Assembly (NCBI GenBank): GCA_011634665.1
Contig: WAEK01000010.1
Coordinates: 310,001 to 374,000, forward strand
DNA from: Mortierella sp. BCC40632
Taxonomy: Eukaryota; Mortierellomycota; Mortierellomycetes; Mortierellales; Mortierellaceae
Direction: 5' to 3'
Length of the DNA: 64,000 nt
Both the position numbers and the translations under genes were made by a program. Positions 1 through 64,000 of the stretch are shown here, piece by piece. Within the stretch, counting starts at the first letter, position 1. Every line of letters starts with the position of its first letter. Below the pieces are notes generated by a model. That model saw only the letters and a list, made by a program, of their open reading frames with translations, ran no database searches and was not told the DNA's origin.

Positions 1-778
1 GCTGGATCTTGACCTCCAGGGGCTGTGTGTCTGGTGCTTTGTGCTCATTATTACAAAGTGTAAGAGGAAGTAACAAGAGTTGCCAAATAGAGAACTAAAC
101 ATAGAGGGTCGAGGACTCTGTCGCTTTGGCTCGCTCATATTTATCGGGTAGCGACTGCTTTACGCTAAATACAGACGTATCGCCAAATAGACTAGATTCC
201 AGAACAATGAAGCGAGAACGTTTTGACAGTCGCCAAAGACAAGATAACTTACAGAATCCGCAGTATCTCGATTGTTACCATTTCATCGCTGTTGTCTTCG
301 AATCGAGACATATCCTCTTTGAGTCGTTTCATAAGTTCGCCTAGCTTAGCCTCTTTGAGACCATCGTCGTTGTCCACGAACTGATGATAAGTCTGGAGAT
401 GATTACGGATTTGCGGATATTGCAGATCGACGGCTGCTCGACACTCTGATAATAGATTAGTTTACTGGGTAATATCCTTATGAATATCCAGATCCACGAT
501 GCCGCTGATAGCAACGCTATTAAGAGAAGTAATGGAAAGCCATAAGGCGTGAACAAAGGCAATCACAACAAAAAAGGATTGAAAACCAACGCAAAGCATT
601 CTTCTTACAATACATCCTTCTTTTCGACCGTCGGCAATTCTAGGAACGTATCCAGTCGGTCCCAAACGTAATTGTACAGGAAGAGCTGGTAAACGCTCAA
701 CTGGGGTTTGTGTTGCGGTTTCGTGAACTGTTCCCTTCGTGCCTAGTCAACCATAAAAAAAAGTCAAAGTTATCAAAG
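1..778. other. Left edge, no supported gene
   Basis: I see no open frame here with family-like features. The stretch may belong to the decayed minus-strand gene that follows, but no piece of it reads convincingly. Confidence 0.4.
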
Positions 779-3700
779 TTAGTAGCTCGATTGATAGACA
801 ATTCCATCGTGACACAAAGCAAAATTGATAGGAGATAAGCTTACGGCATGGTAGAGTGCTCTGATAAGTGGGTGGAACCCTGGTTCGGACTCTTCCTTCA
901 ATCCCTGCAGCTCTTGGATCAAGTCATTGGTGGTTCCGTCATCGTCTTCTTCGTTGTCATTATCGCCATCCCCTTCATCTTGATCACTGAAATCACTTTC
1001 GTGGCCAACTAACATATGCTTGATAGCTTTCGCATTGTCTGTAGCGACTTTATGATATTTCTCATGGGTCAAGTCTGCTGTTACATCACTGTCTATATCA
1101 TCTTCGATAATGTCCTTGCTCACAGTGGTCCCACTCCTTTTCTTATTGGGAACTTGTGGTGTTGATGCTGCGGCCCTCTTTCCTGCAGATCGCATAGTCC
1201 ATGCAGACGAGCTTGATGTGGCATCCACTGTCGCAAATAGATCAGGCAAGCTATCCTAATACCAAAAGTTTAAGGGAGAAAAAGTAGCAGAGTCATTAAT
1301 ATATTGCAGCCGACGATTTCAGTGCTCCTCAACACCTTTAAACTCTTTTACCATGTCTCCTTCTATTGCGAGGTTCACTTTCTTTTGCAGCAAAAGATGC
1401 TCTTTGCTACTCAAAAGTTCGCGATTGGCAGTTTTGAGAGCATTGTTTTTAGCAATTTCAGTGATTTCTTCTCCTAGGACTCCGCCATAATATTTTGTCA
1501 GATCGTTTGCAAAAGTTTGGATCTCTAGCGGCAGGCGTTTGATCCGTGAGATATCTTTCAGACTGGTAAGAAACTCTAAGTCTCAGTAAGCCCAGTAGAG
1601 AGGATGAAGTTCTCCAAACTCCATTCTGACATCTTGGAAGTCTTGAAATATACTAGGCAGTCAACATCACAAGGCAGTACTGTCACAGCTCCTCGGTATT
1701 CTGGTGCGGTCATCATTGCCCTCTCTAACGAGATTGTTAAAAATGCATTTAGCTTTACAAGCTATTCGTTTATTCACTTGTCAATCTAAATTTTACTTTG
1801 AATGCGCCTGCGAGCTCACAGGTGCATTCGACTTACCTTGAGTTCACCTGCTGACCAACCCAGTGAGCTCTGATGGACATCTCTTCCTGCTGACAGCCCA
1901 GAAGAGTGTAAGGATAAAAGACAATGATCTCCATGACACCCTCACTAAGCCCACCGAAGATAATCATATCGAATGAAAAAAAAAAAAAAAAAAAAAAAAA
2001 GGGAACGCAGAGTGTGTATGTATGTGTGTGTGTGAGAGAGAAAGGCCGAAGTGAGTGACTGCTCATGCTACGGGCAGAGAGAGCAGGTCTGTCATCCTTG
2101 GGCTGGAGAAAGCTAGGGCGGCCTTGTCCATTGAGGTAGACTGACCGAGAGGCGTAAATTCGTTTATCTTTGTCTCCACTGTCATCGCATTCTTGACTCT
2201 TGTCGTGATCCTCGGCCTTATCATCGCCAGGATAATAGCATTACCTGGAAATGAGGGCACAAACTCCGCAAGATAGTCTTGTTTTCGTCCAAGTTCTCAA
2301 ATGACAGCTCCTCTAGATACTGTCTAACTACTCGCTGACATGTTCTCTTTGCCCTTGCTACCAATCGAGTAATATTAGAGAGACAAGTCTTGATCCGCTG
2401 CAAGTAATCAACCTGGAGGGTGACATCGACTTCCTTGCTTAAGACTCGAGACATGTTTTTGCGTTGAGGGTTCCAACATCCAATGTCCGTGTGGGATGTT
2501 CCTTCTGAAGCACCAAAACGAGATCTTTATTGTCCAACTCATCCAATGGCTGGAGTTTAAGTTTTTTTAACCTTTGTCATAGACTGAGAGACACAAGCGA
2601 TGGGTTCTCGAAGAGGTTCAGGTATAGCCTTCCATGGTTTCCACGTGTATTCTTCAAAGATATCAGGGGGCTCGTGCTCCACGGTTCGTGTCCGAGTCTT
2701 GATAGAGTATCGTTTGCGGCACCTGTGTTTTTCCCCGAGGCGTGGAGTGGAACATGTTGGGTAAGTGGAAAGTCCGCAGTACTATACTGGTTGAATGCGC
2801 GATAGTTGTCTTCTTCCTGGTACCCTTTGAAAGACCTGGGTGAGCTCTCTGAAGTTAGTTTAGTGACAACAAAGTAGACTCTATATGGACCTGAAACTGG
2901 AAAGAATATTACCTTTTCCTCCTTTCATTCATCTGGCCACGAAGGTTATCCTGTCTCTGCAATACAATAGCTCGGCCAGTGGCATCTTGATTATCATCTC
3001 TAGGGTCTATGGTGGACTCCCGCTTAATGAATATTCTTTGAGTTGAGTCAAAATGGGACATGCTAGGGTGCTTACAAGTAATACCTTTGGGCCAAATAGA
3101 CATGTACTATCTCAGCAGGGTCTGTTGTAACAGAAGTGAAGAAGAAAGAAAGATGAGAAGAAGCATCAGCACCATTGACTCTGCGAATGAAAGCAAATCA
3201 AGGCAGGGCTAAACTGATTACTATCTTCGTCTAAAGACTGGATGATATCAAAGTTTCCTGTCACTCCGAGCCGAGTAATGTTGGAGGATTAGCTGTTCCG
3301 AAAGACGATACTAAGGACAGTGAATCCATTCCTTAAGATCCCCAAACGCTTCAGCAATCTACCATAAGCGAGACATCTTCCTCGAGCCAAAGGACCCCAG
3401 ACGGCTCTGATGGATGCGTAGATTAGGCAATCGCTGTCGCCCGAGATCACGATGTCGTTGGCTGAACAGTCTTGGCCATTGCGGTGTAAAATGACAAGTA
3501 CCAGGAGATATGACTCGCATCGCTTGGCAGGCAGGTTTGTGGGACCTCGGGAAAGGGGATTATCAGCATAAAAGAGGGAGACACACTACGGACGCGTCTC
3601 ACTGCTTCCATAAGAGGGAGAGAAAGGAAAGAAACAAAATAAGATAAAATGGTTCGCAAGAGAACAGTATCTCGCTACAAGATCGCACCCGAGGGGCAGG

Positions 3701-4760
3701 TTACTGGTGGACCTGTTCCAAATGGCAGGTAGACCTCCTTTCTGCCCAAAAATCTCTTTGCCATCAGAGTCCATGTCTAGACCTTGACTTGAAGTGTCTC
3801 CCATATCTTTTACCATACATTCATTCGCGATCTCAGTTCTGGCCTTCCCTGCTTTGCGCTTCTAGTATTAGATACTGATATGGTGTTTGGGATACCAAAC
3901 GGGCCTAGTGCTTTTGAACACAGTGCCTCGAATACACCCTTTGCTCCAAGGAGCAATGCGTGTGTGGAGGAAGGGGTGATCTGGGGTGAGAGTAGGCGTG
4001 TGATGTGGGAATCTTCGGCTGCACTTTGAATGGCATTGGCCATGATGGCCACGGATGCCATCAAAGCAGCATGAGCCAGAGTCTCTCTTGTCCCGTTCTG
4101 GTTTGTATGCTTTTTATTGACCCGACGTTTTGCTACAAAAGGACGAAGGACATTGGTCAACTTGACTACGACATTCCATGTCACCTCGTGCTGATTTCTT
4201 TACCCAGCTACTGCCAATGACATGTCCAATGCTCGGAGACTCGAGAAACATCCGAAGAACGGCCCTCAACGACATGAGAACCGTTCTAGACGGCTCCAGC
4301 CTTTTGCCTTCAATCTCCTTGTAAATCTTTCCCTCGATCTCTTCTATCCCTGGGGCCAGGTCGGGTCGCAACAGAAGTAAAAGAGCATGGTCAAGAAGCC
4401 TGTCTTATTTTGGACCGCTCCAAATGCTCATCAGCAGTGCTTGAGCTGTGAACTGTCATTTACGCCCACAGACAGTGCGTTTGTGAACAACACAATCCCA
4501 TCGACGACACTCTTCTGGACTTTGTGGGTGGCATTGGTGGTAGGGTTGACTCCTGCTCGTCCAAATAATCGAGAGTACATGGATCCAAGAAAACACGCAA
4601 CAATAGAGCTGCTGTTTTTTTTTTTTTTTTTTTTTTTTTTTTGAAGCTGGACTATTGCGGCTATTACCGACTCTGGCAAATCGATACTACCTAGCTTCCC
4701 GTGCACCATCACAATGTCCTCCTGCTGAAGTTCTTGCGTTTTCACGTGCTTCACGCAGCC
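779..4760 (-). pseudogene. Decayed minus-strand gene, not recognised
   Basis: I do not recognise this gene. Protein-like segments lie in order on the minus strand but in different frames, separated by stops. They lie near 4640-4754 (with IDLPESVIAA), 4114-4371 (LAPGIEEIEG), 3810-4184, 2221-2454 (helical, with LARAKRTCQR-like basic stretch), 1600-1760 (AMMTAPEYRGAVTV), 1320-1580 (LPLEIQTFANDL) and 779-1249, a Ser- and Asp/Glu-rich segment. Between the 1600-1760 and 1320-1580 pieces the frame changes without a usable GT-AG intron, and a T tract at 4614-4642 interrupts another piece. This fits an old gene or transposon ORF broken by indels and homopolymer expansion. A heavily spliced live gene is possible but I could not join the pieces. 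Confidence 0.3.
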
Positions 4761-5249
4761 TCAAGCGCACCACAGACTCCTATGAACGGGATATCTCTTG
4801 AACGCAAGCGATCCCGAATTAAAAGACCTGAAAGACATTGAAATAGCCTCATGTCTTCTCTTCAAATACGCTGATCAGTACGTCGGAACATCTCCAAGCC
4901 TTGTTTTACACAGGTCTAGCACGGGCTCGACTACATGGCTTTAGTATGAAGATGACACATAGTTCTGACATGCATGAACCGACATGCGTCCACACGTCCA
5001 TAGCCGGCCTTGGCCGGCCTCGACCGACCTTTGACTTTGACCTGGACCTCACTCGACCTAGACGGGCTCTATCCTACATCATTGACATTTGTGTTGTTCA
5101 TTGCGGATTTATTTTTCTTTTTATTTTTCTTTTTTCTTGAAGAGTAGGATTGATAAATGAAAACGGAATACAGAGAATACATACATGCATAACAACTCAA
5201 CATTCTAAAAGGACACTGCTCTTTTCCTTCTTTCTTTCTTTCTTTTTCC
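4761..5249. other. Intergenic, no gene seen
   Basis: This holds the downstream side of PRMT3, with a short GC-rich run of GGCC steps near 5000-5060 and T-rich DNA next to the PRMT3 stop. No ORF with recognisable features was found. Confidence 0.5.
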
Positions 5250-7424
<2,175 letters not shown>

Positions 7425-9066
7425 GATGCGAGAATGGTCGAGAGATGCAGAAGAGAAAGACTTCAATGGCCCTTTTTTTTTTTTTTTTTTTTTTTTCTTG
7501 TCAAAAAAAAAATCGCCACCGAAGCAACACACACAAACGATCGACGACTACAAAGCCTCCAGACAATCCATCCACAACGTTAAATGTCACCAGAATATTC
7601 AGGATTTAATGAGTCCTAGGAGATTCTAGGAGAAATGCTCCCTCAGCTTTCTCTCTCTCTCTCTGTCCCTACAACAAAGTTGCGCACCCGAGGGCTCGAA
7701 TGAGAAAGCTTGATAAGATAGATGCACCAACCCCGCTGCATAAACCCTCTTTTTGTAATGTTCGGTAGTCAAAAGTCAAAAGGGGGTTCGTTGACTAGAG
7801 GGGCTAGATGAAAATCAGATTGCTGGTCTACTCTTACTCAAGGTCCTCTGTATTGCTCTGGTTCCGGTAGCCATGAGCAATCTAGGGATAGACCAAACGG
7901 AAATCCTTGCTACCCTGTGGAGGAATTGTGGAGCGCAACTACTGTCGAAAGCATTGGCTAATATGGGTTACTTGACTCTAGCCTTGCAAACACTGGTCAA
8001 GAAGGCTTTAGGTCATCAATGTCAGTTTACTAGTTTTTGGGAAGGAGTCTGCAGCAACAAATTGACCAATTGAGACATGAAGCTCGGCAACCACGACCAA
8101 CAAGAAGTAAACCAAGCTTTAGTCTTGAGAAGGCAAGGAAAAAAAAAGGTAAGGGACTAAGATTTACAAAGGACAAAAAAGGTGGGCAGTCTTGAGGAAG
8201 GGTGATGGGACCAAACCTCCCACTGGGGAGACGACCTCCATTAGAAAACGTAGAGAATAGCTTCGAAGCTACTAAAACAACAACTGGAAGACCGAAAAGA
8301 GAACTACCTAACTGCAGAGATATTTTTGGCTACAGTTCTTGCGGATCAAATTGGAATCAAATCTGAAAAGTTCTCGTATCATAACCAAAGGTGAGTTTGA
8401 CTGAATAATGGTCTTATGGACGGCCACTCAAGAGCATTCTTGTTCAATCACGTCTTAACACCGAATCTCGAACCTACAACACAGATCGGGGATGCTTTGA
8501 AATGACTCTTTCTTCCTCTCTTACTTTCACCCTACTCCTTACCAAAATACAATACTTTCCCTCTGTCCTTGTCGCATTGGCCTGCATGCGACAATTAATG
8601 AGAATGAAAAACAGGTCTCTGTGCTTTATGGTATTGTGTACCCTCACAGTGGCCGTCCTTGAGAACAACAATCCGGGTGGGTGCGCCTCCTGGAAGCTTC
8701 CTGCAAGGAGGAGGAGAAGGGTCGTCGTGATAAACTCTCAAAGTGAGGACCAAGGAGTGCAAAAATCGAGAAGAATAGTCGTTGAGGTCTAAGTGAAGGA
8801 AAGGACGAGGATGGTAGAGTGGATATTGTACGAGTCGTCTGTTACCTCACCCTGTCACTATTCATCAATGGTAATCCCATACTATTCGTAGCACTGATTC
8901 TCAAGACAAATGACCTTTGGTCTCTTGACTCACAGAAGATCAAGGAAGTCAATGACATGATTACAAGTTTTATTTTGTTTTTGTATATTTTTCATTTCTT
9001 TTCTCTCTCTTTTTTTTTTTTTTTTTTTTCTTCAACCCTTTTTTTTTTTCCATAGAAACTCATTCC
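7425..9066. other. Intergenic between PRMT3 and epsin, no supported gene
   Basis: The stretch holds a T tract (7470-7496), then mixed sequence and a long T-rich run near 9009-9052 next to the epsin stop. Short plus-strand frames at 7873-8073 and 8502-8792 show no family features and no splice partners, so they are not called. The 5' UTR and promoter of PRMT3 should lie in 7425-7900. Confidence 0.5.
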
Positions 9067-11234
9067 TCAGAACAGCGTATTGCTGGCGTAGGCTCCACTG
9101 TTCATGTTCATGTTTGTGGGTTGAGCCATTGAAAACTGATTAAACGGTGAACTAGCACCATTCATTTGATACCCCGTAGCATGTGTCCCCACCCCTCCTC
9201 CATACCCTCCTCCACCTCCTCCACCTCCAGCTGCTGCCGCTTGGGAAAATGGATTGTTTGAACTGTTACTCCGTCCCAACGAATTGCTGTTGTCTCCAAA
9301 GTCAATCAGTGAGTTATTGGTGTTGACTCCTCCTGTGGTCATTGATTGGAATGGATTCGCTACGCCTGGTGGACTTGTGCCCGTCATCGTAAATCCATGG
9401 TGGCTGCGATATTCAGGTGAAAAAGAAAGAATAGACGTGTCCATCTTGCTGTTAGCTCATGAAAAAAAGAACAAGAATAAATAGCGCACCACGTTGCTCT
9501 GAATCTTCTTCCAAGCCCATCTAGATTTTTTGTTTGTTTGTTTGTTTGTTTGTTTTCTTGTTTGTTTACCTTGGTACTCGAAGCTGACCAGTATTACCGA
9601 ATGTATCCGTACCGTCCTCACGGTTCTGGAGTGCATTGGCAAGGCTTGCATACTTTTCATCATTCGGGTTAGAAGATCTTGTTGTGGCCTACGAGTGGCG
9701 AGGAAGAAGTGTGAGATGGCAGAGGCACATAAGGAATGGTTAACACTCCTTCGACACTAGATTGAAAAGAAGGATTCTCCCCCTTTTTCAAGTACTAAAA
9801 CATGCAGACACACATACCGGCATGGCTTGGCTGGTCTTGGGACTGGACGCAGACTGCAGGAATGAGAACTCGCCCATGGAATTACCATTGGTCGGGGATC
9901 CAAAAGTGTTGAAAGGTTGTGCACCTGTCATAGCAGGCTTCTGAGCAAAGGCGCTAAACGGGTTATTGGATCCCACATTAGGCGCCCCCGTGATCTGAGG
10001 CATCATCTGTTGGTAGGGATTGTTCATCATATACGATGCCTGCTGCTGCTGCAACAACTGTTGTTGCTGAAGTTGCTGAGCCATAAGTTGCTGCTGTTGG
10101 AGCTGTTGCTGTTGGAGCTGTTGCTGCTGGAGCTGCATATATGGGTTACCGAGTCCAGTCTGTTGCTGCTGGACAAACATATCATTTCCATTGCCACTAA
10201 TTGTTGAAAAGGCGTCAAAGACATTGTTGCTGTTACTATTGCTGTTGGGGCTCATACTTGGGCCACCAAAGTCGTTGCCGAAAAAGTCAAAGCCATTGTT
10301 GTTGCCGTTGTTGTGGTTGTTGTTATTGTTGTTTGTATCAAAGAGGTTTGGCGATCTATTCAAAGATAAAGGGTCACCACAGTTGGTTAAAGACACGGAT
10401 TGGGCCCATGATCCAATCTAAGAGTCGAAAAATTTAAACTTACTTTGATTCGCCTTCCCATTCTTCTGTGAGCGAGAATTCGTTGTATTTTTCCACAGCC
10501 TTCTGTCGGTCCTTTTCTTCCTGTTTGCTCAACTCAATGGCCCTCTGCAGGTCATCCTCCTCACTAGAGAGCGTGATGGGAAAAGAAGAAAAAGATAGAG
10601 ACACGAGGTTATTAGTGAGCAATGACCGAATAGTCTTTTCTTCACAGACAGTTCTGGAACACAGGGTAAGAGGGAAAAGGAAATACCTGTTCCGAGAGCT
10701 TTCAAAATTTTGAGCCATGCGTCTACTCTCTTCGAGAGCTCTTTGCAGATCTCGATCTTCGTCAGTAGCGCCAGGGCGCTCATAAACTGGGGTGCTGGGT
10801 TCGCCGTGGGGTCGTGCGCCCATACGATCCCTCATGGAGGTGCGCGACTTGCGTTCTTCCCGAAGACGAGACTCGTCCGAGAGTAAGGCGGTGATGTCCT
10901 TTGCTTTCTGACGGACTAAGGAGCGAGAGAGAGAAATACGTCAACAAACAAACAAACAAGGTGAAAAAGAAAAGGCCCATGTATCGTAATTTTGTCCCTC
11001 CTGATCAAAGACCACATTAAGGTTTCACGGGTCCAAGACGTCATTCCCTCGTCTGCTTACCATTTAATCCTTGGTCCTTGCCATCCTCGTCGATATATTG
11101 GAACTCCTTCAATGTCTTGACAATATACAGATTCTCGCGTGCGTATTTGACGACATTGTCGGATCCTGATCATGACAAGAGAGGGTGGAGAGAGAAGGAG
11201 AAAAGGAGAAAGGAGAAAAAAGAGAAAGAGAAAA

Positions 11235-11275
<41 letters not shown>

Positions 11276-13123
11276 GGGAAGACCCTTACTTAGTAAACAC
11301 CACATATTATTACTTCCTGTCTGCCCTTGGTGCCTTTTAACTCAAAAGTACTTGGTCAAGTAATTGTACTGTATGTACTCCTTACCAACATGTAACAGGT
11401 AATCCAGGACAGTTAATGCCTATTATAGTTCCATCCCGAGAGAAGAGTAGGTTGATGGAATGCAGAAGAAGAAAAACCATAAAGATGAGGCTCAAGGTCG
11501 AGATTGTAACTGCTCTTTGTTGAACAGACACAAATCACACAGTCTTCTTTCTCTCTTTCTTGTGGGCTACTCTTTCTTTTTTATCTCTCAGTCGCCTTTA
11601 CGATTGCCTGCTCTTCCCCTGTCTACTCCTCTTGCCTCTGTCCCATTATCCTCGTGTCTCCCATGCTTTAGGCCTGTCTGGCTCGTCGGTTGGTCCTGTC
11701 GAGAGGACAGCTGACTTGGTGTGTGGGTAAAAAAAATCTTTTTTTTTTCTGAACGCCCAAAAGGCATATCGAGAGCGGGCATCGATCCAGTTCGCCTTGT
11801 TGTGTCTGTGTATCCTGAACAAGGTCTATCCTGTTGTTCTGCTCAGAATGTTTTTTTTTCTTTCTTCGAAAACCGCTCCAGGGTCAGCTCCCTTTCTCTT
11901 CTCCTTCCTCTCCGGCGCTTTGTCCTCTTGTGGGTCGGAGAAGCCTAAAGTGAGCATTCTTCTCTAATGGTCTTGGGCGGTTTGGTTTGGTGTAGGCCAA
12001 CGCTGTCCTATGCGTGTTTTGTTGAACCTTTCTCCCTCTTTTTTTTTTTTTCTTTTCTTTGGATGCTCTCACTTTTGCTCTCTCTCCCTCTTTTTCATCC
12101 TGGTAACGGATGGGTCCTGCGGACCATCTTTTTCTCTATCTCTCACTCTCTCTCCCGCTCTCTTGCTCTGTCAGCTGTGTCGCGGGGGGTAAAACGGACA
12201 AAGCCAACGAAAAGTGACGGCGTGTTGTGTATGGTGGTGTTTGCGCCCCGTGGGTTGTTCCTCCCTTTGTCTGGCCTGTGTTCTGTCTGGGGCGCTGGGG
12301 TGTGGTGTCGAAGAAAGAGCGCTTGTGAAGAACCAGACAGAAAAAAAAAACGAAGAGTGTGTCTTACCTTGAAGACGTGCCGCCAGTTTTTGCCCTTGTC
12401 GTTCATTCGCTTGTCGAGAATCTCCATGATTTCTAGAAAATTATGTCTACTCGACAGATGATCCCCCCCAATCAACATTTGCCTTCTTCGTCTCCTTTTT
12501 CTAATCCCATCCTCGCCCAGAGAAAGCGCGAGCCAATAGAGCCAAAAAAAAAAAAAAAAAAACGGTGCCCCGTCCTCCCTCTCTCTTATTCTCTGTTCTT
12601 CTCTGCTCTCCTGTCCTCTCCCATCCTCTCCTTTCGTCATTTCCAGGGAATGAAGAAAAAAGAATGAGGAGGAAAGAGAGATTGAGGAGAAAAGAGGAGA
12701 GGTCTAGTCGAGTCCTTTCGCCAACTCGACCTTCTCTCTCCTCACCAATAACCTCTCCTTTTTACTCCCTTTCTTCTTCCACCGTGTCCTCGACTTTTGA
12801 CAAAAAAAAAAAAAAAAAAAAAAAAAAAGCTTACTGGCTAAAGGTGGCCTGGGCAAGTTCTTCCATCTGGGTTCCGCTTGGTCCCCATGGGTCGTTGGAG
12901 GTTGCCTCACGGACTTTGGCTTGCATATCGCTATAGCCTTTGGAAAAGTTTTTGCTGCAAGTTCATGGGTGATCAGGGGAAAGACGGTGGTGGTGGCATG
13001 GACATGAGAGACAGGTTAGTGGCGATGGAAAAATAAAGTGAATGAGCTCCTTTGGTTTCTGTCGAATGCTTACATGGAACGGAGCGTGCTCTTGGCAGCG
13101 TATTTAGGGGTGGCTGAAGACAT
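9067..13123 (-). CDS. Epsin (ENTH-domain endocytic adaptor)
   Basis: Ten minus-strand exons are 13123-13074, 12954-12835, 12446-12368, 11419-11386, 11165-11061, 10915-10687, 10563-10444, 10355-9818, 9688-9570 and 9403-9067. Every phase agrees and the protein has 576 residues. Residues 10-150 form the ENTH domain (KVREATSNDPWGPS, KGKNWRHVFK, LTVLDYLLHVGS, DQGLNVRQKAKD), which binds PtdIns(4,5)P2 at the plasma membrane. Two ubiquitin-interacting motifs follow (DLQRALEESRR and DLQRAIELSKQ). The tail is Asn/Gln-rich with three or more NPF motifs that bind EH-domain proteins such as Ede1/Eps15. The domain order is that of yeast Ent1/Ent2, and I cannot say which paralogue it is. Intron 3 is unusually long (948 bp, pyrimidine-rich). 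An acceptor at 10357 also removes a short in-frame alternative. Confidence 0.93.
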
Positions 13124-13806
13124 GGTGGGCAGAGCAACGGGTGTGGTAAAGACTGTGGCGGTGAGCTTGTTTGTAAAGCAATAGAGGAGAAAAGAAAAAG
13201 AAGGGAGGAGGGGGGAGAAGAGAGGGAGGAGAGAGAGAGAGAGAAAGTGTGAAATGGAGAAATGAAGGGTGTGTCCGGATGAAAAAAAAAAAAAAAGTTT
13301 GGAGAAAAAGGAAAAACGAGATCAATCCTTGGTTCCGTCCCGGATCCCCTTGGCCTCTGTCTCAGGAAAAAAAAAAAAGAAAAAAAATCAGTTATCCTGG
13401 TCCCACATCCTCCGTTATCTACAGGCCTGCCCCATCACCTCGCATCACAACTGGACTCTCGCAGAACTCTTTGGTCTTAACCTTCTCTTCTACTACTTCT
13501 CCATATCACATGACCCTAGCTCCTCCTCTGTTGCCCTTCGGCCTGTGCAACCCTCTCCGAAAAAAAAAAAGAGAGAGAGACTTTTCAGTTATCCTGGTCC
13601 GACAGTTTCTCATTCGTCTGCTCCATATCCTCTCTCTCTCTCTCTCTCTTTCGTTTCTTTTCTTCCTTGTCTCTCTGTGCCTCTCTTTCTTTCTTTCCTT
13701 CTCTTTCTCTCTCCTTTTCTCATTCTCATTCTCCTCCTCATTCCTCTCATTCCAACCCTTGGTTTCCATTCTGCATCTCTCCTCCTCTCCGCGCCACCAC
13801 AGCCAC
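13124..13806. promoter_or_regulatory. Shared upstream region of epsin and D-amino-acid oxidase
   Basis: Epsin starts leftward at 13123 and the oxidase rightward at 13807, so this 683-bp interval must hold both promoters. It carries A tracts (13280-13294, 13366-13387) and a long CT/TC run (about 13625-13740) just before the oxidase start. No TATA box could be defended. Confidence 0.5.
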
Positions 13807-14763
13807 ATGACTCGCTCCTCTCCTCTCTACCGCGTCAACGTCCTCGGCGCTGGCGTCTCGGGCCTTTCTACCGCCCTGGCTCTCCTGGAAAACTCCCCCG
13901 GCCGCTTTAGCGTCAAAGTCATTGCAACCCATCTTCCAGGCGAATTCCATGTCAATTATACGTCGCCCTGGTAAGTAAAGGCCTAGCCAGATCCCCTGGG
14001 CGCCACTCTCGCGCTTTTATGCTTGAATGCTGTGAGAAATATAAGCTTTAAGAATCAGCTTGTTCTGACCGAGCAGTGGCCACAAATGCTCTCTCTCTCC
14101 CTCTCTTCCCCCCTTTCTCTGTGAATTTGACTCATACCCGACCTTGCGGCACTCCTAGGGCCGGTGCGCATTGGCGTTCGTATGCTGATATTGAAGACAA
14201 AAAGCAACATGGTAGATACCATCCCTCGATGTTCAGTGGCATTTATTGCGATTTGAGTTGAGCAACCTGTCATGCGATCCAGTCGAATGGACAAGATCAG
14301 ATCGCGTATTGATGGTTTGTCTGCTTTCTGCTCTTCCTCTCCCTCCCCCCTTCTCCTCTGATGCCTGGTAATAGCCCTAGACGAGGCGACATTCAAGCGA
14401 TTTGTGTACCTGGCGGACAATGAACCCGAAGCAGGGATCATGTACGTGACTGGATGTGACTATTGGGATGTCAAGCCCAAAGATTTCGTCGATCCCTGGT
14501 TCAAGACTCTGCTGAAGGGTGTAAGTCCTTTTTTTCCCCTTTTTTCCTGACCAGTCTAGTTTAGAGAACATTGCAATAACTCTTTGTTACCCCACCTCCT
14601 TTTTTGAAATTGGCAATTTGATATTGAGTAGTACAGGCATCTGAACAAGGACGAAATGCCACCAGGCATCCAATTTGGCACCACCTATACGACAGGTATC
14701 TGTCATTCCTTGTCAGAACATCTCCTCCAAGCAAACACAAACATGGCGAAAAGGCAATCTAAC

Positions 14764-14795
<32 letters not shown>

Positions 14796-15679
14796 GGGTG
14801 AATCCTAATATGACTTGTTCCAAGTCTCGATGAACGCCCCAAAGTACCTGCAATATCTGCAAAAGAAATTCCTCGCCTTGGGGGGTACCATTGAGCGGGC
14901 TACACTAGCGAGTCTGAAAGAACTTGCTCAATACCCACATGACGCTCAAAGTCACCGACCAGACGTCATTGTAAATTGCAGTGGACTGGGGAGTCGAAAC
15001 CTGCAGGGTCTCCATGATCAACAAATGTTCCCAACACGAGGTCAGATTGTGATCGTCAAAGTACCAGATGCGATCTGGCCCAAGGCGAAACAGTTTACGA
15101 TGGAACGATATGCTGAAGGGGCCGCCATGGGCACGGGTACCATCACCTACATCATCCCGCGTGACAATGGCGAGATTGTGCTCGGAGGGACGATGGAGCA
15201 CTGGAACTAGTATGTTGGTCACACCAAGCAGCTTGGAGCCCTTTTGTCAATTCTCTCTCTCTCTCTCTCTCTCTCCTTGCTGCAGTATCATCTGAGTAAC
15301 TCGTGAATGCGCTTCTTTCTCACTTGTCAAACAACAAAATAGTGCAGAGACTCCCTCCGAAGAGACGACCAAGGCTATTGTACAACGTGTTCAGGCGTCA
15401 CGACCCGATCTGTTCAAGGATTTAACCATTCTCCGAAGCTGTGTGGGTCTGCGACCCAACCGTCGTGGGGGAGTTCGGGTCACAGCCGAGGTTGAGCAAT
15501 TGGATTGGAATGAGGGCTGGAATGACCCTGTCCTCGTGGTTGCGCACAATTATGGTCATGCAGGATTTGGATACCAAGCCAGTTATGGATGTGCCCTAAA
15601 GACTGTGGACAATATTGAACAAAGTCTTCAGAATCTAGAGCAAAGACGCAAGACTGCGCGAACTATGGCCAAGTTGTAG
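13807..15679 (+). CDS. D-amino-acid oxidase, peroxisomal
   Basis: Exons are 13807-13970, 14159-14211, 14375-14520, 14632-14695, 14825-15209 and 15343-15679, all GT-AG and in phase, giving 382 residues, normal for the family. The flavoenzyme oxidatively deaminates neutral or basic D-amino acids to 2-oxo acids, ammonia and hydrogen peroxide; D-aspartate oxidase is a close alternative. The N-terminal FAD Rossmann motif reads VLGAGVSGLST. Also visible are the SPWAGAHW segment, the substrate-side YIIPRDNGEIVLGG strand and the family signature GLRPNRRGGVR with its carboxylate-binding arginine. Near the C-terminus HNYGHAGFGYQ contacts FAD. The last three residues, AKL, are a PTS1 peroxisomal signal. 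Intron 4 contains a T tract (14767-14795). Confidence 0.93.
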
Positions 15680-16852
15680 ATATTGTAGAAAGATAGAAGG
15701 GATAAAACAGAGAGAAAAGAGAGAGAAAGAGAGAGAGAGAAAAAAAAAAAAAAAGATTGACTTTTTTTTTTCTCTTTTTCCTTCTATCCCACTCATTCAC
15801 ATCAACACAAACCCTCTCTTTCACTCAAAAAACACATCCCTACCCCCAAAATACTAAACAGGTCTGGTATGTATGTTTGGATATAAGTATTTGACTACAA
15901 GATCCAGGCATGTATGTAGGCCTAGCATGTATGAACGTGTTTATCTGTCTTGAAAGGTTGGTCGGTCCGTAAGCCATATGAACGGCCTCTCCTTCCCCTG
16001 CTCTCGCTACATTTGCCCAGGGGAAGAGGGGAGAGAGAGAGAGAGAAAATGACCAGTGCCCAATAATGGGCATCTATTATTATCATCTCTTGAGGGGATG
16101 TGTGTCATGTTGTGGGCGGGAAGGAGGAGGAGGAGGAGGAGGAGGAGGAGCCCTAGGGAAATAGAGGAAGCAACAGCCTCAGAAAGGTACATGCCGTTGT
16201 TGTTGTTGTCCCAATTCTCCGGCAGATTGATGGACCACAGAGGAATGGGCCGTCCCCCTCCTTTTTTTTCCTCCCTCCCTTGCTGACGCTTCTAGTGTTG
16301 CTGCTGTTGTTCATGCTATTGCTATTGCTATTGCTATTGCCATTACTATTGCTGCTACTGCTACTGCCGCAGCCAATTATGACTCGAGCAAATGGGCCAA
16401 TGGATGTCGGGCAGCATCGAGCGCAAACCAAGCAAAGACAACGATAGATTGAGAGAAGGGAGGAGGAAGAGAAAGTGAAAGAGGGGAGAGGGGAGAGGAT
16501 TACTATGTGTGGTGTGTGTGTGTGTGTGTGGAGGGGATATGCATTCACACAAACTTGTCTTGCCAAAGGACAGGTTGACTAAGAAAAGAGCCTTTGTGTA
16601 GGCACTGAGAGGGGGTGGGTGTGGGTAGGGGGATGTTTGCTGTTCCTCGATCCTTTTGGCTCATTCTCTCTCTCTCTTTCTCTTTCTCTCTCTCTCGCAC
16701 CCTGTCTGTCTGTTTGTCCTGTCTGCCTCCTAAAAGGGTTTCATCCAGACGATGCTCATTCACCTCCACGCCCAACCATATCGTCTGCAGATACCTGCAC
16801 ATGGCTGTCCAAAAAAAAAAAAAAAAAAAAAAAAAAAGAGAGAGACCAGACC
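15680..16852. other. Low-complexity intergenic DNA with a doubtful exon
   Basis: The segment holds GA, AGG and GTT/GCT microsatellites and no complete gene. A minus-strand piece at about 16733-16784, starting TIWLGVEVNE after a CTGCAG acceptor, reads like protein and may be a downstream exon of the candidate at 16853-16978. Confidence 0.35.
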
Positions 16853-16978
16853 AAAAAGGTCTCTGTGCCTTTTGTCTAGCTGAGATTCGATCCAGTCATC
16901 CAAATGGGCTATCAAGATCTCTTTCTTGTGAACGTTGAAGCACGGGTCCTCTTGGAGGATGTCGTTTTGCAAAGTATA
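16853..16978 (-). CDS. Candidate exon of an unrecognised minus-strand gene
   Basis: The minus strand reads YTLQNDILQEDPCFNVHKKE followed by a segment with HLDDWIESQLDKR. This is a charged, balanced, helical composition quite unlike the microsatellite translations around it. If a weak donor at GGTCTG|GTCTCT is used, it joins in phase to TIWLGVEVNE at 16784-16733. I found no start exon, no clear acceptor and no family match. It is probably part of a real gene dispersed through the low-complexity region, or an old gene fragment. Confidence 0.3.
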
Positions 16979-17639
16979 GGGGAAGAGAGAGAACGGGTGA
17001 GATCGGGCAGGCCAAAGCTTGTTGTTGTTGGGATGTGTGTCGACTCTGAGTATGTGTGGCGGTAGTAATGGTGGTGGATAGGCCGCGGAGAAGAAGGAGA
17101 AGAGGGGTTATCCCCGTCATCATCATCTTGTCCTGCCACCTGACCCACCGGGCAAAAAAGACTAACAAGAGCAAAAGAGTAAGAGATGTTAGGAAGAGGA
17201 GGAAGAGGAGGAGGAGGAGGAGAATTGGATGTTGCGTCCCCTGCAGCAGCCATGGGCCCGTTTCTGCGGCCTTGCCGTCATATGAGTTTACTACGAGAGA
17301 CTCGGATGCATTGCGCCCCTCGCGACCTGCTGACAGAAGAGTATTGACGGGGCATGCAGAGAGATAGAGAGACAGAGACAAAGAGTGAGCGAGTAAGAGT
17401 ATACAAGAGAAGAAGAAGAAGAATAGAGAGAGAGAGAGAGAGAGAAAAAAGCGCGGCGATGGTGCACAGATGCCTCTTTCTCGACTCGACTCGTTAACCC
17501 CTTCCTCCCCTTTCCCTTTTGCTTTTTGCCACAGCTGAAAAATGCGTTGTGTGTTGGCTGTTGCGCATCCTCATCCTCATCCTACTCCTACTTCTCCTTT
17601 CATCCCTCTCCCCCTGGGCCTATAGGCCACCGAGAAAGG

Positions 17640-17676
<37 letters not shown>

Positions 17677-19260
17677 GAACGCTCCACGTCTCTGACCTCT
17701 CTGATCTCTCTCTCTCTCTCTCTCTCTCTTCTCTTTATTCTCTCTCTTCTCTTCTCTTCATTTTCTCTCTTCTCTTCACTCTCTCTTCTCTCTTATCCAG
17801 CCATGCGCAAGAGCATTCGTGAAACGCGCGGCTGAATATATCCAAACAATAAAATAAAGAAGGCTCCTCAATAGCCTCCCTCTCCCCCGCGGTGGTATTG
17901 GACCCTGCTCTTTGAAAAGGCACTCTCCTCTGGGTCCACGAGCACACATGGACATTGGCATGGGCACTGGCATGCAGATAAGCAGAGCAGAGCAGACAGA
18001 GGCCAATGGGCTAACAGGCAGGTTGGATAGGTGAAGCTGGCAAGGGAGAAGAAAGAGAGAGAGAGAGAGAGAGAAAGAGAAAGGGAGAAAGAAACAGAAT
18101 GGCGCGATCTATGGAATGGTTAGAGAGTGTATACACTGGTTCAAAGAAAGAAAGAAAAAGACAATTAGTTTCTGTGGGCAAGAGATCTGGTTGGGCCGAG
18201 GTGAAATGGCAATGGCCCAGCAACAACAGAAGCAACAGCAGCAGCAGCAACAGCAGCAGCAACGAGCATCATCTCTCTGTGAGGAAACATCGAACAGACA
18301 CACACACACACACACATCCACCCACAAACACAAATGCACGACATGCATGCATCCCCGCTCTGCCTCTGTGCCTTTTAATATCTTGGCTGGGCCATGGCCA
18401 AACCCAAAGGAGAGGAGGGCAAAGGCGTGGGCGAGGAAGAGAAAAGAGAGAGGATGTTCTGGAGCATAAAGTTAGGTCGGGCGGTGGGCGAGATGAAGGA
18501 CACCACAACAACAGAAGCAGCAGGAACAACAACAGCAACACAACAATAATAATCATGATTATAATAATAATAATAATAACAGTGACAGTGACAGTAACAG
18601 CGACAGCGACAACGAAAGAAAAAGGGGGATGTCGGGCAAGAAGTAGCGCAGGCTGTAAACAAGGTGACAAATGAAAAAAGCAATCAATGAAAAAACAATA
18701 AAAAGAAAACATCCATCCGATAAACAAAGGCAATAAAGAGAGACAGGGACAGAAGAGACACAGAGACAGAGCAGTGGAGGGTCGAAGAAGAGGCATTTCA
18801 TCGATTATAGAAAGAGAGTGAGTGAGTGAGTGAACAGAGCAGACTAGACAAGACCAAAGGGAATGGGGGAAAGGGGAAAGAAGGGAAAGGGGAAGAAGGA
18901 AAGGGTGCAACAACAACATGGCCGCGCGCACAAGCAACGGACGAGTCGTCGTGGAGAGAGTGGACCATGCACACTTGTTCCTGGGCACTCTTTTTTTTTT
19001 CTTCTTCTTCTCTCTCTCTCTCTCTCTTGTTCGTTCCTTCTCTCTTTTACTTGCTCGCTCTTTCCACTCTAACGAAGTCTCCATCCTTTTCCCCGGCATC
19101 CGCTCCGTAGCTCATCCTCGCTCGGCATTTGCCTGGACAACGCCTTGTCCGTCTCATTCTCTCATTCTCTCTCACTCTCTCTCTCCTCCCATTCAAACGC
19201 CCCGGATTCCATCCACAAAAATCTTGTGGATAACGGGACCTTCCCTAACTCTCTCTCTCT

Positions 19261-19332
<72 letters not shown>

Positions 19333-19351
19333 CTCTCTCTCTCTATACTCT

Positions 19352-19394
<43 letters not shown>

Positions 19395-20980
19395 TCTTCT
19401 CTCTCTCGCTCTCTTCCCCCCTAAAATAGAAATCGCCATCTCTCATCCCTCTTGCTCTTCCTCACGATCCCCTCCTCTCCCCCTCCCCATCCACCAAAGC
19501 TAACGCCCCTGTCTACGAGTCACGCAGCAGTCTGAACCTACTCAACATCACGACGCATTCCATCACACCTTCCCCACCAAGGCCATCGTCTCTTCTAACC
19601 GACCACAGACGCGACCTTAAAAGTAAAGAAGAAAAAGGTACAGAGGACGGAACAGAGTCTCCCTGACGTCTTGCTCCCCGGAGCACACGGACACGGACAC
19701 GGACACGGACCTTGCACGGAGTGGTTTTTTTCGGGCCTGTCTCGTCTCGTTTCGTCTCGTTTCGTTTCTTGTCTCTTGTCTCTCTATATCCACCTATCCA
19801 TCTTTCCTGTGTTTGTAAAAGACCAGGCCAGGAAGAAAAGAAAAAAAAAGCAGAAAAAAAAAAAGACGAGCAGGCACGTTCTGCCTGACATGGCCTGGAC
19901 AGTGCATGAAACTCGCGAAGGGCCGCCGGATAGTGGATCAAGAACCAAACCACTCTCGTGTCATGTTACCGCCACTCTCGCCCAGCTGGTCCAACCCATT
20001 CTCGCTCTTTTTTTTTTTTTTTTCTTTTTTTTTCTTCTCTCGTCGTCTGGTTATCGTCGCTTTCCTAGCAGACGTTTATTCTTCTCCCCTGTCTGTGGCG
20101 CCTTGCCCTCTCTTGGCCCAGGCGACAATGGACAACAAAGAAAGGACGAGATGATATCGACGAGACAGCATGGCTATGAGACGGGGAGCCTGACTGGCCA
20201 GCTGGCGCACGCTAGCTGATGAGTGGATACGGACCAGTGAGGATGAGCTGACCAAACTGATGCTTTTCTTTCTTTCTCTTTCTCTCGTTCTTCTCTCTCT
20301 CTCTCGTTCTTCTCTCTCTCTCTCTTCTTCTTCTTCTTCTTCTTCTTCACTTTTATTCTCACTCTCACTCTCACTCTCACATACTTCAACTCTCTCTCTC
20401 TCTTTTTTTTTTTTTTTTTTTTTCCCTTGGTTTACCCTGGCGATGCGTCCTTCTGGACATTGCTCTTGTTCTCCGAATAGTACTCGATCGACCAGAACTT
20501 GTTTGTCCACGACCGATCATTCCTCGGGGGGGCTGCTCTTTTTCCTGACCTGAACCTTGATCTCCTCTCGCTCGCTCTTCTTTTGGCCCTGACTTTATAT
20601 ATATATCTGTTGCCTTGGAACAACAGCCTGGTAAGTCCTTCTTCTTTTCTTTTCTCTCTCTCTCTCTCTCTCTCTCTTTGGAATGATGCTATCCCTACTA
20701 TCGCTTCCAGTAGCTGTAGTTTGCTACTACTTTTACTACAAGCGGCAGTAGCAGTAGCTGCAAAGTGGCTGGGCCATTTTTTTTTCCTTCCCTTTGCGCA
20801 CCCATCGATATGGCTTCCTCCTGTGTCTCGCCTCCTTTATTTCCCCTTCTCTCTCTCTCTCTCTATCACCCGCTCGGACATGAATGGATATGGCTTTCTG
20901 AGCCCTGTTGCTGTCATGGTTCTCAGATTTGTTCATTGCATTTCCCCGAACAGAATAACATATTTTATATATGTGTTTCT

Positions 20981-21045
<65 letters not shown>

Positions 21046-23602
21046 CAAAGAGATAAAAAGAGAAGGAAAGAGAGAAATGCTCTACCACAGTAACTACTAC
21101 TACCATGATTGCTACTTCTACTTTTCTCTCTCTCTCTTTCTCTATATCACGCGCACGTGCACCCTTTATTACCCATCCACCAACAATGTGCAACAGCGCA
21201 CAACACACGCACCGTTGGCTCTTGTTCTGCTCCGCCTTGTTCATGTCATTGGGCCACTTTGGCCATTTTTTTTTTCCTTGGCTTTCCTGGGCTGGGGTCA
21301 TGTCTGCCTTGGCAGCTGGGTCTGCCTTGGCTGGCCTTTTTTTTTTTTTTTTATATATCTATCTCTCTGTGCGTGCGTGTGTTTGCGTGTTTGCGTGTTG
21401 CGTGTTTGCATGCCCCATCATGTCAAAGCATAGAGACAGGGAGAGAGAAAGAGAGAAGAGAGAGCAATGGGTTTATGGATCTCTTCATCAGCTTTGACAT
21501 TTGGAAGCCCATGCCAGGGATTCATCCACCACCTCTGGGTCTACTTTTTTATTCTCCTACTCCTGCTACTCCTCCCCACATACACACACACACACACACA
21601 CGCACGCACACATACACATCCACCCCATCCCATCCCCACCCTATTTCTCCGGCTCAGATGGGCCGCTAAATCCCTTGACCACGCACGCACGCCACGAGCC
21701 CTGATTACCGAGCCCTGGCGATCTTTTTTCCTCCTTATTTCCTCATTTTTGCTTTGTGCCCCGGCTCCTGCCCCTGTTTGCTTGCTTTTTTTGGCGATCG
21801 TTTTTTTTTTTTTTTTTTTTTGTATGTTGTTTGTAATCTCTCTCTCTCTCTCTCTGAGTGGTGGGTGTGTGTGTTCGTCCATGTCCTTTTTGTCATCCTG
21901 CCCCCTGTATGTGTCCTGTCATCTCTCTTCTGCCCTGGTCTGTTCTCTCCTCTCTACTCTCCTATCCTCTCTCTCCTCCTCTCTCTCTCTCTCTCTGTTC
22001 TGCCCTGTGTGTGGAGGTGTGTGGTCTCGCGCGAGGTGGAGAGAAAAAGGCGGTTGTACCCAAGCTTCAGCGACAGGGCCACTGTCCATTCGCCACTGCT
22101 TCCGACTCGTCGTTGGCCGGGGCGGGATCCCGCGCCTCTCCTCTTTCCTCTCTCTTTCCACTGTCCATCTGCTCCTCTTCACTCTCTTTCCTCCATTGCT
22201 CCCTTTGCTCTTCTTTGCTGGTCCGTTCTCTGGTCAAAAGATTAGCCTCTGTCTGTGTCTCTGTTGTCGCGCAGCCTGTCGCTCTTCACCTGGATGGTCT
22301 GTCCGTCCCAGCTCACACTGGAAACGGTCGTGACGGACCAAGGCACGCTGGACCTTCTCTTCTTCCTCATCAGACCGTTTTTTTTTTACTCCCTGCTTTT
22401 GCTTTCTGTTCTCGGCCTGGACGCCTTTCTCTCTTTCTCTATCAATCTCTTTTTCTCTTTTTCTCTTTCTCTCATGCCTATCTCTCTTCCAGGGCCTTGA
22501 GTGTACACTCTTTAACTAGAGTCGCGCCAACGAATAACGATGGCTCTGGCTGAGCGTGCTGGTGGTCGTCATTCCGCATTCCGCGTCCCCAGCATTGCCG
22601 TGTGGTGGGTGTGGATGCGAGTGCAGGTGTTAGACAGAGACGACGCCTCCGCCCCACCGCAGTCGTCCTTCTTCTCTTTCTTGCTTGCTTGGCCAATTCG
22701 CCCACTGCCGAAGCACATCTCACTCTTTCACTCGACTACTTGACTCTTTATTACTCTCGCCCTGGGATTGACTTCTTCGGTCCTGCGGTCTCTCTCACTT
22801 CTACGCATTATTATTGTTATTGTTATTATTATTATTATTATTTTTTTTTTTCATTCATTCATTCATTCTTGCACGACTCTCCTTTCTTTCCCTCTCTTTC
22901 TCTCTCTCTCTTCTCTCTTTCTCTCTTTCTCTTCTCTCTTTCTCTCTTTCTTATCTCTTTATCAATTTTCTCTCTTTTTTTTTTATCTCTTCTTTTTTTT
23001 CTTTATTCCTATGGATGTTTCGTTTTTAATATTCTTATCTCGCTCTCTTTTGTCTTCTAATTCGTCCGGGGGTCCATCCTGCCCTCTTAATAATATATAT
23101 ATCGTATAATCAAGGTCCTCTTTTTTTCATGTTCCCACCAGCCTTTGAGCGCCTCTATTATATATTTTTTTTCATCATCTTTTCATTGTTTTCATCATCT
23201 GGTTCTTCTGGCTCGTTGCTGCGCATTCATGCCGCACGCCGAACCAGCCGCGCGCGAGTACGCGCGCGTCGGTTCGCTCCTGAACCACCTATGGCGCAAA
23301 AGCCCAATATGTTCCCATATATATATATATCTCTCTTTCTTCCATAATTTTTCCCCTCTGCCTCAATCTCCCCTCTCTGGATCTCAAACGACAACAACGG
23401 CCTGAGCCCATTTTTTGACCTTTTGACCAAGCCTGACCCTGACCTGGCCTGGCCTGACCTGACCTCGCCTAACCTGACCTGACCTGCCCTAGCTGCAGTC
23501 GCTGATTCAGCTCGTCTCCCCGCTTTTCACCTTTTCTCTAGTCGTCCTTCGCGACCCTCGGCCTCTCTCCCTCTTGTCTCCAATTCCTTTCTCTCCGATA
23601 CC
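16979..23602. repeat. Gene-poor region of polypyrimidine/polypurine tracts
   Basis: About 6.6 kb dominated by microsatellites and homopolymers: a T tract at 17641-17673, (CT)n at 19255-19416, (GA)n near 20982-21040, CA repeats near 18300 and 21587, AAT and AAC runs near 18490-18600, and T tracts near 20008, 20404 and 21801. The many long frames here encode poly-Ser/Leu or poly-Arg/Glu from the repeats and are not genes. Directly before the kinase start, 23416-23490 holds repeated TGACCT-type hexamers. I see no rRNA, tRNA or transposon in it. Confidence 0.7.
23416..23490 (+). repeat. TGACCT-type direct repeats upstream of the kinase
   Basis: About a dozen spaced copies of TGACC(T/C) and close variants (GGCCTGACCT, CTGACCTGACC) lie 110-190 bp before the kinase start. 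They could be protein-binding sites or just a degenerate microsatellite; I cannot tell which. Confidence 0.4.
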
Positions 23603-23842
23603 ATGGCGACCGCCGCCAGCGCCGCCGCTCTCGGCCACCACCCTACTCTTCTCTGTCTGCCCATGCATTCCTACCGTACCCTGGCCGGATCCCCTCCGAG
23701 CGATGGCTCGACAGCCTGGACCCCTGCCAAGCGCGACCTCCTGCCCACAATGTCGCAGCTCTATAGCTCTCGTCCGCTGACTAGGTCCCTATACAGGTTG
23801 CAGCGACAACAACAACAAAATCTGTTGCAGCAGCAACAGGAG

Positions 23843-23874
<32 letters not shown>

Positions 23875-24383
23875 ATACCTCTGCCAAGACCCAAGGCTGC
23901 TTCAACTTCCACCACTAGGCCACTATGCTTCCTCCCATGCCGCCGCATTCTCTGCCAGACCAACTCTAGCCGATCTCCTGCCGACAACGACCCCCGCTCC
24001 CCAGTCCCTTCTCTCATCGCCCTCGCTCTCCTCCTCCTGCTCGACCGCATATTCGTCCTCTTCTTGTTACTCTTTACTGTCCTCGACGGCTCCCACTTTG
24101 TCCTCTTCTGGTCGCATCTCTTCCTTTCACCTCTCCACCTCCAACACAAGACCTCCCAAGCGCTCCTGCTCCGCCCAGGGTCTCTCTTCCTTGTCCGAGG
24201 CCACTTGGACTCCTTCCGCGCCTCCACTCAAGAAGCGCAGACTCTCTGTTGCTCGACATGGGGGTGAGAATGGTTCAACATCCGCTGCATCCACTGCATC
24301 CGCTGCGGCCACTTTTGCTGCGCGACCTGCTAGTCCAAAGCGGCCCGCTTCTACTGAGGCTCAGTCGGAGCAACAACAACAGA

Positions 24384-24416
<33 letters not shown>

Positions 24417-26384
24417 CCATGTCCAAGAAAATTAAGGTCGCTCCCCCGCCCGTCTCTCCTACGACGATGACAGCTGCGGTTGTGCCCAATCCAACGTCCG
24501 TGACACGGATCGCTTTTCCAGTGGTTACCTCAAGGTCCCCCACCAAGGAGGTCATCGTTATCTCGGATGATGAAGACGACGATGAGGATGAGGACAGTCA
24601 TCTTGAGAGTGACGACGAGAGTGACGATGACGACAACGACGACAGCCATCACAAGGTACCAGTCAAAGTTGCCGACACAGCCAGTCAAGCCCCCGTTGCA
24701 GTCATCTCGCTTAGCTCGGATGACAGCGACGATGGCCTCAGTGGCCGAGACCAGGACAAGGGCAGTTACAAGTACGAGTTGGTCCCACAGCACCGGCGCC
24801 TAGTCGAATCGTTCTTTCCCGAGAACGAAGATACACACAAGTCAGCGCTTGAACGGGCACTCGCGACGAGCAAGAAACTGCGGGACGAATACACGATCGA
24901 GCGGTACCTGGGAAGCGGCTGCTCAGGCTTTGTTGCAGGTGCAAGACGGAAGAGCGATGGCCGTGAGGTAAGCAAAGAGAGAAAGAGATAGGCATAGCGG
25001 AGTGGGCGTGTGCGCACACACCTTCACACCACACGCATTCACGCATACACAGACAGGGCAGTGTCCTTGCCCTGTCTGTGTACAGCCTGCGCGTGTTCTG
25101 CCTTGCAAAATAACCCAATTGATTACATCTGGAGGAAAGGAGCGTGCCTGGACTTTTAAGGGACAACAGGATCCTTGTTGTCAATACCATCTCGTTTTTT
25201 TTTTTTTTTTTTTTTTCTTTTTCTTTTTTTTCTTTCCTTCTTTCTCACTTTCTCACTTTCTTTTTCTCTCTTGGACCACCCCTGCATTTTGCATTCGCTC
25301 CTCGCGTCTTGTCTCCTTGTTGTGATGATAGGTTGCCATCAAGTTCATTCCTCACCAAAACGAATGCACGGAGAACAAGGTCCTGCGCGAGGTCGACATC
25401 CTGCAGTCGATAGAGTCTCACGAGAACATTCTCGAGTTTTTCGAGTACTTTACCTCGTCCCTCTATGGCGATGTCGATCCCAACGACCGTTCCAACGCCG
25501 ACATTCACTACATCGTCACCGAACTTGGCTGCCAGTCCCTCTTTGAGTACATTGAGGCCTGTCGCACTTCCAAACCCGACGATAGCTCCTCGCTACCCAA
25601 AAAGCTTCCCATCTTCAAGTCGGCCATGGACGAGTCTTTGCTTCGGTCCATCTTTGGTCAGCTCGCTCGTGGCCTACAGGTGATGCATGCGCAGGGCATT
25701 GTCCATGGTGACATCAAGGATGAGAATGCACTGGTCAATGTCGATCCTCGCTCCTGCTCTGCTTCTGCCAAGCTCTGCGACTTTGGTCACTCGAAGCATC
25801 TCCGAACGGGTGCTGGTCCGTCGCTCCTCTTTTACGGCACGACGCTCCTCGGCCCACCCGAGATGGACGCCAATGTCGCACAGCGGGCCAAGAGTCGTGA
25901 GACCTCGAACCAACGCAATCGTCAAGCTGCTCAAGAGAATAGCCCTTCGGCCGGCAACTCTTCTTCTGGCTCAACTGCTCCGCAGTGGGATCACTTTTTT
26001 GGATACGAGGCGGATGTGTGGGCCATGGGCTTGTTGTTGTATACCATGATCCACGGAGATTTGCCCAAGGAGTTGTACGAGAAGGATCCAAAACGTGAAG
26101 CTGCCTACAGGAAGAAGCGCAAGTCCTCGCGGTCCATCCCTTTTGTGATTCAGGACAACCTTGACTCTGGTAAGTAGGGGGTTGTGTTTGTGTTTAGAGT
26201 ATTCTACTGTTGCTCTAGGATGGGCATGATTTTGAGGCTAGCAGCAACTGACTAGATTTTTTTTTCTTTTCTTCTTTGGGTAATAGACTTGAAGGACTTG
26301 TTGAAGGGGATGCTGGCCGTCGACCCTTCGAAGCGTCTGACCATGTCCCAGGTGTTGAAGCACCGCTGGCTTGTCGACTGTTGA
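23603..26384 (+). CDS. Serine/threonine protein kinase with polyQ N-terminus
   Basis: Exons are 23603-24967, 25332-26169 and 26287-26384; phases agree and the protein has 766 residues. The first ~420 residues are disordered, with two Gln tracts, Ser/Pro-rich stretches and acidic runs. The kinase domain starts near residue 420: glycine-rich loop GSGCSGFVAG, VAIK lysine at the exon 2 start, catalytic loop HGDIKDEN (HGD replaces HRD, the Asp is kept), DFG in CDFGHSK, and an APE-like PPE. An insertion of about 50 Ser/Asn/Gln-rich residues follows the PPE. All residues needed for catalysis are present, so it should be active. Two hydrophobic-plus-acidic segments (EVIVISDDED near residue 315, AVISLSSDDSDD near 365) look like SUMO-interacting motifs. 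I cannot assign a kinase subfamily. Intron 1 contains a T tract. Confidence 0.88.
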
Positions 26385-26435
26385 ACAGCTTGATTATCTC
26401 TTGCGTTACCACCACACATTTTTTTCCCCCTCTCT

Positions 26436-26501
<66 letters not shown>

Positions 26502-27339
26502 AATGACCCAATGACCCTAGTTTTACACTTACTTTTCTACCCTATACCATTTGCTCTCATCTTATCTTTTTTTTTTCTTTTTCATTACACATCCTGACAC
26601 GGACACAGACATGTCCTCCTCACTACACAGACAATTGCTCGCACGTACATACTTTACTCACTTTTTCTTTTTTCTTTTTTTACACACGCACGCGTTCCTG
26701 AACGAACCTTTCCTTTTGCCTTTGTATCTCTTTCACTTACTCACTCTCACTCTTACTCTCACTCTCTCTCTCTCTCTGATTCTTTTCTCTTGCTCATGTT
26801 TCCACACGACAATCTCTGTCTCTATTTTCCTTGCTTATGAACAACCTCGACACAGTAAATAAAAAAAATAAAAAAAGTCGTCCAATGTAGAAAGTGACAA
26901 TGCCTCTTCTCTCTCCTTGTGGCCGCAGGGAGAGGATCACTCGGTTCATCATACGTGAACTAAAAGTCCAAAGTGATCCTTGCAGGGGCAGTCGTAGGTC
27001 AATCAATTGCAATTGCCTGACTAACCACAGGTACTGATGGCTCAACACTGATTGGAAATTCCAACATGATCAGTTCCCGTTAAAAACCCGCTCAATAAGG
27101 GCACAGGGGCCAAACATTGGAGAGGGTTTGAATTATGATGACCCTTCCAGAGTCAGAGTCAGCTGCTCACTCATAACCAGCTCAAATGTTGCTTTATCAC
27201 GCTTTTTGCACTGATCTCATCAAAGCCAAGAGTGTATTTTTCAAGAACTGATGTAGGGAAAGTACCTGGACCACCACGTCCTACCCCTTGGACAGAGAGA
27301 GTCCCATGGCTAGCTGCAGGTACCAACCTGCAGTCAATT
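26385..27339. other. Intergenic, CT microsatellite and unassigned sequence
   Basis: A (CT)n run occupies about 26438-26497 in the kinase 3' region. From about 26880 the sequence is of mixed composition and leads into the rRNA relic. I looked for more ribosomal sequence here and could not align any with confidence. Confidence 0.5.
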
Positions 27340-27564
27340 ACTGAAGCAGAATTCATTCAGCGTTGGATTGTGAGACCAGGCTTGCTTTAACCCAACGGAT
27401 AAAAGTATTGTTGTCTATCGTAATTGAAGTTAGTACGAGATGAACACTTTTTTTTTTTTTTTTTTTTCATACGGGATCTTTGGTATTTTGGGTTTGCCTG
27501 AGTAGGCAATGACTCGAGGCTATCATCCATTGACTTATGACTGAATGCTTCAAAGTCAGAATCC
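27340..27564 (+). pseudogene. Decayed fragment of large-subunit rRNA (3' domain)
   Basis: The segment follows the 3' end of 26S/28S rRNA: ACTGAAGCAGAATTC, GCGTTGGATTGT, the sarcin-ricin core AGTACGAGA and the end AAAGTCAGAATCC. Compared with the copy at the right edge it lacks about 40 bases after GGATTGT, has many substitutions including GAGATGAACAC for GAGAGGAACAC, and has a T tract (27448-27467) inside the stem after the sarcin-ricin loop. Such changes would destroy the fold, so it is a pseudogene. A further A tract (27597-27625) lies just past it. Both flanks are unique sequence, so it is an isolated relic and not part of an rDNA array. Confidence 0.85.
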
Positions 27565-27594
27565 CAGCTATACAACGTGAGAACCATGTTAGAC

Positions 27595-27627
<33 letters not shown>

Positions 27628-28487
27628 ACTTTCTTCCAACATAGTGATCTCGAGAGATAGAGTTGCAAACATTGGGCATCACTTAGTACACATCCATTTC
27701 TTGCAAATAGTCTAACAGTGGCAGGGAAGGGTGTTGGACGATGATATAGATCTACTCTTTAGGTAGCTCAGTCGTGAACACCTTTGAACGACGCGTCCCT
27801 GGGCTGGTTTTTTCTTTCTTTCTTTCTTTCTTTTGTCATTGCTACAGACATTATCGAGCAGAATGAAGGGGTATCGTCCTCGTCAATAGAGGTGGGGATC
27901 GAGACATGCCAGCAGATGAGCTTATCAGCCGCAACATTGTCAAAGTGAGGTGCCTCCTTCGGCCTGACGGTATCCTTGAGTTTCCGGGATTGTCATGTTG
28001 GTTTAATGCTGAGACTGGGAATGCAGAGGAAGCAGTCTTTCTTTCTCTCTCTCTCTCTCTCTCCATCAGCAAGACCAGATCATCAGCATAGCTTTCATGT
28101 TCTCTTTTTCACGTCTCTTTTTACTGATATAAAGATATACATCAGCCTTCGCCAGCTCTTGCACCTTTTCATATCTCTTTCCTACTTTCTCTTGTCTTCT
28201 TTCATCCCTCGCCCTCTTTACCACATCTCTCACATTTTCAGTCCTGACTCTGTTTCATGGCGAAGCAAGAGCAAGAGAGAGAGACAGAGAGAGAGAGAGC
28301 TTCCTTCATCGAAGCAGTCACATTTCTCTTGGCCTTCTCTCTCTTGTCTCCACCTGTTGCGCCATCATGCCATTGTTCTGACGCAAAAACGCATCTCCTT
28401 CTTTTCTCACACACGCACACTCTTTTTCTTTTCCTTCTTTTCCTTCTCCCTTCGCCAGTCAACCATTCCCACAAACAGGAACAGGTG

Positions 28488-28524
<37 letters not shown>

Positions 28525-28618
28525 CAGTACATCTTTCTCTTGCTTCTCTCTCTCTCTCTCTCCTCTCATTCATCCATCCATCCATCCATCCATTCGTCCA
28601 TCCATCAACTCTCTTCTT
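27565..28618. other. Intergenic before the GH95 gene
   Basis: It contains an A tract (27597-27625), CTTT repeats near 27810-27832, a T tract at 28493-28520 and CATC repeats near 28571-28590. No supported gene was found. Weak resemblance of 27630-27790 to the last part of large-subunit rRNA was noticed but not proven. Confidence 0.5.
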
Positions 28619-31600
28619 ATGGACCCTGTCCAGCCCAGCCCTCCCCTGCCCAAAAAGCAGGGGCCAACTCTGAACAAACCCAAAAAAATCTACCAACGAC
28701 GGTGGATCACCCTAACCGCTCTCGTCGCCATCCAAAGCCTATCCCTCTGGACCTCCCTCCCAACCGCAAACGCTCAGTTACTGCCCCACCCCGACCTCCC
28801 GCTCGAAAAACTCTTTCCTAGTCTCTCCTCATGGAAACCTCCCTCCCACCTGCAGGACGAAACACAAGACAGAGATACGGACATGGATAGAGACATAGAC
28901 TTGCACCAGGAACTGACCGGATCCCAACACATCTTCTCGGCGTCGCGCTTTGTCGTCCAGGAGCCATCCCAATCCACCTTTGAGCCCGTTGACCCTGTAG
29001 ACAAGCCTGACGAGATTCCATCCTTGGATCTGAGCCTCGAAAGAGCACTGCTCGAGGAAGAATGTCGACAACATCTTCTTCGTCCCCCATACAGTCCCGC
29101 TGTCTTTCGGGTCCCTCTCTATGAAGAGTCCAGCCCCGTGTCGGCACAGGACATTGAGTCACAACAGCAATGGGCTGGCGACGAAGCCGAGCCAGAGACA
29201 AAGACACCTCTGCGACTCTGGTACAAAAAGGCGGCCGACTCGGACTCTCTGCCAGAGGAAGGACTTGTCCTGGGGAATGGAAAGACTCAAGTCTTGGTAG
29301 GAGGTGGGATTAACGTAGAACGGATCCTTTTACACGATCCATCTTGCTGGACTGGAGGGCCGCATGATCTCCAAGTCCAGAATGTCGATGGTGACAAGGA
29401 CCAAGAGGGTCAAGGATACCGAGGTGGTAACATTGCAGAGGATGAAGCCCCGGAACGTCAACAGACTCTGAAAGAGTATCGTGAGATGATGGTAGAGAAG
29501 CATGGGGCCGTTGTAGCCAAGGATCCAATTGTACAAAAGTTGATGGGAAAGGAAGATGGATTTGGTACGGCTGCTCCATTGGGAGAGTTGGTGGTGGAAG
29601 AATTGCATCCATTCTCGAGAGTAAGTGATTACCGACGACAACTTGACCTTGCTACAGGAATTGTCAATGTCACTTGGATGTCTAGTGGTGTTTCCTATAT
29701 AAGGTAAAGTGTGTCTGTGTGCGTGAGAGAGAGAGAGAGAGAGAGAAAGTTTGCCTTGCTTCTCTACCTGTTCACGATTTTATAAAATTTTATCGCTAAC
29801 TCCATAATATGTACTTTTGGCTGATTCTAGAGAACACTATTGCAGCTCTCCAGATGGCGTCTGCGTGATGCGGCTCCGGGGCTCGGCACCAAAATCTGTC
29901 AACGTCAAAATCTCGTTCTGGACACCACACGAAGTCGAGTACACAAACATTCACAACAAACTAGGCATTCATGGTCATCTCCGGTCCAACAACTTGACAA
30001 TCGATGCCCAGGCTGCCATCAAGGCAGACGGTCTCGCGGGTGTCTCCATGTCCAACAATCAGCAAGTAATTCTAATGGCCTTTGACTCTGCCACAATTTA
30101 CTACTCTGCTGCCACGGGTTGGAGTGCTGCCGCGTACCCGAGGTTTGAGGACAAGGATCCTCAAGACGCATTGTCCAACACGGTGACCAAGGCTGCAGAG
30201 GCATTCCTTCCAGATCTCTTTCAAAAATATTTGGACGATTATACCAAGCTGTATAACTCGTTCGAGTTACGGTTCAATCGGGCTGAAGGGACCCAGGAAG
30301 AAAAAGAGAATGTTCTTCGATGGACGACCGATGATTTGTTACAATCGATCAAGGATGGCCATGCGAGTGAAGCGGAAAAGGCCTACTTTGACATGTTGAT
30401 GGTACAGTACAGCCGGTACCTTTTGATTGCCATGTCCCGGCCTGGTTCACTTCCAATCAGTAGTTCCCAATTTTGGACAGTCAAAGAAGCATCTTTGGTC
30501 GATCGACTCAGGTAAAAAAGACTTTTATTTCTTTGGAAAAATGAAAATGAACAATCGTGAAACGATTGCAACATGACTGATGATATTAATTGTTTTAGGT
30601 CTGGATACAAGATGGATATTGATTTGCAGATGAACTACTGGTTGTCAGAGACAACAGGACTTGGAGATACAGTAACACCGTTGATCGACTATATGGAGCA
30701 ACTGCTACTTCCACGAGGACAGGACACCGCCTATCTCCTGCACAATGCTCGTGGGTGGACAACGTATCCTTACTCCAACATTTGGGCCCACACGGGACCC
30801 ATGACCTCACTCAACACTTTTTACTTTCCTGCATCCGCAGCCTGGCTCTGTCAACATGCTTGGGATCATTACCTGTACTCGCAAGACAGCTCCTTTGTAA
30901 AGAACCATGCTTACAAGCTTATGAAGGGTGCCTCCGAGTTTTGGATTGATTCACTTGTACAAAGTCATGAGAACGAGACACTCCTCGTTAGCTCACCTTC
31001 ACACTCGCCTGAACATGGTCCCTTCACGGAAGGGGCTGCCGTGGATCAGCAACTAGTATGGCAACTCTTTAATAGCACCCTCGAGGCAGCCGTGATCGCT
31101 GGTGAAAGAGACAAGAAATTTCTCCTAGACTTGACGGATGCCTATAATCGACTCTCTACTGGACTCCGAGTTGGTGTCTGGGGACAGTTGCAAGAGTGGA
31201 TGTTGGACATGGATGATCCGAATGAAGCTCATCATCATTTGGCTCCATTCTATGCCATCTATCCAGGTCGACAAGCGTTTTGGATTGAGGATGAAGAGGA
31301 ACGGGAAAAGATCTTGAAAGCGGCTCGCGTTGCGCTTCAACGACGAGGAGATGGATCCACGGGCGAGGATGAGATGACGGTCAAAGGATGGCCCAAGGCC
31401 TGGAGAGCAGCGGTTTGGGCACGACTTGAACATGGAGAGGAAGCCATGGAGGCATTGGAGGGGTTCAGACGAATGAATATCAACCACTCTAACTTGATGT
31501 CGACGGAAGAGTTGTCTGGACAGTTTGGGTATAGTGCAGCGATCCTAGAGCTGCTTGTGCAGGACCGACGACCCGATGAGATCCGAGTGTGGACAGTGCC

Positions 31601-31937
31601 CCAAGCAGGACTACCGGGTTGGTGGGCGACAGGAGGGAACGTGAGAGGGTATAGAACACGGGATGGACATGAGGTTGCAGTACAGTGGAAGAATCATCGT
31701 GTAGAGGTTGTGGAGTTGACAACGAGCAGTGGTAGCAATGTTGGCAAGCATGGACCTCTTCGTGTTGTGGTGGGTACACTTGGTGGAGCAGAAGGAGAGG
31801 AAGGGGCGACACCAACAAGCAAGATCCAGGTAGTTTTGAGGGATTCAGGCAAGGCGGTTGCTTTTGAGCGCCTAGGAAACGAGGTCTCGTGGGCAGCAGC
31901 CAAGGGTCAAGCGTACCTGGTGAAGATTGAGGCCTGA
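28619..31937 (+). CDS. GH95-like glycoside hydrolase with altered catalytic residues
   Basis: Exons are 28619-29703, 29831-30511 and 30599-31937, in phase, giving 1,034 residues. A hydrophobic segment (about residues 29-50, after KKIYQRR) is a signal peptide or type II anchor. The N-terminal part has the GH95-like EGLVLGNGK, LLHDPSCWTGGP and YRRQLDLATG motifs; the (alpha/alpha)6 part has LQMNYW, WGQLQEWM and YPGRQ. GH95 enzymes remove alpha-1,2-L-fucose or alpha-L-galactose by inversion. The proposed general acid Glu is kept (E788 in LQEWM). The usual N-x-N before QMNYW reads D595-I-D597, and the usual Asp of the IDGNFG segment is replaced in LSGQFG (S895 region). It is therefore either inactive or catalysing with a re-arranged base. 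The family motif comparison is from memory. Confidence 0.85.
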
Positions 31938-32389
31938 GTCTGAGATAAAAAAGCTTTTTTTTTTTTTTTTTTTTTCATTAAAGATTGGACCCTTCCTTAT
32001 TTCCCAGCATCCCCCTGGTTCCAAGAGGACGTAGAGTTAGAGAAACGCGCAGTTTGGTAGAGTCGAGTAGAATGGTAGTGGACATTATCCAATTCATATC
32101 CAGGTGGACGGACAGACAGACAGGCAGGCAGGAAGGCAGGCAGGCAGGCAGGCAGGCAGGCAGTCAGACAGACAGACAATGCAAACAACTAGCACTCTCC
32201 AAATAAGGGAGTGGGAAAAAAAAAAAAAAAAAAGAAAAAAAGTGTGGTGAAGAGAAGAGAGAAAAAAAAAAAAAAAAATAAAAAAAAACTCAGAGAGCAC
32301 ACGCGCCTCCTCCGCCCCCACTCTCTCTCTCTCTCTCTCCCTCACCCCCCCACCTTGCCCCTTCACAGCATACGCGTTGCTTTGCCAAC
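31938..32389. repeat. Intergenic with CAGG microsatellite
   Basis: The interval between the GH95 stop and the GW-protein start holds a T tract (31955-31977), a (CAGG/CAGA)n microsatellite (about 32110-32180), and A tracts at 32217-32233 and 32262-32288. No ORF is supported. It should contain the GH95 terminator and the promoter of the next gene. Confidence 0.6.
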
Positions 32390-35300
32390 ATGTCCAGCTG
32401 CAGTACTGATTCACCATCCTCTGCTCCTCTCGTCTCTTCCACTCCCCCACCCGCTTCCGCCATGATCTCCGCCGCGTCGCAGCCCCAAGTGGTCATCCCC
32501 GAGGGATCCTCCACCGCTACTCCCTCCAAGAGTTTGCATGATCAAGATGCAAAAAAGCCTTCCTCTGCAGACGATCACTCTCGCGCATCCGCCACAGACT
32601 CGACCACCCCTGCTGCTGCTCCCAAGCCCAAGACTACGACCACTGCCGAGACTACCACAGCCGCCAAAAAGGACAGCTCTCCTATGGATACCACGCCCGC
32701 AGAGAAATCATCAAAGGGCGCCTCCAAGGGCGAGACCACACAAAACAACGGCAAAGAGAACAGCAACGGCAACAGCAACGACAACGACAAAGGCAACAAA
32801 GGTGACAACAACATCAACACATCCATCTCGCCTAGTTCACAAACAACGCCACTACCGACTTCTTCCGGGTCACCCCCCGCGTCCCAAGTGAAAGAAAGCG
32901 GCGGCAACACTGACGGAGCAAATCGACCTGGAAAGACCTCAAGACCCAACTCCAAGAAGGGCCACCAGGCCAAGGCGGTGACGGCCAACAGCGAGGCTTC
33001 CTCGCCCGTTGCCGCCACCGCTGCCACGTCGGGTGAAAATACACCGACTGCGGCAGAGACAGCCAAGCCTACTAAGGGACCCCAATCAAAGAAAGACAAA
33101 TCCAACAAGAACAAAAAAGCGGACCGATCCTCGAATAAAGACGCAGGAACAGCGACACCGACCACGGCCACCACGACCCCAACCACGACCACGACCACGA
33201 CCACAACGGATGGAGCAACGAGTGCGTCGGGAGAAAGTAAGGAGACTTCCCATCACACAGGACCGTCTGCAACCTTTGGGACTGATGGAGCGAGTGGTTT
33301 CATCAAGGCACTGAATGCGATCAAGGTGCCTCGGTCGCCTCGACCACCCAGAGAGAAGAGCGATCAGCCATCTGATGAAGCATCATCGCCCAAGCCCGAC
33401 TTGACTTCTGCGCCCACCAAAAAGCCCGAGTCGTTTAAGAACAAGGCCAAGCGTATCAAGGATGACGACGATGCTACCTCCACCACCTCTGCTCATTCTG
33501 CCAAGGAGACTGAACAACCACAGCAACAACAAGGCGTCACTGTCGGTCCCAAAAAATCTGGAAGGGCAAAGAAACCATCCAAGGGTTCTTCAGACAAGGG
33601 ACAAGGCGAAAGCTCAGAATCTGCAGCCGCCTCTCCATCCCCTGCAACCCCCACTTCTTCATCCTCTACTGCAGCCCCTGTCGAGTCGGGCAAAGGTGCT
33701 CAAGGACCCAAGAGTAGAGCCAAGGCGGAGCGACCCCCAAAGCAACCCAGAGAGGAAGGATCGAATGCTGCTCCGGGTCAAGGAAAGCAAGAGAGGCAGA
33801 ATAGGACTGGGCCTCCTCCTCCAAAGAGAGATGGACCAGGACCTCGTCAGGGCAACACAAGAGAGGATACACGACAGGGTGACAAATCGGACCGTCCAAA
33901 GAAAGGTGCACGTAACGATGGATGGGGGGAGCCTCCTTCTTCGTCTTCTACTTTGACTGGCAACAGCAATCAGGCCACTTCATCTCCTGGTGAAACGAAC
34001 GCGTGGAGTCAACCCTCTGAGACTAATTCTGGCTGGGATCCTCAGAATACTCCTTGGAGTACCGAAACCAAGAAACCAGAGGGGACTGAAGGAGGATGGG
34101 GAGATTCTACACCAAAGGCCACTTCGACTTGGGGACCCGAGACTTCTTCTGGAACGACTGAGCCAGCTGGTAGATTTGGACCATCAGGAGGTCAGAATAC
34201 CTCACAGTCAGGAGCACCGTTCGAAGACCGACCTCCTCGAGGAAGCGATTCAGGACGAGGACGAGGAAGAGGAAGAGGAGGAAGATCCGATTTTGGTGGC
34301 GGCAGGACCGATGAGAGGAGACAAACGAATCGACCTATGGATGTGCGTCGAGACTCGGAGGGTGGATGGGGCAGGCATGAGGGTGCAGCGTCTTCTCACT
34401 ATCACTCTCAGAGGAGTGATACGACGCCTGGCAGTGGTGGTGACCATCCCCGACAGCGTCATTGGAATGAAGAGGGTCGACGATCTGGACCTTTTGAACC
34501 AAGGTCAGGATTCAAAGGGCCCAGATCCGATTATAGGTCCAACAACCCGGCGGAGACAGAGGGAGGACGATGGGGAAAGCCTCGACCAAACTCTTCCGGC
34601 TCTTGGTCCTCGAATAACCCGTCGTATGGAGACAGGAACAACAACAGGAACAACTCATCGTATGGCGACAGAAACAATGAGAGAAACAATGACAGAAACA
34701 ACTCATTTTACGGTGACCGGAACGGCGGTGACAGGAACAACAGGGGTCCAGAGGGCGGATGGGAAAGGCGCAAGCCAAGCGAAAAGTCGATCGAGTCAAC
34801 GCCCAAGGTCGCCAAGGATGGTGAGGGGGCCGAGGCTGGATGGGGGGAGTCACTGCCAGTGACAGCAACTAGTAATTGGTCACCCGACAATGTGCCATGG
34901 GCAGAATCGACCACCGAGGGCGATAATAAGAATAACGCCAAAGGACCTGAAGCAGGAAAGGGCGCCAATAAGAAAGGAGGTAAGGCTGCCAAGGCCAACG
35001 ACAGCTCTTTGACGCAACCCAGCTCGAGTGAGGAGCCACCCAAGGGTGCACAATGGACGGGTTCGGTTTCTGAAAGCAACAGTGCCAAAGAAACTGAAGG
35101 GGGTGGTGGTGGTAAGGGAAAGAAAAGAGGAGACAAGCCAGCGGCCAAGGCCACTACAGACAACAGCAATACTGCCGCCACGGCCACGGAAGCCACTCCA
35201 GTGACTGATGGATGGGGCAGTGCAGAGCCAACTCCTACTAATTCGGCCTGGTCACCTAACACTACACCCTGGGATGACGCCAAGACAGGCAGTAATGATC

Positions 35301-38049
35301 CCGCCAAGGAATCCAAAGGCAATTGGAACAAAAAGACGGAGAGGGCCCCCAAAAAGACGGATGACAATGCTCAATGGAACAGTTCTGAATCTGCGCCCTC
35401 AACGGGTGCTGGTAGTGGTTGGGGTAAACCAGATCAACCTGCCACTTCCTCCTGGCCACCCAATGAATCGTCCAAGGACTCGAGACCAGAGACTGGCGGT
35501 TACAAAGGATCTGGTCCAGGTGCTAGAGACAAGAAAGGATCAGGACCAGGACCTGCAAAGAACTTTGACAAGCGACCCCCCAGGAGTGGATCCAAGTGGG
35601 AAGGCAGCAACAGCAATGTAGACTCGAGCAAAGACTGGGGCCAACAAGACTCGGCTGCCAAGACTGAGACAACTTCTTCTTGGGAGGATACCGCAAAGAC
35701 TGGCGCAGTGGAGAGCACTGGTAATGGGTGGGGCGAGACTACCAAGACGGAGAATACTGACGGATGGAGCGCTCCAAAGGCTTCATCGGGTAAAGAGAAC
35801 ACCTCATGGGAACAGACACAGGCCAGCAGGGCTGCCGAGTGGGAGAGAGGCGCGAATGCAGGTCATGGCTCTGGTAGAGAGGGTCCTCGACCCAACTATC
35901 GCCAAGGCGGAGGTCCCGGTGGAAGGAACGACCATTACCAGCGCGATTCTCAGGATCAGACTCGCCGGGACTCTGGCTATAAGCGATACTCAGATTCTGC
36001 TGCACCGGGTTCAGAGGCTGGAGGAGCCTATCCACGCGATGCTCGGTCTTCTTTGGATTCCAGGAATGCACGATTGAATGCACAACGTGAGGTGAATCGG
36101 GGTCCTCGACCAGAAGAAGGGGAAGGTGCCAGGACCTCTGGACCATATGAGGGCAAGAGAAGGAATTGGAGGGATCAACCTGGTGGCCAAGATGGTCAAG
36201 GAGCAGTATCGACGACGCATCCTTCCAACAGGGGACCTTCGGACTATCCACCTCGATCTAACAGAGGACCTTCGGACTATCCACCTCGATCCAACAGAGG
36301 ACCTTCGGATTATCCACCTCGATCCAACAGGGGACCTTCAGACTATCCACCTCGATCCAACAGGGGACCTACGGATTATCCACCTCGGCCCAACAAGTCT
36401 ACGTCTGAAGCCTCGTCCTCAACTACAACACGGAAGCCTGCCAAACCAAAGGGGCCAAAGCCTACTCAGGTAGAGGAGCGAATTGAATAGATTTGAACTT
36501 TTTTTTTTTTTTGGAACCTATTGAGTAAAGTTAACTAATTGTTGAATCATTTTTGTTGCTGCTGTTGCTATTGTTGTTGTCGTTTTCTCTTGAATAATTG
36601 ATAGGGCCCCTTGTTCTCCAGCTCTTTGGAATGTCAGTTGGAGTGGGAAGATATGCAGTTAAAGCCCAATGTATTGTCCAAGATCGAACAATTTGGGTAC
36701 GTTTTTTTTAAAGAAAAAGAAAAAGAAAAAGAAAAAGAAAAAGAAAGAAAGAAAAAAGAAAAAAAGAAAAAAACCGGATGCTAACTGCACACTATCTGAT
36801 CACGTCTAATAGTCTTAAGAAACCCTCCAACATTCAAAAATTGGTCATGAAACCATTCAGCGAGGGCAGGGACGTGATCGCTCAGTCTCAATCTCAAAAG
36901 GATCGCACCAATACACTTGCGATCGCCTTGCTTCAAAAGATCAAGGTTGAAAAGAAGGGATGTCAGGCAGTCATGATTTGCTCCGAAGGTGTCAACCCAC
37001 AAAAGGTGCAAGAAGACTTTCAAGTATGGTTCGAAGGTTCAGGTATTACTTCTGTCCTACTCAAGGATCCCAACGCCGCTGCCAACGCAAGTAATCAAGA
37101 AGAGGGCAATGGTAGCAAGGAAGTATCCTCGGCTGCAACCGAGTCGAGTGGATTCGGTTTGTCCCAACCAGACCAACAACAGGTAGTGATAACGACACTT
37201 GGACCTTTGATGGAAGTCCTGAAGAAGAACTTGCTGGGTATGAGTACGGTGGAGACTGTGGCTATTTCGATGCGATCCGATGAACTTGTTGGTTTCGATG
37301 CATTCAAACAATTTTGGGCGATGTTACCACGGGAAGCCCAAGTAGTGTTGATGACAGGCAAGATTATGCCCATGATTCAAACGATTCGAGACCATCATTT
37401 CCGAGATAACACTGCTGTTCTGAGAGCGGATGAGTTGACACTTCAATGGAGTGAGCATTACTATGTGGATGTGGAAGGTGAAGATCACCGCTGGACGGTG
37501 CTCAAGAACATTTTTGAAACCAATCCCGAGATTTCACATACGGTGATCTTGACTCAATCTCAGAGTTTGACTCAATCGTTGACGGATCGGATCAAGGAAG
37601 AGTTGGGTCTCCCTGTTATTTCTGTGGTAAGATGAGGTTATCTCTCTCTGTCTTTTTTTTTTTTTTTTTTTTTTTTTTATTGCTGACACCTTTGCACAAT
37701 TTATCTAATCTGCCCTTTTTATTTTTCTTCTCTTCTTCCTACCAGTGGAGTGTGGCGGACAAGACCGAGGTGGCCAAGAGCTTCAACAGTCCCGAGAAAT
37801 GTATTCTGGTGTCCGAGAGTATTTTGATGGATAGTTTGGACCTCGATCATTATTCAATGGTGATCAATTATGAGATGCCCAAGCGAGCTACGTTCTATGT
37901 GTCGTCGTTCGGGCCCTTTGGACGATCAGGAATGCGATCGATGATGATCAATCTCTGTGCGACCCAGGATCCTACTCAAAAGAGGATTTTGGATGAAATA
38001 GGATCGCTTTACAAGATCAAGATCCAGGAGATGAAGGTAACGCCTCTCT

Positions 38050-38089
<40 letters not shown>

Positions 38090-38136
38090 ACGAGATGACA
38101 AAAGCTGATGTGTTGGCCAAATTGAGTGTTGTTTGA
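32390..38136 (+). CDS. GW/WG-repeat protein fused to an inactive eIF4A-like helicase
   Basis: Exons are 32390-36469, 36605-36696, 36813-37626, 37746-38036 and a short last exon best read as 38095-38136 (a 38089 acceptor would end it a few codons differently). Phases agree across all junctions; the protein has about 1,772 residues. Residues 1-510 are Thr/Ser/Lys/Gly-rich and disordered. Residues 510-1130 hold at least ten WG or GW dipeptides in acidic, Pro/Ser/Thr-rich context plus an RGG cluster (GRGRGRGRGG). Residues 1279-1333 are five 11-residue repeats. From residue 1361 the frame follows eIF4A/FAL1 end to end: Q-motif-like WEDMQLKPNVL, KPSNIQ, GRDVIAQSQS, ADELTL, INYEMP and ADVL. Yet GTGK reads QKDR, DEAD reads MRSD, SAT reads TGK and HRIGRSGR reads SSFGPFGR. 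It should fold but not hydrolyse ATP. Role inferred: scaffold in RNA silencing or translation. Confidence 0.85.
36224..36388 (+). repeat. Five 33-bp tandem repeats inside the GW protein
   Basis: Five near-identical 33-bp units encode SNRGPSDYPPR-type repeats of 11 residues, immediately before the exon boundary that leads to the helicase-like part. Differences are mostly synonymous (TCC/TCT, GAC/GAT), so the amino-acid repeat is kept; the last unit has Thr for Ser. Confidence 0.95.
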
Positions 38137-39172
38137 GTTTCTGGAATACTGAACGTTTATCCCTTTGTACTTGCAGCATAATTAGCTCGATTGAAGAGAG
38201 TCAAGAAAAAAAAAAAACGACAACAAAACAGACAAAGGAATCGGTTATGCACAGAGCCAGGCTATGCTTCTTTTTTTCATCTCAAACTATATTGCACTTC
38301 CCTCCCCCTCCCCCTCTCTTCCCTCTTCCTCCCTTTACTAACCCACTCATCGATATGATAGCGAGAACATTCAGATATTGAGCGCTGAACAGTTAGCTTT
38401 TACAAAGCATATTCCAATTAAAAAAAAAAAAGAAAAAGGAAAGAAGTTTTTTTGCGAGGACACGAAATTGCAAACAAAAGACCACGATATTCAAGGCGCG
38501 CCATTTGATATCGATACCAGTTTTTTTTTTTTTTTTGGAACTAGAAACATGATACGATTCTTTGACCTCCAAGTCTCCAGTTGGATGAAATGAAGGCACT
38601 GAAATAACTTTTCCAAGATCGAATTATTTTTTTTTCTTTTTCAATAACAGATGGCAGGGCACTTCTCCTGGTTCCTGCCCGTTTGTCCAACGTTGAACCG
38701 CCTGTCATCCAACAGCAGCAGCTTCGATGTGTGGCTTTAAAAAAAAATCTGTAGAACAGACTCTCTGCAGACTTTTTCAGGGTCCAAAAGGAAAGTATGC
38801 ACATTTTTTTTTTTTTTTTTTAATTATTATTGTCCATGTTTCGATAATAATGGTTCTTCCTCAGAGGTGGAGGTTGCTTTTGTACAATGATAATGAAGAT
38901 CGGAGGAGGAGGAGGGGGGGAAGGGATCCGTTGTCACTGAGATTACATGAGTGACTATTTTGTGCTGTTTGTGGGTGTGTATGTTTTTTTTTACCACTTG
39001 CGCTTCATCTATGAAAGAAAAGGAAAAGGTTCAGGAAAAGAAAAAAAAAGTAAAAAGAATCATATGGGGGAAGGGGGTACCGTCAATAAAGCGTATCCCG
39101 CAAAAAAAAAAAGAATCGGAACCTGTGGTTCATTGCAAAGGATCTATCTTTTTTTTTTCTTCTTCTTCTTAC
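38137..39172. other. Intergenic, no gene seen
   Basis: Mixed sequence with A/T tracts (38520-38537, 38803-38821, 39144-39154) between the GW protein and NDUFAF8. The 3' part of NDUFAF8, whose last exon I could not fix, must lie in its right end. Confidence 0.45.
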
Positions 39173-39325
39173 CGAAGTCTGAACACACTCCTTGAAGGCT
39201 TGGAATTCTTTTTCACAGACACCTCTTTGGACATCATGCATAGTTGCTGCGATACACGCACCATAGGTAGTAGCCTATAAATAGTTGGGAGATTATTTTT
39301 TTTTTCCATCATAGGACCAGGGTAA

Positions 39326-39356
<31 letters not shown>

Positions 39357-39537
39357 AAGAGAAAGAGAAAGAGAAAGAGGTGAGAGCTGATTCCAAACAA
39401 AGAGTATAAAAAAGGGTTTGGCTCTTTAGAGATTGAGAGAAAGAGAAACGAGAATGAGTGAGAAAGAAGCATACAGTGGAGGCACATGCGGCCACGCTCT
39501 TTGACAATGCAGCGACAGTCTGCTTGGGCTTTGACAT
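39173..39537 (-). CDS. NDUFAF8: Complex I assembly factor NDUFAF8-like, twin CX9C protein (C-terminus unresolved)
   Basis: Exons are 39537-39475 (21 codons, MSKPKQTVAA...) and 39274-39173 (34 codons). Across the junction the cysteines read C-x9-C (ACASTATTYGAC) and then C-x9-C (VCEKEFQAFKEC), the twin CX9C coiled-coil-helix-coiled-coil-helix pattern of intermembrane-space proteins oxidised by the Mia40 pathway. Spacing and the CEKEFQAFKEC helix match human NDUFAF8, which stabilises NDUFAF5 in complex I assembly. The first CX9C is split by the intron. After CVQTS a donor (GTAAGA) follows; reading through gives a basic tail, splicing gives a short exon lower down. Neither could be confirmed. 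It is too short and interrupted to show as one frame. Confidence 0.8.
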
Positions 39538-39681
39538 GGTCAACAAGATGAAGTCTAGGTAAAGGTCGGAGGAAGAGCGACTAAAATGGAGAAAGCGGAA
39601 GGGAAAAAATAGTCAAGATTCCCGTCTCGGTCCATCTTTCGAGGATCTGTGTGTGGTTGGTTGCTCACGTGGATCTGAACA

Positions 39682-39730
<49 letters not shown>

Positions 39731-40416
39731 ATTTAAAAAAAGACGTCTAACAAACTTGAATGAACTACGACAAGCTGGACCTTTCTTCTTCTTCTCCTTC
39801 TTCCTTGTGTTCCTCGGTCTAGCCAACAAAAAAGAAACAAGGATGGACTAGAGGAGGAGGACAGCGTCTTGCTTTTTTCTTTTCTTTTTAACTTTATAAC
39901 TCAAAAGAGGCGGGTTGTGTGATCACACAAAAAGTTCCAAGGCTGATATTACCAATGGGTTGGGTTGGGTTCAAGAAAGAGCAGACAGACTCTTTTACTG
40001 CGGCTTGCGGGCTGCGGTAAAGTCCAAGATAAAGGATGAGCGAGAGTGACCCTTTTTTTTTTTTTTTTTCTCTCTCTTTCTTCTTCCACACTCAACCTTG
40101 GACTCGCCAGACTGTATGTCCATACTCCTTTCGACTCGTTCTCTTTTCTCTTTTGTCCTTTTGGCCCTCTGTGTCTCTCCTCATTCGTAACAGGACAATG
40201 GACAATGCTCTCCAGAATGTCGGGACTCTTTTCTCTTTTTCCTTTGCATCCACCATCGATGCTTAGCCAGGACTGAGCAATGAAAGAAACTCTAGGACAT
40301 GACAGCACCATAACACCTCCTCCATTTAACTCTGGATGACATGGAGAGAGTCTCTTCCTACCCTCTCCTTCTCCTTCTTCTCCTCCTCCTCCTCAGCACC
40401 CTGAGGAGTATTAACC

Positions 40417-40452
<36 letters not shown>

Positions 40453-40519
40453 CTTGTACTAACTACCTTATTCTTTACTATTACTACCACCACTCCACGG
40501 CTCTACAGAACCGATTACC
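39538..40519. other. Divergent promoter region of NDUFAF8 and eIF1A
   Basis: NDUFAF8 reads left from 39537 and eIF1A right from 40520. The interval contains a (GA)n run (39684-39724), T tracts (40051-40069, 40424-40452) and CTC repeats near 40361-40394. No gene was supported. Confidence 0.5.
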
Positions 40520-41486
40520 ATGCCAAAGAATAAAGGAAAGGTAAACGCAAAGCCTCCGTATTAGAGATAACATAAAAAAAAAAAAACGTAGCGCCACTCA
40601 ACTCTTTCTGACTCTTTTGTTTCCCTTCCCCCTCCTCTTTTCCTAAAAAAACAACAACAACAACAACAACGATAATGGTGATCTCATAGGGAGGAAAGAA
40701 CCGAAGACGTGGAAAGAACGAGAACGAAGACGAGAAGCGTGAACTGGTTTTCAAGGAAGATGGTCAAGGTATGGGAGATGTCTTTTTTTTTTTTTTTTTT
40801 TTTTTTGTTTTCATAGGAGAGTTTGATAGAGCTGTTTCAATTCTGCGGTCTCTCTTTCTCTCTCTCCCCCTATATATATTAACTCTTTATTTCTCTTCTT
40901 CTTCTTCTTATCATGTCATTCGCCAACAGAATATGCTCAAGTCATTAAGATGCTCGGAAACGGTCGTGTAGAGGCACAATGCTTTGATGGCGAGAAGCGT
41001 CTTGCACATATTCGTGGAAAGATGAGGAAAAAGGTATCTTTTAATCTTTCTCCGACGCTTCCTAATAGTCTGCTGGAGGAAGAGGAAGAGGAGGCGACAT
41101 TCTCGACAACCAAAGGACAGGAATCTTTTTCTTTCTTTCTTTCTTTTTTTATCAGGATCCTTTTATCCAACAAAAACTACCCTCGTCCATCGACTGTCCG
41201 AGATGCACTAAAAAATTATCCGCAGGAAAGGATATGCACCCCCTTTTGTCCAACCACAAGTGGGGAGGGAAGGATGTGGGAAAGCTTACATGACCTCTCC
41301 TGCAGCTCTATCAGGGACCAATTCACTTTTGATCGGACCAGTCAACGACCTTCCTGCACTTGGACCCAGACCATTGGGACAAGGACCTTAATACGACCAA
41401 ATGAAGAGTCCACCGACATGAAAAGCCAACGATGGTCTCTTTTCTCTTTCTTCCAAAAACAAAACGCTGACCTCTGTCAACTTGTC

Positions 41487-41523
<37 letters not shown>

Positions 41524-41787
41524 AAATTTACTATAGGTCTGGATCAACCAGGGCGACATTGTCTTGATCTCGCTTCGTGATTTCCAGGATGAAAAGGCCG
41601 ATGTCATTCTCAAATACAACACGGACGAGGCTCGTAACCTGAAGGCCTACGGCGAGTTGCCCGAGAGTGGTAATTTTTTTTAAAAAAAAAAAATCTCGAT
41701 CTTGGGTTGGAATGATAGGATCGATGAGCAATTCTAGTCGGTCAAAGTACTAACGATACCCCATTTTCTTTCTATCCTTTCTTTCCT

Positions 41788-41826
<39 letters not shown>

Positions 41827-41907
41827 TTAGCTAAAATCAACGAGACGGATACCTTCCAGGGTGACGAGGAGGAGGCCGACATTGAGTTCGACATTGACGA
41901 GATCTAA
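40520..41907 (+). CDS. TIF11: Translation initiation factor eIF1A
   Basis: Exons are 40520-40540, 40690-40768, 40930-41033, 41537-41669 and 41831-41907; phases agree and the protein has 137 residues, close to the usual 144-153. eIF1A binds the 40S A site, promotes scanning and start-codon choice with eIF1, and contacts eIF5B through its C-terminal tail. The basic N-terminal tail ([17 protein letters not shown]), the OB fold ([40 protein letters not shown]) and the acidic C-terminal end ([10 protein letters not shown]) are all present. The first exon has only seven codons. Intron 3 is long (503 bp) with a GT microsatellite near 41491-41519, and intron 2 has a T tract. Confidence 0.97.
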
Positions 41908-42245
41908 CTTTCTTTCTTTTGTCCACTAGGACAGAAAGGGACCTCTTTTTTTTTTTTTTTTTTTTTTTCCTCCTCTTTTCTATCCTTTCCACATTTTCTT
42001 TTTCACACACTTTTTGTTGTCTGTTGTAATACATCCATAAAAGCTCTATCACATTCTTGATAAATGACTTGCATGTTTCTTCTTCTTTTTTTTTTTTTTT
42101 TTTCTTTGAATGGAGCAAACTATTATCCAAAGGCTGAGGAGGAGTAAAAGAGAGGGGAGAGGAGGAAAGGGAGAAGAAAGCGCTTACTGGATCTGATCTG
42201 GGTAGAGGGGTTATTTTTTTTTTTAATGAAATATGCAATCTTCTC
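41908..42245. other. Convergent 3' interval of eIF1A and EFM4
   Basis: The two genes end toward each other here. T tracts at 41946-41968 and 42087-42104 and GA-rich DNA fill the space. Nothing else was seen. Confidence 0.55.
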
Positions 42246-43447
42246 TTATGCAGATGGGGTACTCGTGTTCTTCTTTTTGAAAATGACGCTGGATATCGTT
42301 TGTCCCACTACACCTCCGAATCGGAATGTTGGATATTTAATATGGGACTCGTATTCGAATACTAGGTGGATCGTATTCAAAACAAAACAAAAGGAGGGAG
42401 GTTTTTTTTTTAGTCCGCAGTCATTGCCATTGGTCTAGTCCTGAAAAAAAGAATAGAAAAAGAAAAAGAAGCGCTTCTTACCATGAGAGAACCGCTGGAT
42501 CAACTCATCTTGTGTCCAATTACAAGAGGTGATCAACAGGCGGCCATCGTCCTGCATCAGATTGGCCACCTTTTTAGGGTACCGTTCTGCCAAGTCTTCC
42601 ATATCATTGTCATCCTCTGCCAGAATCACCTTGTCTTCAGAAGAAGAGGTCTGGTCCTTTGATTCTTCCAAAGCTGCTGCCGAGGCTACAAGAGCATCCC
42701 GTTTCTTTTTTTGATGCAAACTAATCGCGTCATAGGTTCCTTTGTCGAGCATCACCTGGAATCGTTTCAAGTCCTCTCCTGTAGTAGAAGATCGACGCCA
42801 GTTTTGAGTCTCTTCCGTGTCCTTATCAGTCAAGAAATCAACCGCCGCATAACGAATGACTTGATCCACTTCCCGGTCCGTGGCCACTGCCTGAGCAAGT
42901 CGAATCGCAGCAGGAGAGTAATCGATGCCTGTCAAGTCTTCAAAACCGAGTTCTGCAAGATCCAGAAGAAGGTGACCATTGCCACAGCCTAGGTCAAGGA
43001 CGGAGCAAGTCTCCTTGCAATCCTCGTAGTGTTCCTCGACCCAATCCACCATTTTCATCGCACTATCCTCGCCGAACCTAGGAAGGGGGTAGTAGTAAGG
43101 AGTTGGAGAAACAAAGAGTTAAGAGAGAGAGATGGAAAAAAAAAATGAGGAATAGAGAAAGCCTTCTCCTCTCTTTACCAGATCTCGCCAATATCGCCAT
43201 GGTCCTCGAAATTGGTGTTTTCTCTTTCGTAGATCCGGTCCCAGCTGTAGCCGAAAAGAAAAAAAAAAAAAAAGTCTGGTTCAACATTCCGTGGGCATTG
43301 ATGGCGTGAATCCTTTGATGCTAGACAGCTGAATTTGAATTGAGAGCGAGAAAGAGAGATGAAGTCCCGTTTGCCCCATTACTATATCTGGGTTCCAAGC
43401 TCGGAAGGTTCAAAGTCTGGCAGTGGAATGTTGGATTCGCTCGACAT
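42246..43447 (-). CDS. EFM4: Protein-lysine methyltransferase EFM4-like
   Basis: Minus-strand exons are 43447-43383, 43244-43179, 43077-42482 and 42361-42246; all phases agree and the protein has 280 residues. EFM4 (METTL10 in animals) methylates a lysine of translation elongation factor 1A in the cytosol. The N-terminus carries the family pattern SELGTQ-YWDRIYERE and DHGDIGEIWFGED. SAM motif I is VLDLGCGNGH, followed by the GIDYS acidic loop, YDAISL, the SCNWTQDEL motif and the C-terminal KYPTFRFGG and GQT. A Ser/Glu/Asp-rich insertion (about residues 165-200) between YDAISL and the last strands is longer than in yeast. An A tract sits in intron 1. Confidence 0.92.
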
Positions 43448-43590
43448 GCTTGAAAGAAAAGAAGGTGATCAGCTCCATCGCCCAAGAAAAAAAAAAGCGC
43501 TTTATGCGGGGGAAAGAAAGAAAAAAAAAATCGGGGGCTTATCTCATAAGAAAATCTATCGACTCTATCGAACAGGGTTCAACTACACTA

Positions 43591-45293
43591 TTACTGTTCT
43601 TGTTCAGTAATGACAAAGTCGCTACCTACTCCCAATGATACCACTCTACCAGGCATGGCCGCTTCCAATGCCGACTTGGATTTCCATCCTGAACAATGTC
43701 CTGGAGCCATAAATGAGGGATTCACGGTCAACATGTCCCTAACCGTTTCTATCATTGGATTTTTGTACAGGCAAATTCTGGTTGGTTAGAGAGAAGGAGA
43801 GAGATTGAACCCGTGTCACATTTTCCTTCAAAGAAAGAAAAGAAAGAAACGATTGCAACATACCAGCGATCCTGGTTTCGACCGAGGAACCCGCAAGGTG
43901 GAACCCTCCAATGACAAAAAACAATTCATTGTCTTTGGAGGCAGAAGGGGCCGCAAACACCTTTTGGACATCCTGACACACGTTGATCACACCTGCATGA
44001 CTACATCCTGTCAGAATCACAAGTCCCTTGTTCTTGACCTTGGCCACCAAGTAACGTTCATCCATAATCTCGGGTTCTGAAGACCAAGCACCTGCGGCGT
44101 CCGACCATCGGACATGATTTGGAATCCCGGTTTCATAGGAGGTCACTCTAGGAATCAATCCAGAGACACCAAAGAATCCCTCACAGATGGTATGAGCCTC
44201 GTCATGTTTGGTGACTTTGGCGCCTTTGGCTTCCAGAGCGTCAAAAGAAGGATCCTTGCCCCAAGCAACATATTCGATCAAAGGTTTTTCCGAAGATGGC
44301 TCTTGACCAGGAGGAGGCAATCGTGTCAAACATGCGCCTCTTTGATCAGGTCGGTCTGGGTGAAGATCCACGACGACTATTTTGTTGCGAGCATGATAAA
44401 AGAGGATTAGTAAAAAAGAAAAACAAGAAAGAAAAGAAAGAAAAGAAAGACGCGATCTGGAGCAATGGACCTATCCTCTTTGGTTGAGGAGCCAAGAAAT
44501 ACATACACACATGCACACACACACACACACACACACCAAACACAAACAAATCCTTTACCTTGACCAGCTACGTGCTGACCTTGACGAGCCTCACGACACT
44601 TGTCAACAGCTGCAAGCATTCCTCCTGAATGGTCAATGTGCCAATGAGAAAGGACAATCACTTCAATCTTTTCAAATTCTAGCTCAAGTCGCTTGGCATT
44701 CTCGAGAAAAATCGCCGATTGTGGACCTGTATCAAAAAGGACTCGATGCTCTACATTGTCCTTGATACCAGTCTAGACTCGGGACAAGAGAAAGGGGGGG
44801 AGGAGGAGAAAAGAGGGAGAAAGAGAAGGAGAAAGAGTATGTGTGATTGTGTGGTGCGGATGTTTGCGCGTGCGTGAGTGGAAAAGATTTCAATTGCTTG
44901 TCTCGATTTTTTTTTTTTTTTTTTTTTTGGAAGGTACCAAGCGTGAGAAAAGGACATACATACACAACAAAAAAAAAAAAAAAAAAAAATTCTCACCACA
45001 AGAATGGACAGACCATGCGCTCCACAGCAAAGGTCCATAAAATCATACGCGACTGAACGAACATGCGGTTCATCCGGAGAATGGCCTGGGTGAGGATGAT
45101 GAATGCCATGTTCGTCCACGTTGGATTTTTCTCGATCAATGTTACGAAGGTCCTTGAACAATCTTGCGGCCTGAGACGTCCAGCCAAGTTCCTTTGGGAC
45201 TGAAGACATGGTGTCGACCTCATTATCGACCACAATCGTGAGCCGAAGCGCGTCGAGTTCGACTAGATCTGGGAAGGCGTTTGGGGTGGTCAT
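43591..45293 (-). CDS. Metallo-beta-lactamase-fold hydrolase, dihydropterin-phosphate-synthase-like
   Basis: Minus-strand exons are 45293-44997, 44772-44559, 44376-43864 and 43748-43591, in phase, 393 residues. Metal ligands are visible: SHWHIDHSGG (HxHxDH), GCSHAG, GGFHL, and PGHCSGWK near the end. This set and the overall order fit the group annotated as 7,8-dihydropterin-6-methyl-4-(beta-D-ribofuranosyl)aminobenzene-5'-phosphate synthase-like. That name comes from an archaeal methanopterin enzyme and is unlikely to be the fungal reaction. It may act as a hydrolase on a small phosphate ester. The acceptor for the last exon (43749) was chosen because it gives the conserved RIAETV...VNPSFMAPGHC run; other acceptors meet stops. 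T and A tracts flank the donor of intron 1. Confidence 0.87.
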
Positions 45294-45894
45294 TTTTTTT
45301 TTTTAGGGGATGAGGTTCTACAAGAGGTGAAAGTAAGGTGGGAGAAACAAGTTTAAAAAAAAGAAAAAAAGAAAAGAAAGGAAAAGAAAAAGAAAAAGAA
45401 AAAAAAAAGGTGAAGGAGAAAGTAGAAAGTAAAGAAGAAAAAGTGAGGAGAAAGGCAAGGGATAAATAAATAAAAAAAAGAGAGAGATGTCCTGAGCCTG
45501 GACTTGAGTCAATTTAAGAATGGGCGTATCTGTCCATCGATGAGCATACTGCGCAATTCATGGGGCTCGAAGTCAGTAATCACCTTATTTCTGATCCGTC
45601 ATCCTTTCCCCCTCCCCATCGTTGGGGCTTCGCCCACGACCATTTTTTTTTTTTTGGATAAAGTCAAAAAAAAAGAAAAAAAAAAAACTTTGGAACATGG
45701 TTTTACGCCACTTTCTTTCTTTCTTTTTTTTTCCGCAGTTTTTCTACTCACTCCATCCTTCACTTTGATCCTTCATTTCTCATCTTTCATCCTCAATCTG
45801 GGGCACAAAACAGATGGGAAGCATCCCTTCCTTCCTTCCTTATTGGGGATGAGAAAAAACAGGCGATGGCGAGGAGGGCGCCGGAGCAAAAAGT
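45294..45894. other. Intergenic, no gene seen
   Basis: A-rich purine DNA (45350-45480) upstream of the MBL-fold gene, T/A tracts at 45643-45656 and 45665-45688, and CTTT/CTTC runs. It holds the MBL-fold promoter. A TTTTT run just past the tRNA end (about 45887-45891 on the minus strand) would serve as a Pol III terminator. Confidence 0.5.
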
Positions 45895-45967
45895 GCTTGC
45901 GCCAGGGTTCGAACCTGGGACCTTGTCTTAGTGAGAGACATGTGATAACCAACTACACCACGAAAGC
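45895..45967 (-). tRNA. tRNA-Val (CAC)
   Basis: The 73-base minus-strand sequence folds as a cloverleaf: acceptor GCTTTCG/CGCAAGC with one U-C mismatch at pair 5, D arm like other eukaryotic valine tRNAs (GTGTAGTTGGTTATCAC, containing box A), anticodon stem TGTCT/AGACA, loop CTCACTA giving anticodon CAC, and a perfect 5-bp T stem around GGTTCGAACC (box B). A TTTTT run follows 4-8 bases downstream. The base after the anticodon is T instead of a purine, and with the acceptor mismatch this hints at a weakly expressed or decaying copy. No intron. Confidence 0.8.
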
Positions 45968-46066
45968 AGCACCATTGAACGTCGAGTTCATCCTTCGGTT
46001 CCTGGTTCCTAGGGTCCTTCCACATTCCTAGAAATATGCCATTAAATCCTATATTGATAGGAAATA

Positions 46067-46165
46067 GGGAGTGAGCGCGGCTGAGGCGGGTGAGCCTTCC
46101 TTAGTTGGTAAAGCTTCCCGCCCCGCTTCCTCGGGGCCCGGGTTCGAGTCCCGGTAGAGGCGAAC
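46067..46165 (+). mobile_element. SINE-like copy with tRNA-related promoter
   Basis: It begins GGGAGTGAGCGCGGCTG, a string repeated at 46908. It then holds a box-A-like TTAGTTGGTAAAGC and an exact box B GGTTCGAGTCC (46141-46151) with a T-arm stem CCGGG/CCCGG and matching 3' AGAGGC. The anticodon arm has only a six-base loop and the acceptor is imperfect, so it is not a working tRNA. It may be the head of a tRNA-derived SINE or a tRNA pseudogene. Its right end is not defined. Confidence 0.55.
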
Positions 46166-46882
46166 AGAATTAGTTGGACGCAATTAATTTTGGGAACCAT
46201 GGAAAAGTGATACGGAAAATTTCTAAGTTTTTTCTACTTGTGCTCGGGGCCAAGGCTAAGATTTAACTCCGCATCTACCCTGGTGGCAGGTGTAGCACCA
46301 GGTCCCAAGAGCTGTCCTCTCCAGCTCTTCCAGTCCCCCTTACAAAGCACTCCCCAACCCCGGAGCATGACTAGGACGGTCCTAGAAGTGCAAGTGGGAA
46401 ATGGTAAATCTTAGGAATTGAAAGTATCACACAGGAGATAGGCTCCCTGGCTTCGGCGAAAAAAATTGGCCTCACATGGCTATGTAGGGAATAGGCACAG
46501 CGACCTAATCATGCAAACAGTTTGGTGGTGCCGCTGTCTCCAAGCCTATGGTTTGCAAGTGGGTTGCTGAAAGAACAGCAACCATACTTTGAAAAAAATG
46601 AACTACTTGAGGGCCGCAGACGAAACACGAGAGATGGGGAAGTCAAGAAATATGTCGGATCGAGACTTTAAGAGACTGAGTCAAATGTACACTGGGAGGC
46701 CACACAGGATGCGCCCGCCGAAGCAAGACCAAGGACGACCAAGGAAGGCCTACAGCAAGGGCACGCGAGAATATATCAACACACAACCACCGTAGATTTC
46801 CGGGACAAATAGGAAAATCCTAACTCTCAAGAGCAACCCATTTGTAATAAATCATAGACCCCAATATTGTGGTGTCATAGTG
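46166..46882. other. Unassigned sequence, possibly mobile-element remains
   Basis: Mixed-composition DNA with no recognised gene. The frame at 46589-46795 is basic and short, without family features. An A run at 46883-46907 may be the poly(A) tail of an element whose body lies here. Confidence 0.35.
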
Positions 46883-47101
46883 AAAAAAAAAAAAAAAAAA
46901 AAAAAAAGGGAGTGAGCGCGGCTGGAGGAAGATCCCTCTACTTGGGTTGGCCAAGTCCCTGCTTCCGGGGCCAGTTGCCATGTGTAGCTGCCGTGGTTAC
47001 GAGAGGATTGCCATCGCTATGGGGCCGACCTGGATTAGCTCTTCACTTGTGTAGTTATCTTGGCAGAAACAGATTGTTGAAAAAAAAAAAAAAAAAAAAA
47101 A
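46883..47101 (+). mobile_element. Second SINE-like copy bounded by poly(A) tracts
   Basis: After an A tract (46883-46907) the sequence restarts with the same GGGAGTGAGCGCGGCTG head as 46067. It continues with a diverged version of the same body (CTTGGGTTGGCCAAG and GCTTCCGGGGCC against TTAGTTGGTAAAG and GCTTCCTCGGGGCCC). It ends in a second A tract (47080-47101). Head at one side and A tail at the other is the layout of a plus-oriented SINE of about 195 bp. Confidence 0.55.
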
Positions 47102-47479
47102 CGTCGCAGTGGACGCTTGGTTAATAAAAGCCGGTTATTGCTGTTTGCAGACCCTCAAAGACCTCTGCTGACACCAACATCCTCCAATGAGACCTAGGCA
47201 TTCCCCAATTCCTAGTGCAATCCTCAATGCTTCTTCCATAACCTCAGTTACCCCTCTCTACTGTCACTTGTTTTCTCCCTTTCTCCCCTCTCTCCCTATC
47301 CTCTAATCCCTGTCTCATCCCATCTTCCCTTCCATTTAGTCTAATTATACTTAGCTGTGCCGCCCTACCAACAAAAGGCAAACAACCTGTCCGACGTACT
47401 CTTATTATGGAGAAAGGGGCCAATAACTCGACTAGCCTATTCACTAATTTTCAGTGGCTGCAGGATACCTTGACGGAAA
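47102..47479. other. Unassigned sequence before the Fanzor relic
   Basis: Nothing recognisable. It could contain more of the Fanzor relic, too decayed to see by eye. Confidence 0.35.
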
Positions 47480-47932
47480 TTGCCGACAAGGAGAGGGGCA
47501 GGGGGACAACAAGTAGTAAAAGAAACATAGGAGATACTGCCAAGTGTTGAAGACTGATGAGTTCCAGGCGAGCAAGACAAGTGTGCTCATTTCGGTCAGA
47601 TAAAGCTTGCCCGATTATGGAGGATTGTGAATGGAAAAGCGAAGGTGGTGAGGATAGATGGAGCTGAAGAGTACTTTAGCGCTGAGCGTCCGTCGTCCCG
47701 GGTCGGGTACACGATCAATGGACGAGATAGGAGTGCAGCAATGGGCGATAACGATATCTCGGGGGACGTCTCAATGATTCAACCATCAGGTTCTTGGGTC
47801 GTTCTCAAGACTTTTACTGGCCAATGTCCTTTCTCAACTCCAACAACACTGGTCAAATACTAGAACTCAAATGCTCCTAATATCCAAGTGAATGCCATCG
47901 ACGTTCCCGACAGCTTTTGGACAATGGTAGGG
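47480..47932 (+). pseudogene. Fanzor (eukaryotic TnpB-like) C-terminal relic, copy A
   Basis: This aligns to the last third of the Fanzor copy at 53-57 kb at both DNA and protein level. Seen are a decayed RGGNKLR equivalent, then TGATGAGTTCCAG (DEFQ, the DEY motif), a shifted frame with a QIKLAR segment, then VVRIDGAEEY, VGYTINGRDRSAAM (the third RuvC motif) and a tail ending at GGACAATGGTAG near 47932. The first zinc-ribbon cysteines are lost, and at least one frameshift and several stops separate the pieces, so it is dead. No upstream part was found. Confidence 0.75.
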
Positions 47933-48522
47933 CACACAGTTCCTTAAACCGACTCACATCGTCCTCGCTTCTTACTGCACAATATTTCCTTCTCATCCGA
48001 ATTTTTTTTGTTTGTGATTGAACCATTCTACTCGTCCGTCTCCACGAGCAACTCATTTAGGGGAGAAAGGTTGTGAATAGATGAAGAAGTTACAAAATAG
48101 AAGCATCGGGGAGAATGAGAAAAAGAAGTAAAAAGAGTCATGATGGAGAAGGAACGAAGAGGAAGAGGGATCGCGTGGGAGTGCCAAGAAAGAGTGGGCG
48201 AAGGCGAAGGCGAAGGAGGTGTGTGTGTTTGCAGGACGCGCCAAACCCATTTGGAAATAATCCCCGCACAGACCCCCTCCCCCTTGCCTCTTCTCTGCCT
48301 TGCCTTGCAGACATCAAAGTAGAGAGTCTTGTTCCTCCTGTGAAGAAGAAAAAAAAAAAAAAAAAAAAAGTGGCGGAGGTGAAGAGATGAGAATAAAATA
48401 GAAAGCCTCTTGGCTTTTCATTCCGTCTCTGCTGCAACCTTTGACGCACTATCACCGCCCCTCCCCTTTCCTTCTCTCATCTCTCCATTTCTCTAGCACA
48501 CTTCATTGCCTTTGTATCGACC
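47933..48522. other. Intergenic, no gene seen
   Basis: Contains GAAGGC/GGCGAA repeats near 48190-48215 and an A tract at 48350-48369. No gene was supported. Confidence 0.45.
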
Positions 48523-49089
48523 ATGTCCACCCTGGGTCATGACTACAAGAACACTGTCGATAGACTGCAACTGGCAAAGAAAAGAAAGGAAAGAAAGGAG
48601 AGAAAGAAAATGAGAAAACAGCACGAAGTATCCTCTCCATTTTTACCACAGTTCGAGGAGCAAGAAGCCTCCAATGGGTTATCGATGGCAATGGTACCAA
48701 GTTCAGATGCAAATAATCAAGCCCAAGTGGATTCAAAGTTCAGGAGGGATGGATCAGATTCACCATCGACAGAGAACTGGCTAGTTCCTGATAACTGTCC
48801 ACCGCCAGACGATGAGTTCCCGGACTTTATTCTCATCTCGTTTCTTTTCATCCTCTTTCTCTTCCTTCTCTTCCTTGGCTTCATCTTTCTACTCTCAATC
48901 GCCTTTATTTTCATCCTCTCTTTTCTCTTTCAGATCCTCTTTGGAGGAATCTTGATCATTATCGTCAGCGCCGCCCAGTTGGCCAGTGAATTCAATCGCT
49001 CCAAAGGAAGACTCGAGGGTAATGTAAAGACAGAAGGAGGAAGCCCTGTGAGTCTATTCGTTTTTTTAGCTTTGTGTTATTATTTTTCG
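48523..49089 (+). CDS. Hypothetical protein with hydrophobic C-terminal half (uncertain)
   Basis: The plus frame starts MSTLGHDYKNTVDR, runs through a Lys/Arg-rich coiled stretch and a Ser/Asp-rich middle, then about 60 strongly hydrophobic residues (two candidate membrane segments) and QLASEFNRSK. The hydrophobic part comes from a TTC/CTT-rich stretch. On the opposite strand the same DNA reads Glu/Lys-rich with a protein-like FGAIEFTGQLGG, so the true coding strand is open. A donor-like GTGAGT at about 49048 could end an exon. I do not recognise a family. Confidence 0.3.
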
Positions 49090-49477
49090 TAGCAAACGGA
49101 TTCTCTCTCCAGCAGAACGCACCGAAAAAAAAAGAAAAAGAAAAAGAATAGAAAAGAAATAAATGTCCGGGGTATGTTGAAAGCAAAGCGATTCCTGATT
49201 GTGATTTGAAGCACTGCTAGATTTGATTTCCTCTCACCAAGCGATCTGTTTGAGTACTCAGATCCATGTTGTATACGCAGGTCGTGAAGTACCAATCACC
49301 CAGGTGATCTAGCCTTATTCATTCGTGGCCTTTTTGTTAACGAGGGCCCCACGTGGGCATGCAGAGTTTATGGAATACCGGGGCTACTGCCCTGTTGTCA
49401 CTTGGGCCATAACAGGATCTAGCCCTGCAAATAATCACTAAATAGTTCTACCTAATGTCCAGATACTCTGTTCGCCA
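49090..49477. other. Intergenic, no gene seen
   Basis: A-rich at 49125-49160, otherwise mixed sequence. No feature was supported. Confidence 0.45.
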
Positions 49478-49879
49478 TCACCCACGTCGCATGAGTGGTC
49501 GTAATGCCAGCTCCCTACGCGACCTGTTGCGCTCATTCGTCGTCTTTTTGCCCTCTTGGTCCATCGCTAACACTTTTTTCCAACTCCCTAGCCGCTCCAT
49601 CACCTCCAGCTTTCTCTTTCCAAGGTAGTACTCATGCACAGTACGGTCTGCTTCATCGTATGCCTCCTTGAGGTTCGGCTTCTGCCTCAGCGGATTGTTC
49701 AAGTCAGAGAAATCTCCACAGCTACCTTGGTGTCCGTCAGTACCGTTGCGTCTCCCAGCGTGTTTGCTCACTGCAGAGATTCCTATCGACTTTTCCCAAC
49801 TCATTGTGGTGTCACACCGTTGGCCCCAGATCTGCTTTCTACCATACTCCTCAATGGCCTCAAAGAACCGTGTCGCCAT
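49478..49879 (-). CDS. Unrecognised 133-residue ORF
   Basis: This open minus-strand frame starts MATRFFEAIEEYGRKQ and is rich in charged residues, with a helical segment (LKEAYDEADRTVHEYYLGKR) and a basic end. Its codon composition is balanced and it is not built on a repeat, which favours real coding origin. It lies among truncated mobile-element genes, directly downstream of the XPG-like pseudogene on the same strand, so it may be a remnant of the same element. No function can be given. Confidence 0.4.
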   Translation of the reverse strand: MATRFFEAIEEYGRKQIWGQRCDTTMSWEKSIGISAVSKHAGRRNGTDGHQGSCGDFSDLNNPLRQKPNLKEAYDEADRTVHEYYLGKRKLEVMERLGSWKKVLAMDQEGKKTTNERNRSRRELALRPLMRRG

Positions 49880-50081
49880 TTACTTTGCCGTAGTCCTGAT
49901 AAGTTTTGGTACAGAATATCGGCGAGATGGAATGTGTGGTTTATTCAAGGGCTAGGGTCAGTATTTATACTGGCCCTGCTAAGCCAGCCTGGGGAGTAAA
50001 AATGGCCCTGTCTGCAGCTCTCGCTGCAGACAACCTATAAACGTCTCTTCTGGCTCTCTATTTAGGTTCCTATATATCGAC
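49880..50081. other. Short gap between the ORF and XPG-like pseudogene
   Basis: No feature. It probably contains the breakpoint that truncated the nuclease. Confidence 0.4.
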
Positions 50082-50784
50082 TTAGCCTAGAGAAATGCTG
50101 TGATCTACAACACCAAGAACCGTCAACTGGTCCCGCGTAATTCCAAGGGTTTGTAGAACCTCAGGGATATCGTAGACTAGGACCTTGCTCCTCTTGAAGG
50201 GTCGCCAAATCTTGGTGATACCACTGTAAACAAGGGCATCACTGTCGCGAGTGAGGACAATGTCTGTGCCACCACAGGCCTTTGCGATCTCCAAGTCTGC
50301 CTCAGTAGACGACAAGACCACCGTCCACCCTTTGCTTCCTAGGAATGTCATGGCTGCCTGCCTCACATTCAAGGGCCACTCAAAGGTTTGCCTGAGACGT
50401 TTCTTGAAATCCAGGTGGAGTTGTCTGCGCACTCGTTTTCCGTCTTGGAGTCGACGAGTAAATGTCGCCAGGCATTCATTAGCCTTTCCGTAAGTTATCA
50501 TGCGTGCTTTTTTTTCTTTGTGTGTGAGTCGCGGCCTTCTCAAGCGTGTGGGCCCCGTCCAGATAGAGAATCGAGGAGTCCTTTCCCAATATTCGTTCAA
50601 GTTCAACGCTCAACCGCTCATGAGCCATGTCCGCCGAGTAGCTCATGTAAAGGTGCCGGATGAGGTTGTAGAACGTCCCTTGGATATCGACTAAAATCAT
50701 TTGAGACTGAGTATCTGGCATATTCAACTCCAAGGGTTGGTAGCCCTTGGAGTTTAATAACGTCCAGAGGCCCTGGATGCCCAT
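50082..50784 (-). pseudogene. Truncated XPG/FEN-type PIN-domain nuclease
   Basis: The start MGIQGLWTLLNSKGYQPL (50784) is the N-terminal region of the XPG/FEN1 family; MILVDIQGTFY gives the first metal-binding Asp. The I-region follows: EADLEIAKACG and TDIVLTRDSDALVYSGI with the acidic cluster E, D, D. These nucleases cut branched or looped DNA with two metal ions. Two defects are seen. The frame shifts by one at a run of eight A (T at 50508-50515), between TQRKK and KARMITYGKANE. The protein also ends at LTVLGVV plus seven unrelated residues, just where the helix-turn-helix with SGNDY should begin. The frameshift could be a sequencing error in a homopolymer; the truncation could not. Confidence 0.8.
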
Positions 50785-51107
50785 TGTTAGACTACATAGT
50801 TTCAAGTGACAGGAGAATGACATGTTAATATTGGGATTGTAGAATATGCAACTTCGTGGAGTGTAAGCAGAATGAAAGCTTACCGGGCAGCACTCTCTCG
50901 ATACAGAGGAGGTAGGGGAGTGGAAAGGATGGAAATGGGAAGAGGGGTGGATAGGAAGTGAGAAAAACTAATGTGAGGGATGTAGTGAAAAGAATTGATG
51001 CGGGGAAGAGAGGTATTTATCCCTTGAGAGTTGTGTGGAAATGGTGATCGTGGCACGGATCCCTTTTGTCTCACAAACTTCAATTCCACACTGGCCACCG
51101 CTATTGT
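50785..51107. other. Upstream region of the XPG-like pseudogene
   Basis: No gene was seen. It is the only place for the promoter of the nuclease if it was ever expressed here. Confidence 0.4.
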
Positions 51108-52583
51108 CTATTTTTTTTTTTTTTTTTTTATTGCTTGCAATGTCCCATTGTTACGGATTGTCCCGTGCATGGTCAGGCTTGTGATGTGATTGAGCTTACC
51201 TCGAGGGAACACCTCGATATGGAATAATAAAGCATCGAAAGGGTCATAATAGGGAAGGAGGAGTCGGTGAGAAAAAGACATGCCTGGCCACTTGGCCCAG
51301 GGTATTTTATTCTGCTTCCTGAGAGACAGGAAGCTAACTCTAATGTAAGTAAAAACTGTGAGGCGCACGTGCCTCGGGCACTGCTCCTCTAGTGTAGGCT
51401 GCTCGCCATAGATCCCAAGACGAACACTAGGCAAAAATACTCCAAAGAGACGCGAGAACCAGCATGCTCTTTGACACAAGCTAGCTTCTTCCCTCTGAAT
51501 TCCGTTTCTGATTCCATCGCTTTTCCATGTCTTCCTGCGTTCAGAAATACACAAAGACTCACGTCTGTAGCGAAATTCATTGCTCTTACCTAGGTAGAAC
51601 CGGGGTACTTCGATAAAGTCCGCTTGGATGCTTTCCGTTAGGTCTTTAAGATCCAATGAGGATGTACCTGCTGGGAGTCCCGAGAGCCTGTATGCGTGCT
51701 TGATATTCCAGCTGGCTAGTTCGCCTCCGATTTTTCCAATCCGGATCAGATCTCTTTCAACGGCGACATACTGGGCGTTGCTTTCCTTGATCTTTTCCAT
51801 TGACTTAGGGTCTTCGGAAACAATCACTGCCTTCATTTTCCTCCCGTTGGTCACTGCCACGACTTTGTACTCTGGATTAGTCCAAACTTATTAGCGGCCA
51901 TTTTGATGTGGCTATCAGGTGTTGTTGGAGCTATACCATACAGTTCCAGCGTTCTCGTTGTCAATTACTGAGAATACATGGACTCTCTCATCCTCCTCTG
52001 TTTCCGTTTCGTTGGTCTCCATTGCCTCAGTGGTGTCCGACTCTTCTCTGTCGATCGCCTGGATGACTTTTTTGCTTGCTGTCATCGCCAGTAATTTTTC
52101 GGTATCCTCTCTGGCCTCCACATGGATTTCCTCGAGCTCCTTTTTCTTCCTTCCTAGTGTGTCGCCGACCACAGGGATCTTTAGAGCCAACCTTTTCTCT
52201 CCATGAGACTTGATTATGTGCCATCCCTGCTCCACCACATTATCCCCTGTTTCCTCGTCGTTTCCCAATTCGTCAATTTCCATGTTGCCTTCTGCCTTTG
52301 TCGTTGGCGTTTTAGCCTCGAATGAGAATGCATAACCGTGGATTACGTCGTAGTGATCCACAGCGGCAGCCGCATCCCTTTTCTTCTTGTTGTCAGGAGT
52401 GTTTGACGTCGATGCACTAGTTGTTCCTGCTTCCCCGATGGGTTGCTGACTCCCGCTCTGAGCTCTGGCTCCATCTAGTCCTTGCCTCTTTTTTTGTGCT
52501 TTCGGATCATCCGAAAATTCTTCTCCATCAGACCGATGATGGACGAGATTTTTAGTTGTCCCATGATCCTTGCCTTGGGACAT
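51108..52583 (-). pseudogene. RRM-type ORF, possibly ORF1 of a LINE retroelement, broken
   Basis: The 5' part (52583-51915) starts MSQGKDHGTTKNLVHH and is Ser/Gln/Glu-rich with a nuclear-signal-like KKRQ/KKKRD and a GWHIIKSHGEK segment. In the same frame, after several stops (51917-51885), an RRM-like domain follows: YKVVAVTNGRKMKAVIV, a helix, then GLPAGTSSLDLKDLTE and IEVPRFYLGK. The last RRM strands continue only in another frame (51580-51480: SLCVFLNA, ETEFRGKKLAC), so there is also a frameshift. RRM-like ORF1 proteins precede the reverse transcriptase in some fungal LINEs; no reverse transcriptase was found here. A host RRM gene that decayed is the alternative. Confidence 0.5.
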
Positions 52584-52941
52584 GTCGCTTTGCGATTGGG
52601 TTTTGGTTGATGTGTGTGGGGGGGGAGGGTAATCTGTGGGGATTGTGAAGTTGGCACCCTGATCGCGGTAGAAGGGACCCTCCCTACACGTTCTCCCTCT
52701 CCTTCTTCGAGGTTGGTTCCAACCTTTGTGGATTGTTCATATCGGAGAATTCTTTGTGACTTCGTCGGTTCAGTACCATTGTGTCTCCTTGGGCAGTTTT
52801 TTTTTTTTTTTTTCTTCTTCTTCTAACTATCCTATCCTTTCAACCACGGCCATGCACCGTCCTCCGAACCAACACTGATTTGACCCAGAAAATTTCTTTT
52901 TCGTGTCTTTACTGCTACCACCACCAGCCCACCACCACCAT

Positions 52942-53004
<63 letters not shown>

Positions 53005-53159
53005 ATTACTATTACCTACACACACTCTCTCTCTCCCCGCTATTTATTATCTCATGGTAAGATGGAGAATAAAGAAAGCATAAAAAATGGCCTCCCAAAG
53101 ACTCTACTTGACACTTCGCTAAATACGCACCATATCCCTTTGCTCTGTAGGCGTCTGTA
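52584..53159. repeat. TAC microsatellite upstream of Fanzor copy B
   Basis: Contains T runs (52798-52814), ACC repeats and a pure (ACT)n array of about 20 units (52943-53004). The candidate start of copy B is at 53160, 156 bp beyond the array. Confidence 0.65.
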
Positions 53160-56100
53160 ATGAACTATTCCCTTGGAGAGGCTAGCCACGATGCAGGGCT
53201 CTTGCGAGTCTGGAGGAGTTTACTTCAGAAGCACGACCCAGCTCTCACACTCAGGTTGGAGGAAGCCGCAGCCATTGGCCGATGCCATAGAGAGAATCTG
53301 CCACAGACAATGGAGGCTCTTTGTCGACAGGGGATTGTGGTAGACATGACGCCACTTAATGAATCTGTGGTGCCAGTAACGACGGCCATAATACGGATGC
53401 TCTCAGATACGGCTCCTCGACCACCACTATTTACTCTTTTAATCGAGTCCAGCAGAGTTGACATCCCGCCCCACAGTAACCTACATCTCCGTTTGCTATC
53501 TTCGGAACTGCAAATTAATATTTTTATTTTCTCCACCCGGAAGAAGACAAAGGTGTTCAGGAGCGAAGGAGCAACAGTTTCAACCGGCATCCTTCACCAC
53601 GTCGACTCTTACCTTGGGACCAAGCAATATCTGGCACTGAGAATGTCCAGGGACTATTTGGTCCAACAACCTAACCCAAGAGAACCTCCAGCTCCGCCAC
53701 ATAATAACCACTACTCACCAGCGATCTATCGCAGAGGAGCGAGAAAACGCAGTTGTAGTAAAAAGCGGAAAGTGGACGATGTTGCGGATGTTGATATCCA
53801 AGCAGCCTTCAAAAAAGCAAGGTAAAATATCGAAGCATGTGTATCGCTGGTACTTTCTCACCTACGAGACAATGTGTCTAACCTATTCGCTTGATACTGT
53901 TCAGGCATGATTATGTAGCAACGCGCATTAAAGGATGCCTCTTGAAGGGCAAAGACAAAGGGGAAGCCTACCAGTCTCATATTGCAACAAAGTGACTTCC
54001 TCTGAACATCAAGAAATCAGCCTTCGATGTCATAAAGCTCTCTAACGGGGCCGCGAAAGATCTATCTAGAAGTTCATTGGACAAAAAATTGGGGAAGGAC
54101 CGTTCCGTCGACCAATGGAACAGCTACCTCGAAGCAAACTTTCAGCCACTATGGGAGGCAGAAGAAGAGGCCAAGACCAAAAAGTTGTCTAAAGGAAAGG
54201 GTCGTGCCGACTCGAGTAATAGTGGAGGAGGTAGTAGTGGTAGAAGGTGGAGTAGAGACGATGATGATGATGGTGGCGATGACGATGATGGTGGCAGCGA
54301 CGGTGGCAGCGAGGTGGAGGAGGAGACCGGATCCGATCTAAAAGAATATCGGACCTGCACGGCCACACTTCAGCAGATCCTTCGGCCGGATCTCTGTGCA
54401 GAGGACAAGGAGAGGGTCCGGATCCTTATCGAAAAGAGTCAAGAGACAATGACGGTCGTGTGCGAAGAGATATCGGTGTTGGCTAGGAAGGCGGTCCATG
54501 AGGTAATGATGACTCTTTTTTTTTTTCATTCCTATTACTGACGAATGAGTGGCTCCATACATTAGATCGCATCAGGGACCCACTACATCGAGGATGGCAT
54601 CGATCCTTCAGCCAAGATTGATTTTGATATTCGGTCGGTCTTTCCAAGTGGGTTCGAGTTTCGAGACAAGACAGTCCAACCCTTGGTTCCAGTTGGAGCC
54701 ATTCCTGACCTTTTGCCCGAACATCTGGAGGTCAAGAAAAAAAGCGACACGGTGACTCTATTATCGTACCCGTTTCTCAGCTACATCTACTCTCGATTCT
54801 TTGCAGTCCAAGGAGTCAAAGCCGCCACAGAGGCCAAACACCGGGCTTGGAAAAGCGTGGCCATCGGTAAGAATCCCACAAAGAGACTAGCAGTCGATGC
54901 CTTATTGAGCTCAACTGACCTTTTTTTTTTTTTTTTTTTTTTTTTTCGCTAGGCTGACATTTGTTGACCAGTGGAGAGTTCACCTCACAGGTGAGGTTAT
55001 TTCCCATGGTGTCGACAGGGCAGGCTATCCAGTGACATATAAATTTGACGAGGATCGGATACAAAAAGGCAAGACACGACACGCTGACGGTGACATATGG
55101 AGTCATCGACTAGCAGAGAGTGGAATGACCAGCAAAGATGCAGCAGCTTATGCGGAGCGACTCTCGGATGCAAAGAAGGCCAAAGAAAACAAAGTCCAGA
55201 TGATGCGGAAGACAGTACGTGCGTTGGAGGATACAAGGTCGGAAGCAGCCCAAATTGTGAATGAATCAAGGGTGCCTAAAGAGGAGAGAAAGGACCTGCC
55301 AAGAGGGACAGCAGAGTACTTGGCCCTTCGGCAGGCTCGTCAAGAGGTACGAGAGGCAAGAAAAAAGCTAGTGCCACTAGAACAACAATTGGAGGCACTT
55401 CGAAAGGCAACCTATCGATTCAACAAGCTGACGAAGACATCTACAGGTCAAGTGTGTTCGAGTAAGCCAGTCCAGACTGTAGGTACAAGAGCCACATGGG
55501 AGCAACCTGCAGTGACCGAGAGAACGGAGAAACTGGACATATCGGGGCTACTGGTCGAGGAGCATGAAGGGAGAGCTTGTACGGTTGTGATGGGAGGCAC
55601 AGACTATGGGCTGAGGACCATGAGTGAGACCGTTGGGGTCAGCATTGAGCGGATCAGGGCCCACTTCAAGCTCTTTCAGAAATCAATAGCCGACTTTAAC
55701 CCGTTCTCGGTCCTGATGGGTAAGTCTTTTTTTTTCTTTTTCCAAAGTGGGATAGAGTTTTTTCTAATATCCTCTTTTGACACTCTGTAGATGATTCTGA
55801 CACAATCAGCCAAGTACAAGAAGCGATGGCAGAAGAACAGGACGACATGGACACCAGTATGCAGTCGATCCAGCCTGGAGATATTAGCCTGGAGCAGGAA
55901 GGATCCTATGGTGCAGGAGGGGAGCAAATGAATGTCAGTTCCCAAAGCACAGACCCCGACATGGATACGCTGGAAAAGATGAGGCTACCGAAATCTCACA
56001 AGATCACCTCCGCGCGGATCAACGACATTTCATTTTCCAAAAAATTCCAACGGAGCCGAGAAAAAAGATTTAGAGCAGATCGAGCTGCACAAAATGCTTT

Positions 56101-56956
56101 GAGCGAGATATCGAAGGAAGAGAACAGCCTGAAGCGGGCGTTGACAGCAGAAGAGATCGAGAAAGCCCAAAGAGTTCGACGCAAACAGAGAGAGACGCTG
56201 CAGAGATTCTACCAGTCAAAGCGCGCGCTGAAAGAGCGGCATACGCAGGATTTGCGAACGAGGAGAGGGTGGGCGATTCTTGGGTCAGAAGAGCGACGGA
56301 TTGTCAGTCGTCAGGGTAGAGAGGGACCGATTGTGGCGACTGGGCAAGTGTTGCAGGTGGATGGATACTGCAGCGAGTGTCAAAGATACCACCTTCCGCG
56401 AAGCATAGGAGCAGAACCATTTGAGCATGTCGCCGAGTGTCCCAAGAGAAAGGAAGTTGTGCTTCCGATTATGCTAACGGGGACAGCGGGGACATGTGTA
56501 GGGTCTAGGATAGGAGGACATGCACGACGTGGAGGCAACAAGTTGCGAAAGGAGCATGGGCGATACTGCCCCGTGTCGATGACGGACGAGTATCAGACGA
56601 GCTAGACGTGTGTGTATTGCTTTCAACGAATGGAGCTTGCACGGTCGAGGAGGATGGTGAAGGGTGTGACGAAGATGGTGAGGGTTCATGGGGCGGTAGA
56701 GTGTGTTAACTCAGAGTGTCCATCGTTCAAGGTCGGCTACACGATGAAGGGACGAGACCAAAGTGCGGCGATGGCGATAGCGATATCAGGAGCGTCAATT
56801 CTGCTCAACCATAACCCACTCCCACCATTCTCAAGGGCTTCCCAGGACGATGTTTTTTCTGCAATCCAAGAACGCCAGTCAAATACTGGATCGAAACAGC
56901 CTCCAACATCTATGCAGATGCAATGGTGGCCCCCGGCAGAGTCGGGACAATGGTGA
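53160..56956 (+). pseudogene. Fanzor (eukaryotic TnpB-like nuclease), copy B, with in-frame stops
   Basis: Probable exons are 53160-53821, 53905-54502, 54566-54866, about 54953 or 54991-55719, and 55791-56956. Fanzors are RNA-guided DNA nucleases descended from TnpB. Seen here: a coiled basic middle part; RuvC-I in VVMGGTDYGLRTMSETV (Asp); a basic helix with SRIGGHARRGG; MTDEYQTS, the segment carrying the relocated Glu in Fanzors; a zinc ribbon (CVYC...CVNSEC); and RuvC-III in [12 protein letters not shown] (Asp). The end is ESGQW. Two nonsense codons lie in frame: TGA at 53993-53995 and TAG at 56603-56605, the latter between DEYQTS and the first zinc-ribbon cysteine. The first exon (220 residues) shows no known domain. 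The exon at 54953 fits the protein of copy C but is one base out of phase; acceptor 54990 restores phase but drops FVDQW. Confidence 0.8.
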
Positions 56957-57045
56957 GTACAAAAATCTCTTTTGCATGCATTCTTTTCTTCCTCTTGCTG
57001 CATGATCTAATTTTTTAATTTTTTGTTTGCGATAATATTTGAGTA

Positions 57046-59013
57046 GACCCTTTGTTGACCGATACACAGTGCGCATTGTTGGAAAGGTCGTAAGGCACAA
57101 CCAGTCTTTTGGAGACCCTGACAATGGCCCCTTACGCCTTGGACATCCTACGGAAAGCCGTTACAATATCCGGAAAAAAGAAAAAAAAAGTCGCCACACG
57201 TCCGGTACCTCTTGGGCAGACGAGTATTCTCAACTTCGCTTGACCAAGGCTCAAGTGGAAAAAAAGGCGACAGATACGGCGGATGCGGTCAAGGAACAAG
57301 AGAAGGTTGTTAGGCCACTTCGAAAGTCGGTTGGCCAACTCCAACAGGCACAGACAATCACCAGCATTCAGGTCAAGAATGGCGCGGACTATGGCAGCCT
57401 AAAGGCGGCTCGAAAAAGACTCCGGATCGAGAGAAAAGAACTACTCCAAAACGAAGAGATACTGCGACAGCTTCGCCAGAGCAGGTTCTTCTGGAACAAG
57501 ATGCTCAAGGCAGCACAGTCTGCCCAAAGTCAACAGCCAAGCAGTCAAAGAGCGCCCGGGACCATTCCGAGCATGACAGTGGCAACTTGGGACCGACCGA
57601 GAGTAGAAGATCATACCTCACTGCTCGACATCCAGGATCTTGTCAACCAATCCAAAGATTCGGACAAAATCATAGTCTTTGGTGGCACAGATTATGGCGT
57701 TCGCACCATGAGCGAGACGGTGGCGCTCACACCAAGAGAGATCATGACCCACACGAACCGTTTCCAGCTGCTTTCTCAAGGTACGAAATACAGTTTTCTG
57801 TCTGGTGGTAAAACCAAGTGAAGACGAGGGACTAACGATGCTTTTCTTCATTCATTCAACCCTTGATAGAGCAAGACGAATCACACAGTAGTATGGAAGA
57901 AAGCAGTTCTGACAGGACATCGAGTAACGAGAGTATGGACGACGTTGATTCAGACAGCGATCGATCAGGAGCCAGCGACAACGAATCGGACGAGTCAATG
58001 GCAAGATCTCGCAGACTGGATGCCGCGGGCCTGAAACTCAAAAAAGCACACAAAATGACGGCGCGCCAAGTCAACGAAGTATCTCACACACGAAAACTGG
58101 CTCGTCTGAGGGAACGGAGGCTCAAACGCGAAGAGAACCAGAATGTCCAAGAGGCACTCGAACAGTTATAAGATCTCAGTGCTTCGTTTGCTGCAGCTCC
58201 AGCCTTAGGTGCCATGGATACAGCACATAAAGCACGCAGTAGTGTGCGTCCGACTCTTCAACAGTTCGAGACCTCGCTGAACAAGATGCACCACACTCAA
58301 AGGCTCCGCACCAACCGCACATGGGCGAAGCTGCGAGCAGCTGAGCGACGATATGTGCAACAGCACGCTCTCGAGTCCTTGCGGCAAGAGCAAGCATCGG
58401 AGCAAGCACCTTCCCATATTTCATTACCAATTGTATCCAACATGGACGGATGGTGCACTCAGTGCCACTGTCACCACATTCCAGGCGACCCCACGTCTTC
58501 TGGCTTTCGACACGTGGAGGACTGTCCAAGGGATCGCCCTGCTGTGCGGCCTGTGCTTCTAATTGGCGAAGTAGGCACAGGGATAGGTAGCAGGATACGG
58601 GGCCATCAGCGTAGGGGAGGTGGCAAAATGAGAGACCAGCACCTTCGATACTGCACTATTGGGATGACGGATGAGTATCGGACGTCCAAGACACGCGTCT
58701 TTTGTTTTAGTCCAGTCCGTCAAGGGCGATATCGTCGAGGTTCCAGGATTGTCACTGCCAATGGAGCAGTCGAGTGTGTCAACGTCGACTGCATATCGTT
58801 CAAGTCCGGGTACTGTCTCAAACCTCGAGACACACATGCGGCAGTGGCGATTGCGATTGCAGGTGCACACCAACTCCTCAGCAACATGCGGGAAAGGCTG
58901 CCTCCTTTCTCTCGTACTATCAACACCAGCTCCTCTGCACTGGATCCATCAAGCTCACAACATCAAAAGTTAATTCCTGCTGAAGCCCCCGGTCGGAAGT
59001 CGGGATTATGGTA
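57046..59013 (+). pseudogene. Fanzor, copy C, 5'-truncated and broken
   Basis: Copy C starts abruptly inside the segment PFVDRYTVRIVG, the counterpart of TFVDQWRVHLTG in copy B. Exons run to 57780 and from 57870. It has RuvC-I (VFGGTDYGVRTMSETV), SRIRGHQRRGG, MTDEYRTS, and RuvC-III (KPRDTHAAVAIAIAG), and ends KSGLW. Defects are an in-frame TAA at 58169-58171 and loss of the first zinc-ribbon cysteine (TRVFCF where copy B has TCVYCF). It is clearly diverged from copy B, so this is not a recent duplication of B. It lies 90 bp beyond the stop of B in the same direction. Confidence 0.8.
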
Positions 59014-59479
59014 AGAACCCCTCCAGTTTCATGCTTGTCTGGCAAAACACGTGAACAACAAATCCTAACTCTTTAATTTTTTACTTGCATACATAATTGA
59101 GTAGAACCATAAATAATTATAAACTGTCTTGTAAAAAAAAAAGGGCGAGTTTTTGTAGTATGATCAGGCTCCCTCTGCTAGTTCCTTAGGTACCGTCGAT
59201 TAGCGATCTGCCCCGAGAATCCCAATTCCTAGTTTGGAGCGCACTCAACTATATTTCTTAGGCTCTAGAAAAGAATGAGTAGCCCTGAAGATATTCCCAA
59301 AAATAAAATCCCTCCCCCCCCCTCGATTTGACTGATTGGGAGTCGCTCTGACCAGACACCTCGGAGCCAACTCTCCTGATAGCTCGCTCCTATGCCCTGT
59401 TTTGTATTACCTACCCGCTTCGTATTTTATCTCTTCTGGGTTGTTGTCCTCTCTTTCCCCTTTTGTTTAGACGGTTTTC
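59014..59479. other. 3' flank of the Fanzor pair, unassigned
   Basis: The first 90 bases parallel the 3' flank of copy B, ending in TTGAGTAG (59097-59104 region), which probably marks the element's 3' side. The rest is mixed. A segment TGATTGGGAGTCGCTCTG near 59330 recurs diverged at about 59958. Confidence 0.45.
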
Positions 59480-59935
59480 CTTCTAAAAAAGGAGACGGAA
59501 GGTCAGAAATTGAAAACCTGCCTCTCATCGCAGTGCACATCCATTCAGTGGTCCTGTAAAGCATTAGGAGGACTTTTGTCGCCAACCACAAGCTACTTCC
59601 GGAACAACCCTCGAGAGATGGCATAGCGAATGGTCTCCTCTGGCTCACAGTCAACAGCCTCAAGATACGTGCACACACAGCACTCCAACAAGCCAACCTC
59701 AAGGACAGCAAACAGCAAGCAACGAATCCAAACGCAGTAGCAGCTCCAGATGCCAATTATAAGCGAATGCACAAGACCTGGAATCACCCTCTGTATATTG
59801 TGGTGTCCAAGGAGGAGGAGACATTTGGTTGGATGTGGCTCACCCCTAGCTACAGTCCCTTTTTAGACGTGCCAGAGGGGGTACACTCCTCCAGCTTCGC
59901 GCGCAAGACCGAAGCCGCCTGACTTCAGGCGTACC
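59480..59935 (+). pseudogene. Relic of a mobile-element ORF
   Basis: The plus strand reads protein-like pieces with stops: EQPSRDGIANGLLWL near 59600 and GWMWLTPSYSPFLD near 59830. The latter resembles the proline-tyrosine-serine-proline turn before the last acidic residue of DDE transposases. No complete domain survives, and the assignment to transposase is a guess. Confidence 0.25.
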
Positions 59936-60209
59936 AACGTTGCTGACGTTGACTTTCTTGATTGGGAGCCGCTCTCGCAGCTCCTAGGCCCTTCGAACCC
60001 TTTGCTTTAGTCTGTAGATCCTGCCTTTGACTTGCCCCCTCTGCGGGTGCTCTTTGTACCCTGGTCTTTTTCCTTTTCTCTGCACTTGTATTTTTAGTAG
60101 CTATATCGTTTCTGGGTCTCCCTCCACCTTTTCCTTCTTCTCTCTATTCCTTTGTTTTAGGGTAGTGTAGTTTTTGAGAACTAGTTGGCCTCGTCCGCAG
60201 ATCGTGGGA

Positions 60210-60358
60210 CGAGTGGGCGCCGACGAATAAAACCCCTAACGGGGCCTGTAAAAATAAAATAAAATAAAGAGACGACGGCCATGTCATTTACAGAGTATGG
60301 AAAGACATGCGTCGACGAATGGACCCCTAACGGGACCATTAAAAAAAAAAAAAAAAAA
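60210..60358 (+). mobile_element. Two retroposon-like 3' tails in tandem
   Basis: CGACGAAT(AA/GG)A followed by CCCCTAACGGG and an A-rich tail occurs twice. At 60221-60269 the tail is (AAAAT)n; at 60313-60358 it is a pure A run. CCCC/GGGG can form a small hairpin with loop TAAC. A conserved hairpin followed by variable A-rich tails is typical of 3' ends recognised by a LINE reverse transcriptase. Confidence 0.5.
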
Positions 60359-60936
60359 TTATTCATTGTTCAATATGCAATTCAGCCAGCTTTCAAACAA
60401 CGTGGTATTGTATGCAGTGCCTCGTTGCTACGATCTCTATAGATTTGTTCAAAAGATTATCATTTTTTTTAAGAATTAGCGGTAGTTGCATTTTTATTGA
60501 ACGAGAACAAAACTACTTGTAGGTGGTTGGGAGCAAGGTGCAACAACATCCATGTTTCTCAGATCTTGAACAAAGAGCGGAATGAAAGTATCCACCAAAT
60601 CCGATCCGACAGGACAGGGAGAATGCTAGCATTTTGGGCAGCCGTAGCAAATGTGGTAGCGTTTGCAATTCACGCCCCAACAAGGGGAGCAGTTGTCGGC
60701 ATAGATGGGTGCGACCAATGCGAGTGTGATCAAAACGAAAATTGCAAGCTGAAAAGTAAGTGCCTTCATAGTTGAGCTGTTGAATCAAAGGAAGGATGAG
60801 ATGTTTGTGAGTGTGATGTTTTCGTTAGGTGAGAGGTGGTTGAGTATGGGCCATGGGACAGATTCCTTAGAGCTATCGTCTTTTATCCTATTTCATGCTC
60901 ATTCTTTCGCGTGACGACCAAAAGAAGAAACCAAGG
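60359..60936. other. Unassigned, one short frame of unknown meaning
   Basis: The frame 60497-60775 (92 codons) has a hydrophobic stretch AFWAAVANVVAFAIHAP and a Cys-rich end (CDQCECDQNENCKL), which could be an exon. No family, start context or splice partner supports it, so it is only mentioned. Confidence 0.3.
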
Positions 60937-60997
60937 GGACAACAGCAACGGACAACAGCAACGGACAACAGCAACGGACAACACCAATGGATAACAC
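60937..60997 (+). repeat. 13-bp minisatellite, left part
   Basis: Four to five units of GGACAACAGCAAC, the last ones degenerate (GGACAACACCAAT, GGATAACAC), end directly at the TA that flanks the transposon. Confidence 0.9.
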
Positions 60998-63432
60998 TAG
61001 AGTCCTGGCCAGAAATTTTCAGCACATATAATTTTTAGAATAGCTGTGACTCAATTAAATTTAGAAATAATCACAGTCACAGGTTGCATTTGAAGGATGT
61101 GACCAGACTAAGATGGCCTCATCTCAATGCGCTCTGAAATGATCTCGAAAAACGATGCTGATTATCCTCTCGAGGTCAATCTGGATACTACTCTCACTCC
61201 ATCTCCAAGGAGTTCACCTGAACGTAGCGATTGCGTTCTAGAATGGTCGCCTCCGAAATCTAAAAAGAAAGGTGCCCGTCTTAAAAGGTCTCCTGTCAAG
61301 TTAAACCTCGGTCCGTCACCCACGCGGCGACCATACACCTATAATGGGTGGTTCCAACTGCCAACATCGAAGGCGGGGTCCGCGTGCCCTCTATCATCGA
61401 CCGCATCGGATGGCTCACCAAGCAAGCGCCAGCATGAGCGAAAGAGTGTACAATGTGAACCGCCACCAAGACTTATTCTCGAGAATACTGCAACTCCTGA
61501 AACAGAAGCAGCTACACCGATCAATAATACGCGTCGACGCCGTCTCATTGTAAGCGAGGATACAGAGGAAGAGCAAGAGCACCATGGCCATCAGGCGGAT
61601 CGATTTTGGAGTGGTGCGCAAGAACCATCCAAGAAACTCTGTCCCGTTACCATCGACAACATAGCTGCTTCCGAGCTTCCACCACTTTCTACACTCAAGC
61701 GTGATAAGAGTGACCTTTCAAAGAATGAGTTCACGGTCCTTGCTCATGTCTTCAGGATGATTCAAGAAGCACCGGCGCCCGTCCTGAATTGGTTCAAGAG
61801 CCTTGGAAAGACTGAGTCTCAGCGATTGTCAAAGTTGTCAGGAACCGGAGAGAACTCGTGCAGAGCCCCCATCCAATTCGCACTGACGGGCACTCAAAAT
61901 TTTGTTGAAAAGAAAAAGCGGGGGAGAAACTTGAAAGCTATGGATGAAGAATACTCTACCAAACTGAAGGACATGGTCATGAAATCCAACAGTCTTGGTC
62001 AGCCGAACTCTTCCAACCGCATTGCGAATAGCTTAAAATAGATTGGGATTAACAGGTCACGAAGATCTATCACTCGGGACCTCCACAAGCTAGGGTTCTA
62101 CTGGGGGAAGGGTGTCAGACGCCATCTCTACCATGACGCGCCACAAAATGTTGCATATCGAATGGAGTATCTGAAGCGTCGCTTTGAGAACCTCGTCCAA
62201 AAAGATGGAAAGTGGAGACCAGTAGTGCCGGAAGTATTCTTAGATGAATCGTATTGCCACCTAGACCATACGACAGCAAGCAGGTGGGTAACTCCGGGCA
62301 TGGCGGTGTCTGAAGCAGGAAAGCAGCCAATATTGGTTATTTTCGCGGCATTCGTGGTTTATTTCGATCAGGACAAGCAAGAAGTCATCGGGAGATTTGT
62401 AAAAGATAGTGTACATATCTGGCCAGCTCTTGGTAAAGCGCACCTCCAGAAAGCAAACGGAAGGCGGACTGGTGCAGACGCCCAACTTTGGCACGATGTG
62501 CCTTCCGAGATTAGAGAGGCAGGGATCATTGCTACAGATCATGACTACCATGGTAATTTCAACGCCGAACTTTTCGATAAACTCTTCCAACGGCTATGCA
62601 ACAACCTCACCGAAATGGGACTTGGTCCTTGTAACATCCATCTTGATGGCGCGTCATACCACTTCCACAAGATGAACAAGAAACCGACATCTAGCTGTAA
62701 GAAAGAAGACATCCTGAAGTGGATTAATGACCAAGGGCATGAAATCCCCCCTGGCACAGAAGGGAGAGATGCGACCAAGACCCAGCTGCTGGAGTACCTG
62801 AAAACGCTCCCAGATACATCCCAGTTCACCATTCATAATATTGCAAGAGATAACGGAGGACATCGTATTTTGAAGACTCCTCCATATCACTGTGAACTTC
62901 AGCCAATCGAGAAAATATGGGCCGTCGTCAAGAATATCGTTGCTTCAAGAACAGCAGGACGTATGGCTTCTGTTGACCTCAAGAGAATGCTAATGGGAAT
63001 TTTTTTTGGCATCCCTAGCAGGATATTCATATCTGTTTGGGAGAAGTGTATTAAAACTGCCCTGGATTACACCACCACGACTGCCCAGTCGGCACCGATA
63101 ATTACTCATAATGAGGCTACGACGATGGCTGAAACTGCAGAGACCCATGCCATCTCATCTGAGTACTGGGCAGAGATTCTCAGAGAGGTGGAGTCGTATG
63201 ATACCCAGCTCCAAATCACTATTGACTCGTTAGAAATGAGTTATGACTTTGATGAGTTATTTGAGTAGGTCGGATCAGGGAATAGAGCTCCTTGTTAGTG
63301 CACAACTTTTCTAGCAATAAAAGAGTGTTTCCAGCCCCTCTCTCCCTCCGATGCATGAAAAGGCTCAGATTTTCTTTTGAGTCACCTCTACTCTAAAATT
63401 ATATGTGCTGAAAATTTCTGGCCAGGACTCTA
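60998..63432 (+). mobile_element. Tc1/mariner-like DNA transposon with TA duplication
   Basis: The body is 61000-63430, flanked by TA at 60998-60999 and 63431-63432, the target-site duplication of the Tc1/mariner superfamily. Terminal inverted repeats are 61000-61054 and 63377-63430: both begin GAGTCCTGGCCAGAAATTTT when read inward and differ at few positions plus one base of length, including a shared GTGACTCAA at the inner end. Near-identical ends and a clear duplication mean the insertion is fairly young. It holds a single transposase frame, disabled by one stop. Confidence 0.92.
61127..63268 (+). pseudogene. Tc1/mariner-type transposase with one in-frame stop
   Basis: The frame is continuous from 61127 to 63268 (714 codons) except for TAG at 62039-62041. 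The first ~230 residues are an unusual Ser/Pro/Arg-rich extension. DNA-binding helices follow, with the stop falling between SNRIANSLK and IGINRSRRSITRDLHKLGF, in the second helix-turn-helix. The DDE catalytic domain is intact: FLDESYCH (Asp), NIHLDGASYH (Asp) and LQPIEKIW (Glu). No GT-AG intron removes the stop without also deleting part of the helix-turn-helix. The protein is therefore probably inactive, though movement by a transposase made elsewhere is possible given the good ends. Confidence 0.88.
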
Positions 63433-63530
63433 ATGGACAATATCAAGGGGAGCTATCAAGGGACGCCATCTAGGGACACCATCAAGGGACACCATCAAGG
63501 GACACCATCAAGGGACACCATCTAGGGGTC
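63433..63530 (+). repeat. 13-bp minisatellite, right part
   Basis: Units of GGGACACCATCAA and variants (GGGACGCCATCTA), about six copies, start within a few bases of the right TA. The 13-bp period and the sequence are related to the left array, so the transposon appears to sit within one array. Confidence 0.85.
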
Positions 63531-63672
63531 CTGGAAAATGGCCGAGGGGGGTTGAAAAAAGATCAAGGGATGCTAAAAAAGGTAAGGGATGCAAAGGGGT
63601 TGACATTATCCCGTGATCGCAGACATCAGTTGCGATTCTAGTCTGAAACGCAACGCTAATAGGAGGAGCGAC
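63531..63672. other. Spacer before the rRNA segment
   Basis: G-rich at 63532-63600, then unique sequence up to a sharp start of rRNA similarity at about 63673. I could not align this part to large-subunit rRNA. Confidence 0.4.
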
Positions 63673-63713
63673 AACTGGCTTGTGGCAGCCAAGCGTTCAT
63701 AGCGACGTTGCTA

Positions 63714-63745
<32 letters not shown>

Positions 63746-64000
63746 ACTGAAGCAGAATTCAGTAAGCGTTGGATTGTTCACCCACAAATAGGGAACGTGA
63801 GTTGGGTTTAGACCGTCGTGAGACAGGTTAGCTTTACCCTACTGATGAAGTGTTGTTGCAATAGTAATTGAAGTTAGTACGAGAGGAACACTTCATTCGG
63901 ATAATTGGTATTTGGGTCTGCCTGAACAAGCAATGGCCCGAAGCTATCATCCGTTGGATTATGGCTGAACACCTCTAAGTCAGAATCCGTGCTAGAACGC
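63673..64000 (+). rRNA. Large-subunit (26S/28S) rRNA, 3' part, 5'-truncated, runs off the edge
   Basis: From AACTGGCTTGTGGCAG onward the sequence follows domains V-VI of cytosolic large-subunit rRNA without gaps: GCGTTCATAGCGAC, CTTCGATGTCGGCTC, GCAGAATTC, GGTTTAGACCGTCGTGAGAC, the sarcin-ricin loop AGTACGAGAGGAAC, and CTAAGTCAGAATCC. Similarity stops abruptly upstream, at the peptidyl-transferase region, so the 5' 85% of the gene is missing here. It differs at strongly conserved sites (GAGTTGG for GAGCTGG, AACACC for AACGCC), so it could be a pseudogene; the sequence beyond the window decides. Confidence 0.85.

What the first reader, a model, noticed from the sequence alone, without database searches (positions are those of the whole stretch)
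32390..38136. GW-repeat platform fused to a catalytically dead eIF4A-like helicase
Seen: exons in phase join a 1,360-codon GW/WG-rich exon to a C-terminal region that follows eIF4A/FAL1 from Q motif to the end. Every ATPase and RNA-binding motif is replaced: GTGK to QKDR (residues 1419-1422), DEAD to MRSD (1544-1547), SAT to TGK (1572-1574), HRIGRSGR to SSFGPFGR. Structural residues between the motifs (GRDVIAQSQS, ADELTL, INYEMP) are kept. Known: GW/WG tracts bind Argonaute in GW182, Tas3 and NRPE1; eIF4A is the helicase that GW182-type repression acts on through eIF4F. Inference: a single-chain silencing adaptor that could bind Argonaute and occupy an eIF4A or exon-junction-type site without ATP turnover. 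I know of no described protein with this architecture.
Basis: partly seen in the sequence, partly recalled or inferred. Interest (0 to 1): 0.9.

Follow-up and report, generated by a model that had tools for sequence, protein, structure and literature searches.

The report
Conserved dead eIF4A-like protein with GW-tract
A family of soil fungi carries a protein whose helicase engine has been swapped for a fixed, conserved, apparently inactive version and is, in most gene models, joined to a long floppy tail often rich in tryptophan-glycine pairs, which points to a scaffold in mRNA control rather than a working helicase.

The parts
32390..36469 (+). exon 1: disordered region, 1,360 codons, no Pfam match
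   Evidence: hydrophobic residues 7.3% of the first 1,348
33311..33358 (+). SPR-type island in exon 1 (weak)
   Evidence: profile of 26 of 33 relatives scores 6.3 bits here; 1 of 300 shuffles as high
33458..33514 (+). acidic/serine island (DDDD..S..S), conserved
   Evidence: profile of 25 of 33 relatives, 10.5 bits, 0 of 300 shuffles as high
33920..36169 (+). W-rich tract, 30 W, 10 GW and 10 WG
36032..36118 (+). SLDSRNAR island, the best scoring part of exon 1; helix predicted in a relative
   Evidence: 28.2 bits, shuffles at most 4.4; helix at 165-174 of P0031, low confidence
36224..36395 (+). 33-base tandem repeat, 5.2 copies (SNRGPSDYPPR)
36605..36696 (+). exon 2: start of the eIF4A-like core
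36813..37626 (+). exon 3: Q motif, RecA1 and start of RecA2
36895..36906 (+). motif I position, QKDR in place of GTGK
   Evidence: residues, bases by arithmetic and checked
37270..37281 (+). motif II position, MRSD in place of DEAD
   Evidence: residues, bases by arithmetic and checked
37354..37362 (+). motif III position, TGK in place of SAT
   Evidence: residues, bases by arithmetic and checked
37746..38036 (+). exon 4: rest of RecA2
37902..37925 (+). motif VI position, SSFGPFGR in place of HRIGRxGR
   Evidence: residues, bases by arithmetic and checked
38088..38136 (+). exon 5, acceptor unsettled: 38088-38108 or 38095-38136
29817..31937 (+). upstream neighbour: two ORFs of a GH95 glycoside hydrolase; in Mortierella sp. 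AM989 one gene model (P0019) runs a GH95 protein and the pseudohelicase together

Best explanation
The gene encodes a pseudohelicase: an eIF4A-type two-RecA core that has lost the residues for ATP hydrolysis and most RNA contacts but has been kept, with largely fixed new residues at the old motifs, in the Mortierellaceae. Shown by sequence: the gene model, the loss of catalytic residues in all 34 cores compared, their conservation. Predicted: the fold. Inferred: the core works as an ATP-independent docking module, most likely on a HEAT scaffold, with CNOT1 of CCR4-NOT the first candidate, and the long tail with its W motifs recruits Argonaute, CNOT9 or PAN3 and RNA, so that the protein bridges target recognition and mRNA repression or decay.
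Against: No interaction, expression or phenotype data. The domain arrangement comes from AlphaFold2 on shallow alignments (33 and 42 rows), no inter-domain error was given, rmsd is 5 A or more, and no control model of an active eIF4A was run. Other MIF4G-bound forms are no nearer than closed ones: eIF4A with eIF4G 8huj 0.54 and 2vso 0.50, eIF4AIII with CWC22 4c9b 0.41 of the query. In VIA-align DDX39A (8iju, no partner in the title, 31.1) is second. By Foldseek E-value closed eIF4A and EJC forms rank above 4ct4. CNOT1 contact residues could not be checked, as two structure papers are not held. The W tract is missing in two Actinomortierella models and varies from 5 to 33 pairs elsewhere. The window lacks the strict W motif.
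Confidence: 0.33

Rival explanations
1. A structural RNP component or helicase cofactor of the Utp25 type: the dead core sits in a particle (ribosome assembly, EJC or spliceosome) or pairs with active eIF4A/FAL1, and the W/G/R-rich tail is a sticky low-complexity region for RNA or condensates without a dedicated Argonaute function.
For: Utp25p is a DEAD-box pseudohelicase of the SSU processome whose motifs can be ablated (PMC9539457, abstract and passages). RGG, GRG or RGR triplets occur in 28 of 29 long models, GW number is variable and looks tandem-expanded in P0032 (by eye), and the core is kept without GW in Actinomortierella. The core is about equally near eIF4A-I and eIF4A-III in a profile search (4e-51, 5.7e-49).
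Against: W beside G exceeds composition in 27 of 29 and a W motif is shared across genera, which plain stickers would not need. No partner is known.
Confidence: 0.37
2. One reading: Argonaute binds the GW tract while the core occupies the eIF4A place in eIF4F or the EJC.
For: GW tract, Piwi-domain loci, eIF4A-like core. The PIWI part of one own Argonaute is close to human AGO3 (1.6e-94), and several residues that I recall as Trp-pocket residues of human AGO2 (F653, Y654, K660, L694, Y698) are kept in that alignment, while P590 and V591 are F and L; the stretch near 659 lies at an exon join that I made by eye.
Against: eIF4G-contact positions not kept. GW absent in two Actinomortierella models. 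Fungal GW sites variable (PMC12477606). No YxxxxL[hydrophobic] motif in 28 of 29 tails; the one with matches is the gene model fused to GH95.
Confidence: 0.12
3. A nucleotide-sensing switch: adenine is still read through the Q motif and the protein changes state on binding without hydrolysis, or has gained another chemistry at the old active site.
For: Q-motif Q and Walker T kept in 34 of 34, Walker K always R, and the new residues at motif I largely fixed. An inactive cassette with a nucleotide-binding pocket is described for Brr2 (PMC8220420, start of abstract in the listing).
Against: D replaces the second Walker glycine in 34 of 34 and D1 and E of motif II are gone in 34 of 34, so phosphate and magnesium binding look unlikely.
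Confidence: 0.12
4. A pseudogene, wrong gene model or annotation artefact.
For: No transcript evidence was available; the 3' acceptor is ambiguous; 15 relatives have short models with little or no tail.
Against: 49-62% identity to 27 relatives over the core, largely fixed replaced motifs, collinear islands in exon 1, shared upstream neighbour in one relative.
Confidence: 0.02

Closest known systems
eIF4A / FAL1 (eIF4A-III)
   Same: whole two-RecA core aligns from Q motif to the EM end; beside them, not SUB2, in the tree
   Different: catalytic residues lost in 34 of 34; mean identity of the family to own eIF4A and FAL1 25% and 24%; long fused tail; eIF4G contact residues not kept
Utp25 pseudohelicase
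   Same: DEAD-box fold without working motifs, repetitive front part (PMC9539457, passages)
   Different: Utp25 is an SSU-processome protein of yeast and human with vestigial motifs; here replaced motifs are largely fixed, the relation to eIF4A is plain by sequence and the tail is W-rich
SDE3 (Ago hook plus RNA helicase)
   Same: GW-type tract and helicase in one chain (title only)
   Different: SDE3 is an active-type, MOV10-like helicase (recalled); here the helicase is dead and eIF4A-like
GW182/TNRC6, Tas3, NRPE1, Cryptococcus Gwo1
   Same: disordered region with GW/WG pairs above chance (for these proteins recalled, in part from PMC12477606)
   Different: no Pfam domain or PAM2-like motif in exon 1; fused to a pseudohelicase; Gwo1 seen here only as an Ago1 partner at P-bodies (PMC6643885, passages)
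DDX6/Dhh1 and eIF4A2 as CNOT1 partners
   Same: predicted domain arrangement nearest to CNOT1-bound DDX6
   Different: those keep the ATPase motifs (recalled); binding here untested

Membership tests
DEAD-box helicase (active) | Walker GKT, DEAD, SAT, HRxGRxxR catalytic residues | tested here: not met
   Walker K, D1 and E of motif II, S of motif III and H, R2, R5 of motif VI kept in 0 of 34, T of motif III in 1 of 34
DEAD-box helicase fold / eIF4A homologue | two RecA-like domains with sequence relation to eIF4A | tested here: met
   PDB profile search 4e-51 with 10 of 34 cores, model pLDDT 83.5 and fold matches
Pseudohelicase (as defined for Utp25) | helicase fold kept, motifs non-functional | tested here: met
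   by sequence and prediction only
Pseudohelicase (as defined for Utp25) | the protein has a cellular role | not testable with these tools
   conservation argues for one; needs a knockout
GW/WG Argonaute-binding platform | disordered region with GW/WG above composition | tested here: met
   27 of 29 models with at least 500 residues before the core, p 0.0105 or less; P0026 and P0027 have none
GW/WG Argonaute-binding platform | binds Argonaute through W residues | not testable with these tools
   needs pull-down with W-to-A changes
GW/WG Argonaute-binding platform | host Argonaute keeps Trp pockets | tested here: inconclusive
   one of three own Argonautes aligned to human AGO2/3; pocket residues recalled, part kept, part changed
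GW182/TNRC6 family | UBA, RRM, PAM2 besides the GW tract | tested here: not met
   no Pfam match in exon 1, no PAM2-like pattern in 29 tails
eIF4G-binding eIF4A | D265, E268, D296, T298 contact positions | tested here: not met
   T298 position P in 34 of 34, E268 position E in 1 of 34, D265 position D in 9 of 34, D296 position D in 2 of 34 (own eIF4A has E, own FAL1 N at the last)
MIF4G/CNOT1-binding DEAD-box core | domain arrangement and contact residues of a CNOT1-bound core | tested here: inconclusive
   arrangement nearest to 4ct4 by TM-score and VIA-align Z, but eIF4G- and CWC22-bound forms no nearer than closed ones; contact residues not tested

The most novel reading that the evidence does not exclude
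The Mortierellaceae evolved a one-chain counterpart of the animal GW182-CCR4-NOT-DDX6 silencing module: W motifs catch Argonaute or CNOT9, and a dead eIF4A-derived core locks on CNOT1 in place of DDX6 or eIF4A without ATP, a pseudoenzyme repressor invented once at or near the base of the family.
Probability: 0.15. Interest if true: 0.88.

Novelty: new variant of a known kind. Interest (0 to 1): 0.65.

Why it matters
The word pseudohelicase occurs in only 3 of 5.39 million held papers, and the paper on Utp25 counts that protein as only the second proposed case (PMC9539457, passage). Here is a whole family of them, related to eIF4A, whose largely fixed replacements suggest that the dead site itself is under selection. 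Of 36 members with an organism name, 27 are labelled as eIF4A in public records, so automatic annotation hides them. If the core docks on CNOT1 or another scaffold it would show that the ATPase of a DEAD-box partner can be dispensed with, and its link to a GW tract would make RNA silencing in early-branching fungi directly testable. I saw no record of the family in the listings, which show only the top rows of longer lists and cover openly licensed papers only.

Tried and rejected
Decaying allele: rejected by the orthologues. Recent copy of the genome's own eIF4A: rejected, the stem is 7.5 changes per column and the next match in its genome, eIF4A, is at 28%; long-branch warnings apply, so eIF4A rather than FAL1 as parent is not settled. 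PAM2, eIF4E-binding and FDF-like motifs in 29 tails: none, save eIF4E-type matches in P0019, the gene model fused to GH95. The W-P-W pattern is absent from the window itself, P0004, P0021, P0022, P0026 and P0027; the window's NWSPDNVPW and AWSPNTTPW look like loose versions, by eye. The W-P-W and SPR profiles do not beat all shuffles in the window (1 of 300 each). The SLD.R..R island was not found by pattern in P0003, P0019 and P0021-P0025. The protein searches only reach proteins that share words with the query and lie within a length range, and two scored only the candidates sharing most words, so absence outside Mortierellaceae is not proven; the 96 further hits were not examined one by one. 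Rows left out: tree and motif table used 34 of the 49 family sequences, the PDB profile 10 of 34, the second model's alignment 42 of 48 relatives, GW counts the 29 with 500 or more residues before the core. Counts are of related sequences, not of independent events. No DNA of relatives was at hand, so no dN/dS. Whether Actinomortierella has Argonaute was not tested. CNOT1 contact residues were not tested: two papers not held.
Full report
The gene. On the + strand, ORF 32390-36490 (1,366 codons) leads through a GT at 36470 into four further exons with GT/AG borders and matching phase. The protein has 1,765 or 1,772 residues depending on the last acceptor. The window is part of contig C10 of a 49.9 Mb genome in 62 contigs. 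The named relatives are fungi of the family Mortierellaceae.

The core. Residues 1361-1772 match yeast eIF4A (2.3e-34), human eIF4A-I (about 1e-32) and eIF4A-III (about 2e-32) in the PDB; a profile of ten family cores gives 4e-51 and 5.7e-49 for eIF4A-I and eIF4A-III. The same genome has eIF4A, FAL1 and SUB2 genes with normal motifs (SUB2 with DECD); the window core is 26%, 25% and 18% identical to them.

The family. Three protein searches gave 27, 31 and 113 hits. They hold 48 distinct members, P0001-P0048; the other 96 hits of the third search carry DEAD-box Pfam domains and were not examined one by one. The members separate from these by a wide gap (9.3e-96 against 8.0e-49). The 36 with an organism name come from Mortierella, Linnemannia, Podila, Haplosporangium, Entomortierella, Dissophora, Gryganskiella, Actinomortierella, Lobosporangium, Modicella and Gamsiella, all in Mortierellaceae. 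All 49 sequences including the window match patterns for QSxDRT at motif I and TGx at motif III; 39 of 49 carry FGxFGRSG, and the ten without it are models of 208-321 residues. A GxGK-like pattern occurs once, in the tail of P0018, not in a core.

Conserved inactivity. In an alignment of 34 cores with the own eIF4A, the Walker lysine is R in 34, the second Walker glycine D in 34, motif II has lost D1 and E in 34, motif III S is T in 34, motif VI H, R2 and R5 are gone in 34. The Q-motif Q, Walker T, motif Ib G, motif V D and last motif VI R stay in 34. Over 40 motif columns, some of which keep the eIF4A residue, the mean entropy is 0.54, against 0.90 in 296 others; 13 of 10,000 random column sets were as low. 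This is the opposite of decay. Not all replacements are fixed: motif II and the third residue of motif III vary. In a tree the family is one clade (100/100) on a stem of 7.5 changes per column beside eIF4A and FAL1; the program warned that long branches meet, so the exact parent is open.

The tail. It is poor in hydrophobic residues (7-12% in 28 of 29 long models; the exception, P0019, includes a fused GH95 protein). W beside G is above shuffles in 27 of 29 models with at least 500 residues before the core (p 0.0105 or less); the two that fail, P0026 and P0027, are Actinomortierella with no GW or WG at all. A motif like WGEDLPW recurs in 23 of 29. Two exon 1 islands score in the window above all 300 shuffles: a DDDD/S island (10.5 bits) and the SLDSRNAR island (28.2 bits, shuffles up to 4.4), while the SPR and W-P-W profiles reach only 1-in-300 levels. 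The SLDAR island is present in Actinomortierella, so it may be older or more constrained than the GW pairs; by pattern it is missing in five models of the Podila clade and in P0019 and P0022. The fifteen members added by the third search have models of 208-480 residues with little or no tail; that search admits only short candidates, and some of them begin at an inner methionine, so this does not show that the tail is absent in those species, but it leaves the point open for Lobosporangium and Modicella among others.

Neighbourhood. A GH95 gene lies just upstream on the same strand (29817-31937). In Mortierella sp. AM989 one gene model, P0019, holds a GH95 protein (52% identical over 449 residues to the window's) followed by the pseudohelicase. 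This supports common descent of the locus; other relatives were not checked for it.

Partners. The genome has three Piwi-domain loci, an RdRP, several MIF4G matches, two loci with the CNOT1 CAF1-binding MIF4G domain and a CNOT9/Rcd1 locus. eIF4G is a poor candidate: of four eIF4A1 positions whose joint change impairs eIF4G binding (PMC7470955, passages), none is kept as a rule (the window itself has E at the E268 position). CNOT1 binds eIF4A2 and DDX6 in competition (PMC6736043, abstract and passages). That W pockets of CNOT9 bind GW182, and that Gle1 is a MIF4G-like HEAT protein, is recalled and comes from no call.

Judgement. Observation confirmed; a conserved pseudohelicase with, in the long models, a fused W-rich tail is well supported by sequence. 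What it docks on is inference. Known kinds at hand are the pseudohelicase Utp25 (PMC9539457, passages), the Ago-hook helicase SDE3 (title only) and fungal Gwo1 (PMC6643885, passages); I saw no match for the combination with an eIF4A-derived dead core in the listings, which cover only openly licensed papers. I rate it a new variant of a known kind.

Noticed in passing
63623-64000, continuing to L035:1242 (G000:C10:373623-374241): An isolated 3' piece of a eukaryotic LSU rRNA gene, 619 bases, matching model positions 2391-3399 of 3401 (so with internal losses), with no other rRNA match in the 64 kb window or the 8 kb of L035; preceded by 13-base tandem repeats.
   Followed up: partly
29817-31937: GH95 glycoside hydrolase gene directly upstream on the same strand; the same pair occurs in Mortierella sp. 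AM989 as one gene model of 2,261 residues.
   Followed up: yes
45894-45967 (-): One tRNA gene by Rfam.
   Followed up: no
G000:C8:1486905-1487659 and G000:C1:233601-234394: Two separate loci match the CNOT1 CAF1-binding MIF4G domain, so this fungus seems to have two Not1-type genes.
   Followed up: no
L032 (G000:C6:2803500-2809500): The PIWI part of this own Argonaute is far closer to human AGO3 (1.6e-94) than to Neurospora QDE-2 (6.4e-44) among solved structures.
   Followed up: no
36224-36395: A 33-base in-frame tandem repeat (SNRGPSDYPPR, 5.2 copies) between the W tract and the core.
   Followed up: no
public records of P0001-P0048: 27 of the 36 relatives with an organism name are annotated as eIF4A-I, -II, -III or translation initiation factor eIF4A although the catalytic motifs are lost.
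   Followed up: yes
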